NCBI GenBank assembly: GCA_020852965.1
Contig: JADYZV010000009.1
Span: forward strand, 124,001 to 188,000
DNA: 64,000 nt
Source of the DNA: Pirellulaceae bacterium
Lineage (GTDB): Bacteria; Planctomycetota; Planctomycetia; Pirellulales; Pirellulaceae
Reading direction: 5' to 3'
Shown here: in pieces, positions 1 to 64,000 of the stretch
How positions within the stretch are numbered: the stretch's first letter is position 1
Layout: each line of letters starts with the position of its first letter
The notes under the pieces: generated by a model
Told to the model about the DNA's origin: nothing
Databases searched by the model: none
What the model saw: the letters and a program-made list of their open reading frames with translations, nothing else
Position numbers and translations under genes: made by a program

Positions 1-1
1 T

Positions 2-1174
2 CACTGGCATGCGCTGGGCGGGCTTTGGGCCATGCAAGCGGGCAAGGACGCATATATTGAAAAGCCGGTGTGCCACAACATCGCCGAAGGGACTGCGCTC
101 ATCGCTGCCGCGCGCAAGTACGACAAGATGTGCCAAGTGGGTACCCAGTGTCGCAGCAGCCAAGCCATCATTGATGCGGTCTCCTTTATGAATGCTGGCG
201 GAATTGGCGACGTCAAATTCGCGAGAGGCTTATGCTACAAACGCCGCAAGTCGATCGGGCCACTGGGCGACTATCCCGTCCCAGGCAATGTCGACTTTAA
301 TTTGTGGAGCGGACCTGCGCCGTACACAGATCCCAAGGTGACTCGGGAGCAGTTCCACTACGATTGGCACTGGCAACGCCTCTATGGCAACGGCGATTTA
401 GGCAATCAGGGTCCGCACCAAACCGATATCGCTCGCTGGGGTCTGGGACTCGATAGCCATCCCATCTCCGTGATCAGCTATGGCGGTCGACTGGGATATC
501 AAGCGGAACGAGACGACTCGGATTATGTTGACGGCGGGGACACGGCCAACACAGAAGTGTCGATCTACGACTACGGTGACAAGTGCATTGTGTTTGAAAC
601 TCGTGGGCTGAGCGTGAACGACTCCAGCGACGACGAACTCAATCGTCTATTTGATTCCACCGAAGGGAACAAAGTCGGTGTGGTCTTTTACGGCAGCCAA
701 GGCTACGTGGTGCAGCGGCAGTACGATTACTGTATCGCGTTCGACAAAGACTTTAACATGATTAAAGAGTTCAAAGGGTCGGGCGATCACTTTGGTAATT
801 TCGTGGCAGCCTGTCGCAGTCGCGATCAGAAGTCGCTCAATGCGGATGTGCGCGAGGGGCATTTGTCGGCAGCCATCAGTCACTTGGGAAACATCTCCTA
901 TTACTTAGGAGAAAAGAACCATGCCTCGCCGGATGAACTGCGCACGGCTTTGAAGGGGATCAAGAGTCTGGACGACAATTCGGCCACGCTCGATCGCACC
1001 CTAGCGCATTTGACGAAGAATGGAGTGGATTTGGACAAGTATCCAGTCTCGCTCGGCCTGCATTTGAAGTTTGATCCGGAGCGAGAAGTCTTTCACGATT
1101 CGGAAGCGGCTACTGCGCTCGTCACGCGCGAGTATCGCCCCGAGTTCACCTGTCCCAAAGCGGCTGACGTCTAG
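2..1174 (+). CDS. Gfo/Idh/MocA family oxidoreductase, 5' end outside window
   Basis: The open frame runs in from the left edge, so the N-terminal dinucleotide-binding Rossmann part is mostly missing. The first visible residues (HWHALGGLWAMQAGKDAYIE, then KP) match the end of the Rossmann domain in this family, where the EKP motif carries the lysine next to the nicotinamide. The remaining roughly 370 residues fit the C-terminal alpha/beta substrate domain. The family oxidises or reduces sugars and related polyols with NAD(P). Planctomycetes hold many paralogs, often secreted, so the substrate cannot be named. The stop is TAG at 1172-1174. Whether a Tat signal precedes it cannot be seen here. 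Confidence 0.9.
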   Translation, partial: HWHALGGLWAMQAGKDAYIEKPVCHNIAEGTALIAAARKYDKMCQVGTQCRSSQAIIDAVSFMNAGGIGDVKFARGLCYKRRKSIGPLGDYPVPGNVDFNLWSGPAPYTDPKVTREQFHYDWHWQRLYGNGDLGNQGPHQTDIARWGLGLDSHPISVISYGGRLGYQAERDDSDYVDGGDTANTEVSIYDYGDKCIVFETRGLSVNDSSDDELNRLFDSTEGNKVGVVFYGSQGYVVQRQYDYCIAFDKDFNMIKEFKGSGDHFGNFVAACRSRDQKSLNADVREGHLSAAISHLGNISYYLGEKNHASPDELRTALKGIKSLDDNSATLDRTLAHLTKNGVDLDKYPVSLGLHLKFDPEREVFHDSEAATALVTREYRPEFTCPKAADV

Positions 1175-1321
1175 CCACCGCTAGGCTAGCCCTCTAGCTC
1201 GCATTCCAGCCCCCTGCGAGCTTGCCACGAATCTTTTTTCATAGCCCCCTGCGAGCTCGTCTCGCGGGTGAATCAGTTTTGTTGCTAGCGCGCCTGTGAA
1301 GTTCAAAAATTCGTTCGTTTG

Positions 1322-1490
1322 TTAACCACGAAAAACACGAACGACACGAAAAGCTGGCTCTAATCATCTCTAGTTGTTTAGTACATCCCGCGATTTCATC
1401 CTCAAAATCTTTGTCTTTTAGTAGATGTCGCTGGACCACCAAGCACGCCAGCAGAGTTTTTTTCGTGCCCTTCGTGTATTTCGTGGTTAG
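1322..1490. repeat. Element bounded by inverted CACGAA repeats, copy 1
   Basis: The left end reads TTAACCACGAAAAACACGAA followed by another CACGAA. The right end is its inverted counterpart, finishing TTCGTGTATTTCGTGGTTA. The interior, read on the minus strand, resembles the interior of the element at 61635-61898: both contain CTCTGCTGG near one end, a TTTTGA..GA..AAATCGCGGG block in the middle and AGCTTTTCGTGT at the other end. No intact gene is visible inside. It fills most of the 365-base gap between the oxidoreductase and rnc. It is probably a non-autonomous or decayed mobile element. Confidence 0.6.
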
Positions 1491-1539
1491 CCGCCAAGCT
1501 CGTGAACGGTTACGGGCGCGGTCTGACAGAGGGCCGCTC

Positions 1540-2271
1540 TTAAACTTCGTCGGCGAAGGGTGGCGGTTCCCCTTTGAGTTCAGCCAGCGCGTTGCTTGCG
1601 GCGCGCTGTTCGGCATCTTTCTTGGTGCGTCCCCACGCGGGCGTGAACTTGCGGTTCTTGATCTCGGCGGCGATTTGAAAGGTCTTGCAGTGGTCAGGCC
1701 CGCTTTCACCGTAGAGCCGATAGACGGGAGCCGCTCCGTGTTCGCGTTGGGCGAGCTGCTGTAGGGCAGATTTATGGTTGCCAATCGAGTGATCCGAGAC
1801 CGCTTTATGTAGCTCGCTGTGCATGGTCCTCAGGATGAATTCGCTGGCGGGCAAGAATCCACCGTCCAGAAAGATCGCCGCGATCACCGACTCGAAAACG
1901 TCTGACAGCAGGCTGCGAGGTACACCGCTCCCTTGTTGCATTCCCTTGCCGAGGATTAAGCACTCCTCCAACTGCAAGCCGTGGCTGATGCGGGCGCAGA
2001 CGCGACGACTGACCACCGCAGACTTGATCTGCGTAAGCTCTCCCTCGAGGTACTCCGTATGATTCCGAAACAACCACTCGCAAATGGTAAAGCCCAGCAC
2101 CGAATCCCCCAGGAACTCCATTCGCTCGTTGGACGCCAACCGGTTGGCTGCCCCTGACGCGTGCGTCAGCGCGCATTTGAGCAGCTCGACATTCTGAAAT
2201 CGATATCCAATTCGTTGCTGGCACAGCTCCGCTTTTTGTTCGGCGGTCCAATTGTGGCAGTCGTCTGACAT
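1540..2271 (-). CDS. rnc: Ribonuclease III
   Basis: Double-strand-specific endoribonuclease for rRNA precursor processing and mRNA turnover. The signature ERMEFLGDSVLG (about residues 48-60) holds the metal-binding Glu and Asp. The second acidic cluster is in DVFESVIAAIFLDGG (about residue 120). A double-stranded RNA-binding domain occupies the last 75 residues, beginning near NHKSALQQLAQ. The ATG at 2271 (MSDDCHNW) gives 243 residues, close to the usual family length. An upstream in-frame ATG at 2358 would add 29 residues of low-complexity sequence and overlap the likely promoter, so I prefer 2271. It stands alone, divergent from the reductase at 2628. Confidence 0.93.
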   Translation of the reverse strand: MSDDCHNWTAEQKAELCQQRIGYRFQNVELLKCALTHASGAANRLASNERMEFLGDSVLGFTICEWLFRNHTEYLEGELTQIKSAVVSRRVCARISHGLQLEECLILGKGMQQGSGVPRSLLSDVFESVIAAIFLDGGFLPASEFILRTMHSELHKAVSDHSIGNHKSALQQLAQREHGAAPVYRLYGESGPDHCKTFQIAAEIKNRKFTPAWGRTKKDAEQRAASNALAELKGEPPPFADEV

Positions 2272-2342
2272 AAGAATGTTCTTGACAGTTGGAGGGATGG
2301 TAGCGATGAGTGCGAGCCTGGGAGGAGCTGAATTTGCGGCTG

Positions 2343-2371
2343 AAACTATCGCTCGCAAGCTATTTTGTCAA
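2343..2371 (-). promoter_or_regulatory. Candidate sigma-70 promoter for rnc
   Basis: On the minus strand a perfect TTGACA (2371-2366) is followed after 17 bases by TAGTTT (2348-2343), a weak -10 match. This would start transcription roughly 65 bases before the rnc ATG at 2271. The -35 box is convincing, the -10 is not. Confidence 0.35.
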
Positions 2372-2627
2372 CTTAGGGTCGGTTCTCGATCATAATAGCC
2401 GTTTTGGCGCTAGCCACGGCTGCATCGAAGATGCCACGGCTATCGCCCAAACGGCCAATCTTGAAATTGAGCCATGACCACGCACTCGTTCCTTTTGCCT
2501 GGTTCCAATTGTGACCTAGGCTTGGACGTAGGTGTTCACCATTCTATGAATTTGGTGACAGTTCGTTTCTTCGACGGCTTGTTATTTTGTCTAAATCGAC
2601 GGCTATTTGACAGTTTGGTGCAGCGAC

Positions 2628-4046
2628 ATGGCTTGGGGAATACTCCTGATTACCATTTTGGCGGTTTCGCTGATCGCGATCTCAACCTGCCAATTTGCGT
2701 CCATTGGCATCGCTTCGGGGCGCTCGGCGATCGACGCACGTCGACGGCGTGAGTTGGATTTGCGCGGGTTGCGACAAGCGGCAGAAATCTCCCGCTTGAA
2801 CTCCGAACTGCAAACCTCCGAGCTCCAGTCTTCGACGAGCGGAGCAGCGCTTGGCTGGCGCGTCATGGAAGTCGCCAAAGTGGTTGACGAATCAGCAGAT
2901 GCTAGATCGTTTTATCTAGTAGACGTCTACCGCCAGTCGCTACCATCGTTTCGCCCTGGCCAGCATGTGTTGGTCCGTCCGGCTCTAGCGGGTGCTTTTC
3001 AAACGACTCGCTGCTATTCGCTTTCAAGCTCACCTGACTCACGCTATTGGCGAATCACCGTCAAGCGCGAAACTGAAGTTAATGTGGCCCGACGCTCCAG
3101 CCAAACGGACGATAATGTGGCCCGACGCTCGGCCGTCGGATTGCATCGCGTCCCAGCGGATGCCGCCTCAACACCGTCTGGCAATTTCAGCCGATTACCG
3201 GGGCGACAACAGGGAGGCTTGAGTACTTGGCTGCACGACAACATTACCGCAGGCGACTGCCTGCTGGTCGGTGGACCAAGTGGCCATTTCTTGCTGCGTG
3301 AAGACAATCCGCGACCGCTCGTCTTGCTAGCTGCTGGCGTGGGCATCACGCCCATGGCTAGCATGCTACTGTGGTCGCAGCAGTCAACTCCGGCGCGCCC
3401 CGTGCGTCTGCTCTACCAATCCAAGGATCTCGATCATTGGCCATTGGGACAGTCGCTGCATCAAACCATGAACAGCAAAAATGTTATTCGTGTTGTCAGC
3501 TACTTCAGCCGCATGCGCGAGGAGAATCTACTATCGCTCGGACAGCGATTGCCTGGAGAACTGTGCGTGGGCAAGTTCACGTCCACGGACGCCCTGGCCG
3601 CTGCCACCGGACTCGACTGCGATTACTTTATGTGCGGACCCAACGAATGGATGACTAGGCTGCGCGACGAATTGTGCGCTGCTGGCGTCGCTGCGGAGCG
3701 CGTACACTGGGAATCGTTCGGCTCGATTGCCTCTAGCCAAGTCGCTGTGGACCAACTCTCTCCGAGCCACAAGCTCGAACATACGGAACACGCCCTGATA
3801 GTCCGTTTTGAGCACAGCCAAGTCGATGCGGCCTGGACGGATCCGCAGCAGTCATTGTGGGAATTGGCCCGTCAGCACCATGTAGATCTTCCCAGCGGCT
3901 GCCTGAGCGGAGTGTGTGGATGCTGCCGAGTCAAACTCCTCGAAGGTGAGGTCGTCTACGATCGACCCATATCGGTCGAACTAGCAGAAGGTGAATGCTT
4001 GACATGCGTCGCTCGCCCCAAGTCGGCTTGTAGATTGGATGTGTAG
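2628..4046 (+). CDS. Membrane-anchored FAD/NAD(P) ferredoxin reductase with C-terminal 2Fe-2S domain
   Basis: Electron-transfer protein of the ferredoxin-NADP reductase / HCP-reductase type. Order: one N-terminal membrane segment (about residues 2-22), a short coiled stretch, an FAD-binding barrel (RCYSLSSSPDSR, about residue 133), an NAD-binding domain (AAGVGITPMASMLLW; CGPNEWM), and a plant-type [2Fe-2S] domain with CLSGVCGCC and a distal CLTC. The electron partner is unknown. The ATG at 2628 opens directly into the membrane segment; an upstream TTG at 2607 is possible. Odd feature: residues about 151-171, inside the FAD-binding domain, are encoded by two in-frame REP-like repeat copies (3080-3139), giving the repeated peptide NVARRS. 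The site lies in what should be a surface loop. Confidence 0.85.
   Translation: MAWGILLITILAVSLIAISTCQFASIGIASGRSAIDARRRRELDLRGLRQAAEISRLNSELQTSELQSSTSGAALGWRVMEVAKVVDESADARSFYLVDVYRQSLPSFRPGQHVLVRPALAGAFQTTRCYSLSSSPDSRYWRITVKRETEVNVARRSSQTDDNVARRSAVGLHRVPADAASTPSGNFSRLPGRQQGGLSTWLHDNITAGDCLLVGGPSGHFLLREDNPRPLVLLAAGVGITPMASMLLWSQQSTPARPVRLLYQSKDLDHWPLGQSLHQTMNSKNVIRVVSYFSRMREENLLSLGQRLPGELCVGKFTSTDALAAATGLDCDYFMCGPNEWMTRLRDELCAAGVAAERVHWESFGSIASSQVAVDQLSPSHKLEHTEHALIVRFEHSQVDAAWTDPQQSLWELARQHHVDLPSGCLSGVCGCCRVKLLEGEVVYDRPISVELAEGECLTCVARPKSACRLDV
3080..3139 (+). repeat. Two REP-like units (TAATGTGGC-hairpin) inside a coding sequence
   Basis: TAATGTGGCCCGACGCTC occurs twice, from 3080 and from 3113. 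The second copy has a perfect stem CCGACG/CGTCGG (3122-3127 and 3134-3139) around the loop CTCGGC. The first has a decayed right arm. The same unit lies at 9955-9980 and, inverted, at 56941-56967. Both copies stay in frame with the reductase. Confidence 0.75.
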
Positions 4047-4182
4047 CCGAGCGGACTAACTGACAAATCGTTGAAACGTGAGCCGCAACCCAATATTTTT
4101 ATGGCCAATCGTTCTGGGGGTGGTTCTGCCTACGTTTCGAGCGGATAATGGCAGGATCGGACGGTATCGAGAGAAGTCGTAA

Positions 4183-4401
4183 ATGTCACATCCTAACAAA
4201 CACATCCGCGAAGCAATCAAGTATGCACTGGGAAAGGGGTGGAGATTTGAAAAAGCATCGGCCCGAGCACATAATTATGGAATGCTGTATTGTCCAGAAG
4301 CATCGCGGCAGGGCCATCGCCAAGCAGTTCACTCAACGCCCCGTGATCCGGTGGGACACGCTAGACGCATTCGCCAAGTTGTGGATAGCTGCGAGCACTA
4401 A
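4183..4401 (+). CDS. Small HicA-like basic protein (candidate toxin or RNA-binding)
   Basis: A 72-residue basic protein beginning MSHPNKHIREAIKYALGKGW. The layout (helix, then GWRFEK, a His-containing segment RAHNYGMLYC, and a closing histidine-rich HARRIRQVVDSCEH) resembles small HicA-like proteins with a dsRBD-like fold. I recall similar proteins next to a partner like the following gene in other bacteria, but cannot verify that here. Another frame (4148-4405) overlaps it; I prefer this one because the residue pattern looks like a folded protein and it is followed after 25 bases by a gene on the same strand. Function is inferred, not shown. Confidence 0.5.
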   Translation: MSHPNKHIREAIKYALGKGWRFEKASARAHNYGMLYCPEASRQGHRQAVHSTPRDPVGHARRIRQVVDSCEH

Positions 4402-4426
4402 CTGATAAATATTTGGGAAGAAGAAA

Positions 4427-4690
4427 ATGCATACTTACCGATTTACGATCGTGCTCAGTGGCGTGGACGAAATGACAGAGGATATTGCCGAAGCACTGTT
4501 TGAGGCGGGCTGTGACGACGGCAGCCCTGCATCGGGGCTGGGAATCGCATGGGTGGGCTTTGACCGTGACGCCATTTCGCTGGAAGCTGCCGTTGCTTCA
4601 GCCTTGGCAAATGTGCGCGCCGCTGGTCAAACCGTCGCGCGCGTGCAATTGGACGACGATGAGCTTTCTCAATTGAAAATTGCCAAATAG
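4427..4690 (+). CDS. Small acidic hypothetical protein, partner of the HicA-like gene
   Basis: An 87-residue acidic protein. It starts with a beta strand (MHTYRFTIVLSGVDEMTEDI), then an Ala/Gly/Asp-rich centre and a helix (LEAAVASALANVRAAG) followed by VARVQLDDDEL. A purine-rich stretch (GGGAAGAAGAAA) sits directly before the ATG. It lies 25 bases after the basic HicA-like gene, so the two probably form one transcript. A basic/acidic pair of this size is typical of toxin-antitoxin modules, and this would be the antitoxin candidate, although no HTH or AbrB fold is recognisable. No function can be assigned from sequence alone. Confidence 0.6.
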   Translation: MHTYRFTIVLSGVDEMTEDIAEALFEAGCDDGSPASGLGIAWVGFDRDAISLEAAVASALANVRAAGQTVARVQLDDDELSQLKIAK

Positions 4691-4770
4691 CGAAATTCCG
4701 CTACGAACTCCAACCACCTTCGAATTCCACCGAACGTTTCGCAGCCATAAAGCAATGTTGTTTCGCAACT

Positions 4771-4842
4771 ATCATTCTGCCAACTATGATTCTGCCGCGA
4801 ACCGAACTGTAACGCAGGCAGAATCATGGGCGGCAGAATGAT
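4771..4842. repeat. Nested double inverted repeat (cruciform-type)
   Basis: Two perfect 11-base inverted pairs are nested. The outer pair is ATCATTCTGCC (4771-4781) with GGCAGAATGAT (4832-4842). The inner pair is ATGATTCTGCC (4786-4796) with GGCAGAATCAT (4817-4827). The 425-base gap (4691-5115) between the HicA-like pair and the cytochrome holds no other feature I can support. Confidence 0.7.
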
Positions 4843-5115
4843 CAAGGGCATGGGAGAGTGGCATTCACTTTGATACGCCTCATCCACTAAGTCCTGACAC
4901 GCAAGTCCTGATACGCCGAGAACCAGAGTGGTTGCGGTCATTGCTGGTAGTATCGATTTTAGCGATCAGTTTTGTGATCGAATCGGCAGGCTCGGCAAAC
5001 ATTGCCATGACCGAGCTTATCTCATGGGCTAAGTTTTGGAAACTGACTCTGGGTTCCACTTCCATTGCCGAGGTGCAACCTACTTTCTGACTCGATTGTA
5101 ATTTGCCCAAACAGC

Positions 5116-6153
5116 ATGTTAAAACTGAATAAGAGATTCGTCTTGTTGTCACTTGTCGTCCTGAGTCTTTCGCTCAGTTTCGGTATGGCACCCAATGCCC
5201 AGACGGCAGACCCACGCGATACGCAGTTGGACGTCCACTTGAATCCGCACGATGTGATGGGGGTCGAGAGCTGTGAGAAGTGTCACGCGGCTGAGATCTC
5301 GGTGTGGAAACAAACGCCGCACTCAACTACTTTTTTGACTTTGCATCGCCAGGCCGAGGCTCAGCAGATCGCTGGCAAACTGGGGATCAGTTCTTTCAAG
5401 AATGATAGCGCCTGCATCAAATGTCACTACACCATGCAGGCGGCCCTCAGCGGGATCGAAGCCATTTCCGGCGTCTCCTGCGAATCATGCCACGGCGCGG
5501 CCAAGAATTGGATCAACGTTCACAATGAATACGGTGGCCCCGGTGTAACGAGAGAATCGGAGACAGCCGCCCATCGCCTCGAGCGCTTGCGTGTCAGCAT
5601 CGGCGCTGGGATGCGCAATCCGATCAACGTCTACATGGTAGCTCAAAGCTGTTATCGCTGTCATACGGTCCCCGAGGAGCGTTTGGTGAATGTGGGTGGC
5701 CACAATGCGGGGAGTATGGATTTCGAAATAGTCGCCTGGTCGCAGGGGTCGGTGCGTCACAATTTCTTGCGCAGCGATGGCCAAAGCAATCAGCCGTCGA
5801 GTCCCGAGCGATTGCGGCAGATGTTCGTGGCCGGCATGATTGCTGATTTGGAATTTAGTTTGCGTGCCACGGCGGCGGCTACCGAGAAGGCCACCTTTGG
5901 GGTCAACGCGGCCTCGCGCGCCTCGCGCGCCGCCAAGCGTCTAGCCGCCGCGCAAGGCAAACTCAGCCAACCAATGCTGGACGAAATACTAGCTGTCTAC
6001 CAGAGCATCGAATTAAAATTGAACAACAGCAACCAATTGATCGAAGCGGCCGATAGCATCGCCGCCTTAGGAATCCGCTTTGCCGCCACCGTCGACGGCA
6101 GTCAGTTGTCCGCCATCGAGCCTTACATTCCCAGCCAAGATCGCTGGAAATAG
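5116..6153 (+). CDS. Secreted multiheme cytochrome c (c554-like)
   Basis: A 345-residue exported protein with a signal peptide (MLKLNKRFVLLSLVVLSLSL and following). Four CXXCH heme sites are present: CEKCH (53-57), CIKCH (100-104), CESCH (122-126) and CYRCH (179-183). Their spacing and the SCEKCHAAEISVWKQTPHS context match the cytochrome c-554 family, which shuttles electrons in the periplasm. The C-terminal 150 residues are helical and lack heme sites. The ATG at 5116 is preferred over an upstream in-frame ATG at 5065 because it starts the signal peptide. No redox partner gene lies beside it. Confidence 0.88.
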   Translation: MLKLNKRFVLLSLVVLSLSLSFGMAPNAQTADPRDTQLDVHLNPHDVMGVESCEKCHAAEISVWKQTPHSTTFLTLHRQAEAQQIAGKLGISSFKNDSACIKCHYTMQAALSGIEAISGVSCESCHGAAKNWINVHNEYGGPGVTRESETAAHRLERLRVSIGAGMRNPINVYMVAQSCYRCHTVPEERLVNVGGHNAGSMDFEIVAWSQGSVRHNFLRSDGQSNQPSSPERLRQMFVAGMIADLEFSLRATAAATEKATFGVNAASRASRAAKRLAAAQGKLSQPMLDEILAVYQSIELKLNNSNQLIEAADSIAALGIRFAATVDGSQLSAIEPYIPSQDRWK

Positions 6154-6534
6154 CCGCGCGCAAACGTCTGATACGATTCGACTCCCCGCGTAAACTGAGC
6201 CACTTGGAAATCTCAACGACTCAACTCATTGCGTGATTGTACGAACGCAGAAGTTCGCGCTCATTCCATCGCTTGTTACACACTCCCTTTGGTGGCTTTC
6301 GAGTCTGCAAAATTGCGTAGCGGAGCAGCTTTGCGATTCGGCTCGCAGAGCTTGGAATTCGTTGCCTACCCCCCAACTTCTTGCTTTAAAGCACCTGCTT
6401 TGCTAGAATTAGTCAATGAGGCGGCCAATTCTCTTTCAACTGTTCGGGTTAGCGGTTTCCCAGTTCGCCACGAGTGTTGAGCACCGGTGTGTTCACCACA
6501 TTTTCTTTTCTTTGTTCTGTGGAGATGGAATCGT
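6154..6534. other. Intergenic gap before the DUF1559 gene
   Basis: I see no gene, tRNA or clear repeat in these 381 bases. The DUF1559 gene has a GGAG ribosome-binding site at 6522-6525. Promoter elements are not obvious. Confidence 0.4.
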
Positions 6535-7557
6535 ATGAAGATTCTCGGAAATTCGTCGACTCGTCGTGGATTCACCTTGGTAGAGTTGTTGGTGGTGATT
6601 GCGATCATCGGCGTTCTGGTCGGCTTACTTCTACCAGCCGTTCAAGCGGCGCGCGAGGCAGCCCGACGGATGTCCTGCAGCAACAACGTGAAGCAGTTGG
6701 TATTGGCCCTGCATACGTATCATGATGCCTTCAATTCGTTCCCATCGGGCGTTGTTTATGGAGCGGGCAAGCCGCGCTATTCGCTACCCTATCACCACAC
6801 TTGGCTCGAGTCGATCTTGCCATACATCGAGCAACCCGCGTTGTATGGAGCGACCAATCGAAATTTGCCCGTGTGGGGGCAATTGATCGTAGAATCAAAG
6901 ATTCCGTCTATTAAATGCCCATCTGACATCAGCTTCGACGCGCAAGCCGGCTCCCACGCGATTACTCCCACTAGCTACGCTGGCAGTGAAGGATTCGCCT
7001 GGTCTCCCACCACCGAGATAGGAAACTTCGCACCGTGGACCGACTTGGGGTTTACGAAGGTCGGTGATGCTTCGGGACTATTCACCGTAACCCGTTTCAA
7101 CACCATGGCCTCGATGGCGGATGGCACGTCCAACTCGATGGTTGTCGGCGAGTGCGACTCGACGAACTACTACGGTGGACAGCGTTTGACCGGCGATAGT
7201 GGAGAACGCCGCAGTCTAGGGGAAGGGGTCTTTCGCTGTGCATTCGTCGGGGCAGCCTATGACGGTTGGCAGGGATTTGGAGCAAGCCCGCGCAACGCAC
7301 TGCATCCAGATGGTTCTGCCATCGCAGCCGATGGATGGTTTCGCCGGTCACCCTACACGATTAGCCCCACCTACATCTCCGCTTTTGGGCCTTTCAGCGA
7401 ATGGCCCGGTACTAGCAGCTTTCACAATGGTGGTGTGATGGCTGGATATGGCGACGGAAGCATTTCGTTCCTTACATCCTCGATCGACATGGCAACCTAC
7501 ATTAAGCTGAATGCGATTGCCGACCACAACACAATGGTCGACCCTCGCAATAACTAG
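6535..7557 (+). CDS. DUF1559 prepilin-type protein
   Basis: A 340-residue member of the large planctomycete DUF1559 family. The N-terminus has a type IV pilin-like methylation motif, [20 protein letters not shown], followed by [15 protein letters not shown], which forms the hydrophobic helix. The body contains the usual [13 protein letters not shown] and, near the C-terminus, an H[12 protein letters not shown] motif. Such proteins are probably processed by a prepilin peptidase and placed in the envelope as pseudopilins; their role is unknown. The ATG at 6535 is chosen for its GGAG site at 6522-6525. A small lipoprotein gene follows after 53 bases, a pairing that recurs for this family. Confidence 0.92.
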
Positions 7558-7610
7558 CCGCTGGCTACCAAGTGCGATATTTGCCAGACTTAGACAAGGA
7601 GTTATCACTG

Positions 7611-7823
7611 TTGAAGGTTTCATTCTCAAGCGCTAAATCGCTGAGCGTTTCATTGTTGGGGATACTACTGGCCTTGTTGGTTATGCCAGTCAACAGTGGT
7701 TGCAACAGGCGGCCCGATCCGAAGGCCAACCCTAATTTTAATGAGAAGGCATTGACCGACCCTGGCAGCGCCCTAAAGGACACGCCGGATGCATCCTCCG
7801 GCAAGCCACCCAAGGGCAAGTAA
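7611..7823 (+). CDS. Small lipoprotein following the DUF1559 gene, TTG start
   Basis: About 70 residues. A hydrophobic signal (SLSVSLLGILLALLVMP) ends in a lipobox-like VNSGC. The mature part is short, polar and proline-rich (NRRPDPKANPNFNEKALTDP) and ends KPPKGK. An AAGGAG ribosome-binding site at 7596-7601 lies nine bases before a TTG at 7611, which I take as the start. An ATG at 7572 is in frame but has no such site and would lengthen the region before the hydrophobic core. It is probably exported and lipid-anchored, and co-transcribed with the DUF1559 gene. Function unknown. Confidence 0.7.
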   Translation: MKVSFSSAKSLSVSLLGILLALLVMPVNSGCNRRPDPKANPNFNEKALTDPGSALKDTPDASSGKPPKGK

Positions 7824-8167
7824 CACATCCGCGCTAGCTGTGCGCGTTTCTTCCGCCTCGAAGTGCATGTAGCCGCTGTGGCACTAGTGCTAACAGCTCT
7901 CAGTTCCATTTGCGAATCGCTTCATCTCGCATCGGAACTCACTACGTCGCAATTCGCCACGTAAGCAAGCATCTTTGATGCGATGAGCTTTTCGGCAGCG
8001 CGGTATGCTTGTCGAGGCGATCGATTGGTTAACCAGGATTATTGTTCGTAGCCTGCATCGTCAGCAAGAACATTTGATTTGAATCGATTCTTTGATGTAT
8101 CCATAGTCTGGGTTTAACGCAGCGCATGAAGTGGTCTGGTCTAACTTTCACGACGGTCCCAGCCTGT
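7824..8167. other. Intergenic gap between convergent genes
   Basis: 344 bases between the lipoprotein (+) and the barrel-like protein (-). I see no gene or convincing terminator hairpin. Confidence 0.35.
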
Positions 8168-9799
8168 CTAATTGCCCAAAACACGATTGTAGAAGACCTG
8201 CAATCCACCGTTGTATTGGCGATCCGAGCCGCCGCCCACGGGCGTTGTGTAACCAACGGTCAGCTGCGAACGTCGAGCGAATTCGAAGGTTGAACCAACG
8301 ACCATGTTGGTCAAGCTGCTGGTGCCTCCGAAGTTGCCGACCTGAAATGGTCCTCCCGTGACCATGTCACCTGTCTGCAGTGCCAAGTTCTGGTGGATTT
8401 CGACAGTCGGTATCACGCCGGTCAGTCCCTGGGTTGCCTGGCTGCGGTATGCCCAGTATCCGATGCCTCCGTCAAAGTAGAGATTGCTGGAATCGGTCAG
8501 CTTGCCAGCTTGGGCAAGACCGTTGCCGGTCGAGTTGATCAGCACACGATTGCCGTTGGCTGCCACGTCGTATTGGACAAATCCCTGCGCGTACCAACGA
8601 TCGGATGGGGTGTACAGCCCGCCAAGAAACGGCTGCAAACGTACCGAGTTGTTCTCAACCTTCAACAGCGATGTGCCATTCGCATAGTTCACGTTGATAT
8701 CGCTGGCCGTCGGCAACAGAATTCCCAATCCGCCGCTAATAGCTAGTTGCTCCCGCTGGATCAGCAACGCCTTGGCATAGAGCGTCAAGTTGCCGAATCG
8801 GGTATCGCTACCGTTACTAAACGAGTCTCCGTCGAACGTGGATGACGTGGTTGTGTTGGTTGCGAAGGGAGCGCGTAATTCAAGCGATACGAGGCGATCG
8901 AAAAACGACCTTTCAAAGCCGGGCGTGTAGCGATTTAGTCCGACACCGTTACCGTAGCGGACATTGTCAAAGTAGCTGTAGCGAAAGAAGACTCGATCCT
9001 GCGGCAAGATGGTACCGCCCTCGGCGATCTTCGAACGGCCCACACCACCGCTGGACGCATCGGCCAGTCTCGTGTTGAAACGTACTACGTAATCGTAGAA
9101 GTAGAATGCATCGAGATCTTCACCGCCGTTGAGCGTATCACCTCCCGCTTGAAGCATAGCCCCCGAGCTCGCCGAATTGTAGACCGTGGTCCCTAGAATT
9201 CCATTGCGGAGTAGAAACTGCGAGTTCACGCCAGCCGTATAACTTCCCGGAGGAGCAGCCAACGCAATGATGTCATAGGGCAATGCGGTACTGGCCAGAA
9301 ATGTCTGAATCTGGCTGATAGACTGAGCTGTGGTCAGCGTGGCGTCGGCATTGATTGTCCCGACGAGCGTTGCTCCTGGAATCGGCGAGCCACTTCGAAG
9401 TAGTGCTTGCAGTTGTTGAATCGATTGAACCGACGAACTCAGTATTCCCACGGGTCCCGGTTCTGTGATAGTGAGCAGCGAGCCACCACTGGGCAACACG
9501 GCAGGCGAATCTAGGTCGTCTGCGTACACGAATAGCCGATCGAGAGTCGAATCGGCACGAAACCCCAGCGGAGATCCCCCGTAGAAATCGCCGATCATGC
9601 CCGGTGTTCGGTAATGCCAATCTCTACGGGACTTTGCCTGTCTCTTGCGAACCTCAGCGCCAATACTGTCGCCGACAGTTGGTTTACTGGTCTCATCACG
9701 GTATTTGACACGCGTCGGGCCGTCCGCCCACGAGTACCGAGCGACCGTTGGGCACATAAAGAGTGCTACAAGCACGATGGTGGGCGCAAATCTGCGCAT
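8168..9799 (-). CDS. Secreted hypothetical protein with outer-membrane barrel-like C-terminal half
   Basis: 543 residues. A signal peptide (MRRFAPTIVLVALFMCPTVA) is followed by a basic stretch and a Ser/Thr/Gly-rich N-terminal half. The C-terminal 280 residues show alternating polar/hydrophobic strands with many aromatics and Gly/Asn turns (RFGNLTLYAKALLIQREQLA; SNLYFDGGIGYWAYRSQ; RSQLTVGYTTPVGG), as in beta-barrel outer-membrane proteins. It does not end in the classical C-terminal Phe. I recognise no enzyme motif. Planctomycetes carry many such secreted proteins of unknown role; a porin or surface-layer role is possible. It stands alone with the DUF1559 pair convergent to it. Confidence 0.8.
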   Translation of the reverse strand: MRRFAPTIVLVALFMCPTVARYSWADGPTRVKYRDETSKPTVGDSIGAEVRKRQAKSRRDWHYRTPGMIGDFYGGSPLGFRADSTLDRLFVYADDLDSPAVLPSGGSLLTITEPGPVGILSSSVQSIQQLQALLRSGSPIPGATLVGTINADATLTTAQSISQIQTFLASTALPYDIIALAAPPGSYTAGVNSQFLLRNGILGTTVYNSASSGAMLQAGGDTLNGGEDLDAFYFYDYVVRFNTRLADASSGGVGRSKIAEGGTILPQDRVFFRYSYFDNVRYGNGVGLNRYTPGFERSFFDRLVSLELRAPFATNTTTSSTFDGDSFSNGSDTRFGNLTLYAKALLIQREQLAISGGLGILLPTASDINVNYANGTSLLKVENNSVRLQPFLGGLYTPSDRWYAQGFVQYDVAANGNRVLINSTGNGLAQAGKLTDSSNLYFDGGIGYWAYRSQATQGLTGVIPTVEIHQNLALQTGDMVTGGPFQVGNFGGTSSLTNMVVGSTFEFARRSQLTVGYTTPVGGGSDRQYNGGLQVFYNRVLGN

Positions 9800-9954
9800 A
9801 TTGCGATCTCCAAAGGGACTAAGCTACTCGGATGATCGGTCGATACTCTGGTCGGATTTTAACGACTACAACCACTTTAGGTTATGTCCGCATTGAGGCG
9901 GCCGCACAAACTGCCCAGCCTGCCAAATACACTGCGATCACACTATTTCAACTC

Positions 9955-9980
9955 AATGTGGCCCGACGCTCCGTCGTCGG
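9955..9980 (+). repeat. REP-like unit (AATGTGGC-hairpin)
   Basis: AATGTGGC is followed by the perfect stem CCGACG/CGTCGG (9963-9968 and 9975-9980) around CTCCGT. It is the same unit as in the reductase gene (3113) and after lspA (56941, inverted). It lies about 110 bases beyond the 3' end of a RAYT transposase relic. Confidence 0.75.
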
Positions 9981-10087
9981 TTCCCCCGTCGTCAGCATGT
10001 CCTAACGTTGCGGTTGACTCGCTGACGCTCCACTGGCACAACGGTCGTTTCAGTTGACGAAATGAGAGACTCTCATCGGGCCAGTTT

Positions 10088-10613
10088 CTATGGCCGCCCT
10101 GTCGGACGCATGGTTGATTCCAAGTTGCAGCGCCCGGTCGTCGCTGCAACCCAACTTTCGTCGCCAAACGGAGCGCCCCGTTTGAGGCTCCAGTCGAGCC
10201 GCCTCAGCTCCTGTCACTCAACGGCTGAGTCACCCAATTGACTCAATTCGGTCGCCGTGGAATTGGTCAAGGACTCAACATTGACTTCTCCGCAGCGCTG
10301 CAGTGCGCCCAGCGGTAAAGACTGCCGAATCGCCATTGGTCCAGTGCCTTGCACAGATCCGCAGTAAACGCGTTGCGTTCGACGTAGCGGCATAGAGACA
10401 AAAAATGTTCGTCGCTCTGCACCCAAAACGACTTGGAGCGACCCTGGTAAAGATGCCCCTCGCAGGTCGTACCGCAGTGAGCATTTTAGCGCTGCGTGTG
10501 CGTCAGTTCGAGCCACTGGCCGAATCGGCCCATCTCGCCATCGACCTCCGGGCTAACGACCAGGTGCAATGACTCGGGAGGAAGGAGTAAGCAAAAAGCT
10601 TCATTTTCACTCG
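10088..10613 (-). pseudogene. RAYT (REP-associated tyrosine transposase) relic, copy 1, N-terminus missing
   Basis: Reading the minus strand in shifting frames gives GEMGRFGQWLELTHTQR, then a stop where copy 2 has tyrosine (QR-stop-NAHCGT), followed by recognisable middle and C-terminal transposase segments including the closing MRPTGRP before a TAG at 10088-10090. Roughly the first 50 residues of the family, present in copy 2 and including the HUH (HWH) motif, are absent; similarity ends at about 10613 where the toxin-antitoxin segment begins. It is inactive as it stands. Its nonsense mutation differs from that of copy 2, so the copies decayed separately after duplication. Confidence 0.7.
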
Positions 10614-10667
10614 TCACATTGACTTCTGTTGCTTGCAGGCAACTCTAAGCTGGTGCATAATTTGGGA

Positions 10668-10922
10668 ATGACTCCATATCTCACTCCAGAACAGGCCAAT
10701 GCCTTACATGCTGGCGGCGACGCGCCGATGCAGATTGTCGATCCGACAAACCAGCGAGTCTATTTCGTCGTTGAGGGCGGATTATTGGCGGAGCTAACGT
10801 ACCGCGCTGACTTGCAGGCTATTCGGGACGGGGTCGCTGACATGCGGGCAGGTCGCTCGGTTCCGATTGAACAAGCGCGGCTTGAGGATCGCGCCGAGCT
10901 ACTGCGACGTTTCGCTCAATGA
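10668..10922 (+). CDS. Antitoxin-like protein of a ParE/RelE pair
   Basis: About 84 residues starting MTPYLTPEQANALHAGG. The first half (MQIVDPTNQRVYFVVEGGLL) resembles antitoxins built around short beta strands and a helix. The second half (LQAIRDGVADMRAGRSVPIE) is a helix that would wrap the toxin, and the tail is acidic and Leu-rich. The ATG at 10668 is chosen; TTG 10629 and GTG 10653 are in-frame alternatives. Its stop overlaps the toxin start (ATGA at 10919-10922), which implies translational coupling. It should neutralise the following toxin and probably represses the shared promoter, as is usual in such operons, though no clear DNA-binding fold is visible. Confidence 0.75.
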   Translation: MTPYLTPEQANALHAGGDAPMQIVDPTNQRVYFVVEGGLLAELTYRADLQAIRDGVADMRAGRSVPIEQARLEDRAELLRRFAQ

Positions 10923-11245
10923 AGTTTGAATTGGTCGTTACGTCGCGCGCCAGAGCCGACGTGCTACGAAACGCCGAATGGTGGGCAGAGAATCATTCTA
11001 CCGATCAAGCGATCAGTTGGTTTGACGCGATCTATGAACAACTCGAAACGCTCCGAGACTTGCCAGAACGATTTCCAGTTGCACCCGAAAACGATTTAGT
11101 AGACGTTCAAATTCATGAAATGCCGCTTGGTGTCGGCAAACGACCGAGCTATCGAGCAATCTTCACCATCGCACTATCGGAAGTTCACGTGTTAGCCGTC
11201 CGCCGCGCCACCCAAGACCGATTGACACCTGCCGACTTGGAATAG
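10919..11245 (+). CDS. ParE/RelE-superfamily toxin
   Basis: 108 residues. The opening MKFELVVTSRARADVLRNAEWW, the central ISWFDAIYEQLETLRDLPER and the C-terminal RPSYRAIFTIALSEVHVLAV followed by RRATQDRL are the typical strand-helix-helix-strand order of ParE-like toxins. RelE members cut mRNA at the ribosome and ParE members poison gyrase. The absence of clear RelE catalytic residues and the C-terminal VRRATQD favour the ParE side. The gene overlaps its antitoxin by four bases (ATGA) and ends 11 bases before the second transposase relic repeat begins. Confidence 0.82.
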   Translation: MKFELVVTSRARADVLRNAEWWAENHSTDQAISWFDAIYEQLETLRDLPERFPVAPENDLVDVQIHEMPLGVGKRPSYRAIFTIALSEVHVLAVRRATQDRLTPADLE

Positions 11246-11319
11246 CAGCCCCTTTCCGCTCCACTGGCACAACGGTCGTTTCAGTTGACGAAATGAAGGA
11301 CTCTCTATCGGGCCAGTTT

Positions 11320-11981
11320 CTATGGCCGCCCTGTCGGACGCATGGTTGATTCCAAGTTGCAGCGCCCGGTCGTCGCTGCGACCCAACTTTCGTCGCCAAA
11401 CGGAGCGCCCCGTTTGAGGCTCCAGTCGAGCCGCCTCAGCTCCTGTCACTCAACGGCTGAGTCACCCAATGGATTCAATTCGGTCGCCGTGAAATTGGCC
11501 AAGGACTCAACATTGACTTCTCCGCCGCGCTGCAGTGCGCCCAGCGGTAAAGACTGCCGAATCGCCATTGGTACAGTGCCTCGCACAGATCCGCAGTAAA
11601 CGCGTTGCGTTCGACGTAGCGGCATAGAGACAAAAAATGTTCGTCGCTCTGCACCGAAAACGACTTGTAGCGACCCTGGTAAAGATGCCCCTCGGCGGTC
11701 GTACCGCAGTGAGCATTGTAGCGCTGCGTGTGCGTTAGCCCAAGCCATTGGCCGAATCAGCCCGTCTCGCCTTCAATCTCTGGGCTAATGACTAGGTGCC
11801 AATGATTCGACAGGATGCAGTAAGCGAAAATCTTCAATTTCACTCGCTCAAGGGCTTCGACAAGAATATGCTCGAACGCCTCAAAGTCTGCTTCCTTAAT
11901 AAAGACGGTAGCCCGACGATAGACCCGATTGAGCATATGGTAAACCGATGCTGCCTCGTCCGCTCGCTTCGTCCTGGCCAT
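11320..11981 (-). pseudogene. RAYT (REP-associated tyrosine transposase) relic, copy 2
   Basis: The minus strand from ATG 11981 encodes MARTKRADEAASVYHMLNRV and, further on, the HUH-type motif NHWHLV. A CGA-to-TGA change stops the frame at 11757-11759 (GETG-stop-FGQWLGL). In-frame continuation gives THTQRYNAHCGTTAEGHLY, QGRYKSFSVQSDEHFLSLCR and YVERNA with the likely catalytic Tyr, then a frameshift, then LKRGAPFGDESWVAATTGRC and the usual family ending MRPTGRP. It is therefore a full-length but inactivated Y1 transposase of the type that mobilises REP palindromes. Confidence 0.8.
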
Positions 11982-12372
11982 TGACCGCCTCCCGGGTCAC
12001 CAGCCTTCCACCATTTCGTTACCTAATCAACGCAAACAGTACCCGCCCCCCATTCTTCAACACTACTATTCAGCCCAACCTGCCACCTTTTCTGTATCCA
12101 CTTTGCATCTCACAAATGCTGGCATCCAAATCAATCGCCGGTTCCATAAGCTGTCGTTATTCGCATTGAAGACCTCGGGGCGACGGTTCCTGTTTATAAT
12201 GATGCTGTTTCGCGTATCGTGAGTTGAAGTTAACGTATCAGCAGTCTAAAGCAGACCGGAGAAACGTTCCCTTCCCACGCAACCCATCACACGACTCGTT
12301 TACAACTGCTGAAACTGATCCATCCGATTCATCAGCGATTTTGGCACCAGCTACAAACCGGACCGACCTTGC
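11982..12372. other. Intergenic region upstream of the GHKL-nuclease gene
   Basis: 391 bases with no gene. A perfect TATAAT at 12195-12200 (preceded by TGTT) could be a -10 box for the downstream gene, but no TTGACA-like box lies at the right distance. No ribosome-binding site is evident before the ATG at 12373. Confidence 0.3.
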
Positions 12373-14472
12373 ATGAGCTTCGATCAAATCGACTATCGAC
12401 ACTACTTGGACCAGAACAAGCTGAAGGAGAGCGATCGGTTTCAGCCGGTGTTCGAGGCGGTGGAAAATGCTTTCAATGCGATCGAGGAACGTCTCCGCCT
12501 GGAGACTGGCTCACCTGATGGGCTGGTGACCATCACGGTCAATCGCAGAGCGGAACAACGAACCATCGGTGACCCAAAGTCTCGGGGGCAGTTCACGCCG
12601 CCTGAGATTGCTGGCTTCACCATTGTTGACAATGGAATCGGCTTTCGCGACGAGAATTGGGCCGCCTTCAAAACGGTGTACACCTCTCACAAGAAGCTTC
12701 AGGGCGGAAAAGGTGTGGGACGCTTAAGCTACCTGCAGGCATTTACGGAAGCCGAAGTGACGAGTACTTATCCAGGGACGGAGGGCTGTCGACGGCGGCG
12801 GTTCACGATTCAGCGTACCGCGTCAGGGGTTTCAGACGACCAAATCGAAGAGCTGGAAAGGGCAGCGTGCGAAACGACGGTCGTACTGCGAAAATTTGAG
12901 CCAAGGTACTCCAAGAAAGCCCCCAAGGCGCTAGATGCGATTGCTCGGTCCTTTGTGGTTCACTTCTTTCAACGGTTCTCGGTCAGTGCAGGCATTCAGT
13001 GTCGCATCGTGGACGATTGGGACGATGCCAAAATCGATTTGAACCAGTTTTGCCATACCGAATTCATGCTCAAGAAACTGGATGAATCGATTGCGATTGG
13101 CACCTATCCATTGATGATCACGCACACGAAGTGCAAAACGCGGGTTGCCGACAAGCACCAGATCATGCTCTGTGCGAACGGCAGAGTTGTCAGGACCGTC
13201 GATTTACCTAAAGACGCCTTGCCAACCAAAAAGAAGCTCGACAGCGGTGATGGCGGCTACTTCTACGTTGCGTTCGTCAATGGTCCGATATTGGATGAAC
13301 ATGCGAATCAAGATCGATTGGGGTTCGCATTGGAAGAAACCACGGGCGACACCGTCTTTGAGGACGATTTGCCATCGATTCAACAAATCGCCGAGGCCGT
13401 GGGCGCTGCTGGTCGCAAATTCTTGGCGGCCGACATTGATCCACTAGAAGAGGAGCATCGCCAACGGGTCATCAAGTACTGCACCGACAACATCGCTTAC
13501 CGTCCGTTGATCAAGAATCGAATGGACCAGTTGATGACCATTTCTTTTGGGCTCTCTGAGCGAGAGTTTGAGAAAGAAGTTTGGGGCATTTATCACCAGT
13601 GGAAAGGCGAAGTTCGGCGGCGGTTTGGGGAAATGGCCAAAACGGTTCGCGAGAATACCGATGAATTGCGGCAGTATCGTGACGGATATCGTGAAATCTT
13701 GCGAGATGTGAGCCAAGTCGCCTTCCATGAGCTTGCCGAATACGTTACCGATCGAAAAGCGGTGATCGACTTTCTACAAAGTCGTCTTGCTCGCGGAAGT
13801 GATGGTAAGTTCAAAGACGAAGACGCGATCCACGACATCTTCTTCCCTCGAAAAGCGACCAGCAATGACATTGCTTGGGATGAGTCCAATCTGTGGTTGA
13901 TTGACGAACGGCTTGCGTTTCAGGATTTTGTTGCTTCAGACATTCCACTCAAAGACATCGGACTCGATGGTTCGGTAGCCCTGACGCGGCCCGACATCGC
14001 GGCGCTTTACGACAAGCTGTTCGATACAACGTTTGCCTTCTCGGACGACGCGTTGCCGTTCACATCGCTCACGTTAGTGGAATTCAAAAAGCCGGAGCGG
14101 TCGAGTTACAACGAGAAAGAGAATCCGGTAGCTCAAGCGATCCGGTACATCCGCGAAATCCGGGAGAAGAAAGCGTTTACTCGCGATAACCGCGTTTTCC
14201 GTCTCCAGCCAAACTCGCCAATACACGTGCATGTCATCTGTCACATTGTCGATAACCTGCTCGACGAACTTCAAGGCTACAACTATTGCCAATCCACCGA
14301 TGGCGAAGGAATCTGGCTTTACATGGATAAGCTCAACGCCATCGTCGAGATCATCAGCTTCGAGAAATTGATCGCCGATGCAAAGAAACGCAACGAGGTG
14401 TTTTTTCAGAAACTCGGCGTGGATGGCATGGTGGGGGACGAAGTACAACAGCATGATGAAGATGCTGCATGA
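12373..14472 (+). CDS. GHKL (HSP90-like) ATPase with C-terminal PD-(D/E)XK-like region; candidate defence protein
   Basis: 699 residues. The N-terminal half has the Bergerat ATP fold: EAVENAFNAIE (28-38, N box), IVDNGIGF (84-91, G1 box with Asp86) and GGKGVGR (111-117, G2 lid), then a transducer-like region. The middle (about 440-540) is helical with many charged residues. The C-terminal part has the LTLVEFKKPER motif (E570-x-K572) with upstream acidic Asp558/559, as in PD-(D/E)XK nucleases, followed by a helix rich in Arg, Lys and Glu (AIRYIREIREKKAF). GHKL-nuclease fusions are known in several anti-phage and DNA-repair contexts. The location beside a toxin-antitoxin pair and transposase relics supports a mobile defence role, which remains inference. 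I cannot assign it to a named system. Confidence 0.75.
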   Translation: MSFDQIDYRHYLDQNKLKESDRFQPVFEAVENAFNAIEERLRLETGSPDGLVTITVNRRAEQRTIGDPKSRGQFTPPEIAGFTIVDNGIGFRDENWAAFKTVYTSHKKLQGGKGVGRLSYLQAFTEAEVTSTYPGTEGCRRRRFTIQRTASGVSDDQIEELERAACETTVVLRKFEPRYSKKAPKALDAIARSFVVHFFQRFSVSAGIQCRIVDDWDDAKIDLNQFCHTEFMLKKLDESIAIGTYPLMITHTKCKTRVADKHQIMLCANGRVVRTVDLPKDALPTKKKLDSGDGGYFYVAFVNGPILDEHANQDRLGFALEETTGDTVFEDDLPSIQQIAEAVGAAGRKFLAADIDPLEEEHRQRVIKYCTDNIAYRPLIKNRMDQLMTISFGLSEREFEKEVWGIYHQWKGEVRRRFGEMAKTVRENTDELRQYRDGYREILRDVSQVAFHELAEYVTDRKAVIDFLQSRLARGSDGKFKDEDAIHDIFFPRKATSNDIAWDESNLWLIDERLAFQDFVASDIPLKDIGLDGSVALTRPDIAALYDKLFDTTFAFSDDALPFTSLTLVEFKKPERSSYNEKENPVAQAIRYIREIREKKAFTRDNRVFRLQPNSPIHVHVICHIVDNLLDELQGYNYCQSTDGEGIWLYMDKLNAIVEIISFEKLIADAKKRNEVFFQKLGVDGMVGDEVQQHDEDAA

Positions 14473-14961
14473 ACACACGTCGACATGCTGCATGTCTTGG
14501 ACTCCTCAGGGACACGACTTTGTTCCCGCCGTGGAACTCCAAGGCAGAAGGTGTGGCATCCCTGTGGCTTCAGCTGTCACCCAGTGACTATTCATACAAC
14601 ATCATTATCTATACAGCGGCACGACCGAGTCGTTCCAGGATTTTCAACAATTCGCCCAGTACCCATAAAATAGAACAAGATCTCTAGTGTAAAAGTTCGG
14701 CGGAAAATGCAATCACAATTCGGCCGGCAACAATTCAGGCAACTGCGACGATACATTGGCCGGTAAACCAACCAAAACCGAAAATAGGGACTGACTCGAA
14801 TGGCACGAGGTTAAGGGCGAGTGCGCGATAAGCTGTGCATGCATTCAGATTGAAGATTGAAGATTGAAGTTGTAGCTTTGTTAGCAGCAGTGGGGAGAGC
14901 AAATTAAGTGTCGATTACTTGGATGCCAATTCGGGTCTGACCCAGTGAAACTCCCACGAAA
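14473..14961. other. Intergenic gap between convergent genes, with a 7-bp tandem repeat
   Basis: 489 bases downstream of both the GHKL gene (+) and the giant RHS gene (-). The only structure I see is AGATTGA repeated three times at 14847-14867. No immunity-type open frame for the RHS tip is present on the minus strand. Confidence 0.4.
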
Positions 14962-17900
14962 TCACCAGCCACCTGTGACGTTAAGCGGCCCGCTTGGTGG
15001 TAAAGCACCAATGCATAGCTGCAGAAAGTCAGCGTTGGGATGGGCTGCGGCACCTAACGACGCCCCCACTCGATTATTGTGAAGATCAATAGCATAGTCG
15101 CCTCTCTTGCGATTGCTTAGTTCGTAAAGGTACCCAAAATGAATTGCTAACTCCGGGCCAATTATGCTTGCCGAGCGGGCCATCCAACTACAGTGTCTTA
15201 ACGCGTTAACCTCACCGACTGAATTGCTAAGTGTAAAGGTCTCGAGAGCTGCAGGCACATGACTAAAAAACACCACGGCAGCTGCAGCAGAGTAAGAAAG
15301 AGCCGCAGCCACTCGCAACGATTGCAGCGAGACAAAAGATGCCTCTCCCATTGTTATGAGTCCTGTTGGGTCAGTGAAGTTTATAGCCGAATTTTTTAAA
15401 AACCGATAAGTATTGGCATCGTTACCATTGAAACCAATGGGGTCGCGATTCAAAAACCTACCAGCAGTTGGCGAATAGTACCTCGCACGAAAATTGTATA
15501 GCTGCGACTCGATGTCAAACTCGCGCGATTGAAACTGAAAGCGATCGCTTAAATCAGTGTTCGTTTGATTAGTGATGTTCCCAAAAACGTCATATGTAGT
15601 GTGATTAATCAGCAACCCAGTTCGTTCGGTAAGGCCATGAACAGTACCAACGGCGTCGGTGAGATACCAAGCTGTTCCTGAATTAGGACGATGCCTTCCA
15701 AAAACTTGGTCAATCCGATTTCCGAAGAAATGTCGAGCGACAGCGTCGCTTTGCCCGTTAAAATCTGCCCAAGAACTGTGGTCGTTATAGATGTAGATCT
15801 TTCTTACTTCTACATCAGGTCCTGCGCCATCGGCATCGACATTCTTCACAATTCGGCGTCCAAATGCGTCGTCTTTGTACTCAGACCTGATCACGAGAAT
15901 TCCGCCATCGCGAGGCTCACGACTCCATTGAGCAGTTCGAACCAAACGGTTACGGTGATCAAATTCGTAGGTCGTTACTTCACCATCCGCGCCATCTTCT
16001 TTCACTTCAATCTTCTTGATGAGATTGCCTTCACCATCATATTCATAACGGAAGCTATCGCCACGTGTTAACTGGTTGGCTGGGCCGGTTTCGTAATCAC
16101 CTCCAATTCGATTTCCATTCAGATCGTATTGGAAAATCTCAGCCTCTTTCGCGCTGGATAAAGCCTGTACGAGTTGCCCAGTCAAATCATATTTATACAC
16201 GATTTCTTGCGCGTACTGTGGATCTTGATGGGTGCGGGTTTCGTTGGTCACCAAACCGCTGAAGTCGTAGTCATAATCATAGCCAGCGATAACTTCGTCA
16301 ACTGCGTTGACGTGATTTAAGAGATTCGAGCGGCCAGCAAGGTCGTAGGATCGCAGTGTGCGACCGACGAGATTAGTACCGGTGAGATCGCTGTAGCGGT
16401 GGACTTCTTTCTCGCGGCCAGTGGCGGTGTACAAGAAGTCGACGCGGGCGTTGTCGACGTCGCGGGTTTCGCCGGTCGGAATGTCGGCGTCGAACCAGCT
16501 GCGGATGGCGAGTCGGTTGCGGGAATCGTACTCGGAGGCGACGGTGACGCCGGCATCGTCGCTGGTGGAGATGACGTTGCCTTGGGCGTCGTAGCCGTAG
16601 CTGAGTATGACGCGGGGAACGTCGCGGTCGTTGAGTGGGTTGTTGTCGACGCTGGTCAGTCGGTTGAGCACGTCGTAAGTGTGCAAATAGCGACTGTTGG
16701 AGTCGGCAGCGGTCAGCATATTGCCGAGCGCGTCGTAGGTGAAGTTGATTGTCTCGACCAATGCTCCTGGTGAGGTGGAGTGATCCACGGGGTTGTACCA
16801 TCGCTCTTCGAGCAACCGACCGGCGTGATCGTACGAAAACTCGCGGCGGCGATTGTTGCGGTCGATCATCTTGCTTTGATTGCCTTCGGCATCGTAAGCA
16901 AACGAACGCACATGAGCTGCACCTTGGTTGGTTGTCAGCGATGCGGTACTGGGCTCCTCGTTCTCTTCGACTACAGCAGCCAGCATGGCGTCGATGTCAA
17001 GCGTCGAGTTGTCTGCGACAAAGTCGACCCAATAAAACGGATCGCGTTCCTCTGCGACTCGGTTGAGTTCGTCATAAGTCCACGTGGTAATATTGCCGAC
17101 CGGGTCTTGCAGCAAGACGCGATTGCCCTGAGCATCGTAACGGAACTGAACAATACCTCCCATGGCATCGATCTGCGTAATGAGATTGTCACGCTCGTCG
17201 TACTTGTACTCGGTGATGCGGCTCTTCCGCTGAGCCACTGGCGTGGCGGGTGATTCGAGCAGTGTCCCGTTTGCTGCCAGCGATTCGGGGCTGACGATGA
17301 TTTCCCATTCGAGCAGATGCCCGTCGTAGAATTTTCGAACGTCGGTGATCGGGTGCTTGGGATCGTTACCGCTACCCATGACTTCACGGGTAACTCGTCC
17401 AGTCGAATCGTAGAAGGTCTGCTTGTTTTCGACGAGCGTCCCGTCGGTTTCAAAGGTTTGCTGCCGAGTGATCTGACCAAAGCGGTTGTATTCGAACGTT
17501 TCGTACGTGTTGTCGGCGTAGGTAACTCGCGAAGGTGAACCGCAGGGGCAACCATCGCTGTAGTCAAAGCGCGTGATGTTGCCGTTGAAATCGGTGAAGC
17601 TGGAGCGCTGGCCTTGGGCGTCATAGGTGAAGTGACTGGAGTTGCCCAGTGCGTTGATAATCTGCGTCAAGTTGCCTTGATCGTCGTAAACAAACCGCGT
17701 CGTCGCGCCAGCCGCGTTGGTGATGCTGGCAACGTCGTCTTGCGAATTGTAGGTAAAGCGCGTCACCACGGGTTGATCCAGGGGATTGTCACGTTGTCCT
17801 CGTTCTACCAGTTCAGCCAGGTTGCCGCGAGGGTCGTACGATCGATCGGTGACCATCCCGCGGCGATCGATGATTCGCGTTTCCATATCGGGATGATTGG

Positions 17901-20900
17901 GATCACCGTATTCACGATAGGTGACGTTACCCTGCGGATCGGTCTCTTCGAGCACGTTGCCGCGATCGTCGTACAGCAATTGCGTTTCGTTGCCGTTGCC
18001 GTCGCGGACGATGGCCGTTCGCTGGGCCACATCGGACGATTGAGAGTTGACAATGTTGCCCGCGGCATCCACGACGTGTAGGAAGCGACCATCGTCGTCG
18101 TAGACCGCTTTGAGCACGCGGCGACCGAGGGGATCGTAGGCTTCATCCAAGTAGTGCGCAGGGTCGTTTAGGTAACGATACTCGGTGGACAGCGACTCCT
18201 GATTCGTAAAGCGGATTAGATTGCCGCGCGCATCGTAGGCGTAGCGCAGGCGCTGGCCATCGGGGTCGATGATTTCGCTGATCCGCCCGCGGTGGTCGCG
18301 GATGTACTGGATCGAAACGCCAGAGGAATGCTGGATGCCATCGCGGGTTACCGTCAGCATATTGCCGTTGCGGTCGACCGCTTTTTGCAAGCCATCAAAC
18401 TGGTCGTAGGTGTAGCGGACTCCGGCGCGATTGGTCAGATGGTAAGTGCGGAAATTGGTGAGGTCGGGGTTCAGTGCATTGCCGACGTTGAAGAAAGCAC
18501 CTCCGATACCGCCACGGAATACTTGCCCGTCGACTTCCAACTCGTCATACACACCGGGATCGGGACGGAAAATGGGTTTGAGCGTGGCACCAGCCAAGGC
18601 GTTGCCGCTGACGAACTCTTCGTCGTAAGTAAAACCAACTCGGCGACCTTCGGCATTGGTCAGGAATACTTTCGTACTGCCAGGAATGAAGGGCTGTCCC
18701 GCAGGAACGGTTTCGAAAATTTGCGGATCGCCCAGCGATAGGGTCCAGCCGTGTCCAAAGTCGGTTTCAAACGGAGTCTGCAGCGTGTCGTAAACTCGAT
18801 TGATGTTGATCGGAATGCCGACTAGCGGTACCGAAAGGTCGGTAAACTCGAGGCGGAAATTGCCGATCTTGGCGTTGCCTTCGATGCTAACGCGGATCCC
18901 CTCGACCCATCCTTGACCGTTGGTGTTGAAGGCTGTTAAGCGGATAATGTAACCGCCGTTGAGCAGCATCGTTGGATCAAACTGTGCCAACACAGCGGCT
19001 TCGACGGGGTTGGTTCCGCGACCAATTTCTCGGAAAGCCGGATTGAAGGACTGGAATTGATCAACATCCACCAGCGATGTCGGGGCAAATTCGACTGACC
19101 AGTACTCCAACTGCTGGCCCGCTGGGACGCTGACCGTTCCAACAATGTCGGTCAAGTAGGTCAACGTGGCGTCCATCACGGGACTGATGATGGAAACGCT
19201 GGGGACGCGTGTGTCATTGGGGTCCAATACCCGTATCGTGAGCGAGGCTCGACCTTCGTTGCCAGCCCGGTCGGTGGCTACGGCTTGAGCTTCGATCAAG
19301 CCGGTTTGCGGCATGGGCATTCTCACACGACCGTCCGACCCCAACGCGATCGCCCGGCCATCAACGAACAATCGCAACTGCGATACGCCCACATTGTCGG
19401 TGGCCTGTACAAAGTACGTGACTTCGTCGCCGACGTTGACCAGGTTGGTGCTCGAAACTAGCGTCACGCGGGGAGCTTCGGTGTCCGGCGTGAGGGTAAC
19501 ACTGAACGACTGTTGATCGCTCGCGCCACGATTGTCCGTAGCGGCCACGGTGACGTCGAACTGACCGGATAAGTCCACGGCTGGTGTCCACAGCACGGCA
19601 CCGGTGCGGGGATCGATCGTCATGCCGTCTGGACCTAACACCAGGCGATAGCTAAGCGGATCGTTGTCTGGGTCGGTTGCTCGTACCGTGTAGCGGTAGA
19701 TCGCTTCGGGAGTCGCCGTCAAACGGGGTTGCGAGACGATCTGTGGCGGTTGGTTGGCGCGAACCGACAGGAGGTAGCTCTGCAATGCGATCGCGCCACG
19801 TTCGTCGGTAGCTTGGACCGTGATCAGGTAATCATCTACTTGGTTCAGTGTCGGTGTCCAGGAGATGCGGCCGGTGGCAGGATCGATCTCCATGCCGGGC
19901 GCGTCGCTCTGTAGGCTGTACGTCAGCAGCTCGCCATCGGGATCGAGGGCAACCAGGTCGTAACGATACAGCTCTTGTGCGACTGCGGTAAAGACGGGCG
20001 TACTGGTGATCAGCGGCGCACGGTTGGCGAATGTTGGGCCATCGGGATCATTGGGGTCGACCAGATCGGTCCCCAGGGCAACCACAACTTGGTAGCTTTG
20101 CCGCCCCACGGCCCCGGACGGATCGCGAGCCACAATCGTGACGTCGTACGTATCGATCTGCTGAGCGGTAGGACGCCAGCGAATCACACCGGTCTGGGCG
20201 TCGATGGTCATGCCTGCCGGAGCTTCCTCCAGTTCGAATCGCAGTGTATCCCCATCGGGATCGATCGCGCGAACCGGATAGAGATAGCCGCCATCGACCA
20301 GTGCTCGTGTGGGTGGCACCGATAAGATGGCTGGATTGCGGTTAAAACAGTTGACTTCGATTTCGAAGCGTTGCGTAGCGGTCAAATTGAACGCATCTCG
20401 GACTTCGATGATGACCGAGTGCCTGCCGATTTGGTCAGGGCGTGGCGTCCAGCGGAGAGCGCCTGTACTTGCGTCGAGCGACATGCCCAGCGGGGCTTGA
20501 GCTAGTTGCCACCGTAGCGGATCGCCGTCCGGATCGAATCCAACCAAGTCGTACGCATAGGGTTGGTCGACCACGGCACCCAATCGTGGTTGGCTGATGA
20601 TGGTTGGCAAGCCATTGGACAGTTCGGCCGTCAAGCGGAGCGTGAACGTTTGATCGGTCGCGCGTCCCAGTGCATCGGTCGCTCGTAGGCGCACTTCGGC
20701 GGCGGTCCCCGCCAAGGCGGCACTGGTCTCCCACGTCACCCGTCGTCCGGCCTCCAGTACCATTCCAGTTGGAGCATCGACAAGCTGCAGATTGACGTTG
20801 TCACCATCTGGATCGAACACTTCCACCGGATAGATAAACTTCCGACCGGCTTGCAGGTTGGTTCGCGGTTGCGAGGTGAATATCGGTGCTCGGTTGGGTG

Positions 20901-23900
20901 CGTTGGGGTCGACCGAAATCGTGAATGTTTGTTCCGAGAAATCACCGTGGGTATCGCTGACGCGGAGGACCACTGGATGGGTGCCAGTGTCTGCCGCAGT
21001 CGTCGTCCACTTGAATAGATCCTCCGTCGGATCAAAGACCAAGCCTTGCGGGCCAGACACGACCGAGAAACTTACGGCATCCTGTTCCGCGTCTTGAGCC
21101 AGTGCCGCATAGCGCCAAGTCCGCTCGATTCCGGCGATCGCGGGTGGTGTGGAGGTAAACACCGGAGCCGTATTGGGCGCGTTGACGGTAATGGTAAAGG
21201 ACTGAATGTCTATCCTCCCTTGTCGATCGCTTATGCGCACGATAGCGTTGTGTCTGCCGATTTGCTCCTGGCTTGGTCGGAAGCCAATGGCGCCGATACT
21301 TGGGTGAATCGTTGCACCCGCAGGAGCGCTGAGCAACTCAAAACGCAGTTGCTCGCCACTAAAAACTCCGATGTCCGGTCGAACTACATAGTTCTCGAAT
21401 ATTTCTAAGGTAACATCCGGGTAAGCTACTACCGTGTCCGAATCTGGATTCGCGGTTTGCTCTCCCGTTTCAATGACCCCAAAATCGACGCGGTAGACTG
21501 ATTCCGCGGGCGAAACACTAATCTCACGAAAGCCTGAACTTGGTACCGTTGAACTCCATTCGTCTTCGTGAAGTATCGTTACCCTGTGTTCGCCGGGTGC
21601 AATTTCAGGAAAACGAAACTGACCGCTTGGGTCAGTGACAGCAACTGGCTCGCCTGGGTCAAGCGTGCCATTTCGGCTACTATCGATAAATAGGGTCCAG
21701 CCTGCCAAGCCAGGTTCAACTTCGCTAGGTGTCGGCAGAAAACTCACAAATCTCGGGCTCGCGAGTTCTGGCGAAGTAATTCTTCGTACTAACCCTCCGG
21801 TCAAATTGAAAACCAGCACTTCGTTAGTCGCCCGACTGGTAACGTATAAGTGGCCGTCGGGTCCAAATTCGAGATCACCCGGAAAGTCCAGGCCCTCTGT
21901 ACCTGGCGCAAGAAATACATCAACCTCCGTACCAGTGTTCGGGTCGTATCGCTTAACCCAATTTTCCGCGAGTCCACTCACATAGATAAGGCCGTCGGGT
22001 CCAAAGGTCATCCAATTTCCAAAGCTAGATGGCTGTAGAGAAATCGAAGACTTGAACTGGCCGGTCTCACCATCAAATCTGTGAATCGTACGACTTAGAC
22101 TTCCAAGGACGTAGACATCCCCTTCCGGTCCGATGGCAATGTCTCTCGGGGTTCGAATGCTAGGGTGGCTCGCAAACAGGCCTAGGTGCTCTCCTGTATC
22201 GGAATCAAAGCGGTGTACCTCGTTACTAACCTCGTCTCCAACTAAAACTGAACCATCGCTCGCGATGGCAATTCCAGTGGGTGCCTGAAGGGGGAAGCCC
22301 GAATACAATATTTCCGATTGATTGGTGCCTGGAAATATGCGGACGAGATTTTTGCTGTCAAAATCCACACCGAAGATTGTGCCATCATCTCGGACATAAA
22401 ACCGATTAAAAGGGTTCTCAGGAGGTTCTGTGAAGAATGGTGCTCTTACCACTCCTGCCTGAATATCAACACTTAGAAAAGTAAATCTCGCTGCGGTATT
22501 AACCAGCATTGTTTGGGGCTGCTGCCATATTCCATCTCGATTCTGATCCAAAAAAATCTGGCCAACGATCTCACCCGCTTGCGATATAGGAAGCGAAAAG
22601 GCTTGTCTTGCCACGCCTCCACGTCCGTCGCTGGCTTGAATGGATATACCAACAACAGCAGCGGGCGTTATAGTTACTTTCCAATTATCAGCTGCAGTAA
22701 CTCCGGAGAAACTTGCGCTGCCGATCCCAGCATTGATACTGCGATAGAAGCCAAAAGTGATCGGTTTAGCTGTCGCGGATAAATCTGGCTGGCGATTCCG
22801 ATTCGTTGTTGCAGTTTCACCATCAAAGTAAGTGAAATCGGAAGCAATCAAGTTATCTAGGCCACGCGATTGCCATTCGCCCGAGGTACCCGCGTTTTGC
22901 TCTGGCCCGAGAAAAATCGCGTCATCTTGGAAAAGAACAAGTCCAAAGTCTTGAGCACGTCCGGATACCCAGCGAATGTCTTCGCTGTACTCTATCGAGT
23001 GTATGGCTCCATTTTGTTCGAGATCCAATATAAAATCGTTAAACCGGTGGATACTGTAAACAACATTGCCTTCTTGCTGAGAGGCCGCAGGAACCGAAGT
23101 TGTTACGAGAATATGACTTCCTGGATTCCCGCCTGACTTCAATTGCTGTTGTGTAGCGGAGCCTTGAATTCCGGAAAAGTAGGTAGCATGCGACCAGTTG
23201 GCCAAATCGTAGTCGCCGTCCTCGATAACCAATTGATTAGCGGTTAGAAAGTTGCTCGGCACTTCCCAAGTTAACTTTCCCGTATCTTCGTCAATTTCCA
23301 GTCCCTCCGGGCCATCGACCAATTGATATTGCACGTCGTCTTCATCTGGGTCGATCGCAATCGCATCGTAGACAAATGGTACGATCGTTTGGTCTTTGCG
23401 AACTGCTAAACCTACTGGAGGCTGTGAAACAAAGATTGGAGGGTTATTACTTGGATCTGGATGAACACAAACCACAAACTCCTGCTCGGCCACGCCACCT
23501 CGGCCGTCCGATACAAGCACCGCTACCAGATGCTCGCCGGTCTGGCTTGCTGTTGGTGACCAAGCGATGTGACCGCTGTGATCATCAATGTACATTCCAT
23601 CTGGTGCAAGACTTAATTGATATGCGAGCGTATCGTCATCTGGATCTATAGCAACTAGGTTGTACTGATAGCCCGTCGCATACCAAAGCGGCCCCAATTT
23701 AACGTTGTCGATTCCAGAGCTCGAACTTCCATACAGGATGGCAGTGTGAATGCCCGCCGCGCGAATGCTTACCTCTGGACTGTCAAAATCCACTTGACTA
23801 GCTTCACCGATTAGCTCACCGTTAATGTCAAATGCTTCTATGCGAACAATTTGGTTGTCACCTACTGAATCAGTGCGGTAGGAGACAAAATCGGTCACTG

Positions 23901-26900
23901 CTGGAATCGATCCGTCGGACGGATCTGTAAAACGGAGTTGAATCGGAATGCCGTAGTTAAGCGCATTTGCCGAGGTAACACCACCTATGCCGTTAGGTGC
24001 TGTGATTGAATGTCCAACCGCGTAGGTGTCGAGATTGACAATCGCGACATAAGGTACAGAGCCAACTGAACTAAAGGTTACCCCGTGTGAGCTGCGGTAT
24101 TGCGTCGACAAGCGCGCGAACTCTTCAACCCCAGTTCCTGGACCGTAGTTGATTCCCTCAAATTCGTCGAATTTCAGGATTTGTTCTGTAGTTCCTGATA
24201 TTCGAGTTGGCAGGAACGCCTGCGTCACCGGCGCGCTTGTAATCACTGGCGGGCGATTCGGCGGGGCAGCGATGACGCTGAGGGTGTAGCGTTGCTCGGC
24301 GGAGCCGCCGCGGCCGTCGGTGGTGCGGACGGTGATGTTATGCTGACCAATGCTGTCGTTAGTTGTGGTCCAGGAGATGGCTCCCGTGCTTTCGTCGATC
24401 GTCATGCCTGGAGGGGCGACTAGCAACGAGTAAGCCAGTGGATCATCGTCAGGGTCGATAGCATCGGCGTCGTAGGTGTAGGTGCGACCGGCGAGCGCTT
24501 CGATGCGGGGCGCTGAGGTGAAGTAGGGAGCCTCGTTGAGCTTGCCGAGGAACACCAACTCGTAATCGAACTGGACGCGATTCGGATTGTGGAACAGCAC
24601 CGTCGGAGACTCAGTCAACTGCCCCGGCTGCAAACGCCCACCCGCCACGAAATTGCTGTAGTCATAATACGGTGTCCCATCCGGCATGAAGCCATCAAAG
24701 CCAACCAGCCGTACACTCGGATCACTGACGTTCTTCACGCCCACTAACAAAGGCACGTCCGAAACAAACTGTCCATCGTTGCGAGTCGCTAAATCCACGT
24801 GCAAGAGCTTGGCTTGCTCGTTGAATGATGTCCGGAAGTACCGCCCACTGAAACTGCCTGTGATGTCGGAGTAGCGAGAGAAGTCCAGGTCACTGGGCTC
24901 CCGTTGGGTTCCCAAAATCTGTAAAGCCACACTTGCTTGTTGGCCAGCAGCATCTGTCGCAACGAAAATAAAGTCATTGATGCCAGGTTGAATGGTGACC
25001 GGCTCAAAAAACTGTCCTGTCGCATCCAGTGACATAACCGGTAAACCATTGGCGGTCACATTGGTGATCGCATTTCGCTCGTTGGCCGCAATGAATCCAT
25101 CCACAATCGCGAAGCCAGAAAGCAAGACTGTGCTACCGGAGTCAATGCGATTCGTAGGAGACGAAACGCTTAGTTGTGGCGGACCAAACTGTGTGCCTGT
25201 TGGTTGCAGGTTGCGCCGGTAGTTGTTGTAAACCTGCCAACTATTTACTTCCTGCCGCGGGATTGATCCATCATCGTTAATGTTGGTGATATGGTAGGTG
25301 TGCTGATTCCAGATCTTGCGAGTCGACACCCAACTGTCGTTTCCTAAAACGAAAATTCCTGTGCGGTTTCCAAAAAGAAAGTTGTTGGCGACTACTACGA
25401 TCTCCGTCTTGCCATCGCCATCGACGTCCACTATCAGTGGATACTCGTAAGTTGTTCCTGACCCGCGGTCAAATTGATAGAGCGCGACTCCGGTTTCGCC
25501 ATCATAGATTCGTAATGCAAGTTCATCGGCATAGACCACTTCGGCGCGGCCGTCTCCGTCGAAATCGAATACTGAGGAGCCTGTAACGTTTGATGTTCCA
25601 TCCTGTGTTGGAACGGCAAACTTAATATCGCCATTTGTCTCAAACACAGCGTATCTACTAGCTCCTGCGACTCCAATTTCAGGAAGTCCATCGCCGTCAA
25701 AATCAGCTACAGTCGGAGCCCCACCATACCCGCCTTCAGGTATAGGGCGTGGGCCCCATTCGATACTTCCGTCATGTTCCAACAAGTAGACCGAGCCGCG
25801 AGAAACTATCACTATCTCTGGATAGGTGTCATCGTCAAAATTACCCAAGGCCGGGAATCCGTCCGGCACATCCGCGCGCCAGAACAACGATCCGTCCGAT
25901 CTGTAGGCAGTGTTTCCCGCGATTATCTCGGGAACGCCATCAAGATCGAGGTCTGCCACGATCGATAGTGGCCCTACTCCATTATTGCCTTTGCCTCCCC
26001 CCCCCTCCCACCGAATTGCGCCATCACTATTTAAGACAGTTGCACCAACGATTATTTCTGCGATTCCGTCTCCATCAAGATCTGCGATAGAAGCGCTTCC
26101 CCAGCCTATCCCTCCTCCTCGAATGGGTTCGCTAATCCACTTAAATGTGGAGTCATGTCCAAAAGCCACCACCCGATTATCAACAGTATGGGCAATTACT
26201 TCGATAAAACCATTAGCATCAATGTCACCAATTGCGATCCCGCCATACGCTTCAATAAAGCTTACCGGTGAAACGACGGACCAAAGTTCGGCACCGTCTT
26301 TTCCAGAGATTGCTCGCAGTACCCCAGCCTGCAAACTGCTTCCGCCACTATTCCCGACCCTCGAGAAGGTCGAAAAAACGACGTCGGGCACGCCATCTTG
26401 ATTTAAGTCCCCAACGGCCGGCGTCATCACAACTTGATCAGATTCTGGACGAAACGTGAACGTACTGCGTGACCATTTCAAATCGGCAGTAAATGTGTCT
26501 CCAATCGTGGTATTGCCGCCACCTCCGATGAGATCATCTGAACTCGAAGAAACATTGTAAGGTTGAACAAGCGGAAAAACTGCCGAAGGTTGGTTGGACG
26601 AGATTGACTGAAAACTCCTCTCCATGTCTGCTGACCGTGTGAGACTAGCAGCTAGAGAGATGAGTGTGGAATCTTCAAAGCGAAAATCGCTGATTGTGAC
26701 ATTGGTAGCTTCGTCTCCATCATCGTTCGCTAGCCGGAAGATGATCTTGGCTTCGGTGCCCACTGGAATCCCATTGAGCCCTACCGTGATGGTATTGCCA
26801 TCAACTTGTATGCCCTGACCTGAGGCAGCTTGCATTCCTTCGGTCACGTTGAAAAATGCATCGCGGCCAGGAGCAAAGGGGGCGACTAGTGCATTGCCGT

Positions 26901-28599
26901 CGCGGTCGACGAGCGCTACTTCAAAAGCATCATTGACGAACTCGGGGTCGCTGGTATCGAAGGTCAGGCTGTCATAAGTGAACTGAAGCGCGGTGGGTGT
27001 CTCGGGAATCGTAAACGATCGTTCCAGCCCCACCACAAACGAATCCCCTTCGGTAAGGGTGACGGTGCAGCCGCTGGCGATGACGGTTCCGCGACCGGTT
27101 GTCGATCCGCCACTTTCAATAATCGTCCAACCACTGAGCTGGTCGTCGAACGAACAGTCGTCGACCAGCGGCGTGACGGTGACAGTGAAGCTCCGCGTGG
27201 CAAAAAGCCGCGGAGTACCATCGTCGGTCACGCGGACCGTGACGGGGAACTCGGTTCGCGCGGTGACTTCAGGAGCCGTCCATTCGAAACGCCCGGTACT
27301 GGCATCGATCATTGCTCCAACTGGCGCGCCAGCGTCCAAGCTAAATGTCAAGCGATTAGCGGGCATGTCGGGATCGGTAGCAACCGCAAAGCGGCTCATC
27401 GTGTCGCCAGGCTGCAACGAGTGATCCAACAATGGCTGAAGTACTGGCGGGCGATTGACTTCAAGTACAGTCACAAAGAACGGCTCGGTATCGAACAAGC
27501 CGTAGCGATCGGTTGCACGAATGATAACTTCGAAGTTACCGGGACCTTGGGCTTCCGTGGGAGTCCAGCGGAATAGACCTGTGTTGGGATCGATGGTGGC
27601 TCCAGCGGGCGCGACGTCAAACGAGTAGAGCAAACCATCGCTGGGCAAATCGGCATCCATGGTTATCGCTTGAATCGTCAGCAACGTCTGCTCGATGACC
27701 GTCTGATTCGGTATGGCAGTAATCACCGGCTCGGCGTGACTATTCACTGGCTGGCCTATGTGTACATCAACGATCGCATCGTCATAACCTCGGTCTCCAA
27801 CGGTGGGCCAACCTGGGACGACCGAGGGTTGTTCCTCCCAGCCGATGCGCATTTGGCCAGTGCCACTCTCGCGAGCTCGGAGGTGAGCGGCAGCGTCGCC
27901 GTTGGCTGAGGCGGGCTGCAGCACATAGACGCTAACCTGCTTTCCAGCCGGAAAGACGGCGGAGCTTGCCGTGCGGAAACTCGAAACCTTGGAGTAGAGA
28001 ACTTGCCGCTGGCTGGATTGAAAAACGGCCGCAGCATAGTCGGGCGAACTTGGTAGTACGCCATTGACGGCACCATCGGGTCCGTCCACTACGAACAGTC
28101 CCATCTCATTGAACTCTTCGCGTCCAATGTTCAACGTTGTATCGACCGTTACAATTTGACCGCTCGACCCCGGCAGCGTAGTAAAGGGAACACTAATAAA
28201 TCCTGCCGGACCAATTTCAGCTTCTCCCTCAACTCGGGCGAAAACAGAACCGTTGGCCCGCGACCTCAGGTTCAGTTCATTGATCACCTGCAAGACATCC
28301 ATCGGCGTTGATAGCTGGTCGCCGTTGACGTCGTAGTAGTAATCCAAACGATTGGTGCGAGTTGGCAAAACACCGGTACTGCGAGAATTCAGGCGATTGA
28401 TGATCAGCAAAGCGTCCATCGGCGTGATCAAGAGATCATTGTTTACGTCCAAAGGCCGTGAAGGATTGCTCCAATCGGAGTTCAGCATCATCCGTGGCTC
28501 TAAGGTCTCAAACAGTCGCGAGCGCGTACGAGATCGGCGGGTGGTCTTTGGCGACTTGTTGCGAAGCATGCGGCGGAACGTGGTCATGTAAGTCTGCAT
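14962..28599 (-). CDS. Giant secreted mosaic protein: LEPR/dockerin N-terminus, He_PIG, FG-GAP, NHL and RHS modules, toxin-like tip
   Basis: 4545 residues. Order: basic leader; planctomycete LEPRMML motif (33-39); two dockerin-like calcium repeats (about 51-71 and 90-110); about twelve He_PIG/cadherin-like domains recognisable by DPDGD, GM-IDP-TG, W-PT and the D-GG-x-Q closing; FG-GAP/VCBS-type repeats (about 700-1130); SdrD-B-like and NHL-type repeats (about 2000-2300); a long YD/RHS-repeat shell (about 3260-4350); the conserved RHS core (about 4352-4411, RARYYSPTAGRFLNRDPIGF); then a 134-residue variable tip containing RHCSWMARSA and DLHNNRVGASLG, which resembles DUF6973-type domains. Such RHS shells encapsulate a C-terminal effector. 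Two He_PIG domains are interrupted by inserted domains. Codon and base composition look different across modules. The start could also be ATG 28587. It is probably a surface or released contact-dependent toxin or adhesin. Confidence 0.9.
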   Translation of the reverse strand: MQTYMTTFRRMLRNKSPKTTRRSRTRSRLFETLEPRMMLNSDWSNPSRPLDVNNDLLITPMDALLIINRLNSRSTGVLPTRTNRLDYYYDVNGDQLSTPMDVLQVINELNLRSRANGSVFARVEGEAEIGPAGFISVPFTTLPGSSGQIVTVDTTLNIGREEFNEMGLFVVDGPDGAVNGVLPSSPDYAAAVFQSSQRQVLYSKVSSFRTASSAVFPAGKQVSVYVLQPASANGDAAAHLRARESGTGQMRIGWEEQPSVVPGWPTVGDRGYDDAIVDVHIGQPVNSHAEPVITAIPNQTVIEQTLLTIQAITMDADLPSDGLLYSFDVAPAGATIDPNTGLFRWTPTEAQGPGNFEVIIRATDRYGLFDTEPFFVTVLEVNRPPVLQPLLDHSLQPGDTMSRFAVATDPDMPANRLTFSLDAGAPVGAMIDASTGRFEWTAPEVTARTEFPVTVRVTDDGTPRLFATRSFTVTVTPLVDDCSFDDQLSGWTIIESGGSTTGRGTVIASGCTVTLTEGDSFVVGLERSFTIPETPTALQFTYDSLTFDTSDPEFVNDAFEVALVDRDGNALVAPFAPGRDAFFNVTEGMQAASGQGIQVDGNTITVGLNGIPVGTEAKIIFRLANDDGDEATNVTISDFRFEDSTLISLAASLTRSADMERSFQSISSNQPSAVFPLVQPYNVSSSSDDLIGGGGNTTIGDTFTADLKWSRSTFTFRPESDQVVMTPAVGDLNQDGVPDVVFSTFSRVGNSGGSSLQAGVLRAISGKDGAELWSVVSPVSFIEAYGGIAIGDIDANGFIEVIAHTVDNRVVAFGHDSTFKWISEPIRGGGIGWGSASIADLDGDGIAEIIVGATVLNSDGAIRWEGGGGKGNNGVGPLSIVADLDLDGVPEIIAGNTAYRSDGSLFWRADVPDGFPALGNFDDDTYPEIVIVSRGSVYLLEHDGSIEWGPRPIPEGGYGGAPTVADFDGDGLPEIGVAGASRYAVFETNGDIKFAVPTQDGTSNVTGSSVFDFDGDGRAEVVYADELALRIYDGETGVALYQFDRGSGTTYEYPLIVDVDGDGKTEIVVVANNFLFGNRTGIFVLGNDSWVSTRKIWNQHTYHITNINDDGSIPRQEVNSWQVYNNYRRNLQPTGTQFGPPQLSVSSPTNRIDSGSTVLLSGFAIVDGFIAANERNAITNVTANGLPVMSLDATGQFFEPVTIQPGINDFIFVATDAAGQQASVALQILGTQREPSDLDFSRYSDITGSFSGRYFRTSFNEQAKLLHVDLATRNDGQFVSDVPLLVGVKNVSDPSVRLVGFDGFMPDGTPYYDYSNFVAGGRLQPGQLTESPTVLFHNPNRVQFDYELVFLGKLNEAPYFTSAPRIEALAGRTYTYDADAIDPDDDPLAYSLLVAPPGMTIDESTGAISWTTTNDSIGQHNITVRTTDGRGGSAEQRYTLSVIAAPPNRPPVITSAPVTQAFLPTRISGTTEQILKFDEFEGINYGPGTGVEEFARLSTQYRSSHGVTFSSVGSVPYVAIVNLDTYAVGHSITAPNGIGGVTSANALNYGIPIQLRFTDPSDGSIPAVTDFVSYRTDSVGDNQIVRIEAFDINGELIGEASQVDFDSPEVSIRAAGIHTAILYGSSSSGIDNVKLGPLWYATGYQYNLVAIDPDDDTLAYQLSLAPDGMYIDDHSGHIAWSPTASQTGEHLVAVLVSDGRGGVAEQEFVVCVHPDPSNNPPIFVSQPPVGLAVRKDQTIVPFVYDAIAIDPDEDDVQYQLVDGPEGLEIDEDTGKLTWEVPSNFLTANQLVIEDGDYDLANWSHATYFSGIQGSATQQQLKSGGNPGSHILVTTSVPAASQQEGNVVYSIHRFNDFILDLEQNGAIHSIEYSEDIRWVSGRAQDFGLVLFQDDAIFLGPEQNAGTSGEWQSRGLDNLIASDFTYFDGETATTNRNRQPDLSATAKPITFGFYRSINAGIGSASFSGVTAADNWKVTITPAAVVGISIQASDGRGGVARQAFSLPISQAGEIVGQIFLDQNRDGIWQQPQTMLVNTAARFTFLSVDIQAGVVRAPFFTEPPENPFNRFYVRDDGTIFGVDFDSKNLVRIFPGTNQSEILYSGFPLQAPTGIAIASDGSVLVGDEVSNEVHRFDSDTGEHLGLFASHPSIRTPRDIAIGPEGDVYVLGSLSRTIHRFDGETGQFKSSISLQPSSFGNWMTFGPDGLIYVSGLAENWVKRYDPNTGTEVDVFLAPGTEGLDFPGDLEFGPDGHLYVTSRATNEVLVFNLTGGLVRRITSPELASPRFVSFLPTPSEVEPGLAGWTLFIDSSRNGTLDPGEPVAVTDPSGQFRFPEIAPGEHRVTILHEDEWSSTVPSSGFREISVSPAESVYRVDFGVIETGEQTANPDSDTVVAYPDVTLEIFENYVVRPDIGVFSGEQLRFELLSAPAGATIHPSIGAIGFRPSQEQIGRHNAIVRISDRQGRIDIQSFTITVNAPNTAPVFTSTPPAIAGIERTWRYAALAQDAEQDAVSFSVVSGPQGLVFDPTEDLFKWTTTAADTGTHPVVLRVSDTHGDFSEQTFTISVDPNAPNRAPIFTSQPRTNLQAGRKFIYPVEVFDPDGDNVNLQLVDAPTGMVLEAGRRVTWETSAALAGTAAEVRLRATDALGRATDQTFTLRLTAELSNGLPTIISQPRLGAVVDQPYAYDLVGFDPDGDPLRWQLAQAPLGMSLDASTGALRWTPRPDQIGRHSVIIEVRDAFNLTATQRFEIEVNCFNRNPAILSVPPTRALVDGGYLYPVRAIDPDGDTLRFELEEAPAGMTIDAQTGVIRWRPTAQQIDTYDVTIVARDPSGAVGRQSYQVVVALGTDLVDPNDPDGPTFANRAPLITSTPVFTAVAQELYRYDLVALDPDGELLTYSLQSDAPGMEIDPATGRISWTPTLNQVDDYLITVQATDERGAIALQSYLLSVRANQPPQIVSQPRLTATPEAIYRYTVRATDPDNDPLSYRLVLGPDGMTIDPRTGAVLWTPAVDLSGQFDVTVAATDNRGASDQQSFSVTLTPDTEAPRVTLVSSTNLVNVGDEVTYFVQATDNVGVSQLRLFVDGRAIALGSDGRVRMPMPQTGLIEAQAVATDRAGNEGRASLTIRVLDPNDTRVPSVSIISPVMDATLTYLTDIVGTVSVPAGQQLEYWSVEFAPTSLVDVDQFQSFNPAFREIGRGTNPVEAAVLAQFDPTMLLNGGYIIRLTAFNTNGQGWVEGIRVSIEGNAKIGNFRLEFTDLSVPLVGIPININRVYDTLQTPFETDFGHGWTLSLGDPQIFETVPAGQPFIPGSTKVFLTNAEGRRVGFTYDEEFVSGNALAGATLKPIFRPDPGVYDELEVDGQVFRGGIGGAFFNVGNALNPDLTNFRTYHLTNRAGVRYTYDQFDGLQKAVDRNGNMLTVTRDGIQHSSGVSIQYIRDHRGRISEIIDPDGQRLRYAYDARGNLIRFTNQESLSTEYRYLNDPAHYLDEAYDPLGRRVLKAVYDDDGRFLHVVDAAGNIVNSQSSDVAQRTAIVRDGNGNETQLLYDDRGNVLEETDPQGNVTYREYGDPNHPDMETRIIDRRGMVTDRSYDPRGNLAELVERGQRDNPLDQPVVTRFTYNSQDDVASITNAAGATTRFVYDDQGNLTQIINALGNSSHFTYDAQGQRSSFTDFNGNITRFDYSDGCPCGSPSRVTYADNTYETFEYNRFGQITRQQTFETDGTLVENKQTFYDSTGRVTREVMGSGNDPKHPITDVRKFYDGHLLEWEIIVSPESLAANGTLLESPATPVAQRKSRITEYKYDERDNLITQIDAMGGIVQFRYDAQGNRVLLQDPVGNITTWTYDELNRVAEERDPFYWVDFVADNSTLDIDAMLAAVVEENEEPSTASLTTNQGAAHVRSFAYDAEGNQSKMIDRNNRRREFSYDHAGRLLEERWYNPVDHSTSPGALVETINFTYDALGNMLTAADSNSRYLHTYDVLNRLTSVDNNPLNDRDVPRVILSYGYDAQGNVISTSDDAGVTVASEYDSRNRLAIRSWFDADIPTGETRDVDNARVDFLYTATGREKEVHRYSDLTGTNLVGRTLRSYDLAGRSNLLNHVNAVDEVIAGYDYDYDFSGLVTNETRTHQDPQYAQEIVYKYDLTGQLVQALSSAKEAEIFQYDLNGNRIGGDYETGPANQLTRGDSFRYEYDGEGNLIKKIEVKEDGADGEVTTYEFDHRNRLVRTAQWSREPRDGGILVIRSEYKDDAFGRRIVKNVDADGAGPDVEVRKIYIYNDHSSWADFNGQSDAVARHFFGNRIDQVFGRHRPNSGTAWYLTDAVGTVHGLTERTGLLINHTTYDVFGNITNQTNTDLSDRFQFQSREFDIESQLYNFRARYYSPTAGRFLNRDPIGFNGNDANTYRFLKNSAINFTDPTGLITMGEASFVSLQSLRVAAALSYSAAAAVVFFSHVPAALETFTLSNSVGEVNALRHCSWMARSASIIGPELAIHFGYLYELSNRKRGDYAIDLHNNRVGASLGAAAHPNADFLQLCIGALPPSGPLNVTGGW

Positions 28600-28810
28600 C
28601 CCGAAGATAGCCAGGTAGAATTAACCCATTTTCATGAACCGCGATGGGTCGGTTGAAGCTTAATTGTCCCTCACTGGCCTAGCAAGAGTTGGGGGGCAGC
28701 TTTGGGGCAAAATGCGTAATTTCGGACGCTGCCTGCTGGGTCCCATTCTGCAGGTTGAACCCTGCTCCCTTATCTACATCTACTGCTAGTCGCGCGACAC
28801 GTGGTGCATT

Positions 28811-29153
28811 GTGCAGGGACTAACTCGTCGATCACTTCTTCCCGGTGATGGCGCGGTTGCCGAAATGCTCCGCTATGGCATGGCAGCGGCGCGTGCCATT
28901 TGGCTCGATACGTTAGTTGAGCCTCAGCGGCGTATCGAAGCTGGCGCGGACGCAAAGACTGTCCGATCGGTCATGCGTCACTCAGACATCAAACTCACCC
29001 TAGAACCGGTAGGGTCACCTGTACCCAGGAAGCGAAGCGGCGGCGGTCGCAATGGTTCGGGATGCCTTCCATACACCTGAACCGGCCGGGCCGACGGAAA
29101 GGGAAAGCGCTGCACATTTGCGGGCACTCAGAATGGGAAACCGTGCGAAATAG
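28811..29153 (+). pseudogene. Decayed tyrosine integrase (C-terminal part)
   Basis: One frame gives LLPGDGAVAEMLRYGMAAAR and, after an apparent internal deletion of the FHALRHT region, GADAKTVRSVMRHSDIKLTL. A one-base frameshift near 29011 moves the reading frame to GHLYPGSEAAAVAMVRDAFH, ending with a TAG at 29151-29153. Both parts match the C-terminal domain of tyrosine recombinases (MRHSDIKLTL, then the YGHLYPG block whose Tyr position is lost here). It points towards the 3' end of tRNA-Lys, about 105 bases away, as integrases of tRNA-borne islands do. It is inactive. Confidence 0.75.
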
Positions 29154-29259
29154 GTGCGATGGCATGTGTCCCGCTTAGAAAGTTGGTCGCGATGGCGATC
29201 GAACAGGGCCTCAAGGAAGACCAGGGTGAAACGCATGTTTTGCAGGAGAAAATGCAAGT

Positions 29260-29331
29260 GAGGGTGCTGGGACTTGAACCCAGGACCCACGGATTAAAAG
29301 TCCGATGCTCTACCGACTGAGCTACACCCTC
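29260..29331 (-). tRNA. tRNA-Lys (anticodon UUU)
   Basis: The minus strand folds into a full cloverleaf of 72 nt: acceptor GAGGGTG/CACCCTC, D stem GCTC/GAGC, anticodon stem TCGGA/TCCGT (one G-T wobble closing pair) with loop CTTTTAA, variable loop GGGTC, and T stem CTGGG/CCCAG with TTCAAGT. The anticodon is TTT. CCA is not encoded. Confidence 0.96.
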
Positions 29332-29574
29332 AAGTTTGCATTGACTGCTAGAGACTCGTCGACGGCACATGGACGGCGAACGGGAGTGATACTTTACCAA
29401 AGACCTCACATCTGGAAAAGCCGTTCCTGGGCAGTCACGCAAGAAAGCGGCATGAAATGGTGAATCTGCGCCCGCGCATTAACCTCAGCCATACTGAATC
29501 CATGTCAGCCAACGCCCAAGCGGAGGAGGGCGCCGAATACTTATGCGAGAGTGCTTAAGCCGGTTGGCTGGGAC

Positions 29575-31077
29575 TTAAGTTGGTTGGCTGGGAGTGGAAG
29601 AGCCTTTAAAGAGTCGCAGCAGGGCTGTGCGGAGCTCGCGAACCTTGAGGGGCATGGCGAGCATCATCCGCTTGGGGCCAACCTTGGCATTGCGAATGAT
29701 GAACTGCTGCTTGCGGTCGACCAAAAGAATAGCTGGAATGTGCGCAGTGTGGGCTTGGGTGCCGAACTCGTTGAAGGCGTCCAGGGCGGCACTGGATAGC
29801 TCGGGGGCGCTGAACAGCACGCAGTCGGCAGGAGCGTCTTCGTCCGGGATAAAGCGAGCTAAGGCGCGAGCTGGGTCGCTGATGACCAGTACGCGGTAGC
29901 CTCGTTTTTTGAGTTTTTCGCGAATCAAGTCCTGAAACTCGAGTTTGCTTTCCACCAACAGGATCGTCTTGTTGGCCCCCTCGGTCGCCGCGTCCGCGGC
30001 AGCCGCATCGTCTTTTTTTCCAGCAGCGATGCGCGCGGTGGTGAGCGTATCACCGGCTTCAATCCGGTCGAGAGTTACACGGATGTCATCCAGCAGTTCA
30101 CTAGGGTTCTGATATCGTTTCTGCGGATCAAATTCCATGGCCTTATGCACAATGGCCGCCACGTTGAGTGGTATATCGGGATCGACCTTGTTGATATGCG
30201 GCACCTCGCGAAAGCGGCTGACATTCAGACGTGCCATGCGATCGCGAGTTTCCGTCAAGGGAGAAGCACCGACGAGAATGTGGTACAAGATGCTGCCGAA
30301 GAAATAGATATCGCTTCGAGAATCGTCTTTGCGTACCCCTGTGCCACGCTCCAAGGCGGCGTAGTCGATCGCTCGGGCGTTGGGGCAGTCCGCCAAAGCG
30401 GCTTCGTTACTGGTGTCTGCCAGAGCGGCCAATCCAAAGTCCACCAGCTTGGCTTTGCCGTGTGAAGTGATCAACACGTTGCTGAGCTTCATGTCGCGGT
30501 GGGTAATTCCTTTCGCCGCAGCAAAGGCCAACCCATTGGCAACGTCGCGCATCAATTGTAGCGCAGTCTTGGGATCTAACTTGTGACGAATCTGCATCAA
30601 CTCGCGCAACGTTTGCCCTTCGACAAATTCCATGACCATAAATGGATTGCGTGGATCCGAGTCGACTTCGTAAATGGCCACGATATTGGGATGCCGCAGG
30701 TCCATGCCCACGCGGGCTTCACGCATGAACTGTTCGACCTGGACCGGCTCGCTACGGTGACGACGGCGGAGTACCTTCACGGCAACCACACGCCCCGTTT
30801 CGCGATGGACCGAGCGGTAGACGCGAGCGAACGTACCAGCCCCGATCAAGTACAGCACCTTGTACTGGCCATAAAAATAGCCCGTTCGCTCCCCTTTGAA
30901 AATACGGTCGACTTGTAGATTGGTCAACAGTTCGCGGCGTTGCAGCACGCGGATCAAGTCTTCGCAAGAGCCATCGACGCCCCCCACCTCCGACCACGCA
31001 CGCTCGATATCGATCGGTTCAAGCAACCCAAGCTCGACGATCCGCTGCGACAATTGTGTGGGGGTGAAATCAACCAT
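29575..31077 (-). CDS. Ser/Thr protein kinase with C-terminal degenerate receiver domain
   Basis: 500 residues, cytoplasmic, no membrane segment. A helical N-terminal domain (1-70) precedes a kinase with all key residues: Gly loop GAGTFARV (79-86), Lys101, Glu120, catalytic HRDMKLSN (193-200) and DFG (213-215). An Ala/Asp-rich linker leads to a receiver-like domain (about 369-500) beginning TILLVESKLEFQDLIREKLK. The phosphoacceptor Asp position falls in DCVLFSAPEL, where no Asp occupies the expected place, and the N-terminal acidic pair is replaced by Glu-Ser. The receiver is therefore probably a phosphate-independent docking module. The order kinase then pseudo-receiver is unusual outside planctomycetes. 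The gene stands alone. Confidence 0.9.
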   Translation of the reverse strand: MVDFTPTQLSQRIVELGLLEPIDIERAWSEVGGVDGSCEDLIRVLQRRELLTNLQVDRIFKGERTGYFYGQYKVLYLIGAGTFARVYRSVHRETGRVVAVKVLRRRHRSEPVQVEQFMREARVGMDLRHPNIVAIYEVDSDPRNPFMVMEFVEGQTLRELMQIRHKLDPKTALQLMRDVANGLAFAAAKGITHRDMKLSNVLITSHGKAKLVDFGLAALADTSNEAALADCPNARAIDYAALERGTGVRKDDSRSDIYFFGSILYHILVGASPLTETRDRMARLNVSRFREVPHINKVDPDIPLNVAAIVHKAMEFDPQKRYQNPSELLDDIRVTLDRIEAGDTLTTARIAAGKKDDAAAADAATEGANKTILLVESKLEFQDLIREKLKKRGYRVLVISDPARALARFIPDEDAPADCVLFSAPELSSAALDAFNEFGTQAHTAHIPAILLVDRKQQFIIRNAKVGPKRMMLAMPLKVRELRTALLRLFKGSSTPSQPT

Positions 31078-31387
31078 GGAATAAGACTAAATAATTGCCA
31101 GTGCGAGTAGACTGGGATTGAAGGTTCATCGGGACAAATATCGGACCCTTGATACTAAGCAGCCGGCAGCGAAAACGCAAACCTATTGACAGCTCGAAAC
31201 TAGCGCGTTGGGATGGTAAAAAGCACACTTCTCGCTAAACGCGCTCCTATTCGTCAAGCTAGAACGGCGAAAGCAGGTGAAATTCAAGAGAAATCGTTCA
31301 CGGATTTGAAGGATAGTCACTGATCGCTCGCCGAGCAGTTGCTTGAGCGTCTCCCGTGTACGTCGCCCATCCCCATCCACCAAGAGC

Positions 31388-31529
31388 ACTGACCGGAGGA
31401 GCGATCAGCGACTGTCAACCTAAGCTACTGACCGGCGGAGCGATCAGCGACTGTCAACCTAAGCTACTGACCGGCGGAGCGATCAGCGACTATCAACCTA
31501 AGCTACTGACCGGCAGAGCGATCAGCGAC
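31388..31529 (-). repeat. 39-bp tandem array of REP-like hairpins
   Basis: Units start at 31388, 31427, 31466 and 31505 (the last is partial). Each holds CTGACCGGCGGAGCGATCAG followed by CGAC and a linker TGTCAACCTAAGCTA. The reverse complement core GTCGCTGATCGCTCCGCCGGTCAG differs by one base from the single hairpin at 61020-61043. A degenerate copy lies inverted near 31315-31338. No spacers vary, so it is not a CRISPR array. The 598-base gap 31078-31675 holds this array, the terminator and no gene. Confidence 0.8.
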
Positions 31530-31544
31530 TCTCGCGAAACGCAC

Positions 31545-31581
31545 GAAAAAAAAGGGATGCTCGAAACGTGTTCGAGCATCC
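31545..31581 (-). terminator. Rho-independent terminator for the 97-residue gene
   Basis: A perfect 12-bp stem GGGATGCTCGAA/TTCGAGCATCCC (31553-31564 and 31570-31581) with a 5-base loop is followed on the minus strand by eight T (complement of 31545-31552). It lies about 95 bases after the stop of the gene at 31676. Confidence 0.85.
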
Positions 31582-31675
31582 CTCTTCCGGAGAGTTCACA
31601 ACCGTCTAGGATTATGAGGCCGTGGCGTGGCATCCCAGTGGGCCGTGTCAAAATGATTCGGATTGCCGAGCGACG

Positions 31676-31969
31676 TTATTCGTCACCGAGCTGGTTGAGT
31701 TTTTCGAGGAATTCGTCGCGTTCTCGACGGGTGGCTTCCAAGTCAAAAACTAGGTATTTCATATCCAAACGGAGCTGGCCTAGAGCCTCTTGCACTAAGG
31801 TCAAGATGCGGCGACGACGGATGCTGCTTTCCGTAACGCGGCGGAGGGAGGGGAGCAAGCCGACGCGGTGTTCGAGCGGCAGAGCTTCGATAGCATCAAT
31901 CAGTTCCAGCATGTCGGTTGGGATGTCGTCTTGCTTGGTTGCTTCGCTTCGAACAGGTGCAGAACTCAT
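31676..31969 (-). CDS. Small helical hypothetical protein
   Basis: 97 residues starting MSSAPVRSEATKQDDIP. The rest is predicted helical: LELIDAIEALPLEHR, then an Arg-rich segment (SSIRRRRILTLVQEAL) and a charged coiled-coil-like tail (EATRRERDEFLEKLNQLGDE). A GGAGG ribosome-binding site at 31976-31980 lies six bases before the ATG, and a strong terminator follows, so it is very likely expressed. I recognise no family. The small size, the basic helix and its own transcription unit would suit a regulator, but that is a guess. Confidence 0.75.
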   Translation of the reverse strand: MSSAPVRSEATKQDDIPTDMLELIDAIEALPLEHRVGLLPSLRRVTESSIRRRRILTLVQEALGQLRLDMKYLVFDLEATRRERDEFLEKLNQLGDE

Positions 31970-32314
31970 AGTTGGCCTCCGATGAAAGATGCAGATCGTT
32001 TATTCATTCGCGTTGAGCTTGTTAGATCTCTAAAGCAGAGAAGATGCCAGAAACTCGAAGCTGCTTCGATAATAGCAGTAAGTTGTTTGATTTCAAGCAC
32101 TTAAGAAAAACGAAACAATCCGCACCTTTTACCAATGTTGCCTAAACGCACCATGAATTGCCCTAGAGATCTACCCTAAGTTCTTCTATAAGTGGGAGTT
32201 ACGTTGATTGCAACACACTGAAGTCGTTTGTTGCACGACGGCAACATTTTTTCATCGCTGATGTCGATTGTTCCCACTAGGCAAGCGGTGATGTCCAACA
32301 GCCACGGACGTGAC
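31970..32314. other. Divergent intergenic region
   Basis: 345 bases between the small minus-strand gene and the secreted protein on the plus strand. It is AT-richer than its surroundings and should carry both promoters, but I could not fix clear boxes. The stretch 32228-32314 is open in frame with the next gene. Confidence 0.35.
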
Positions 32315-35020
32315 ATGGGTAGTTTGAACCGAATCGCAAGCATACTGCTGCTCGCTTTGGGGCCGACTGTGGTCCAGGCCCAGCGCATGGATTCCTTCGA
32401 AGGAGGAGAATTGCGTTGGCAATTGGTCGATAGCGATTGCCAAGCTCAATTGGCCACGCATGAACTCAGTCAGGTTATGGCTCACGGCGGGAGTTCGTCC
32501 GAACTGGTGGAGTTGGCTTGCGGGCCCGGGACGATGGCATTATTGGCCTACCCCATCGAGCCATGCCGCATCTTGGACGAGTTTCATCCCGCAGTCTGGG
32601 TTCGGAGCAGCAGCGGTCGCATTCAGCTCGGGGTGCGCGTCATGTTCCCACAGACCGAGCACCCAGTAACCGAAGGTAGGTTGAGCACGATCATCTGGGG
32701 GGACATCTACTCGGAGACGGGCCAGTGGCAGATGCTTGAGGTAAGCGGCTTGCAAAGCAAGTTGGCTGATGAAATAGTCGGCCTGCGACAACGCTTTGGC
32801 CCTCACCTGAATCTCGACAATCCTTACATCGATAGCCTGGTCGTCAACGGTTACACTGGTCCGGGGCATTGTCGTCTACAGCTCGACGATTTGAATCTAC
32901 GAGGTCTCGTCTCTTTGGCGGCGACCGGCCAACCTCCCCCAGCCAATTGGCGCGAGCGTTGGCGTTGGCATCAACTACCGCCCCTGACTGCGGAAGAAAA
33001 GTATTGGAAGCACGGCAACCGCCCGATAACCTGGTTGCACTATCATCAGGAATCGCTCCCATGGCTAAAGTCGCTGGGATTCTCCGGTCTGGTCCTCAGC
33101 GAGCTTCCGAGTGAGCGTCAGTTGAGCAGCATGGTCGAAGCGGACTTGGTCGCGATCATACCACCACCTCCACACAATCTGACGTTCAATGAAACGGCAG
33201 CTCCGGCTATCCAGGGCTGGCTTATCGGCGCGGCTCTCGATGCGCGCCAGGCCGATATGGCGCGCTCCGCAGCCATGCGTGTTGCGCAAATGCCGAGCGA
33301 GCTGCAGCGTCCGTTGGTAGCCGAGGCGCTCGAGCAATATTGGATGTTCAGCCGCATTGCTGACGAAGTCATCCTGCCGTTTCCCGCTCCCTCCGCCGCC
33401 GGTACCACTCGGGAAAAAATGGCTTGGACGGCGCAGAATCTGGAAACGACCAAGAAGCGTGGCGCGGGTTGGGTCTCGATTTGGGTTGGCCCCAATCCTG
33501 CACTGGTCGATCAAATTGGGGCGGCGCATCGCGTGCTCGATCCCGATAGCGAATTCGATGGGGCACAAGCCAATCCACTTGGGCTGCGGCATCAGGTTGC
33601 TTGTGCCGTTTTAGCGGGTGCGCGCGGATTGGTATTTCGCCCGTTCCAGCCACTTGAAATCAGCGGCACAGGGCAGGGGGCTACCCTAGCCGCCTTGCGC
33701 TGGATTCACGACGACTTGAGCCTGTGGGGACCGTGGATCGTGGGCGGACAAAGCGTCGCTGCGCCGACCCTCGATCGCAAGGAGTATGCCGCCGCTTCCT
33801 GGAGCGTCTCGCAAAGCCGATTGGTGATCGCTGTAACGAGTGGACCGAATGCTCAGCACTGTGTCCCCAACACAGCCGATATGCCATTGACGTTTTCGAT
33901 TGCCAGCCCAACCGCGCCGCAGCAAGTCCTGCGACTCAGCGCCGGCAGGCTCGAGCGCATGGATGCCGAACAGACGCCAGTCGGACTGACCTGGACGGTC
34001 GCCGAGCCCGAACCGATCGAGAGTTTCATTGTCACAGCCAATCCGCTGGTAATCAGCTTTGCTCGCAACCAATTGAGCAAGCAGGCCGACCGGCGCGCAG
34101 CCGATCAATTGGAATTGGTCTCGTACAATTTGGGGTTGGCCAGCCGAGTCGTTGAGGCTCGCTATCCCGTGATCGAGGGAGATCCATCGCGTTCAGGTGC
34201 CGCTGAGGATTTGCGACGATTGGGACTGGCGAGTCGTCACATCGAACAAGGCTATCAAGCCTTGCACGCTCGCCAAGCCACCGCCGCCACGGCTTTAGCC
34301 ATGCGTGCCAGTCAGCGTATTCAAGCCGTTTTGTCCGAAGCGTTTCAAGTGGCCACCAGCAATTTGTCGGTTCCCCAGTCGAGTCCGCTGGTGGTCAGCC
34401 CTGTCGCGCTCGGCTACCACTGGCAATTGGCCTCGGCCTGCCAACGAAGCGAGTGGCGTGAGTTGCCGATTCCAGGTGCCGAATTCCGCGAACCCCAACA
34501 GATGGAAGCGCTCGGCTGGTCGCTCGAGCAACGACCGCTCGAGCAAGCGGAAGTGCAAGTCGAATTTCTGCCCCCACAAGCCGAGCGTTCCGCCGGTTTG
34601 CGTCTGGCTGCCTACGCAAGCCACACAGACAATCGCCTGTCAACCATTAGCCAAACACCAATCGCTGGCGGATACGAGGGCGCCTCGTCACGCATTCGCA
34701 GTTCCGCAGCCTCCGTTCAGGCAGGCCAGTTGGTGCGTGTGGCCGCCAAGGCGCGTATCTTGCGCGCACCGACTTCGCCCGACAGCGGTGTGCTCGTTTA
34801 CGACAATCAGGCTGGCCCTAGCCTCGGGCAATTGGTGCGCGGCGATGCCGGCGAACTGGTCGCAATCGAGCTCTATCGCTTCATCGTTGCCGATGGCGAA
34901 TTCCGCGTGCTTGCAGAGTGTCGAGGCCAATGCGATATTGTCTTGGAATCGATCACGACCAGCGTCATTTCTCCAGCGGTTAACCGCCGCAGCTTTGCCA
35001 CCAATCCCAATGACCGTTAG
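32315..35020 (+). CDS. Large secreted protein of unknown function
   Basis: About 901 residues from the ATG at 32315. The N-terminus MGSLNRIASILLLALGPTVV followed by QAQ is a good signal peptide; in-frame ATGs at 32228, 32261 and 32291 would place extra residues before it. The first 200 residues look like a beta-sandwich (FHPAVWVRSSSGRIQLGVRV; HCRLQLDDLNLRG). The middle has TIM-barrel-like elements (WLKSLGFSGLVLSELPSE; GWVSIWVGPNPALVD; CAVLAGARGLVFRPFQP), as in glycoside-hydrolase-like planctomycete proteins. I see no catalytic pair I can defend. It sits upstream of repeats and a glycerate kinase gene without evident linkage. Confidence 0.8.
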   Translation: MGSLNRIASILLLALGPTVVQAQRMDSFEGGELRWQLVDSDCQAQLATHELSQVMAHGGSSSELVELACGPGTMALLAYPIEPCRILDEFHPAVWVRSSSGRIQLGVRVMFPQTEHPVTEGRLSTIIWGDIYSETGQWQMLEVSGLQSKLADEIVGLRQRFGPHLNLDNPYIDSLVVNGYTGPGHCRLQLDDLNLRGLVSLAATGQPPPANWRERWRWHQLPPLTAEEKYWKHGNRPITWLHYHQESLPWLKSLGFSGLVLSELPSERQLSSMVEADLVAIIPPPPHNLTFNETAAPAIQGWLIGAALDARQADMARSAAMRVAQMPSELQRPLVAEALEQYWMFSRIADEVILPFPAPSAAGTTREKMAWTAQNLETTKKRGAGWVSIWVGPNPALVDQIGAAHRVLDPDSEFDGAQANPLGLRHQVACAVLAGARGLVFRPFQPLEISGTGQGATLAALRWIHDDLSLWGPWIVGGQSVAAPTLDRKEYAAASWSVSQSRLVIAVTSGPNAQHCVPNTADMPLTFSIASPTAPQQVLRLSAGRLERMDAEQTPVGLTWTVAEPEPIESFIVTANPLVISFARNQLSKQADRRAADQLELVSYNLGLASRVVEARYPVIEGDPSRSGAAEDLRRLGLASRHIEQGYQALHARQATAATALAMRASQRIQAVLSEAFQVATSNLSVPQSSPLVVSPVALGYHWQLASACQRSEWRELPIPGAEFREPQQMEALGWSLEQRPLEQAEVQVEFLPPQAERSAGLRLAAYASHTDNRLSTISQTPIAGGYEGASSRIRSSAASVQAGQLVRVAAKARILRAPTSPDSGVLVYDNQAGPSLGQLVRGDAGELVAIELYRFIVADGEFRVLAECRGQCDIVLESITTSVISPAVNRRSFATNPNDR

Positions 35021-35026
35021 CGGCTC

Positions 35027-35160
35027 GTAGTCGACGAGGTAACGAGTCCCCGTCGCAGGCAGAATCAATCGGACTCTTAACGTCGTCCACTACAACAATC
35101 GGACTCTTAAAGTCGTCCACTACAGCGTACGGACTCGTAACCTCGTCCACTACAACAGAA
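35027..35160. repeat. Cluster of GTAG-headed REP-like repeats (one inverted, three direct)
   Basis: GTAGTCGACGAGGTAACGAGTCC starts at 35027. Three copies in the opposite orientation follow with a 30-base period: 35071-35100, 35101-35130 and 35131-35160, each containing GGACTC-TAA--TCGTCCACTAC. The family recurs at 38891, 40767, 53591 and 59575. Confidence 0.8.
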
Positions 35161-35200
35161 TTAAGTTTTGGCAGATCACTCGCGCAAGGTTTAGCTTACG

Positions 35201-36655
35201 TTGACTCCGACCGAACAGCTCAGAAACGACGCGATCCACATCTGGCGTGAGGGGGTGGATGCCGTTACGCCGGCGCGATTATTTCGTGACAAAGTGCAGC
35301 TCGACGGAACTCGCCTGGTTGCCGAAGGAAGCGGCCCCGAGCCTACGGTAATCGACTTGGCCAGTGTGCGCCGGCTGGTCGTCGTCGGTGCAGGCAAGGC
35401 GGCCGCCGCAATGGCCATCGCCCTACGGCAAATGGTTCTCATTCCGCTGGCAACGACTCTCCCCGCATTGGAAATCGAGGGCTGGATCAACGCGCCCGAA
35501 GATGCTTTCTCCTTAGAAGATGCCACGGCGCTAGGGTCAATCCACTTACATGCGGCTCGTCCACCCGGTATCAATTCGCCGACCGAGGCGGCTATGCTCG
35601 GAACACAACGGATTTTAGAACTAGTTGGCAACTGCGATCAACGCGACTGTGTGATCTGTTTACTATCGGGAGGTGGCTCGGCGTTGTTGGTTGCCCCCGC
35701 GCCTGGCGTAACCTTGGTGGACAAGCAAGCGGTCGCGCGACAGGTGGCTGCTGCCGGTGGCAACATCGAACAGCTCAACGCAGTGCGTCGCCCGCTGAGC
35801 CGAGTGAAAGGAGGCGGGCTGGCGCGCGCCTGCCGCGCTGGACGATTGCTGACACTTATCCTCTCTGATGTACTCGGTGACGCGCTGGACACCATTGCCT
35901 CCGGCCCCACGATGGTCACGCCGCCAACGGGAAAAACTGCGGCCATTACTCAAGAGAATGCGTCGCACGCGCTGAGCGTACTTGACGAACTAAGACTGAG
36001 TAGCTCGCCATCGCTGGAGGGTGTTGTACGCGTTTTACAACAGCAGACACAAGTCCCAACTCACTCGACTCCTTGCCAGCACAATCCTCCCATGCGCGTC
36101 GATCATGTCATTCTCGGCAACAATGCCGACGCGGTCGACGCCGCCGGAGTGAAAGCCGTCGAGCTCGGCTATCGCTATGTCATGCAAAGCTCTGGACGCG
36201 TCGAAGGGGACGTGCTGCAAGTCGCTCGCTCGGCAGCCGACGCCATCGAGCAGCTTGCCAGCCAAGACCAGATCGATTGCTGGATCAGCGGAGGCGAGCC
36301 CACCGTCACGCTACCGCCCCAAGGAGCCGGGCGAGGAGGACGCAATCAACAATTGGCCTTGGCCGTGCTGCAAGAAATGCAACTGCGAAAACCGCAAGCG
36401 ATCTCGTCGCACGATGTGGTCTTCCTCAGCGGTGGGACTGATGGTGAAGACGGTCCGACCGATGCTGCCGGTGCCATTGTCGATGCTAACGTGATCGCCC
36501 GCACTGCCGAGCTACATCTCGACCCGAACGATTACTTAGAGCGCGCGGATGCCTATTCGTTCTTTGAAAAAGTTGACGGACTATTGTGTACCGATCCTAC
36601 CGGAACCAATGTCTGCGATATCCGCGTGGCGCTGTGTAGAGCCAAGCAGGGGTAG
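35201..36655 (+). CDS. Glycerate 2-kinase (GckA/MOFRL type)
   Basis: 484 residues. It phosphorylates D-glycerate with ATP to 2-phosphoglycerate, linking glycerate and glyoxylate or serine breakdown to glycolysis. Family motifs: VVVGAGKAAAAMA (about residue 66), the phosphate-binding LLSGGGSALLV (about 157), RPLSRVKGGGLAR (about 200), ILSDVLGDALDTIASGPTM, and the C-terminal MOFRL domain with GGEPTV, RGGRNQQLALAV and FLSGGTDGEDGPTDAAGA. The length is slightly above the usual 420-450. The start codon is TTG (35201), with no better ATG near. No pathway neighbours are present. Confidence 0.9.
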   Translation: MTPTEQLRNDAIHIWREGVDAVTPARLFRDKVQLDGTRLVAEGSGPEPTVIDLASVRRLVVVGAGKAAAAMAIALRQMVLIPLATTLPALEIEGWINAPEDAFSLEDATALGSIHLHAARPPGINSPTEAAMLGTQRILELVGNCDQRDCVICLLSGGGSALLVAPAPGVTLVDKQAVARQVAAAGGNIEQLNAVRRPLSRVKGGGLARACRAGRLLTLILSDVLGDALDTIASGPTMVTPPTGKTAAITQENASHALSVLDELRLSSSPSLEGVVRVLQQQTQVPTHSTPCQHNPPMRVDHVILGNNADAVDAAGVKAVELGYRYVMQSSGRVEGDVLQVARSAADAIEQLASQDQIDCWISGGEPTVTLPPQGAGRGGRNQQLALAVLQEMQLRKPQAISSHDVVFLSGGTDGEDGPTDAAGAIVDANVIARTAELHLDPNDYLERADAYSFFEKVDGLLCTDPTGTNVCDIRVALCRAKQG

Positions 36656-36687
36656 TGGCGGTAGGCCCTAGCGAGCCGTTCGCTTGA

Positions 36688-36758
36688 TAACCACGAAACC
36701 ACGAAGAACACTGACACCAATAAAAGTTTTTTCGTGTATTTCGTGTGTTTCGTGGTGA
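36688..36758. repeat. CACGAA inverted-repeat pair, minimal form
   Basis: TAACCACGAAACCACGAAGA (from 36688) is inverted at its other end as TTTCGTGTGTTTCGTGGTGA (to about 36758) with only about 30 bases between. It looks like a shortened version of the elements at 1322-1490 and 61635-61898, and lies between the convergent glycerate kinase and ABC exporter genes. Confidence 0.6.
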
Positions 36759-36800
36759 ATACATCTCCGCATCACTCCGAGTGCGTGGTCGGCTTCGAGA

Positions 36801-38723
36801 TTAAGCTTCCACTTCGGCAAAGCCTTCGGTTTGAAGGACGACCATGCGTTGATAGAGTCCACCGCGCTGCAACAATTCAGCGTGGGTGCCTTGTTCGACG
36901 ATGCGGCCCTGGTCGAGCACGAGGATCAGGTCGGCATGAGTGATCGTGCTCAGGCGGTGGGCGATGACGAAAGCCGTGCGGCCTTGTAGCAGACGCTGAA
37001 GGCTACGCTGTATGAGCCGCTCGCTTTCGCTGTCAAGATTGCTGGTGGCTTCATCCAGGATCAGAATGCGAGGATCGGCCAGGATGGCTCGCGCGATGGC
37101 AAGCCGCTGACGTTGGCCGCCGCTGAGCTTGACGCCGCGCTCGCCTATCCATGTGTCGAGCCCTTGCGGAAGCTTGGCGATAAACTCCCATGCAGCCGCT
37201 CCTTCGGCCGCGTCTCGCAATGCATCGACATCGGTATTGCGGCTTCCATAGGCGATGTTTTCGCGGATTGTGCCGTCGAAGAGAAACACATCTTGCTCGA
37301 CCACTCCTAACAGCCGGCGATAAGAATCGAGCTGGATATCTTGCAGATTGCGGTCGTCGAGCTCGATGTGCCCCTCAGTTGGCTCATAAAAGCGGGCGAC
37401 CAAGTTGCAGAGCGTAGTCTTGCCCGCACCGCTGCGTCCTACGAGGGCCACGGTCGAGCCAGCGGGAACGCTGAACGTGATGTCTTGCAGGACGTCTTGT
37501 TCGGCATTCGGATAACGGAAACCGACCCCTTCAAAACGCATTGCTCCAACGACTGATGGATGGAATACTTCGACAGCCCCTGGATTGCCAACCGATTCCG
37601 AGGCTTCTTCTAAGAGGTCGAGCACTCGATCGAGACCAGCCAAATTATTCTGAAAAGACATCGCACTGGAAGCGATCGAGGCGATAGGGCCGAGCAACAT
37701 GGTCAAGTAGACAAGGAACATCATCAAGTCGCCGAGGGTTAGGGCGTCCTGCAGAATCTGCCAGCCACCGTAGAGCAGTAGGCCAGTCGATGCCAACGGA
37801 ATGAGCACGTCCCAGATGACTTCGATGGTCCGCGTCGACCACCAGACCATCAACTGTTGTCGCACCAGCAAATGCGTAGCGCGCGAGAAGCGGTTCGATT
37901 CACTTTTGTCTCGGGCAAAGGTGCGGACCACGCGAATACCGCCGAAGGTCTCGGTGGTGGCCGCATCGATTTGCTGTCGTCGACTGCGAATATCTTTGAA
38001 TAGTGGGCGCACACGGTGAATCCAAGTGCGGTGTGTCATCCACACGACGGGAAGCAACAGCAGGCCACCAAGCATCAGTCGCCAATCGACCAGCACGAGC
38101 ACGAAGAGGCTACCGAGGAGCTGTATGATAGCCTGCCAAGGATTGTAGAGCATGTTGAAGATGAGGTCGGCCACGCCACCGGCGTCCTCGCGTATCAAGC
38201 TCGTGGCACCTCCACTCTTGAGCGCTTGTACGCGATGCAGCGGCAAGTGCAACGTGTGCTCGAAGACGCGCCGCCGCATGTCGGCTTGAACCAGGTTGAC
38301 CGACTTGGTCGCGTACCAACGTCCCCATAAATGGATGAAGGTGCGCAGCAAAGTGATCACACAGACCGCACCGGCGATCCAACCCAATAGCCCCATCGGC
38401 GAAAGGCCGGAGGGTAGCCACTGAGCCAACCACGGCGGCACCGGGCGCGGTGGAACGGTCAATACATAGTCAATTGCGAACTTGGTCCCCGCCGGTGGCA
38501 GTAACCCGAGAATAGTGGCGAGCGTGAGAGTGGCGAGCGAGAACAACACACTGCCGCGATGACCGCCCAACTGTCGCCAGAAGGCTGCCAGCAATTCCCA
38601 GAAAGAGCGTTGGCGGTTTTTCGAGTCCGATTTATCTCCTTGATTTTGTTTCTTTTCGTTGCGACGTCGAACGAGTTCTTGCAGGTAATCTCGGTAACGT
38701 CGGCGACTACTGGCGTTGGGCAT
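36801..38723 (-). CDS. ABC exporter, fused permease and ATPase (MsbA-like)
   Basis: 640 residues. The charged, basic N-terminus (about 45 residues) is cytoplasmic; six membrane helices follow to about residue 370, then the nucleotide-binding domain with Walker A GRSGAGKTT (about 428), signature LSGGQRQRLAIARAIL (about 531), Walker B ILILDEATS (about 555) and switch AHRLSTI. It is a half-transporter that would act as a homodimer exporting lipid, drug or peptide. The FYWV..A and substrate-binding features do not allow a substrate to be named. No partner gene is adjacent. Confidence 0.92.
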   Translation of the reverse strand: MPNASSRRRYRDYLQELVRRRNEKKQNQGDKSDSKNRQRSFWELLAAFWRQLGGHRGSVLFSLATLTLATILGLLPPAGTKFAIDYVLTVPPRPVPPWLAQWLPSGLSPMGLLGWIAGAVCVITLLRTFIHLWGRWYATKSVNLVQADMRRRVFEHTLHLPLHRVQALKSGGATSLIREDAGGVADLIFNMLYNPWQAIIQLLGSLFVLVLVDWRLMLGGLLLLPVVWMTHRTWIHRVRPLFKDIRSRRQQIDAATTETFGGIRVVRTFARDKSESNRFSRATHLLVRQQLMVWWSTRTIEVIWDVLIPLASTGLLLYGGWQILQDALTLGDLMMFLVYLTMLLGPIASIASSAMSFQNNLAGLDRVLDLLEEASESVGNPGAVEVFHPSVVGAMRFEGVGFRYPNAEQDVLQDITFSVPAGSTVALVGRSGAGKTTLCNLVARFYEPTEGHIELDDRNLQDIQLDSYRRLLGVVEQDVFLFDGTIRENIAYGSRNTDVDALRDAAEGAAAWEFIAKLPQGLDTWIGERGVKLSGGQRQRLAIARAILADPRILILDEATSNLDSESERLIQRSLQRLLQGRTAFVIAHRLSTITHADLILVLDQGRIVEQGTHAELLQRGGLYQRMVVLQTEGFAEVEA

Positions 38724-38890
38724 CGGGCAAGTTCAGGGTACTAGGGGTTTGTTTGGTTCGTCGACTGCCCGTTGGAGGCAGGCTGTAGTATACCCGCTAG
38801 CATGCTTGAGAGAATCAACGATAATTGCCGAAGTCCCTACTAACCACTGCCCCAAATGCTTCATCCGATCTTGACTATTGAATCGGGGGG

Positions 38891-38955
38891 AGTGGACGAG
38901 GCCCGCGACTCCTTGACATTTCACGTATCAATCGGACTCGCGGGCCTCGTCCACT
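38891..38955. repeat. Inverted pair of GTAG-family repeats
   Basis: AGTGGACGAGGCCCGCGACTCC (38891-38912) and GGACTCGCGGGCCTCGTCCACT (38934-38955) are complementary over 22 bases with one mismatch. This is the head-to-head (BIME-like) arrangement typical of REP elements. It lies between the divergent ABC exporter and glnS genes. Confidence 0.75.
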
Positions 38956-39022
38956 ACCCCCAAACCGAAGGTGGATGCAGCACTATTGTCCCCTTGACCG
39001 ACTTGCCAGCGGAATCCATCGC

Positions 39023-40759
39023 ATGAGCTCAACTGATAAAACGCCATCCACTCCATCCTCATCGAGTGAAAGCCTGCCCGAGCGGCTGAATTTCATTGAA
39101 CAGGAAATCGAGAAGGATCTCGCGCTGCCTAGGATGTCTGGGCGAGTGGTCACGACGCGGTTTCCCCCGGAGCCCAATGGCTACTTGCATATTGGTCATG
39201 CCAAGAGCATCTGCTTGAATTTCGGATTGGCACAGAGCTACTCGGGGCGTTGCAATTTGCGCTTCGACGACACCAATCCCAGCAAAGAGGAACAGGAGTA
39301 CGTCGACTCGATCCAAGAGGACGTGCGTTGGCTGGGCTTCGAGTGGGACGAACTGCATTATGCCTCAGACTATTTTGATCAACTGTTCGACTGGGCCGTG
39401 CAACTCATTGAAGCGGGCAAGGCCTTTGTATGTGACCTCAACGCCGAACAGATGCGCGAGTATCGCGGCACGCTGACGGCACCGGGTAAAGAGAGCCCCT
39501 ATCGCAATCGCTCGGTGGAAGAAAATTTGAAACTGTTTCAAGCGATGAGGGCAGGCGAGTTCGAGAACGGAGCATGTACCTTGCGTGCCAAGATCGATAT
39601 GGCTGCCGCCAACGTCAACTTGCGCGATCCAGTGCTGTACCGCGTGCTTCGAGCGCATCACCATCGCACAGGGGATAAGTGGTGCATCTATCCAATGTAC
39701 GATTGGGCTCACGGACAAAGCGATTCGATCGAGGGCATCACCCACTCGATCTGCACTCTCGAGTTCGAAGACCATCGACCACTCTACGATTGGTTCTGCG
39801 AGAACCTGAAGATCTACCACCCTCGGCAGATCGAATTTGCGAGACTGAATTTGTCGTATACGGTGATGAGCAAGCGCAAGCTGTTGCAACTGGTGCAAGA
39901 CAAGCATGTCAGTGGTTGGGATGACCCACGCATGCCGACCATCAGCGGCTTGCGCCGGAGAGGTTATACCCCCGAGAGTTTACGGAATTTCTGCGAGCGG
40001 ATTGGAGTGGCGAAGTTTTATAGCACGATCGATGTGACTGTGCTCGAAAACTCGGTGCGCGAGCACCTCAATGCGATCGCGCCGCGCGTGATGGCTGTGC
40101 TCCATCCATTAAAAGTGGTGCTGACGAACTATCCGGAGGGCCAAGTCGAGATGCTCGATGCGATCAACAATCCAGAAGACCCGGCGGCAGGAACGCGGCA
40201 AGTTCCATTGACTCGTGAGCTGGTGATCGAACGCGATGACTTCATGGAGGATGCACCAAAGAAATTCTTCCGCCTCAAGCCGGGTGGCGAAGTCCGCTTG
40301 CGCTACGGCTATGTAATCAAGTGCGAGCAGGTCATCAAAGATCCAGCCACTGGCGAAGTCACCGAGTTGCATTGCAGCTATGATCCCGCCACGCGCAGCG
40401 GTAGCGAAGAGGGGGAGCAGCGAAAGGTAAAGGGAGTCATCCACTGGGTCAGCGCGACGCACGGAATCGAAGTCCCGGTGCGGCTTTACGATCGCCTCTT
40501 CCTGAACGAAAACCCCGAGGACGCTCCGGCTGGCAAGACCTTCTTGGACAACATGAACCCGGACAGCCTACAGGTCTTGACCGCCAAAGTTGAGCCATCG
40601 CTCGAAACGGCGGCCGGCGGTGAGCGGGTGCAGTTCGAACGCAACGGCTATTTTTGCGTCGACACGGTCGATTCCCAGCCTGGAAAGCCTGTGTTTAATC
40701 GCATCGTGCCATTGCGCGACAGTTGGTCCAAGATACAGTCGCAAGGAAAAACGAATTGA
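39023..40759 (+). CDS. glnS: Glutaminyl-tRNA synthetase
   Basis: 578 residues. It charges tRNA-Gln with glutamine. Class I signatures: [12 protein letters not shown] (HIGH at 56-59) and VMSKRK (281-286, KMSKS loop). Further synthetase hallmarks are [15 protein letters not shown] and the [17 protein letters not shown] pair, followed by the C-terminal anticodon-binding beta-barrels ([31 protein letters not shown]). The ATG at 39023 begins [10 protein letters not shown]; an upstream in-frame start at 38975 would add unrelated sequence. GlnRS in place of the Glu-tRNA amidotransferase route is seen in some planctomycetes. Confidence 0.96.
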
Positions 40760-40766
40760 TGCGGTT

Positions 40767-40826
40767 GGGACTCGTAACCTCGTCCACTACGAAATAGCGG
40801 TTGGGATTCGTAGCTTCGTCCACTAC
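40767..40826 (-). repeat. Two GTAG-family repeats after glnS
   Basis: GGGACTCGTAACCTCGTCCACTAC at 40767-40790 and a diverged copy GGGATTCGTAGCTTCGTCCACTAC at 40803-40826, directly behind the glnS stop. Confidence 0.75.
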
Positions 40827-40961
40827 GGAATAGTAGGAATTCAGCAAGGTTGGAGTAGAATGGAACTCTGCGAACGGACCTGCTGATCCGTACTTGTAAC
40901 CCCGTTTATTCATAACCTGCTGCGTCAGCAAGGAAGCTTGACGCTTAATCGAAATCTCATC

Positions 40962-41897
40962 ATGCGTGTGTTCTTATCTGCGGTTGTAGCGTTATCGCTG
41001 TGTTTCGTTTCCGTCCGCCCTGTGGCTGCTGCCCTGACGATCCATGGTTACACGCCGGCGACCGCCGGCATGTACGATCGATTCGATAATGACCCGACCT
41101 TTATCGGTAGCGACTTTGACTGGTCCGGCGTTGGGCGGACGGCCGGTGGTCGCTGGGGTGTTTTGATCAGTCCTTCCTTTGTACTCAGCGCGGCTCACTA
41201 TCCTCCGACCCCGGGCGACACGATTCGCTTCTATGCTAGCAATGACCCCGGTGGCGCTTCCGAAACGCGCTTGATCAATTCCAACGTCACCATCACCGAT
41301 ACCGGCATCGGCGTGGGCTCGGACCTACTATTGACACGACTCAGCTCGCCTGTCGCCGGTATTGCCACCTATGCAATTGGCAATCCTGCCAGCAGCCTCG
41401 TCGGCGAAGAACTGTTTGTGTGGGGACAAAGCAACAAGGCCGACCCGTTTCTCAATACGCGTTTGGGTCGCAATGAAGTGACCGAAGTTGCCCCCGCTTT
41501 CTCGGATCCGGAGTTGGTAGGAACTGGAGATATTTTTGTATACGACTACAACACGACTAGCGGCTTGGGGGCTGACGAGGCGAAAGTGGTTACCGGTGAT
41601 TCGGGAGGTCCTTCGTTCATCGTTGGTCCAGATGGCAAATTGGCGTTGGTCGGCATTCACTGGTTCGAGTACTCTGCCGATCCAGAAATTCCAGGATCGT
41701 TGGGAGGTTCTGGCGATACCTTGGTGACGAGCTTCATCGACGAATTGAATACCGCCATGTCTAATATGGGAAGTTCGGAGCGCGTAACGGTGGCCGTTCC
41801 TGAACCAAGCGCGTTGGGCCTATGCGTGGTAGGACTCTGCGCATCCTGCTTCCGCCGACGCAATCGCGCTCAGGCGTTGTCATCCATTGCGATTTAA
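40962..41897 (+). CDS. Secreted trypsin-like serine protease with PEP-CTERM sorting signal
   Basis: 311 residues. The signal peptide is MRVFLSAVVALSLCFVSVRP. The chymotrypsin-fold catalytic triad is visible as His79 (LSAAHY), Asp121 (GSDLLLTRL) and Ser214 (GDSGGPS). The C-terminus carries VPEPSALGLCVVGLCASCFR followed by an RR-rich tail, the PEP-CTERM motif recognised by the exosortase/archaeosortase system. The substrate is unknown; such proteases act outside the cytoplasmic membrane. The ATG at 40962 is preferred over a TTG at 40938 because it begins the signal peptide. Confidence 0.9.
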   Translation: MRVFLSAVVALSLCFVSVRPVAAALTIHGYTPATAGMYDRFDNDPTFIGSDFDWSGVGRTAGGRWGVLISPSFVLSAAHYPPTPGDTIRFYASNDPGGASETRLINSNVTITDTGIGVGSDLLLTRLSSPVAGIATYAIGNPASSLVGEELFVWGQSNKADPFLNTRLGRNEVTEVAPAFSDPELVGTGDIFVYDYNTTSGLGADEAKVVTGDSGGPSFIVGPDGKLALVGIHWFEYSADPEIPGSLGGSGDTLVTSFIDELNTAMSNMGSSERVTVAVPEPSALGLCVVGLCASCFRRRNRAQALSSIAI

Positions 41898-41906
41898 GAT
41901 CGCACT

Positions 41907-42581
41907 TCAATGCAATCCCTGGCGGAACTGTCGCAGTAGGGTCATTGCGCTCTGTTGTTGACGCTGCGACAAGGCCGTTCGCAGTCGATCGAGCGGGAAG
42001 TCCTTCAGCGCTTCGCTGTGCGATTGCTCTTGGTATTCCCCGCTTTGCAAGCGGACGACCGTTAGTGTTTCAGCACGCCAACGCCACACTTCTGCAACTC
42101 CCAAGCTAGCGTAGCCCGCGAGCTTGCGACCCGCTCCCAAAGTGTGCTCAACTTCGATTGCCAAGTCTGGAATCGGTGAATGGTCGACATCGCGCAACTC
42201 AAGTCCACGCACAGCAGGTTCGCTTTGAATGTAATAGCTCTGGTCCGCTTCCAGACCGCAGTTGAGCGCCTTTCGTCGTAGGGTCATCGAGCCACTCGGG
42301 CGAACGTCAATGTTCTTCGCAATACACCATTCCATTATGAAATCATGGATCATCAATGAAATTAATTCATGGAACCCGCCTATCGTCATGATTTCCAGCA
42401 CCCCGTTGATGTAGGTCATCCTCAGCCCGCGGTTGGCCGGATTGTCACGCAATTCGACGTAGACGTTCCAGGAAACATCCGACAGGGTCACCGCTTGAAC
42501 CAAGTCCGCATCGGGCTGGCAAACCGGCGCAAGGACTTCGGGTATGTTGGAGATTGTTTGAGTCGGCGCATCGGCTGGCAT
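41907..42581 (-). CDS. Uma2 family (DUF820) restriction-endonuclease-like protein
   Basis: 224 residues. The Uma2 fold is a PD-(D/E)XK nuclease; the visible acidic residues are in LEADQSYYI and PDLAIEVEHT, and the family marker MTYINGVLEIMTIGGFHELI sits at about residue 55-75. Uma2 genes are multicopy in planctomycetes and cyanobacteria and are suspected mobile or selfish elements; the DNA target is unknown. A GGAG site eight bases before the ATG supports the start. It is convergent with the PEP-CTERM protease, 9 bases apart. Confidence 0.88.
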   Translation of the reverse strand: MPADAPTQTISNIPEVLAPVCQPDADLVQAVTLSDVSWNVYVELRDNPANRGLRMTYINGVLEIMTIGGFHELISLMIHDFIMEWCIAKNIDVRPSGSMTLRRKALNCGLEADQSYYIQSEPAVRGLELRDVDHSPIPDLAIEVEHTLGAGRKLAGYASLGVAEVWRWRAETLTVVRLQSGEYQEQSHSEALKDFPLDRLRTALSQRQQQSAMTLLRQFRQGLH

Positions 42582-42816
42582 GTTATTGCTCCAGTAGAGG
42601 CTCTGTATTCCAGTCTCTATTATAGACGGGCTGATCTCCTGGTGTGGATCTTTGGGTAGCCGTTTGTATGGTCAAGCAACGGCCATTCGATTGCACCTCA
42701 CATTTCTGCGATCCCCACAGATTCTTCTGACGAAGCTCTTTCTGGGGACCCCCGTGAGCTTGTCTCGCAGGTGAACGAGTTTTGAATATAGATCGAGGTC
42801 CAGACCAATGCCCCCA

Positions 42817-42861
42817 CTTTTCCACCCGCTCGCCTCTTGAGATGGCGAGCGGGTGGAAAAG
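42817..42861. other. Perfect 18-bp inverted repeat (strong hairpin)
   Basis: CTTTTCCACCCGCTCGCC (42817-42834) and its exact inverse GGCGAGCGGGTGGAAAAG (42844-42861) with a 9-base loop, located 58 bases after the sulfotransferase stop on the minus strand. No T run follows on either strand, so a Rho-independent terminator is uncertain. The 337-base gap 42582-42918 also contains a copy (about 42754-42784) of a sequence seen at 1250-1281 (GCGAGCTCGTCTCGCGGGTGA and following). Confidence 0.6.
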
Positions 42862-42918
42862 CGATAAGAGCATGTTGGCCGGATCCGGACATTTTTGATG
42901 AGCCGGTTTGTAGCTGCC

Positions 42919-44217
42919 CTAAGACTCGTTTAGATAGCCATAGCGGCGTGCATAGTCGGGCCAACGCTGGAGAATCTCGCGTTCCAATTCAGGATCGCTG
43001 GCGTGGGTATTGGGCCGATAGTCGTGATGATGCTCGAGCCGTGTTCGCAGTGAGGGCTCGACCTGCGAAAAATCTCCCAACTGCAAGTGCTGGTACAGGT
43101 CGCGTAGGGTTTCTACTGGGGCGGCGACCAAGTCCTCATAGCGCACGTCAACTAGATTCTGGCTGTCGATTTGGGCGCGGTCGTTTTCAAACTGCGTGTA
43201 CATGCGTGTGAGACACTCCGACACGTACTCGCGCATTTGGCTCTCGGGCTGCGAGTGCTGTAGCGACTGGACGTATTCGAGCGACTTCCACAGTCGCAGA
43301 GTGGACAGAAACAGCTTGCGCGGATCGCGCGTCAAGTGAACAAATTTGGCGCCAGGAAATAGCCTGGACAGCTCAGCCATCCTGCCCGTATGCGGGGGAC
43401 TCTTGAGCACCATTTGCTTGCCGCTGTAATGGTAGGTCAGTGCGCGCATGAACCACATGAGCTTGTTCCGCCACTCGCTCCGCTGTTTGTCGCTCAAGTC
43501 CGTGAGCGTCAAGTAATCCAGAGCAGGGGGTTGTGTCTGGGGAAATGCGATCCGCAAGTAGGGGCTGGGGACTCCCAGATTCATCAAGGCGAATTCGTCT
43601 TCTTGTGGCAATAGCCAGCCGGTCTCCATGTTATCCATGGGGCGTTTCTTGGGGAGCAGGAAACTGCCGAAGCGCACCATCATCGCTTCACTAACAATGA
43701 AGTGGGACGGGGCAAAGCACTGGTAGGTATTCGGACAGGCAAAGCGAGGGTCGGTAACGAGCAGCTCATGCAGTAGCGTCGTTCCACTGCGCCAATGCCC
43801 CAAAATGAAAATCGGCGGTGCGGTGATTGGTGTCTCGCGAATGCGGCGCCCATGGATAAGTGATTGCAGGCCGGCCAGTACGTCGTTGCCCGGGGTAAAA
43901 AAGCTGACCCCCATGGCGATCGGCAAGCGGCTCGGAGCGATGCGAAAGCCATTTTTAGCTAGCAAACGCCACCAACAACCGACGCGCATCCCGTGCCAGA
44001 AGCGCGGGCTCACGGCAGGATAGGCGTTGATCTTCGCCCCTTCCCCCTGCTTGGACCCAGCGTCCGTCGATGGGCTCGTGGCTGGGACATGCGGAGCCGA
44101 GCAACTGCTGGGATCGCTTCCAACAGTGGTGCCGTTGCAATGATTCTTTGAGTTATGGCTTTCTGCCGCTGGCATGTCGTTTCCAAAGCTTTCCGAAGCG
44201 ATCCGTCTCCCAGTCAT
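42919..44217 (-). CDS. PAPS-dependent sulfotransferase
   Basis: 432 residues. It transfers sulfate from 3'-phosphoadenylylsulfate. The 5'-phosphosulfate loop is FILGHWRSGTTLLHELL (about residue 133-150) and the 3'-phosphate-binding element is KFVHLTRDPRKLFLSTLRLW (about 288). It lacks a signal peptide, but the first 60 residues are low-complexity and a nearby ATG at 44175 is an alternative start. Planctomycetes use such enzymes with many sulfatases on sulfated carbohydrates, though the acceptor here is unknown. It is divergent from flhA. Confidence 0.88.
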   Translation of the reverse strand: MTGRRIASESFGNDMPAAESHNSKNHCNGTTVGSDPSSCSAPHVPATSPSTDAGSKQGEGAKINAYPAVSPRFWHGMRVGCWWRLLAKNGFRIAPSRLPIAMGVSFFTPGNDVLAGLQSLIHGRRIRETPITAPPIFILGHWRSGTTLLHELLVTDPRFACPNTYQCFAPSHFIVSEAMMVRFGSFLLPKKRPMDNMETGWLLPQEDEFALMNLGVPSPYLRIAFPQTQPPALDYLTLTDLSDKQRSEWRNKLMWFMRALTYHYSGKQMVLKSPPHTGRMAELSRLFPGAKFVHLTRDPRKLFLSTLRLWKSLEYVQSLQHSQPESQMREYVSECLTRMYTQFENDRAQIDSQNLVDVRYEDLVAAPVETLRDLYQHLQLGDFSQVEPSLRTRLEHHHDYRPNTHASDPELEREILQRWPDYARRYGYLNES

Positions 44218-44315
44218 GGAATGCTTCTTCCATTCGCACTGGACAGCGATTACACAAATTCACTAGTCTGCACTAGAGCTAAAGAACATTTTGGTCGCGA
44301 AACAATCTGGGTTCC

Positions 44316-46403
44316 ATGAATTATCTTTCCACCCTCTCCCGTCACCGCGAGCTGATTCTACCGATCTCCATCATAGCCTGCGTCGGCGTTATTTTGGTGC
44401 CGCTACCGACGATGGTAATGGACGTATTGTTGGCCGGCAACATCGCCATTTCGGTCATTGTCTTGCTGACAACGATCTACATCCGCACGCCTCTTGAGTT
44501 TAACATTTTTCCCACGTTGCTGGTGGCTACGACACTAGGACGATTGGTGCTCAATGTGGCAACCACGCGACTGATCCTAACGCGGGCCGATTCAGACGCA
44601 CTGGGGGCGGCTGGGGGAGTGATCCAAGCCTTCGGAGAGTTCGTGGCCGGGGATCGCCTGGAAGTGGGCATCATTATTTTCGTAATCATCGTGTTGATCC
44701 AGTTTCTAGTCATCACCAAAGGTGCCACGCGTGTTAGCGAAGTGGCTGCTCGGTTCGCCCTGGATGGCATGCCTGGACGACAAATGGCAATCGACGCCGA
44801 TCTCAACGCGGGTTCCATCGACGAGGCAGAAGCCCAGAAGCGACGTGAAGCGTTGACGAGCCAAGCGGATTTTTACGGAGCCATGGACGGTGCGGGCAAG
44901 TTCGTACGCGGCGATGCCATCGCAGGCATCATTATTACCATGATCAACATCGCTGGCGGGCTCTATATTGGCATGGCCTACGCCGACATGTCGCTCACCG
45001 AGTCGCTGGCGCTGTTTACGAAGCTCACGATCGGTGATGGGCTGGTGAGCCAAATCCCTGCGTTTCTGGTCTCATTGGCAGCCGCCTTGTTGGTCACGCG
45101 GAGCACGCAAAAGGTGAATTTGTCCAACGAATTCATGCGCCAGCTCTTCTCGCGACCGCAAGCCTTGGCGGTGGCAGGAGGGTTCTTGCTGCTACTGATT
45201 TTTACGCAGCTTCCGACGATTCCGCTGCTTGCTTTGGGGTGTGGTTGCCTTGGATTGTCGCTGATGGTCAACAAGCAACAGCAAGCCGACACGGCTCGAG
45301 CCACGCGGACCCAACAGGACGCCGACATTGCCAAGGCCAAACCGGCTGAGAAACGCCCAGAAGACTATCTGGAAGTCGATCCGATGCGCATCGAGATCGG
45401 TGCAGGCCTGCTCCCCTTGGCCGACCCACGTCGCGGTGGCGATTTGATGGAGAAGATCACTGGCGTGCGCTCGATCTTGGCCAGCGAGATGGGAATCCTC
45501 CTCCCCAAAGTTCGCTTGAAGGACAAGTTAAATCTCCCCGAGACGGTGTATGAAATTCAGATAGCGGGCAACTTGGTCACACGCGGTGAGGCGTCGCCCG
45601 ACCGTCTGTTGGCCATCGATGTCGGCCGCTGCACGGGGACAGTCAGCGGATTCGAAACGCGCGAACCCGCCGCTGGTCGCCCAGCGGTCTGGATCAGCAG
45701 CGATCAAAAGATTTCCGCCGAAATGTATGGCTACCAAATCGCCTCGCCAAGCATGGTCATCGCCACGCATCTGCAAGAGACCGCGAGAAAGTACGCCGAC
45801 GAATTGCTCACTCGCGAAAGCACCAAACAGTTGGTCGATCAGCTCAAATCGGTCAGCCCCACCGTGGTCGATGAGCTCATCCCCAGCGTGATGAAACTTT
45901 CTGACGTGCAGTCGGTATTGCAGATGCTCCTGCGCGAGGACATTCCGATTCGACAATTGGCTACCATCTTCGAAGCCTTGGGCGACTTCGCACCGCGCGT
46001 GAAAGACCCCGTCCTGCTCAACGAGTATGTCCGCAATCGATTGGCGCGTACCATTTGCCAACGCTACTCCGATAGCTCGGGGCAATTGCATGTGATCACC
46101 ATGGATCCTGCCATGGAAGATCGTATCGCGGCGGGCTTTGAATTCAGCGATCGCGGGATGTTGATCCGCATGTCGCCGCAAGCCATCGAGATCACTTGCC
46201 AACAAATCGCCGCTCAGCTCAAGAACCTCAAAGTCGCTGGGCATCGCCCGATCCTGTTGGTTAGTCCCCGCATTCGACCTGCTCTGCGACAAATTTCGCA
46301 GACGCACCTTCCCGACTTGCGTATCCTCAGCCATTCAGAAATTACGCTACAGACCCAAGTCGTTTCCGTTGGCTTGGTTTCCGATCCGGTCGCCAAAGTT
46401 TAG
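44316..46403 (+). CDS. flhA: Flagellar export apparatus protein FlhA
   Basis: 695 residues. FlhA is the large export-gate membrane protein of the flagellar type III secretion system. The N-terminal part has eight predicted membrane helices; the conserved stretches RTPLEFNIFPTLLVATTLGR and VSEVAARFALDGMPGRQMAI are unmistakable. The cytoplasmic C-terminal half (from about residue 345) contains the soluble domain that docks substrates. It is followed by flhF after only 9 bases, a classical order. Confidence 0.97.
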   Translation: MNYLSTLSRHRELILPISIIACVGVILVPLPTMVMDVLLAGNIAISVIVLLTTIYIRTPLEFNIFPTLLVATTLGRLVLNVATTRLILTRADSDALGAAGGVIQAFGEFVAGDRLEVGIIIFVIIVLIQFLVITKGATRVSEVAARFALDGMPGRQMAIDADLNAGSIDEAEAQKRREALTSQADFYGAMDGAGKFVRGDAIAGIIITMINIAGGLYIGMAYADMSLTESLALFTKLTIGDGLVSQIPAFLVSLAAALLVTRSTQKVNLSNEFMRQLFSRPQALAVAGGFLLLLIFTQLPTIPLLALGCGCLGLSLMVNKQQQADTARATRTQQDADIAKAKPAEKRPEDYLEVDPMRIEIGAGLLPLADPRRGGDLMEKITGVRSILASEMGILLPKVRLKDKLNLPETVYEIQIAGNLVTRGEASPDRLLAIDVGRCTGTVSGFETREPAAGRPAVWISSDQKISAEMYGYQIASPSMVIATHLQETARKYADELLTRESTKQLVDQLKSVSPTVVDELIPSVMKLSDVQSVLQMLLREDIPIRQLATIFEALGDFAPRVKDPVLLNEYVRNRLARTICQRYSDSSGQLHVITMDPAMEDRIAAGFEFSDRGMLIRMSPQAIEITCQQIAAQLKNLKVAGHRPILLVSPRIRPALRQISQTHLPDLRILSHSEITLQTQVVSVGLVSDPVAKV

Positions 46404-46412
46404 TAGCCTGCC

Positions 46413-47738
46413 ATGCACATTCACACCTTTCGCGCCGAGTCGCTACAAGCTGCCTTACAACAGGTTCGCGATGCGCTCGGGCCCGATGCGTCGGTGCTTC
46501 AAACTCGCGAGAAGCGCCAGGGACGCTTAGGACTGTTTACCAGAACATTCATCGAGGTCGAAGCGACTCTCGACGTGCCCGTTCCCAGCCACTTTGATGA
46601 CCGCCAGCATCCGACCAAGCGCAGCAGTTCCCGCAGCAGTAACACTGGCCAAGTAGTCGATAGGCAGATAACGCGCAGCTCGACCGTCACCTACGGCCAA
46701 GCCGAATTGAAACCTTCGCGTGTGAATTCCAACGATGCGGAGCAGGCAAGCGGCTCCCATAGCCGCGCGCTCAGGTCCTCCATTTCCACCGCCGACCCCT
46801 CGATGGTCTCTGCAGACTACTCGGATCGCGCTGGCGCAAGCCATTCCGTGGACGCTCCTATCCCTGGCTGTAGCGTGGAAACGCCCTCAGCAGCTATGTT
46901 GGAAGTTCAAGCCGATTTGTTGTCGAGTGGTATGTCACCCAGCACCGTTGCCGAGCTAATGCGAGAAGCGGTCGAGCAGGGAAGGGGAGAGCCAACAGCG
47001 GAAGCTGTGGACGCGATCAACAATCCTTGGGCGCTGCGCGGCCGCATCGGTCAGCGCATTGCCAAGCGTCTGAAAGTGGCTGGTTCAATCGAAATCTCGG
47101 GAAACAAGCCGCAGATCGTTGCCTTGATCGGCCCAACTGGGGTCGGCAAGACGACGACGCTGGCCAAGATCGCGGCAGGCTTTCGCTTCGATCTGGGATG
47201 CCGCATTGGGCTGGTCGCACTCGACACTTGCCGCTTGGGTGCCGTCGATCAATTGCTGCAATATGCTGAGCTCGTATCGGCACCGTTGGAGGTCGTCAGC
47301 TCACCCGATCAAGTCAATGCGGCGCTGCAGCGTTTGAGCGACTGCGACCTGGTGCTGCTCGACACGGCAGGACGCGCGCCGCGCGACGGCGAGCAGTTGT
47401 CCGAGCTGCACAGATTCCTCAAGTTGGCCCAGCCACATTCTACGCAGCTAGTTGTCAGCGCCACTAGTTCAGCCGCGCATGCGGCTCAGACGGTCGATCG
47501 ATTTTCGCTGCTCGCTCCGACCAACCTGTTGATCACCAAGCTCGATGAAGCGGTCGACTTTGGTAGTTGGTTTACGTTGCTCGAACGCACACCGCTTTCG
47601 ATCAGCTACCTGACACACGGTCAACAGGTTCCGCAGGATATCATGGTGGCTAGCGCCCGCCGCCTGTCGAGTCTGCTACTTGCCCCTCTGCCTGTTCGCT
47701 CGGAGGCCTCTCCGCCAATCAATTCTCCTTCGGATTGA
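46413..47738 (+). CDS. flhF: Flagellar SRP-type GTPase FlhF
   Basis: 441 residues. FlhF directs placement of polar flagella. The N-terminal B domain starts MHIHTFRAESLQAALQQVRD; a long Ser/Arg-rich linker follows, then the GTPase with GPTGVGKTTT (240-249), the DTAGRAP switch and ITKLDE (TKxD-type base recognition). The start lies 9 bases after flhA, so translation is probably coupled. The partner FlhG/FleN, normally next to FlhF, is not in the window; a small membrane protein and fliA follow instead. Confidence 0.95.
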   Translation: MHIHTFRAESLQAALQQVRDALGPDASVLQTREKRQGRLGLFTRTFIEVEATLDVPVPSHFDDRQHPTKRSSSRSSNTGQVVDRQITRSSTVTYGQAELKPSRVNSNDAEQASGSHSRALRSSISTADPSMVSADYSDRAGASHSVDAPIPGCSVETPSAAMLEVQADLLSSGMSPSTVAELMREAVEQGRGEPTAEAVDAINNPWALRGRIGQRIAKRLKVAGSIEISGNKPQIVALIGPTGVGKTTTLAKIAAGFRFDLGCRIGLVALDTCRLGAVDQLLQYAELVSAPLEVVSSPDQVNAALQRLSDCDLVLLDTAGRAPRDGEQLSELHRFLKLAQPHSTQLVVSATSSAAHAAQTVDRFSLLAPTNLLITKLDEAVDFGSWFTLLERTPLSISYLTHGQQVPQDIMVASARRLSSLLLAPLPVRSEASPPINSPSD

Positions 47739-47822
47739 AAGTGGAGCTGCAAAGCTTTGGCCCTCCCCATAGTCGTCTATTTTGTCAAGTTGGTGAAGAA
47801 TTAACGGGGCCAAAATAAAAAC

Positions 47823-47850
47823 TAAACTTTCACCCACGCCCGGTCGATAC
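47823..47850 (+). promoter_or_regulatory. Candidate sigma-28 (FliA) promoter
   Basis: TAAACTTT (47823-47830) and GTCGATAC (47843-47850) match 7 of 8 and 6 of 8 bases of the E. coli flagellar consensus TAAAGTTT / GCCGATAA, with a 12-base spacer instead of 11. It lies 160 bases before the small membrane protein and 510 before fliA, so it could give FliA-dependent autoregulation. Confidence 0.45.
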
Positions 47851-48009
47851 TGTATTTACTCGGGGATGTTCTGCTTGCTTTCCAAACCAGTGCGATGCAC
47901 TTTGGGGTTGCTATTGCAGAACGGCTTCGAGGGTGGAAGTGGATCGGCAAGGATGTCGTCAACAGTGATATCGCAGGTTGCGATGTCTTAAAACGCCGGA
48001 GACAAAGGG

Positions 48010-48267
48010 ATGGCCCGAGCCTATTCAGGAGTGCTAGGGGCAATCGCTTTGTGTCTGGTCATTGTGCACGGACTTCTGACCCGCCTGCCTCCCGACGAGA
48101 TCCTCTCGCGAGGGTTAGTGGTTTTCTTCGCCTTCGGTGCGATAGGATTCTGGATCGGCAACGTTGCCCAGAAAACTGTTTCCGAATCGGTGGAAAATCG
48201 TTTCCGCAGTGAAATGGCTCGCCTCAATGCGAATGCCGCTAACAGCAACTCCGATACTTCGGAGTAA
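48010..48267 (+). CDS. Small two-helix membrane protein between flhF and fliA
   Basis: 85 residues with two hydrophobic segments (GVLGAIALCLVIVHGLL and LVVFFAFGAIGFWIGNVA) and an acidic, Asn/Ser-rich tail. A GGAG site at 47998-48001 supports the ATG at 48010. An overlapping open frame (47895-48212) looks like a shadow. Its position between flhF and fliA is the only clue to function and suggests a flagellar accessory role. I recognise no family. Confidence 0.7.
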   Translation: MARAYSGVLGAIALCLVIVHGLLTRLPPDEILSRGLVVFFAFGAIGFWIGNVAQKTVSESVENRFRSEMARLNANAANSNSDTSE

Positions 48268-48360
48268 AGAGGTCAAGTTGGCATGGCGACTGGTCGGGGG
48301 ACTCGCTAAAAACAACGCTAGCGGCGCTTGCGCCCTAACAATCAGTTCACGGAGGATTGG

Positions 48361-49146
48361 ATGGCAACGAAGACCGCAACGGCTGAAGATATTCAAACTG
48401 TTTGGACCCAATACAAAGCGGATCCAGAAAGTATCGATCTTCGCAATCGACTAATCGAAGAGTATATGCCGCTGGTACGCTACAACGGCGACCGTATATG
48501 GCAAAGACTACCAGACGGAGTCGAACTGGATGACTTGATCAGCGCCGGCATCTTTGGCCTGATGGATGCGATCGACGCGTTCGATACTAGCCGAGGTGTT
48601 AAATTCGAAACCTACTGTGTCCCGCGAATTCGCGGTGCGATGCTCGATGAACTGCGATCGATGGACTGGGTTCCACGATTGGTGCGCAGCAAAGCCAGCA
48701 AACTTGGCGAAGCCAAGAAGAAGCTCGAAGCGCGCTACGGACGAGCGGCTACCGAACGTGAAATCTCCGAGTACATGGAGATCAGCGTGGCAGAAGTCGA
48801 GAAGATGCAACAAGAGGCCAACGCGGTCAATCTAGTCAGTCTCAACAAGAAGTGGTACGAGACCGACAGTTATAAAGATGTTCGCGAGATCGATATCCTC
48901 GAAGACAAGAAAGGGGAAGACCCTACGCGTCGCGTTCAAAAAAGCGACCTGATGCGTTTGGTCACCAAAGGTCTCAATCGCAACGAACGACTGATCATCA
49001 TCCTCTACTACTATGAAGAACTGACGATGAAAGAGATCGGTGCCACGCTCGATTTGAGCGAAAGCCGCGTCAGTCAAATGCACTCGAGCATTGTCGCTCG
49101 TCTGCAAGAGCAACTCGGTCGTCGCCGTCCCGAATTTGGAACGTAG
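48361..49146 (+). CDS. fliA: RNA polymerase sigma-28 factor (FliA/WhiG family)
   Basis: 261 residues. It directs RNA polymerase to late flagellar genes. Region 2 includes EYMPLVRYNGDRIWQRLPDG, LDDLISAGIFGLMDAID and FETYCVPRIRGAMLDELR (core-binding and -10 recognition); region 3 is the RAATEREISEYMEISV segment; region 4 is the helix-turn-helix ELTMKEIGATLDLSESRVSQ. A GGAGG ribosome-binding site at 48351-48355 fixes the ATG at 48361; the in-frame ATG at 48328 lacks one. It probably belongs to the flhA-flhF transcription unit or a sigma-28-controlled one. Confidence 0.95.
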   Translation: MATKTATAEDIQTVWTQYKADPESIDLRNRLIEEYMPLVRYNGDRIWQRLPDGVELDDLISAGIFGLMDAIDAFDTSRGVKFETYCVPRIRGAMLDELRSMDWVPRLVRSKASKLGEAKKKLEARYGRAATEREISEYMEISVAEVEKMQQEANAVNLVSLNKKWYETDSYKDVREIDILEDKKGEDPTRRVQKSDLMRLVTKGLNRNERLIIILYYYEELTMKEIGATLDLSESRVSQMHSSIVARLQEQLGRRRPEFGT

Positions 49147-49244
49147 AATGCTACTGGTGCCTGGGTAGGCCGTACACGCGTCGGAAGGCGGACAGGCGGG
49201 ATTAGAATCAACCGCTTCGATCCGCCGTAACTGCGCGGTGCTGG

Positions 49245-50852
49245 TTACGAGCCCACTCCAGAACTCGCGGCGATGGCTGCGGAAATGGACTGCGTGCCGA
49301 TGGGCTGTTTGTTGCCAAACGGACCGTCGGAGCTCCCCTTGGGCCAAGTCGCTGGGTCGGCGTATTGACCATCATCTTTGAATTCGTGCTGCAATCGCGC
49401 AATCTCAGCTTTCAGCTCTTCGAACTTGGCGGCCGTCCCGGCATCCAACCGCGCGAGGTCTGGATACAGCAGATTGTGCTGCTCGGTTGGGTCGGCCACA
49501 ATATCGAACATCTCATACGCGTCCTTGGTCCAATAGTAGATCAGCTTGTGCGTCTTTGTTCTCACCCCATAGTGAGCGCGCGTGTTGTGATGCCCGGGGT
49601 CGTGGTAATAGCGGTAGTAAACGGAATCTCGCCACGCGTCGGGCGTTTCTCCGTGCAACAGCGGTGCGAGCGAACGCCCTTGCATCGAATCGGGAATCGG
49701 CAAGCCAGCCAAGTCCAAGAACGTGGGAGCGAGGTCGATGTTGGCAACAAACTCCGCCGGAGTACCGCCTGCCTTGATGCCAGGGCCACGTGCGAGCAGC
49801 GGAACTCTCAGACCGGGCTCGTACATGAAGCGTTTGTCGTACATTCCCAGATCTCCCAGATACCAACCGTTGTCCGCCGAGTAGATGACGATGGTGTTGT
49901 CAGCCAAGTCGCTGTCGTCGAGGTAATCCAGAATTTTACCCACGCCATCATCGACGCCTTGCACACAGGCCAAGTAGTCTTGCATGTAACGTTGATACTT
50001 CCACTTGGTCAATTCCTTGCCTGTGAGCGTCTTTCCATCCACGACCAATTCAGTTGGCTTGGTGGTTTTCCATTTCGCCAATTCACGCCCCTTCAAGTTG
50101 TCGGGAGGAATTAACTTTAGGTCTCGGTTGGTCAAATCATGGGCAACCGTCTGTTCGTTTTCTGGTAGGGCGTAGGGCCGAGTCGCATAGTCGTCCCACA
50201 GCGTGGCCGGCTCAGGTATCACTTGATCCTTGAATCGCGCTTGGTTTCGTTTATCGGGTTCCCAGGCACGATGAGGTGCCTTTTGATGGAGCATCAGGAA
50301 GAATGGTTTATCCTGCGGACGCGTTTTCAGGAATTCGATGCCCAGATCGGTGGTGATATCAGTGCAATGCCCGTCGATGGTCAGCTTCTTGTCATGAGTA
50401 ATGAAAGTTGGATTCCAGTAGGCCCCCTGACCGGGCAACACGATCCAGCGGTCAAAGCCAACTGGATCGGAGCCGAGATGCCATTTTCCGATCATGCCGG
50501 TGTGATATCCACCCGCCTGCAAATGCTTGACCACCGTATCGCGGGCTGGATCGAAGCGATTGAAGACGGGTACGCCGGTGAGGTGCGAGGACTGGCCGGT
50601 CAACAGGGTGGCACGGCTAGGGGTACATATCGAATTGGTCACGAAGGAATTCGTGAAGCGAACGCCCTGCGTCGCCAAGCGATCAATATTTGGAGTCTGA
50701 TTGACTTGCGAGCCGTAGGCGGAGATAGCGTGTTGCGCGTGGTCGTCGGAGAAAATGAACAAAATGTTCGGCTGTGCCGCTCGGCTAGCGCCGCTGGTGA
50801 GCAAAGAAAGCAGCGAAGCGCATACCACCATATAAACGCGTTGTTGGTTCAT
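49245..50852 (-). CDS. Secreted arylsulfatase (Cys-type sulfatase)
   Basis: 535 residues with a signal peptide (MNQQRVYMVVCASLLSLLTS). The activation motif C-T-P-S-R is at 76-80 (NSICTPSRATLLTG), where Cys76 becomes formylglycine. Metal-binding Asp36/Asp37 and the mid-protein YSADNGWYLGDLGMYDKRFM complete the active site. It hydrolyses sulfate esters on an unknown, probably polysaccharide, substrate in the periplasm or outside. An SUMF1-like protein occurs 7 kb away but lacks the catalytic Cys, so activation must come from another enzyme. Confidence 0.94.
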   Translation of the reverse strand: MNQQRVYMVVCASLLSLLTSGASRAAQPNILFIFSDDHAQHAISAYGSQVNQTPNIDRLATQGVRFTNSFVTNSICTPSRATLLTGQSSHLTGVPVFNRFDPARDTVVKHLQAGGYHTGMIGKWHLGSDPVGFDRWIVLPGQGAYWNPTFITHDKKLTIDGHCTDITTDLGIEFLKTRPQDKPFFLMLHQKAPHRAWEPDKRNQARFKDQVIPEPATLWDDYATRPYALPENEQTVAHDLTNRDLKLIPPDNLKGRELAKWKTTKPTELVVDGKTLTGKELTKWKYQRYMQDYLACVQGVDDGVGKILDYLDDSDLADNTIVIYSADNGWYLGDLGMYDKRFMYEPGLRVPLLARGPGIKAGGTPAEFVANIDLAPTFLDLAGLPIPDSMQGRSLAPLLHGETPDAWRDSVYYRYYHDPGHHNTRAHYGVRTKTHKLIYYWTKDAYEMFDIVADPTEQHNLLYPDLARLDAGTAAKFEELKAEIARLQHEFKDDGQYADPATWPKGSSDGPFGNKQPIGTQSISAAIAASSGVGS

Positions 50853-50874
50853 CGATCCGATTTCCCTTGCTAAA

Positions 50875-50958
50875 GTAGCTCGGTGGTCTCCACCGAGAAC
50901 AAACCACGTAGCTCGGTGGTCTCCACCGAGGAATCACGGTGGGGGACCACCGTGCCAC
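50875..50958. repeat. Three REP-like hairpins (GTAGC / GTGGC headed)
   Basis: GTAGCTCGGTGGTCTCCACCGAG occurs at 50875-50897 and 50908-50930; each folds into an 8-bp stem CTCGGTGG/CCACCGAG. The third unit, inverted (50935-50958), reads GTGGCACGGTGGTCCCCCAC then CGTG. They share the head-plus-hairpin shape of the other REP-like families and lie just upstream of the sulfatase. Confidence 0.8.
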
Positions 50959-51055
50959 GTTAAACCGAGAATCAATTGTAACAGATGAGCTGCCAGCCCG
51001 TTGCAAGAGCGCACCTGGCGGCGAAGGCAACTTTATTTTCTACCAATCAAATGAT

Positions 51056-52369
51056 CTATAGATCGATAGACGAGTCGCCCGGTGACAACTTGCGTTGTTG
51101 ACGAATCTGCCGCATGAGCTCGACCAACAGCAGAGCCTGGATGCGCACCGCTGCGGTGAAATCCTGCTTGTCGGCTTTGGCGCGAGCTTGAGCGAATTGT
51201 TGATCGATCGCACGCCAATCGATTTTCCAGCGCCGCTCTACCGCCGCCTCGCGCAGAGACTTCATGGTACCGGCCAGATTTTCAAACAATGCCAAGTTCG
51301 GTTTGGCCGGGAATTGTCGGTAAGGGCCACTGCCATAGCGTGCCGCCGACGGGCGGCCCTTGGGCTCGGTCCAGTAGACTTGCACGAGCCCGGTGGCCAA
51401 AGCGATCAGCCCCAACACGCTGGTCACGATCGCCAGTGGCAAGATATGCAGCATAAATAATAAGGCGGCTGCTAAGAAGCAAACTGCCGTGACGACGCCT
51501 AGGGCGGGAGAGAAAGTACGCGGACGCCCCGCACGGTGTACAACAATAGCTTCTTGCGAAGAAGTCACCAAGCGCGGGTCAGCCGCTTCCACCACGATGG
51601 CCGTGATATTGTCGGGACCACCGCGCAAGTTCGACAAATCGACGAACAATTGAGCGGTCTGCTCGGGATGCAAGACCCGCATCAGTGCTCCGAGCTCTTC
51701 GTCGGAGATTTGGCCACTGAGCCCATCGGAACAGAGCAGGAAGCGATCTCCCTGGCGGACGGGAAATGGCCCTTCTAAATCGATCTGTACGTTGAGATTG
51801 GGCCCAAGCGATCGCGTGATGACATTCTTTGGAATGACGCCACTGCGAGCCGTTTCATCGGTCACCTCGCCAGCGGCTTGCATTTCCCATACCAACGAAT
51901 GATCGAAGGTCAATTGGAAAAACTGATCTCCACGCAGTTGATAGACGCGGCTATCTCCCACGTGCGCGACCACCGCACCCTCGGGAAGCAGTGCCAGCAC
52001 ACTACAGGTCGTCCCCATATTGCGGAACTCGATATTGGCCTGCCCACGCCGATGGATCTCAGCATTGGCCTCGGATATCGATTTGTGAAGCGAGACAGCC
52101 GCCGCCTGATCGCGCAGCTTTAGGTAATGATGCGGGATCAGTTCCACTGCTAGCTTTGATGCCAACTCGCCCGCCGCGTGTGCCCCCATACCATCGGCCA
52201 CGATGAATAGGTGCCCCAAACGCTGCCAAGTCGCTAGCGAATCAGCCAACATGACCGTCATCGCATCTTGGTTCATCGCCCGGCGCATGCCAATATCCGA
52301 GATAACCGCGTGCCGGACGGTATCCTTCCAGGGTTCTTGGGAGTCAGGTTTTGGAGTCGGCTCTGGCAA
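51056..52369 (-). CDS. PP2C-type Ser/Thr phosphatase with membrane segments
   Basis: 437 residues. It dephosphorylates Ser/Thr residues set by kinases such as the one at 29.6 kb. Metal-binding PPM motifs: RRAMNQDAMT, IVADGMGAH, VGDSRVYQLR, LCSDGLSG and GGPDNITAIVV. After the catalytic domain two hydrophobic segments (VVTAVCFLAAALLFMLHILP and LAIVTSVLGLIALATGLVQV) are followed by a cytoplasmic tail of charged helices. The start is TTG (complement of 52367-52369), because the only in-frame ATGs come after the first conserved motif region. Confidence 0.9.
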   Translation of the reverse strand: MPEPTPKPDSQEPWKDTVRHAVISDIGMRRAMNQDAMTVMLADSLATWQRLGHLFIVADGMGAHAAGELASKLAVELIPHHYLKLRDQAAAVSLHKSISEANAEIHRRGQANIEFRNMGTTCSVLALLPEGAVVAHVGDSRVYQLRGDQFFQLTFDHSLVWEMQAAGEVTDETARSGVIPKNVITRSLGPNLNVQIDLEGPFPVRQGDRFLLCSDGLSGQISDEELGALMRVLHPEQTAQLFVDLSNLRGGPDNITAIVVEAADPRLVTSSQEAIVVHRAGRPRTFSPALGVVTAVCFLAAALLFMLHILPLAIVTSVLGLIALATGLVQVYWTEPKGRPSAARYGSGPYRQFPAKPNLALFENLAGTMKSLREAAVERRWKIDWRAIDQQFAQARAKADKQDFTAAVRIQALLLVELMRQIRQQRKLSPGDSSIDL

Positions 52370-52834
52370 GATCAGTCGCTAGCATTCATTAATGCATCGT
52401 CAAAGTAATAAACGGGATACGCACTATTGGCCGCATGGGCGTTAGCCCCGGTCGACGGTGCAGGAACCGAGGCTAAATGCCCAAACGGCTAATCCCTGCT
52501 TTTGAGTTTGACAAAGCACTACAAGTTGAATTGAGTATTTTCGTTGGGAAGTTATAGCATAATAGTCTCTCGCGGGGAGCAAACATGGGCTAGCTCCCCA
52601 TTCGTGCTTTGTCCACATTTAAATTTAGGGTAATGGACGAGGCCCAAACCTAAAATTTACTCGCATCGCAGCACTGTGCTACTATCGTCGAAATCGTCTC
52701 GCCTTGGCAAACATTTCCCTAACTTGGGGCAGGGAGGAGTGAAACTGCCCTGGCGACCCGCTCACCCAAGCTCCTATACTGGCGCCGGACCCAAGAAATG
52801 TGGCACGTCCATTGCCAGGAAGGATAGGGAAACG
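52370..52834. other. Intergenic gap with a short hairpin
   Basis: 465 bases between divergent PP2C (-) and PEGA lipoprotein (+). GGGGAGC/GCTCCCC (52574-52580 and 52593-52599) can pair, but no T run follows. A degenerate GTAG-family repeat may lie at about 52631-52653. No gene seen. Confidence 0.35.
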
Positions 52835-53530
52835 TTGAGCGTCAATGCAAGAGTCGAACGCTGCCATACCTGGCCGCCCATCAATCTATGCACCAAGCTG
52901 ATTTTGCTGATTCTACTCCTGCCGGTAGCTGCGAGCGGCTGTGTTCGCCGACGAATGATCGTTCGCAGCAATCCGCCAGGCGCCAGCGTCTATGTCGACA
53001 AGCAGCTCATCGGTATGACTCCCGCCGCTTCAGCCTTTACCTATTACGGAACTCGCGAGATTGAAGTCGTCGCCGATGGCTTTCGCACCGAGAAAGTACT
53101 TCGCAAGATCTCCCCCCCCTGGTATCAGATTCCCCCGTTTGACTTCTTCTCTGAAACGCTGTGGCCCTGGGAAGTACGCGACGAGCGCATTATCGATATT
53201 ACGCTCGTTCCCGAACAGCCGCTGACCAGCGAAACCTTGATGGCTCGCGCTGATAACTTCCGCCTGCAATCGGCTCAAGGCATCGCTACCCCAATCCCCG
53301 AGCCGTTCCAAGCAGAAAACACTCCACAGAGCATTCCATACGTTCCCACCGAGTTGACTCCGCCACCCATGGGCGGCAGTGGCTTTGACAATCCTCCACC
53401 AGCAACCGCCGGCCCCGCCTGGGTCCCCGGCCAGTTGCTCCGGAATCTTGTAGCCCCAGGCGGACAACCTCCCGTACGAATTCCCGAAACTGGCATTCTA
53501 CCGGGTGGCGGCTATCGACCCGAGATGTAG
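52835..53530 (+). CDS. PEGA-domain lipoprotein
   Basis: About 231 residues. A signal region (KLILLILLLPVAASGC) ends in a lipobox whose Cys would be acylated. A PEGA domain follows (IVRSNPPGASVYVDKQLIGM, then REIEVVADGFRTEKVLRKI), a small beta fold found in S-layer and envelope proteins, then a proline-rich tail. The start is uncertain: no in-frame ATG lies close to the signal, and I use a TTG at 52835 preceded by AGGAAGGATAGGG. The open frame extends upstream to 52676. Localisation to the envelope is likely; partner unknown. Confidence 0.75.
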   Translation: MSVNARVERCHTWPPINLCTKLILLILLLPVAASGCVRRRMIVRSNPPGASVYVDKQLIGMTPAASAFTYYGTREIEVVADGFRTEKVLRKISPPWYQIPPFDFFSETLWPWEVRDERIIDITLVPEQPLTSETLMARADNFRLQSAQGIATPIPEPFQAENTPQSIPYVPTELTPPPMGGSGFDNPPPATAGPAWVPGQLLRNLVAPGGQPPVRIPETGILPGGGYRPEM

Positions 53531-53590
53531 TAGTTGGAGTCCAAGTTTTTAGGGCAGTGAACGAGCTTGCGAGTCCCTGGCACCTAACGA

Positions 53591-53680
53591 ATCACACGGA
53601 CTCGTAACCTCGTCCACTACACCTCACAGACTCGTAACCTTGTCCACTACATCTCACGGACTCGTAACCTCGTCCACTAC
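53591..53680 (-). repeat. Three tandem GTAG-family repeats, 30-bp period
   Basis: Copies at 53591-53620, 53621-53650 and 53651-53680, each containing GACTCGTAACC(T)GTCCACTAC with small differences in the 7-base linker. Together with the convergent ends of the PEGA lipoprotein and threonine synthase genes they occupy a termination region. Confidence 0.8.
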
Positions 53681-53698
53681 GCTAAGACTAAATGGGGA

Positions 53699-55135
53699 TT
53701 AACCGTACAGTTGAATCGCGCGAATGATCGCGTCGAGTTCGTTTGGCACGGCGATAGCCCGGTTGGCAAACGACGCTCGGCTCACTCCTCGGCTCCCCAA
53801 CACCTCGTTGAACTTGTCTTGATCGGTCGTGTGGTAGGCGACCGTGGCGGTGGGGTCCTTCAATTGATGACCGGTGAGGATGCAGACGACACGTTCGGAC
53901 GGTGCGATGATCCCTTCGTCTCGCAGCATTTTAGCCCCGGCCACGCTAGCTGCGCTGGCCGGTTCGCAACCGATTCCTCCCGCGCCAACTTGTGCCTTGG
54001 CATCCAAAATCTCCTGGTCGGTAACTTTGCGGACCACTCCGTCGCAGAAATCCAAGGCGCGCAGACACTTCTTCAGGTTTACCGGTCGGTTGATCTCAAT
54101 AGCGCTGGCAATTGTATCCGCTTTTGCTTTGCGAGCATCCAAGTCGTCGTAGTAATGGCAAGTGATGGACATATCGGGCGCACCATCGTTCCAACGCAGG
54201 TTGCGACGTTCGTAGAGCTGATACAGCGTATCGGCCCCAGCAGCGTTGATAACGGCTAAGCGAGGTACGCGATCGATCAGTCCAAGCTGCTTGAGCTCGC
54301 GAAACGCCTTGCCAAAGGCGCTCGAATTCCCCAAGTTTCCGCCCGGTACGACAATCCAATCGGGTACCTCCCAGCGCAGGGCTTCGAGCACGCGGAACAT
54401 GACCGTCTTTTGGCCCTCGAGCCGAAAGGGATTGATGCTGTTGACCAAATAAATCCCCAGATCCTTGGAGACCTCGCGCACGCGAAGCATGGCGTCATCG
54501 AAGTCCCCAGCAATCTGCACCGTCAGCGCGCCGTACTCGAGCGCTTGAGACAGCTTGCCGTAGGAGATTTTGCCACTGCCGATGAATATCACCGCTTTCA
54601 TCAGTCGCGTTACGGAGCTGTACATGGCCAGCGATGCGCTGGTGTTGCCGGTCGATGCGCAGGCGGCGCGCTTGGCTCCAGTCATCCGCGCATGGCTAAA
54701 GGCGGCGCACATGCCATTATCTTTGAATGATCCCGATGGGTTCATTCCTTCGTACTGCAGGAACAGCTTGCCCGCGTCCATCCCCACGAACTTGGCTACT
54801 TCGTCAGCTCTCTGCAGAAGTGTCTGCCCCTCCCCTACAGTGACTACTTTGTCGGCCGGTGCAAACGGGAGCAACTCGTGAAAGCGCCATACACCGCTAA
54901 AACGCAGTGGTTCATAGCGTCGCGTCCACATTTGCTCGAAATCCGACAGTCGTTTGGGAACTTCGATCCTCGACCAGTCGTATTCTATATCTAACAGATC
55001 TCCACAACGGTCGCAGGCGGTTCGCTCCTGGCCGATGTCGAAAGTCGCTCCACACAGCGAGTTGAGACATCGCTGAAAGGCAATTCCGCTTTGAATTGCG
55101 GAAGAACTGCCCTTTGCCAACTTGGTGTCGGCCAT
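53699..55135 (-). CDS. thrC: Threonine synthase
   Basis: 478 residues. It converts O-phospho-L-homoserine to threonine, using pyridoxal phosphate. The cofactor Lys138 is in [10 protein letters not shown] and the phosphate-binding loop is [22 protein letters not shown] is another marker. An N-terminal zinc-ribbon-like motif (Cys23, Cys28, Cys41, Cys44: CLNSLC and CDRC) is typical of the longer threonine synthases. The ATG at 55135 is the only reasonable start. No other threonine-pathway genes are adjacent. Confidence 0.94.
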
Positions 55136-55330
55136 AATACCACCCCAAAATAACTAGGATATGAACGCGATAGATCGAAAGTAATGCCCTGTTCGTCTAC
55201 TTTATAGCTGGGATGGGCCCAAGAAGACTATTGCGTTTCTTTAAAAGTGAAATAATAGTCAGTTTGACACATTTTGCAGTTTTTGCCCACCATTCCGCGT
55301 AAGCCCCCTAAGTTGACTGGATGACATCCC

Positions 55331-56266
55331 TTGAGTCCCAAGAAATCCACTACCAAGAAGAGCTCACCAGCCGGCCGCACCCGAACTTCGGCAGGCAAAA
55401 AAGCGGTGGTAGCTAAATCTACGGGTCCTAAGTCTACGGGGAAGAAGGTGGCTGCCAAGCGGGCCACGACCAAGCGTCCTGCCAGTGCCAAAGCGACCGT
55501 GGCTGGAAAAGCTCGCACGGCGTCCAAAACCTTGGCTAAGTCCCCCAAGCTAGCAAAGAACCCACCTGCGACCAAGAAGTCCAACACCAAATCAAAGGTG
55601 CCCCGGCGCTCCGCGTCGGCTAAGCTAGGTCAAGCAAGCTCCACAGCCAAGAGCAAACCCTCCAGAAAAAAATCGGCTGAGAAGATCGCAGCGAACAAGT
55701 CAACGGCTAAGAAGCTTACAACCAAGAAACCCACAACTAAGAAACCCACAACCAAGAAACCTACGACCAAAGCCAGAGTTGCCTCCGCGCGCCCAACCAA
55801 CAAAACCACTTCCCGCAAGTCGGTTGCTAACAATGGCAACGGTCATCGGTCGCACCCCGTTAGCGATACGACCAGCTCCTCACGTCCGCTGAAAAAAGCC
55901 TCCACCTCCTCGGGTGGCGATTACGATAAGTTTCGCCAACTACTCCTCACCGTGCGACAGCGCTTGCAGGGGGACGTGAGCATGATGTCCCAAGAAGCAC
56001 TCGGAGGATCGGATGGAGCAGCCGACAATCATGCTCCCATTCATCCAGCCGAAGTGGGAACGCACAGCTTTGAACAGGAATTCACTCTCAATCTGCTCTC
56101 TTCCGACGGGGATCGACTCGAACGTATCGATGCTGCTCTTGAAAAAATTGGTGAAGGAACGTACGGTGCTTGCGACGAATGCGGCGGTCGCATTCCGCGA
56201 GCCCGATTAGAAGTCATTCCGGATACCCCATTCTGTGTCAAGTGCGCTACTCGATTGGAAGTCTGA
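55331..56266 (+). CDS. Lysine-rich protein with C-terminal TraR/DksA zinc finger
   Basis: 311 residues. The N-terminal 170 residues are histone-H1-like, dominated by Lys, Thr, Ser and Ala, with a DNA-level 15-bp repeat giving TKKPTTKKPTTKKPTTKA around 55724-55770. The C-terminal part resembles DksA/TraR: an acidic helix-loop segment (LNLLSSDGDRLERIDAALEK) and a four-Cys zinc finger (CDECG and FCVKCATRL). DksA-like proteins bind the RNA polymerase secondary channel. The basic tail probably binds nucleic acid. The start is TTG 55331; the ATG ten bases upstream is out of frame. The lspA GTG follows one base after its stop, implying coupling. Confidence 0.85.
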   Translation: MSPKKSTTKKSSPAGRTRTSAGKKAVVAKSTGPKSTGKKVAAKRATTKRPASAKATVAGKARTASKTLAKSPKLAKNPPATKKSNTKSKVPRRSASAKLGQASSTAKSKPSRKKSAEKIAANKSTAKKLTTKKPTTKKPTTKKPTTKARVASARPTNKTTSRKSVANNGNGHRSHPVSDTTSSSRPLKKASTSSGGDYDKFRQLLLTVRQRLQGDVSMMSQEALGGSDGAADNHAPIHPAEVGTHSFEQEFTLNLLSSDGDRLERIDAALEKIGEGTYGACDECGGRIPRARLEVIPDTPFCVKCATRLEV

Positions 56267-56267
56267 C

Positions 56268-56849
56268 GTGTCCCAGACAACCCCTGGCGTGGTGGTACGC
56301 CCCTCGCTGTGGATCCGCTGGTTAGTATTTGGCAGTGCCGCTGCGCTCGGCACCTCGATCGATTTGATCACCAAACAGTGGGTCTTCGCATCGCGTGGGC
56401 TGCCGGGCCAGCTTCCCCCTTGGTGGTTGATCGAACCCTACGTTGGAATCGAAACTGCGGTCAATCCAGGCGCTCTGTTTGGGCTCGGTGCCGGTTGGGG
56501 GTCGCTGTTTGCCGCGCTGAGCGTCTTGGCGGCCGTCGCCATTATTGTCTGGCTGCACAAATTTCGTGCCATCGATAGTTGGTGGTTGGTCATCGCCCTG
56601 GCCTGTGTCATGGGAGGCATTTTTGGCAATCTCTACGATCGGTTGGGACTATGGAACCCTCCGCCAGAAATGCCCCTTTGGAGCAGCGGCGTGCGCGACT
56701 GGATTCTGATTCAGTACAACTCGAATTACGTCTGGCCGAACTTTAACATTGCCGACAGCCTGCTGGTCTGTGGTGCCATCATGCTCGCCGCACATTCGTT
56801 TTGGATGCCCCCCCAGCCCAATGATAGGGCAAGCGAAAAAGCACCGTAG
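56268..56849 (+). CDS. lspA: Lipoprotein signal peptidase II
   Basis: 193 residues with four predicted membrane helices. It cleaves the signal peptide of prolipoproteins, such as those encoded at 7611 and 52835. The two catalytic aspartates are Asp124 (GNLYDRLG) and Asp163 (NFNIADSLLV), counted from the GTG start. That GTG (56268) lies one base after the DksA-like stop and gives a good first helix; an upstream ATG at 56235 overlaps the previous gene and is less likely. Translation is probably coupled. Confidence 0.92.
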   Translation: MSQTTPGVVVRPSLWIRWLVFGSAAALGTSIDLITKQWVFASRGLPGQLPPWWLIEPYVGIETAVNPGALFGLGAGWGSLFAALSVLAAVAIIVWLHKFRAIDSWWLVIALACVMGGIFGNLYDRLGLWNPPPEMPLWSSGVRDWILIQYNSNYVWPNFNIADSLLVCGAIMLAAHSFWMPPQPNDRASEKAP

Positions 56850-56940
56850 CTGCTGTCGCCAGACGGTAGAAGCGAAAAGCGTGAGGTCGACGGTCGACCG
56901 CTTGGCAGCGGTGGCTACGCCTTGAATCGGTGCCCAGAAT

Positions 56941-56995
56941 CCGACGGCGGAGCGTCGGGCCACATTAAGCGGGGCACATTAAGCGGGGCACATTA
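56941..56995 (-). repeat. REP-like unit with a tandemly repeated head
   Basis: The minus strand reads TAATGTGGC with stem CCGACG/CGTCGG around CTCCGC (56941-56967), the same unit as at 3113 and 9955. The head is followed by two exact 14-base copies of AGCGGGGCACATTA (56968-56995), each ending in the head-like sequence CACATTA. It lies about 90 bases after lspA. Confidence 0.8.
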
Positions 56996-57074
56996 GGACC
57001 GTTGGCCAGCCAGGGTGATTGGACTAGAATAGGGTGCGTTGCCCGCTCACCCTCTCCCTGTTTAGGAAACTCCG

Positions 57075-58313
57075 ATGCGCCGTCTCGGTGTCATAACCTC
57101 GTTGGCCTTGTCTAGTGTTACTTTGCTATCGCTTGCAAACTGCGTATGGGCGGATCAAGCGGCCGATTCCAGCTCGACCGCACCAGCCTCGGCAACCGAC
57201 TCGGCAAGCCTGCCGGGCCTGTCGAAAACGCAGCCCGACTCGGGGCCATCGGTCGCCGTCGAAGGAGGCTTCATGGTCCCCTATACGATGACCATTCCTG
57301 GCAGCAGCGTTCAAGTTGAAATGATTCCGGTCCCAGGCGGCACCTTCAGCATGGGTAGCCCCGAAGGGGCCGACGACGCTCAGGAAGACGAACAGCCGGC
57401 GCTGCAAGTCACCGTCGGTCCGATGTGGGTGGCCAAGTACGAAACGTCGTGGGGTGAGTACAACCTCTTTATGTCGATGTACAAATTGCTCAAAGTGCTG
57501 CAGTCCCAAGGGCTGCGTCAAATCTCCGATGACAATCGGGTCGACGCCATTACTGCGCCTACCGAACTCTACGACTCGTCGTTCACCTACCAATTCGGTC
57601 AAGACGCCAATTTGCCCGCAGTGACCATGACTCAGTATGCGGCCAAGCAATACACCAAATGGCTCAGCCTATTGACGGGACAGCAGTTGCGATTGCCGAC
57701 CGCAGCGGAATGGGAGCACGCCTGCCGCGCGGGTTCAACAACCAACTATAGCTTTGGCGACGATCCCGAACAGCTAGACGAATTCGCTTGGTATGTCGAG
57801 AACGCGGACGAAACACCGCACGCCGTGGGGCAGAAGCAGCCGAACGCGTTTGGTTTGCACGACATGCACGGCAACGTGATGGAATGGTGCATCGATAGTT
57901 ATACCGAAGATGGCTACACCTCGCTGGCTGACAAGCCACAACCTCTATCGCTTAGCGATGCGATTATTTGGCCAGAGACGTTTGATAATCGCGTCGTTCG
58001 CGGCGGAAGCTGGCAAGACGACGCAGAGCAACTGCGCTCCGCCGCACGACTCGGCTCTGCCGACGAAGATTGGAAAGCCAACGATCCCAACTTTCCACTC
58101 AGCCCCTGGTGGTACACCGACGATCCTGCTCGCGGTGTCGGCTTCCGCATCGTCCGTTCCTACCAGCCGCTCGACGACGCGCTGATCACTAAATTCTACG
58201 AGATCGACAACGAGGACATTCAAATGGATGTCGACATGCGGCTCAATGAAGGACGAGGTGTACTCAGCCCAATCGACCCCGCCTTGGCCGAAGACATCAA
58301 GCAGGCCAATTAG
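57075..58313 (+). CDS. Secreted SUMF1/FGE-fold protein lacking the catalytic cysteine
   Basis: 412 residues with a signal peptide (MRRLGVITSLALSSVTLLSL). The formylglycine-generating-enzyme fold is clear: MIPVPGGTFSMGSPEGADD, RLPTAAEWEHACRAGSTTNY, GLHDMHGNVMEWC and VVRGGSWQDDAEQLRSAARL, ending GVGFRIVRSY. Active FGEs need cysteines in the segment after RGGSW; here that segment contains none. It is therefore probably a non-catalytic carbohydrate- or peptide-binding member, as many SUMF1-fold proteins in planctomycetes seem to be, rather than the sulfatase activator. A UbiA gene follows 44 bases downstream. Confidence 0.88.
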   Translation: MRRLGVITSLALSSVTLLSLANCVWADQAADSSSTAPASATDSASLPGLSKTQPDSGPSVAVEGGFMVPYTMTIPGSSVQVEMIPVPGGTFSMGSPEGADDAQEDEQPALQVTVGPMWVAKYETSWGEYNLFMSMYKLLKVLQSQGLRQISDDNRVDAITAPTELYDSSFTYQFGQDANLPAVTMTQYAAKQYTKWLSLLTGQQLRLPTAAEWEHACRAGSTTNYSFGDDPEQLDEFAWYVENADETPHAVGQKQPNAFGLHDMHGNVMEWCIDSYTEDGYTSLADKPQPLSLSDAIIWPETFDNRVVRGGSWQDDAEQLRSAARLGSADEDWKANDPNFPLSPWWYTDDPARGVGFRIVRSYQPLDDALITKFYEIDNEDIQMDVDMRLNEGRGVLSPIDPALAEDIKQAN

Positions 58314-58357
58314 AAACCAACTCGCTACTTATCGCACGAACGCATGGAGGCTCCAAC

Positions 58358-59542
58358 ATGGCACAACCACTCAGCGGCCTCTCTGCGGGGAACGAGGACT
58401 TGAGCGACCAACACTCGACCGACCGCTCCGCGCGCCGTGGCAAATCGCGCGACCGACAATTCGACGCGGACAATTTGGCATGGGGCGAGCTGCGGGACTG
58501 GCTGCAATTGGTTCGCCTGCCGAATGTCTTCACACTGCTATCGGACTGCGTGGCGGCTGCCGTCGTCGCCGTGGGTTTGGCATGGCTCCAATTCGCATTC
58601 ATTCCAGTTCTGTTCGCTTCGCTATTAGCCTATTGGGCAGGGATGATACTCAATGACGTGGTCGATTTAGAGGAAGACCGCGAACACCGCCCAGATCGGC
58701 CACTCGCCTCCGGTCGTATTTCACCCGTGATTGCCGGTCACATTGCAACTGGCATGTTGCTCATTGGCCCGGTGGTGATCTTGGCCGTGTTGACCTTCCA
58801 GTACTCGCAACCGCTGTGGATGGGGATCGCCTTCTTGGCGTCGGTGCTACTGTCGCTTGCGGTTCGCGCATACGATTCTCCACTCAAACGCACGCCGCTC
58901 GGCCCTCCATTGATGGGTGTCTGCCGTGGACTAAATATTTTGATGGTTGGCTTTGCTATGTTAGCCATCACTCACGTGCCTGCCGTGGAAGGCGACGGGG
59001 AAGTTGCCGCCCGTTCGGCCCAGGTTGTCGAAAAGCTGGTTGATCCATTGCTTCCCGTAGAGGGTCGTGTGAGCGAGATCGTTGCTCAACTCCCCGACGT
59101 CATATTCCCACGGCCGTTGATGGCACTGGCTGCCGGCATCGCTCTCTACATTTTCGGAGTGACGGTCTACGCGCGGCGCGAAGAACGCGATAGCACCGCA
59201 GGAGTACTGCTGTTTGGAATTGCCTTGGAGATAGCCGGCTTGGTGATCATTGGTTGCCTGCCATTGTGGGCTGACGCAGGGCAAACATGGACGCTCGATC
59301 CGTACCAGGGATATCCACTACTGATCGGGCTGATCGGCCTGACCGTAGCCAATCGAGGCATAGCCGGTGTGTGGCACCCAGTACCGCGGAAAGTGCAGTT
59401 GGCGGTCAAGCACGCGATTCTAACATTGATCTTGATCGATGCAGCCGTAGTATTGATGTGGGCCGGCCCTTGGTACGGTAGCGCAGTCGCCGCCCTACTG
59501 CTCCCCGCCTTGAGCAGCGCCATTCGCTACCGTTCCACCTAA
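58358..59542 (+). CDS. UbiA-family prenyltransferase
   Basis: 394 residues, eight or nine membrane helices after a hydrophilic 50-residue N-terminus. UbiA enzymes attach isoprenoid chains to aromatic or other acceptors. The first aspartate-rich motif is NDVVDLEEDREHRPDRP (N99, D100, D103, D107) and the second acid-rich site is AYDSPLKRTP. A 45-residue polar insertion (about residues 210-250) lies between helices and is unusual. The acceptor is unknown. A GGAGG site at 58346-58350 fixes the ATG. Confidence 0.88.
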   Translation: MAQPLSGLSAGNEDLSDQHSTDRSARRGKSRDRQFDADNLAWGELRDWLQLVRLPNVFTLLSDCVAAAVVAVGLAWLQFAFIPVLFASLLAYWAGMILNDVVDLEEDREHRPDRPLASGRISPVIAGHIATGMLLIGPVVILAVLTFQYSQPLWMGIAFLASVLLSLAVRAYDSPLKRTPLGPPLMGVCRGLNILMVGFAMLAITHVPAVEGDGEVAARSAQVVEKLVDPLLPVEGRVSEIVAQLPDVIFPRPLMALAAGIALYIFGVTVYARREERDSTAGVLLFGIALEIAGLVIIGCLPLWADAGQTWTLDPYQGYPLLIGLIGLTVANRGIAGVWHPVPRKVQLAVKHAILTLILIDAAVVLMWAGPWYGSAVAALLLPALSSAIRYRST

Positions 59543-59574
59543 GTTTTTATCAAAGCTATAATTTAGGGTTTGCT

Positions 59575-59598
59575 GTAGTGGACGAGGTAACGAGTCCC
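59575..59598 (+). repeat. GTAG-family repeat
   Basis: GTAGTGGACGAGGTAACGAGTCCC, the opposite orientation to the copies at 35071, 40767 and 53591. It lies in the UbiA-moeA gap. Confidence 0.75.
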
Positions 59599-59799
59599 TA
59601 AAAAACGCGTGATTTACTGAGCCCGACTGCCGCTCGTGGTAGGCTCGTAACGAGTACCGCGAGTTACGGCGGATCGAAGTAAGTGACTATTGGCTGCGCT
59701 CCCGCGTCCCAACGAGTACCGGTCTCCCGATGCGCTACGTTTGAATTCGCAGGAACAATTTGATAGAATAGGTGATTTACAAGTTCACGAGAAACTTCA

Positions 59800-60990
59800 A
59801 TGCAGTTGCCTCAAGTAGGTCGCGTTGCTTCGGCAATCGAACAGCTATCAACCCGCCTACAACCGGTCGACCAGGAGCGAGTTCCCAATGCTCTCGCCGC
59901 TGGACGCGTATTGGCTGAGGACTTGATCGCGGATCGCCCGAGCCCGGCGTTGGATGTGTCGGCCATGGACGGATATGCACTACGGTTGCAGGACGAGCTG
60001 CCAGCGACGTTACCTGTCCAGTCAACAGCACCGGCAGGTTCCGCACCGCAGACTCTACACCCCGGTCATGCGATTCGCATCTTTACTGGAGCGGTCGTGC
60101 CAACAGGAGCAGATTGTGTGGTGCGCCGCGAGGATACGATCGAACATCCCGGCCAAGTGCAGCTCACCATTCCCATCGCCGAAATGAAGCTTGGTCAGAA
60201 TATTCGCAGGCAAGGCGAAAATTCTTCACAGGGGGCCAAGTTACTCTCACGCGGTTCCATTGTCGAAGCGGCTAGCATCGCCGCCGTGGCCAGCTTCGGT
60301 GCGCGCGATCTACGGGTCTATCGAACCGTGCGAGTCGCCGTTTTGAACACGGGCGACGAGCTGGCCGAACCGGGCGCGGCGGTGGAAGCTTGGCAGATCC
60401 GCGATTCGAATGGCCCCACCTTGGCCGCTTGGCTATCGCAATTGTCATGGGTCACGACCACCCAACGGCAGCGCGTGGCGGACACACTGTCGAGCGTGCA
60501 AGCTGCACTGGCCGAACAGTTGGAGCAATCCGATGCGATCATTCTCACCGGTGGTGTGTCGATGGGAGACACCGACTACGTGCCCGCAGCCATCGAGTCG
60601 CTCGGTGGCGAAATCGTCTTCCATCGCTTGCCGATTCGCCCTGGCAAGCCCGTGCTGGGAGCCGTCCTAAAAGGTAAATTGATTTTGGGGCTGCCCGGCA
60701 ACCCAGTCAGCGTGGCCGTGACCGCGCGCGTGTTGGGTGAACCGCTGCTGCGCAAGTTGGCCGGCTGTGAATGTGCGGCACCTCGCTTATCCGTGCAGCT
60801 CACCGAAAGCGATGGCAAACGCATCGACTTGACCTGGTTTCGACTGGTCAATATCAACGCCCACGGCGAATTACACCTGGCTCAATCGCAGGGATCAGGC
60901 GATCTGGTGTCCCTTTCTCAAAGTTGCGGATTTGTCGAAATTCCGCCTGGTGAAAACGGACAAGGCCCCGTGCGTCTTACGCTATGGTAG
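59800..60990 (+). CDS. moeA: Molybdopterin molybdotransferase
   Basis: 396 residues. It inserts molybdate into adenylylated molybdopterin in the last step of molybdenum-cofactor synthesis. Markers: PALDVSAMDGYALR, GAVVPTGADCVVRREDT, NTGDEL, the MoCF-type catalytic stretch LTGGVSMGDTDYV, and GKPVLGAVLKGKLILGLPGN then PVS. The C-terminal domain IV is present. No other cofactor genes lie beside it, so the pathway is presumably scattered. Confidence 0.95.
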   Translation: MQLPQVGRVASAIEQLSTRLQPVDQERVPNALAAGRVLAEDLIADRPSPALDVSAMDGYALRLQDELPATLPVQSTAPAGSAPQTLHPGHAIRIFTGAVVPTGADCVVRREDTIEHPGQVQLTIPIAEMKLGQNIRRQGENSSQGAKLLSRGSIVEAASIAAVASFGARDLRVYRTVRVAVLNTGDELAEPGAAVEAWQIRDSNGPTLAAWLSQLSWVTTTQRQRVADTLSSVQAALAEQLEQSDAIILTGGVSMGDTDYVPAAIESLGGEIVFHRLPIRPGKPVLGAVLKGKLILGLPGNPVSVAVTARVLGEPLLRKLAGCECAAPRLSVQLTESDGKRIDLTWFRLVNINAHGELHLAQSQGSGDLVSLSQSCGFVEIPPGENGQGPVRLTLW

Positions 60991-61016
60991 ATTGGATTGG
61001 GTAACAGTCCACGAGG

Positions 61017-61043
61017 GTAGTCGCTGACCGCTCCGCCGGTCAG
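61017..61043 (+). repeat. GTAG-headed REP-like hairpin
   Basis: GTAGTCG is followed by the perfect stem CTGACCG/CGGTCAG around CTCCGC. The core matches the 39-bp array at 31388 on the opposite strand with one difference, and the loop is identical to that of the unit at 56941. Confidence 0.75.
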
Positions 61044-61076
61044 TGGCTCTAAAGTCTTCGTTCCGGAGTTTGTAAG

Positions 61077-61571
61077 ATGGCACTTCTCCAACTGCGCCCC
61101 ACATTTGAACTCCCCGTCTCGGAGGAGCGACTGGAAGTCATTGCCAAGCTCGAAGCGGAATATGCGAGGGCCAAGACGCAAACTGGCTTTTTGATGCACG
61201 GCGAATATGGCGAGCTGCGTTTAGCGGCGGTCGAGCATCGACTGTGGTCGCCGCACTTGTCGTTCTACGTCAGTGAGCGAGATGGGCGTGCGCTGATCCG
61301 TGGCCGCTTCGCACCGCGGCTGGAGGTGTGGACCTTCGTGTGGATCGTCTACTTAGCCATGTCCTTCACCGCCTTCTTCGGCCTCGTGCTGGCGTACTCG
61401 CAATGGATGCTCGGCGAATCGGTCTGGGGACTGTGGGCCGCCGTGGCCGCGCTAATTGCCATCTCCACGCTCTACGTGGTCGCCAACATCGGGCAGCAAT
61501 GGAGCTCCGATCAGATGGATGCCTTGCGGGCTCGCTTGGATGGTGTCTTGGAGCGAGCCGGCGTGCGATGA
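61077..61571 (+). CDS. Two-helix membrane protein of unknown function
   Basis: 164 residues. The N-terminal 80 residues are soluble (strand-rich, with HLSFYVSERDGRALIRGRFA), then two hydrophobic helices (FVWIVYLAMSFTAFFGLVLA and LWAAVAALIAISTLYVVANI) and a short charged C-terminal helix. A GGAG site at 61065-61068 supports the ATG. No family recognised; it may be co-transcribed with moeA (86 bases apart), although a REP-like unit lies between. Confidence 0.75.
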   Translation: MALLQLRPTFELPVSEERLEVIAKLEAEYARAKTQTGFLMHGEYGELRLAAVEHRLWSPHLSFYVSERDGRALIRGRFAPRLEVWTFVWIVYLAMSFTAFFGLVLAYSQWMLGESVWGLWAAVAALIAISTLYVVANIGQQWSSDQMDALRARLDGVLERAGVR

Positions 61572-61634
61572 GAGCTTTGATCCCGTTTGATATTCTGTAA
61601 ATTGTTTGTGAACTTGGAGGGTCGGTATTTGTAT

Positions 61635-61898
61635 TTAACCACGAATCACACGAAGGGCACGAAAAAATTCTCTGCTGGTGTTCTTGGAAAAAATTCTCTG
61701 CTGGTGTTCTTGGTTGTCCAGCAACGAGGGAAAGAGCAATGCTGTTCAAAGTTTAGAGTTGCAAGATTATGGGAGCAATGTTCGAGGTCTACATAGAGCT
61801 AAATGAACGAATCATCCACTAAAAGATTTTGAAATCAAATCGCGGGTGTACTAGACAATTGAGCAGAGCGAGCTTTTCGTGTTTTTCGTGGTCAATTA
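61635..61898. repeat. Element bounded by inverted CACGAA repeats, copy 2
   Basis: It opens TTAACCACGAATCACACGAA then GGGCACGAAAAAA, and closes TTTTCGTGTTTTTCGTGGTC. An internal 27-base direct duplication (AAAAATTCTCTGCTGGTGTT and following) lies at about 61664-61712. The interior matches the element at 1322-1490 read on the minus strand. It occupies the first third of the 777-base gap 61572-62348; the rest is the RNA candidate. Confidence 0.6.
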
Positions 61899-61937
61899 GC
61901 GGCTAACTCGTCCCCTACGAACTTGCGGTCAGGACAT

Positions 61938-61977
61938 AAAAAAAGCCTTGGCAGTTTCGGGTCAAACTGCCAAGGCT
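61938..61977 (-). terminator. Rho-independent terminator of the RNA candidate
   Basis: A perfect 14-bp stem AGCCTTGGCAGTTT/AAACTGCCAAGGCT (61944-61957 with 61964-61977), loop of 6, followed on the minus strand by seven T (complement of 61938-61944). Confidence 0.92.
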
Positions 61978-62305
61978 GGTGTTCCCTGGCACCGGAGCAA
62001 AATGGAAAACCATCTCGCTCCGGTGCACAGACTTAAGCTCTATCGCGAAGCTCCCAGCAGCGTGATTGACCCAGAAACCAACGCTACTCGGATGTGTGCT
62101 CCGACCCAGGAGGGAGGCCAGCTATGTTTTCCCGCAAAACCATAGCCAACGATAGAGCTTCCACTGATCGACTTCCATGTCTGTTCATCAAGCGCGGGGT
62201 TTGCATTCCTCCGTGAATGCAATCGGTCTTCGCCTGAAATCACCAGCCGCTTCGGGAAGCTGCTGTCTGGTTCGATTCTTCGGTCCGACCTGCTTGATAT
62301 GTCAT
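61938..62305 (-). ncRNA. Structured noncoding RNA candidate, unassigned
   Basis: The minus strand is dense in perfect helices: 8-bp TTGCATTC/GAATGCAA (62201-62208 with 62215-62222); GCTTC/GAAGC (62249-62253 with 62256-62260); the long-range 11-bp CGATAGAGCTT pair (62035-62045 with 62150-62160), enclosing CTATG-TTTT/AAAA-CATAG (62122-62130 with 62136-62145); a 10-bp GCACCGGAGC/GCTCCGGTGC (61989-61998 with 62017-62026) with inner ATGG/CCAT; and the terminator. A TTGACA box lies just upstream. No convincing protein is encoded; a 67-codon frame (62040-62243) runs across the helices. I checked by eye for RNase P, tmRNA, SRP and 6S signatures and found none. Confidence 0.65.
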
Positions 62306-62334
62306 GAATAACGAATCGGACAAATCGGTGTCAA
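62305..62334 (-). promoter_or_regulatory. Candidate promoter of the RNA candidate
   Basis: On the minus strand a perfect TTGACA (62334-62329) is followed after 17-18 bases by TTATTC/TATTCA, a weak -10 box. Transcription would start near 62300. It lies only 15 bases after the stop of the Mur-ligase-like gene, so read-through from that gene is also possible. Confidence 0.4.
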
Positions 62335-62348
62335 GCCGAGAAAATAAA

Positions 62349-63902
62349 CTAATGGGAAAAATAAGGGGCGGCGGCCGACGGTGGGAAAATGCTCAGCACG
62401 GGAATCGGCACACGGCTGTTCTTGCGCGCCAACGCTTGCTTGGCAATCGACTCGTCCGTACCAGGTATGCCATCGCGATCGGTCCACGACTTGACGCCAC
62501 AGCCAGCCAATAGGATCGAGCCGACTTCGGTATGGTCGATGGCCCAACGAATCGCTGCTGAGCGATCCGCGATGACTTGTACCCGTCCTGGACTGCGGAA
62601 GCCACCGAGCACATCCATAGCCAGCGATTGAGCCATATCGGCAGACAGATCGCTCGAACTCAGCACGACGCGGTCAGCCCCCTTGTCGAGCACTTCTCCC
62701 AGCCGTTGTCGCCACTGGGGATCGAGCTTGCAACCGAGATCCATGACAACCGTGGTGGGTCCGAGCTGATGCTGCCGCAGCGCATGCAGTGCAACCGCCA
62801 CACGGTCGGGCGTTTCGGCCGCATCGATATGCACGGGAACTTCGATAGCGGAGGACAAGCGTTGCATGCGTCCAGGAATTGTATCAAGCGCTTCGATTCC
62901 AGCGACCGCATCGGGGATTGAGAAGTCAAACATCCAAGCCACTGCCACGGCGGCCATGGCGGCGCGCGCGACGTGATCGCCAGGTATCTTCAGCGTCATT
63001 GGCATCAACAGGTTGCCAGTCGTCGTCAGCAACTGCTGCTGGCCGCCGCTGCGCCCCAGGCGTTTGCCTTGAACGTGCTGCGCCGCATCCAAACCATAAT
63101 TGACACAATCGAGCCCCGAGGCTTCGGCCCATTGTGCTGCCGACGCATCATCCGCATTGTAGAGCAGCATTCCGTGCGGCTTGAGATTCTCGCCCAGGCG
63201 CCGCATCAATTCACCAAAGCCGGCTTGGCTGGAACTGCCTCGAAGTTGGCTCGAACGCATGCCGGTGAGAATCAGCACATCGAACTCCACACCAGCGGTC
63301 ACTTGCTGTTGTAGCATGCTCGGCGTCAATTCGATGATCGCGGCCGGCGAGCCAGCCAGTTCGGCTCGCTCCATCCAACGCGCCAACTTGCGAGTCGCCG
63401 GAGGCCGCGTGGCCGTGCGATCGCAGGCGGTCGAATCGCTGGCACCCAGCGATGTATAATAGGCTACCGCTCCGCCGAGTCGCTTGAGCATGGCGGCGAC
63501 AAATAGTGCGGTCGTTGTCTTGCCACAAGTGCCAACCACTCCGATCGTCAACATGCGTTGCGAAGGCTGACCGACCAGCGCCTGGCAGACGCGTCCATAC
63601 ACCTCGCGAGTGTCATCGACCAGACACTGTGGTATCGAGACAGGCAGCAACCGCTCAGCAACCACCGCTACCGCCCCTCGACGAACCGCCTCGTCGACTT
63701 GGTCGTGTTGATCGCTGGCAGCCGAGTGGTGCGGGATGAATACATCGCCTGGCTGGCAGTCTTGGGCGCGGTGCGCACAACGCGTCACCAAGATGTCTTC
63801 CGTACCGACAAACACCCCTTCGCTAAGAAATTTGCGAAGGCTAAGACCTTCCGCTTGCGAATCACTTTTGCCTGAAAAACCATCACGAAACGACGTAGAC
63901 AT
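62349..63902 (-). CDS. Mur-ligase-family protein (MurE-like paralog)
   Basis: 517 residues. Mur ligases form amide bonds at the expense of ATP in peptidoglycan precursor synthesis. The N-terminal UDP-binding-type domain (AQDCQPGDVFIP) precedes the ATP-binding P-loop VVGTCGKTTT (about 122-131) and the central domain (IELTPSMLQQ; NYGLDAAQ; IPGDHVARAAMAAVAVAW), then a C-terminal domain with IPGRMQ and HIDAAETPDRVAVALHAL, where authentic MurE has D-Y-A-H-T-P-D. The DNPR motif for diaminopimelate binding is absent, so it is probably a divergent paralog with another substrate. An AAGGAGG site at 63909-63915 fixes the ATG at 63902. Confidence 0.88.
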   Translation of the reverse strand: MSTSFRDGFSGKSDSQAEGLSLRKFLSEGVFVGTEDILVTRCAHRAQDCQPGDVFIPHHSAASDQHDQVDEAVRRGAVAVVAERLLPVSIPQCLVDDTREVYGRVCQALVGQPSQRMLTIGVVGTCGKTTTALFVAAMLKRLGGAVAYYTSLGASDSTACDRTATRPPATRKLARWMERAELAGSPAAIIELTPSMLQQQVTAGVEFDVLILTGMRSSQLRGSSSQAGFGELMRRLGENLKPHGMLLYNADDASAAQWAEASGLDCVNYGLDAAQHVQGKRLGRSGGQQQLLTTTGNLLMPMTLKIPGDHVARAAMAAVAVAWMFDFSIPDAVAGIEALDTIPGRMQRLSSAIEVPVHIDAAETPDRVAVALHALRQHQLGPTTVVMDLGCKLDPQWRQRLGEVLDKGADRVVLSSSDLSADMAQSLAMDVLGGFRSPGRVQVIADRSAAIRWAIDHTEVGSILLAGCGVKSWTDRDGIPGTDESIAKQALARKNSRVPIPVLSIFPPSAAAPYFSH

Positions 63903-64000
63903 TGTCGGCCTCCTTGCCACATGTGCCAGCGTATTGATAATCTTTGAGTTGCCGGACTTCGACCGCATCGTGCGTTCGTCGCGCCGACCATGACGCTCGG

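What the first reader, a model, noticed from the sequence alone, without database searches (positions are those of the whole stretch)
61938..62305. Unassigned, highly structured RNA of about 365 nt with its own terminator
The minus strand carries at least five perfect helices, including an 11-bp long-range pair that encloses a further hairpin, and ends in a textbook 14-bp terminator with seven T. A TTGACA box sits at its upstream end. I could not match it to RNase P, tmRNA, SRP, 6S or a riboswitch family I know. The length and complexity exceed a simple sRNA and are in the range of catalytic or scaffold RNAs.
Basis: seen in the sequence. Interest (0 to 1): 0.82.

Follow-up and report, generated by a model that had tools for sequence, protein, structure and literature searches.

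The report
New planctomycete-wide structured RNA
Beside a cell-wall gene of a planctomycete bacterium lies the gene for a folded RNA of about 360 nucleotides that makes no protein, matches no catalogued RNA family, and has kept its fold in many members of a whole bacterial class, so it probably does a useful but still unknown job.

Summary
Confirmed and extended. The minus strand (about 62298-61938) carries a structured noncoding RNA gene with a predicted promoter (TTGACA, 18 nt, TATTCA; 62334-62305) and a 14-bp terminator. Rfam has no match to it at threshold, in the window or in 30 homologous loci. Models find it, usually once per genome, in 146 of 206 good-quality sampled genomes of the order and 191 of 339 of the class, but in none of 352 sampled genomes of the phylum outside the class. 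A stem closes a junction of three hairpins, two with near-invariant GGG loops. Covariation proves the fold: 93.6% of cells paired, 30 of 32 pairs with double changes, score 0.58 against 0.28 shuffled. In 39 of 130 distinct loci it sits between a Mur-ligase gene and mraY or murG, never with the promoter pattern sought; of 52 loci with no Mur gene found upstream, 35 have that pattern. This argues for a trans-acting RNA, not a leader. It is not 6S (at separate places in eight genomes, five above the 6S cut-off), not RNase P, not coding. In the window's genus a 5' extension adds hairpins matching the CsrA-site consensus; the genome encodes 12 CsrA-like proteins. Partner and function remain inferred.

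The parts
62329..62334 (-). -35 box TTGACA (predicted)
   Evidence: Position; TTGAC-N19-TATT in 13 of 14 genus loci; pattern TTGAC.{18,20}TATT 13 of 14 against a shuffled mean of 0.06, maximum 2.
62305..62310 (-). -10 box TATTCA (predicted), spacer 18
   Evidence: Position; the 13 matching genus loci share the spacing. Start of transcription near 62298 is inferred.
61938..62298 (-). Predicted primary transcript, about 360 nt
   Evidence: Promoter and terminator predictions. No expression data.
62202..62221 (-). 5' hairpin P0a, loop ACGGAG closed by C-G; CsrA-site-like
   Evidence: genus alignment.
62170..62181 (-). 5' hairpin P0b, GAC-AUGGAA-GUC; CsrA-site-like
62150..62160 (-). P1, 5' strand (11-bp closing stem of the core)
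   Evidence: 98.4% of cells paired; all 11 pairs with changes on both sides.
62120..62147 (-). P2 hairpin with UGCGGG loop
   Evidence: UGCGGG in 83 of 86 distinct class-wide sequences.
62105..62114 (-). P3 hairpin, CCC-UCCU-GGG; a longer hairpin in the family group f21
62047..62102 (-). P4 arm: base GGAGC (62102-62098) with GCUUC (62051-62047); apical hairpin P4b 62081-62063 with UGGGUC in its loop
   Evidence: UGGGUC in 86 of 86 distinct sequences.
62035..62045 (-). P1, 3' strand
61989..62026 (-). P5 hairpin
   Evidence: in the order; a like hairpin follows the core in 16 of 24 loci of other family groups examined (read by eye).
61938..61977 (-). Intrinsic terminator, 14 bp plus T7
   Evidence: terminator found in 13 of 14 genus loci, 1 in shuffles, 0 on the opposite strand.
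62349..63968 (-). Upstream Mur-ligase-like gene, the syntenic neighbour
   Evidence: Pfam Mur_ligase_M and Mur_ligase_C; best NCBIfam model murE, 181.8 bits, below its cut-off of 257.3.

Best explanation
This is the gene of an independent, trans-acting structured noncoding RNA found through the class Planctomycetia and matching no known RNA family. SHOWN by sequence: a promoter-like pair conserved in the genus at the end of the Mur-ligase gene; a conserved terminator; and a covarying core fold in which stem P1 closes a junction of three hairpins, P2 and P4b presenting near-invariant loops (UGCGGG, UGGGUC). The gene usually occurs once per genome, either after a Mur-ligase gene or alone elsewhere. 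INFERRED: the RNA works as a ribonucleoprotein, the junction presenting the two GGG-bearing loops to a constant partner, most likely a protein. Inside cell-wall operons, where the promoter pattern was not found, it is released from the operon transcript. INFERRED, genus only: CsrA-like proteins bind the 5' hairpins and couple the RNA to the Csr system.
For: Fold: z = -7.57. Covariation on 30 sequences aligned by sequence alone: 43 of 59 pairs with double changes, score 0.469 against 0.240 shuffled and at most 0.122 slid. On 86 distinct class-wide sequences: 30 of 32 pairs, 0.583 against 0.278 and at most 0.140. Mutual information ranks model pairs first. Strand: 341 GU/UG cells against 32 AC/CA. 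Distribution. Promoter pattern TTGAC.{18,20}TA: 14 of 14 genus loci, 35 of 52 loci with no Mur gene found upstream, 1 of 23 with Mur upstream only, 0 of 39 between Mur and mraY/murG. Terminator: 13 of 14 genus loci. Not coding. CsrA-type hexaloops: 16 against 1.27 expected in 14 genus transcripts; 12 CsrA homologues in the genome.
Against: No expression, binding or knock-out evidence; the partner is a guess. CsrA-type hexaloops: 0 in 37 non-genus transcripts against 2.5 expected, so CsrA cannot explain the class-wide conservation. Matches were missing in 120 of 296 genomes of the order (model R1) and 196 of 397 of the class (model R2), 60 and 148 of them good-quality: not universal, or too diverged. 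Of 52 loci without a Mur gene upstream, 17 lack the promoter pattern, and a TTGAC pattern with a more TATAAT-like -10 was not enriched (0 loci in both groups). Terminators were found in 12 of 39 loci inside the cell-wall setting against 22 of 53 without Mur, so they do not separate the settings as the promoter pattern does. A5 was fitted to the model structure; A1 was not.
Confidence: 0.72

Rival explanations
1. A cis-acting leader or attenuator of mraY or murG in the cell-wall cluster; the window copy is a relic left after the cluster broke up.
For: mraY (28) or murG (11) lies downstream, with a Mur gene upstream, in 39 of 130 distinct loci.
Against: In 51 of 130 loci neither a Mur gene upstream nor mraY/murG downstream was found, yet fold and loops are kept. 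In the genus all 14 loci carry the promoter pattern, 13 of 14 a terminator, and no mraY or murG was found downstream in the 0.4-1.6 kb held.
Confidence: 0.08
2. A CsrB/RsmZ-like sponge RNA that titrates CsrA-type proteins.
For: Genus: at least one ANGGAN hexaloop hairpin in each of 14 transcripts, 16 against 1.27 expected; GGA 148 against 102.7. 12 CsrA homologues in the genome. Consensus recalled.
Against: 37 non-genus transcripts: 0 hexaloops, GGA at expectation (216 against 214.3). Only one or two hexaloop sites per genus RNA, fewer than in CsrB (recalled).
Confidence: 0.1
3. A strongly diverged 6S RNA.
For: Usually one copy per genome; RF00013 finds no 6S in 8 of 8 sampled genomes of the order.
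Against: RF00013 matches lie elsewhere in G121, G145, G166, G233, G289 (above cut-off) and G184, G202, G276 (below cut-off, E 8e-7 to 2e-6), which also hold this RNA. The fold is a multi-hairpin junction, not the long bulged rod of 6S (6S fold recalled).
Confidence: 0.01
4. A base-pairing small RNA that blocks ribosome-binding sites through its CCUCCCUCC (anti-Shine-Dalgarno-like) stretch.
For: The stretch is almost invariant in 30 sequences of the order.
Against: In the family group f21 it is replaced by other, longer hairpins, and its CCC pairs with GGG in P3.
Confidence: 0.06

Closest known systems
6S RNA (RF00013)
   Same: Usually one copy per genome, structured, independent transcript.
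   Different: Different fold (6S fold recalled); RF00013 matches lie at other places in eight genomes that hold this RNA, five of them above the cut-off.
CsrB / RsmX-Y-Z sponge RNAs
   Same: Similar length in the genus (recalled); ANGGAN hexaloop hairpins in the genus.
   Different: One or two sites, only in the genus; none in 37 transcripts of other lineages.
Rhodopirellula-1 motif (Weinberg et al. 2010, PMC2864571; Table 1 seen in passages)
   Same: A candidate structured RNA reported from Planctomycetes, with no Rfam accession in the table.
   Different: Listed as ambiguous RNA, probably cis-regulatory, and also in Proteobacteria. Its alignment is in supplements that could not be read, so identity was not tested.
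Orphan structured RNAs such as OLE, GOLLD, ROOL, raiA (recalled)
   Same: Lineage-restricted, elaborate, function long unknown.
   Different: No Rfam match at threshold.

Membership tests
6S RNA | Match to the RF00013 covariance model | tested here: not met
   No RF00013 match in the own genome (at E up to 10). In eight other genomes RF00013 matches lie elsewhere than this RNA.
6S RNA | Binds RNA polymerase and templates product RNAs (recalled) | not testable with these tools
   Needs biochemistry.
RNase P RNA | Match to RF00010 | tested here: not met
   The genome's one match is elsewhere, C45, 293.8 bits.
tmRNA / SRP RNA | Match to their Rfam models on this RNA | tested here: not met
   No such match on the RNA in window or 30 homologous loci; ARAGORN finds no tmRNA in the window. 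Their genes elsewhere in the genome were not searched.
CsrB/RsmZ-type sponge | Many ANGGA hairpin sites as the conserved part (recalled) | tested here: not met
   0 hexaloop sites in 37 non-genus transcripts; 1-2 per genus transcript.
CsrB/RsmZ-type sponge | Binds and sequesters CsrA | not testable with these tools
   Needs gel shift or CLIP.
cis-regulatory leader of a cell-wall gene | Constant downstream gene | tested here: not met
   mraY or murG downstream in 39 of 130 distinct loci; flanks held are short in many loci.
Rhodopirellula-1 motif | Sequence and structure of the published alignment | not testable with these tools
   Alignment only in supplementary files, which could not be read.
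Stand-alone structured noncoding RNA | Covarying fold, predicted own promoter and terminator, no conserved reading frame | tested here: met
   Transcription itself not tested.

The most novel reading that the evidence does not exclude
An undescribed, class-wide housekeeping ribonucleoprotein RNA of Planctomycetia whose ancestral gene lies inside the cell-wall (dcw) cluster of bacteria that divide without FtsZ. It is expressed either from the peptidoglycan operon or from its own promoter, and so ties a regulatory RNA to cell-wall synthesis. In some genera it is further wired into a many-membered CsrA network.
Probability: 0.35. Interest if true: 0.88.

Novelty: categorically new. Interest (0 to 1): 0.76.

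Why it matters
Planctomycetes divide without FtsZ (abstract of PMC12283558, seen in the listing), and the ten literature searches made here found no described planctomycete RNA that fits. An RNA spread through a class, with strong covariation and a gene that in many lineages lies in the cell-wall cluster, points to a component that protein-based annotation overlooks. It gives a defined target for deletion, pull-down and structure work in cultured planctomycetes. 'Categorically new' is meant at the level of the RNA family; the general kind (structured noncoding RNA of unknown function) is known.

Tried and rejected
Rejected: known Rfam families (one search gave one sub-threshold microRNA-type hit and one search gave 33 sub-threshold hits, nearly all to microRNA models, none of them on the RNA); diverged 6S; RNase P; protein coding; mraY leader; general CsrA sponge. 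Plasmid records gave no match (phage and E. coli records not searched). Mutual information gave no convincing pseudoknot: top pairs outside the model extended known helices or did not form standard pairs. The promoter pattern was not found on the strand of the RNase P gene in its locus, nor upstream of the window tRNA. An earlier belief of mine that the family group f21 lacks hairpin P5 was wrong: a re-check shows a like hairpin in 9 of the 15 f21 loci and 16 of the 24 loci examined; it was not seen directly after the core in L052, L055, L059-L062, L190, L192. Literature: ten searches; papers looked into only as passages: PMC2864571, PMC5673643, PMC12283558, PMC9029176. Supplements and most subscription papers were out of reach, so 'not described' holds for that library and Rfam 15 only.

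Rows dropped: A1 and A2 used 30 loci (the window's and 29 fetched); weaker or unfetched matches were left out, and same-genus genome G003 had no significant match. A4 used 37 of 52 R1 core sequences. A5: 89 sources chosen from those held (L209 and several other loci not given), 89 matches, 86 distinct. Context, promoter and terminator counts use 130 loci distinct in the core, taken by an exact core pattern or by listed coordinates, so some homologues (for example L035, L042, L043) and the loci are not in them; 128 of the 130 had at least 300 nt upstream. 'No Mur' means none found by phmmer with two Mur seeds near the RNA; of 52 such loci 29 have a same-strand open frame of 200 or more codons there, none with the P-loop signature used. 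A6 left out L019. The promoter pattern was read from the genus and then tested on others, so the genus figure is descriptive; its shuffles kept single-base composition only.

Full report
OBSERVATION. The minus strand of 61938-62334 (read) holds a 14-bp terminator hairpin followed by seven T, an 11-bp perfect long-range pair, a hairpin with 17-nt arms, and TTGACA/TATTCA boxes 18 nt apart. It folds 7.57 standard deviations below dinucleotide shuffles. Rfam 15 has no match to it at threshold.

HOMOLOGUES. blastn of 411 bases over 98 genomes, the own one included, found clear matches in 13 of 14 other genomes of the genus and weaker ones through the order. A covariance model (R1) from 30 sequences found the RNA in 176 of 296 genomes of the order, 146 of 206 good-quality ones; among the listed genomes only G006 had two matches. 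A core model (R2) found it in 201 of 397 genomes of the class, 191 of 339 good-quality ones; G789 and G874 had two matches. In a phylum sample R2 matched 31 of 392 genomes, all in the same class; the list, ordered by kinship, shows 40 genomes of the class, which leaves 352 outside without a match. These large searches used strict filters that lose weak matches. An exact pattern from the order's core matched 63 stretches in a collection of 84,980 species genomes.

STRUCTURE. On an alignment made from sequence alone (A1, 30 sequences) the RNAalifold structure has 93.4% of cells paired, 43 of 59 pairs with changes on both sides, and a covariation score of 0.469; shuffles average 0.240 and slid registers reach at most 0.122. 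On 86 distinct class-wide sequences aligned to R2 the figures are 93.6%, 30 of 32 pairs and 0.583, against 0.278 and at most 0.140; that alignment was fitted to the model. Mutual information on it ranks model pairs first and adds nested extensions, with no convincing pseudoknot. G-U cells outnumber A-C cells 341 to 32, which fixes the minus strand as the RNA. The core is stem P1 closing a junction of three hairpins. P2 has UGCGGG in its loop (83 of 86 sequences); P4 ends in a loop with UGGGUC (86 of 86). P3 is CCC-UCCU-GGG in most sequences of the order and a different, longer hairpin in the family group f21. Hairpin P5 follows in the order, and a like hairpin follows the core in 16 of 24 loci of other family groups that I folded and read by eye.

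TRANSCRIPTION UNIT. In 13 of 14 genus loci TTGAC-N19-TATT stands upstream of P1 with identical spacing, although the Mur stop codon lies before the -35 box, inside it or in the spacer. The shuffled mean for TTGAC.{18,20}TATT is 0.06. L018 deviates in the -10 box. Outside the genus that pattern is in 14 of 114 loci against 0.22 shuffled, and TTGAC.{17,20}TA in 36 of 114 against 4.58; a pattern with a more TATAAT-like -10 was in none. By setting, TTGAC.{18,20}TA occurs in 14 of 14 genus loci, 35 of 52 loci with no Mur gene found upstream, 1 of 23 with Mur upstream only, and 0 of 39 between Mur and mraY/murG. Terminators: 13 of 14 genus loci (0 opposite strand, 1 shuffled), 41 of 113 others (11 opposite, 6 shuffled); by setting 12 of 39 in the Mur plus mraY/murG group and 22 of 53 without Mur, so terminators do not separate the settings. 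Where both are found, predicted lengths are 320-456 nt in 13 genus loci (median 345; window 360) and 230-390 nt in 17 others (median 246). These are predictions; no expression data were available.

NEIGHBOURS. Of 130 distinct loci, 76 have a Mur ligase directly upstream on the same strand; 28 of these are followed by mraY and 11 by murG; 51 loci have neither. In the example L022 the upstream gene is MurF and the downstream gene MraY, both above curated cut-offs; the MurG of L024 scores below its cut-off, 167.9 against 250.25. The window's upstream gene is Mur-ligase-like, nearest to murE but below cut-off. A check of the loci without Mur found no Mur-type P-loop signature in the 29 same-strand upstream frames of 200 or more codons. 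So the gene lies by cell-wall genes in many lineages and stands elsewhere in others, which fits a trans-acting RNA and not a leader.

WHAT IT IS NOT. RF00013 (6S) matches lie elsewhere in eight genomes that also carry this RNA, above the 6S cut-off in five (G121, G145, G166, G233, G289) and below it in three (G184, G202, G276). RNase P is elsewhere in the own genome. Thirty homologous loci searched against Rfam at E up to 0.5 gave only sub-threshold hits, none on the RNA itself.

HOW IT MAY WORK. The two loops and the junction are the class-wide constants, so they are the likely contact sites for a partner (inference). The absence of the promoter pattern between Mur and mraY/murG suggests that the RNA is released there from the operon transcript (inference). 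In the genus the 5' extension adds hairpins matching the CsrA consensus (recalled): 16 hexaloops against 1.27 expected in 14 transcripts, none in 37 transcripts of other lineages against 2.5 expected. The genome has 12 CsrA homologues above cut-off. A Csr link is therefore a plausible local addition, not the core function.

LITERATURE. Ten searches of the open library found no description that fits. The one named candidate, Rhodopirellula-1 (PMC2864571, Table 1, passages seen), is listed as probably cis-regulatory and as also present in Proteobacteria; its alignment could not be read, so identity is not excluded.

VERDICT. Existence of a structured noncoding RNA gene spread through the class: about 0.95. 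Trans-acting: about 0.85. Partner and function: unknown, with the model above as working hypothesis.

Noticed in passing
G000 (whole genome of the window), e.g. L230-L237: Twelve CsrA (PF02599) homologues above cut-off in one genome.
   Followed up: partly
61632-61661 and 61869-61898; 61661-61712: A 30-nt inverted repeat pair (77% complementary) and a tandem 26-mer just downstream of the RNA; CCACGAATCACACGAA occurs six times in the genome, 0 for the reversed control, so it may be a dispersed repeat.
   Followed up: partly
62349-63968: The Mur-ligase-like protein scores below the murE cut-off (181.8 against 257.3), while the gene in the same place in L022 is MurF above cut-off; it may be a diverged Mur ligase.
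   Followed up: no
G006:C4:304204-304276: A weak blastn match (E 0.002) to the P5 part of the RNA about 4.3 kb from the main copy in one genus member.
   Followed up: no
class-wide: RF00013 gives a match at E up to 1 in 29 of 31 sampled genomes of the class outside the order (18 of 39 in all above cut-off) but in 0 of 8 genomes of the order: 6S there is lost or too diverged for the model.
   Followed up: no
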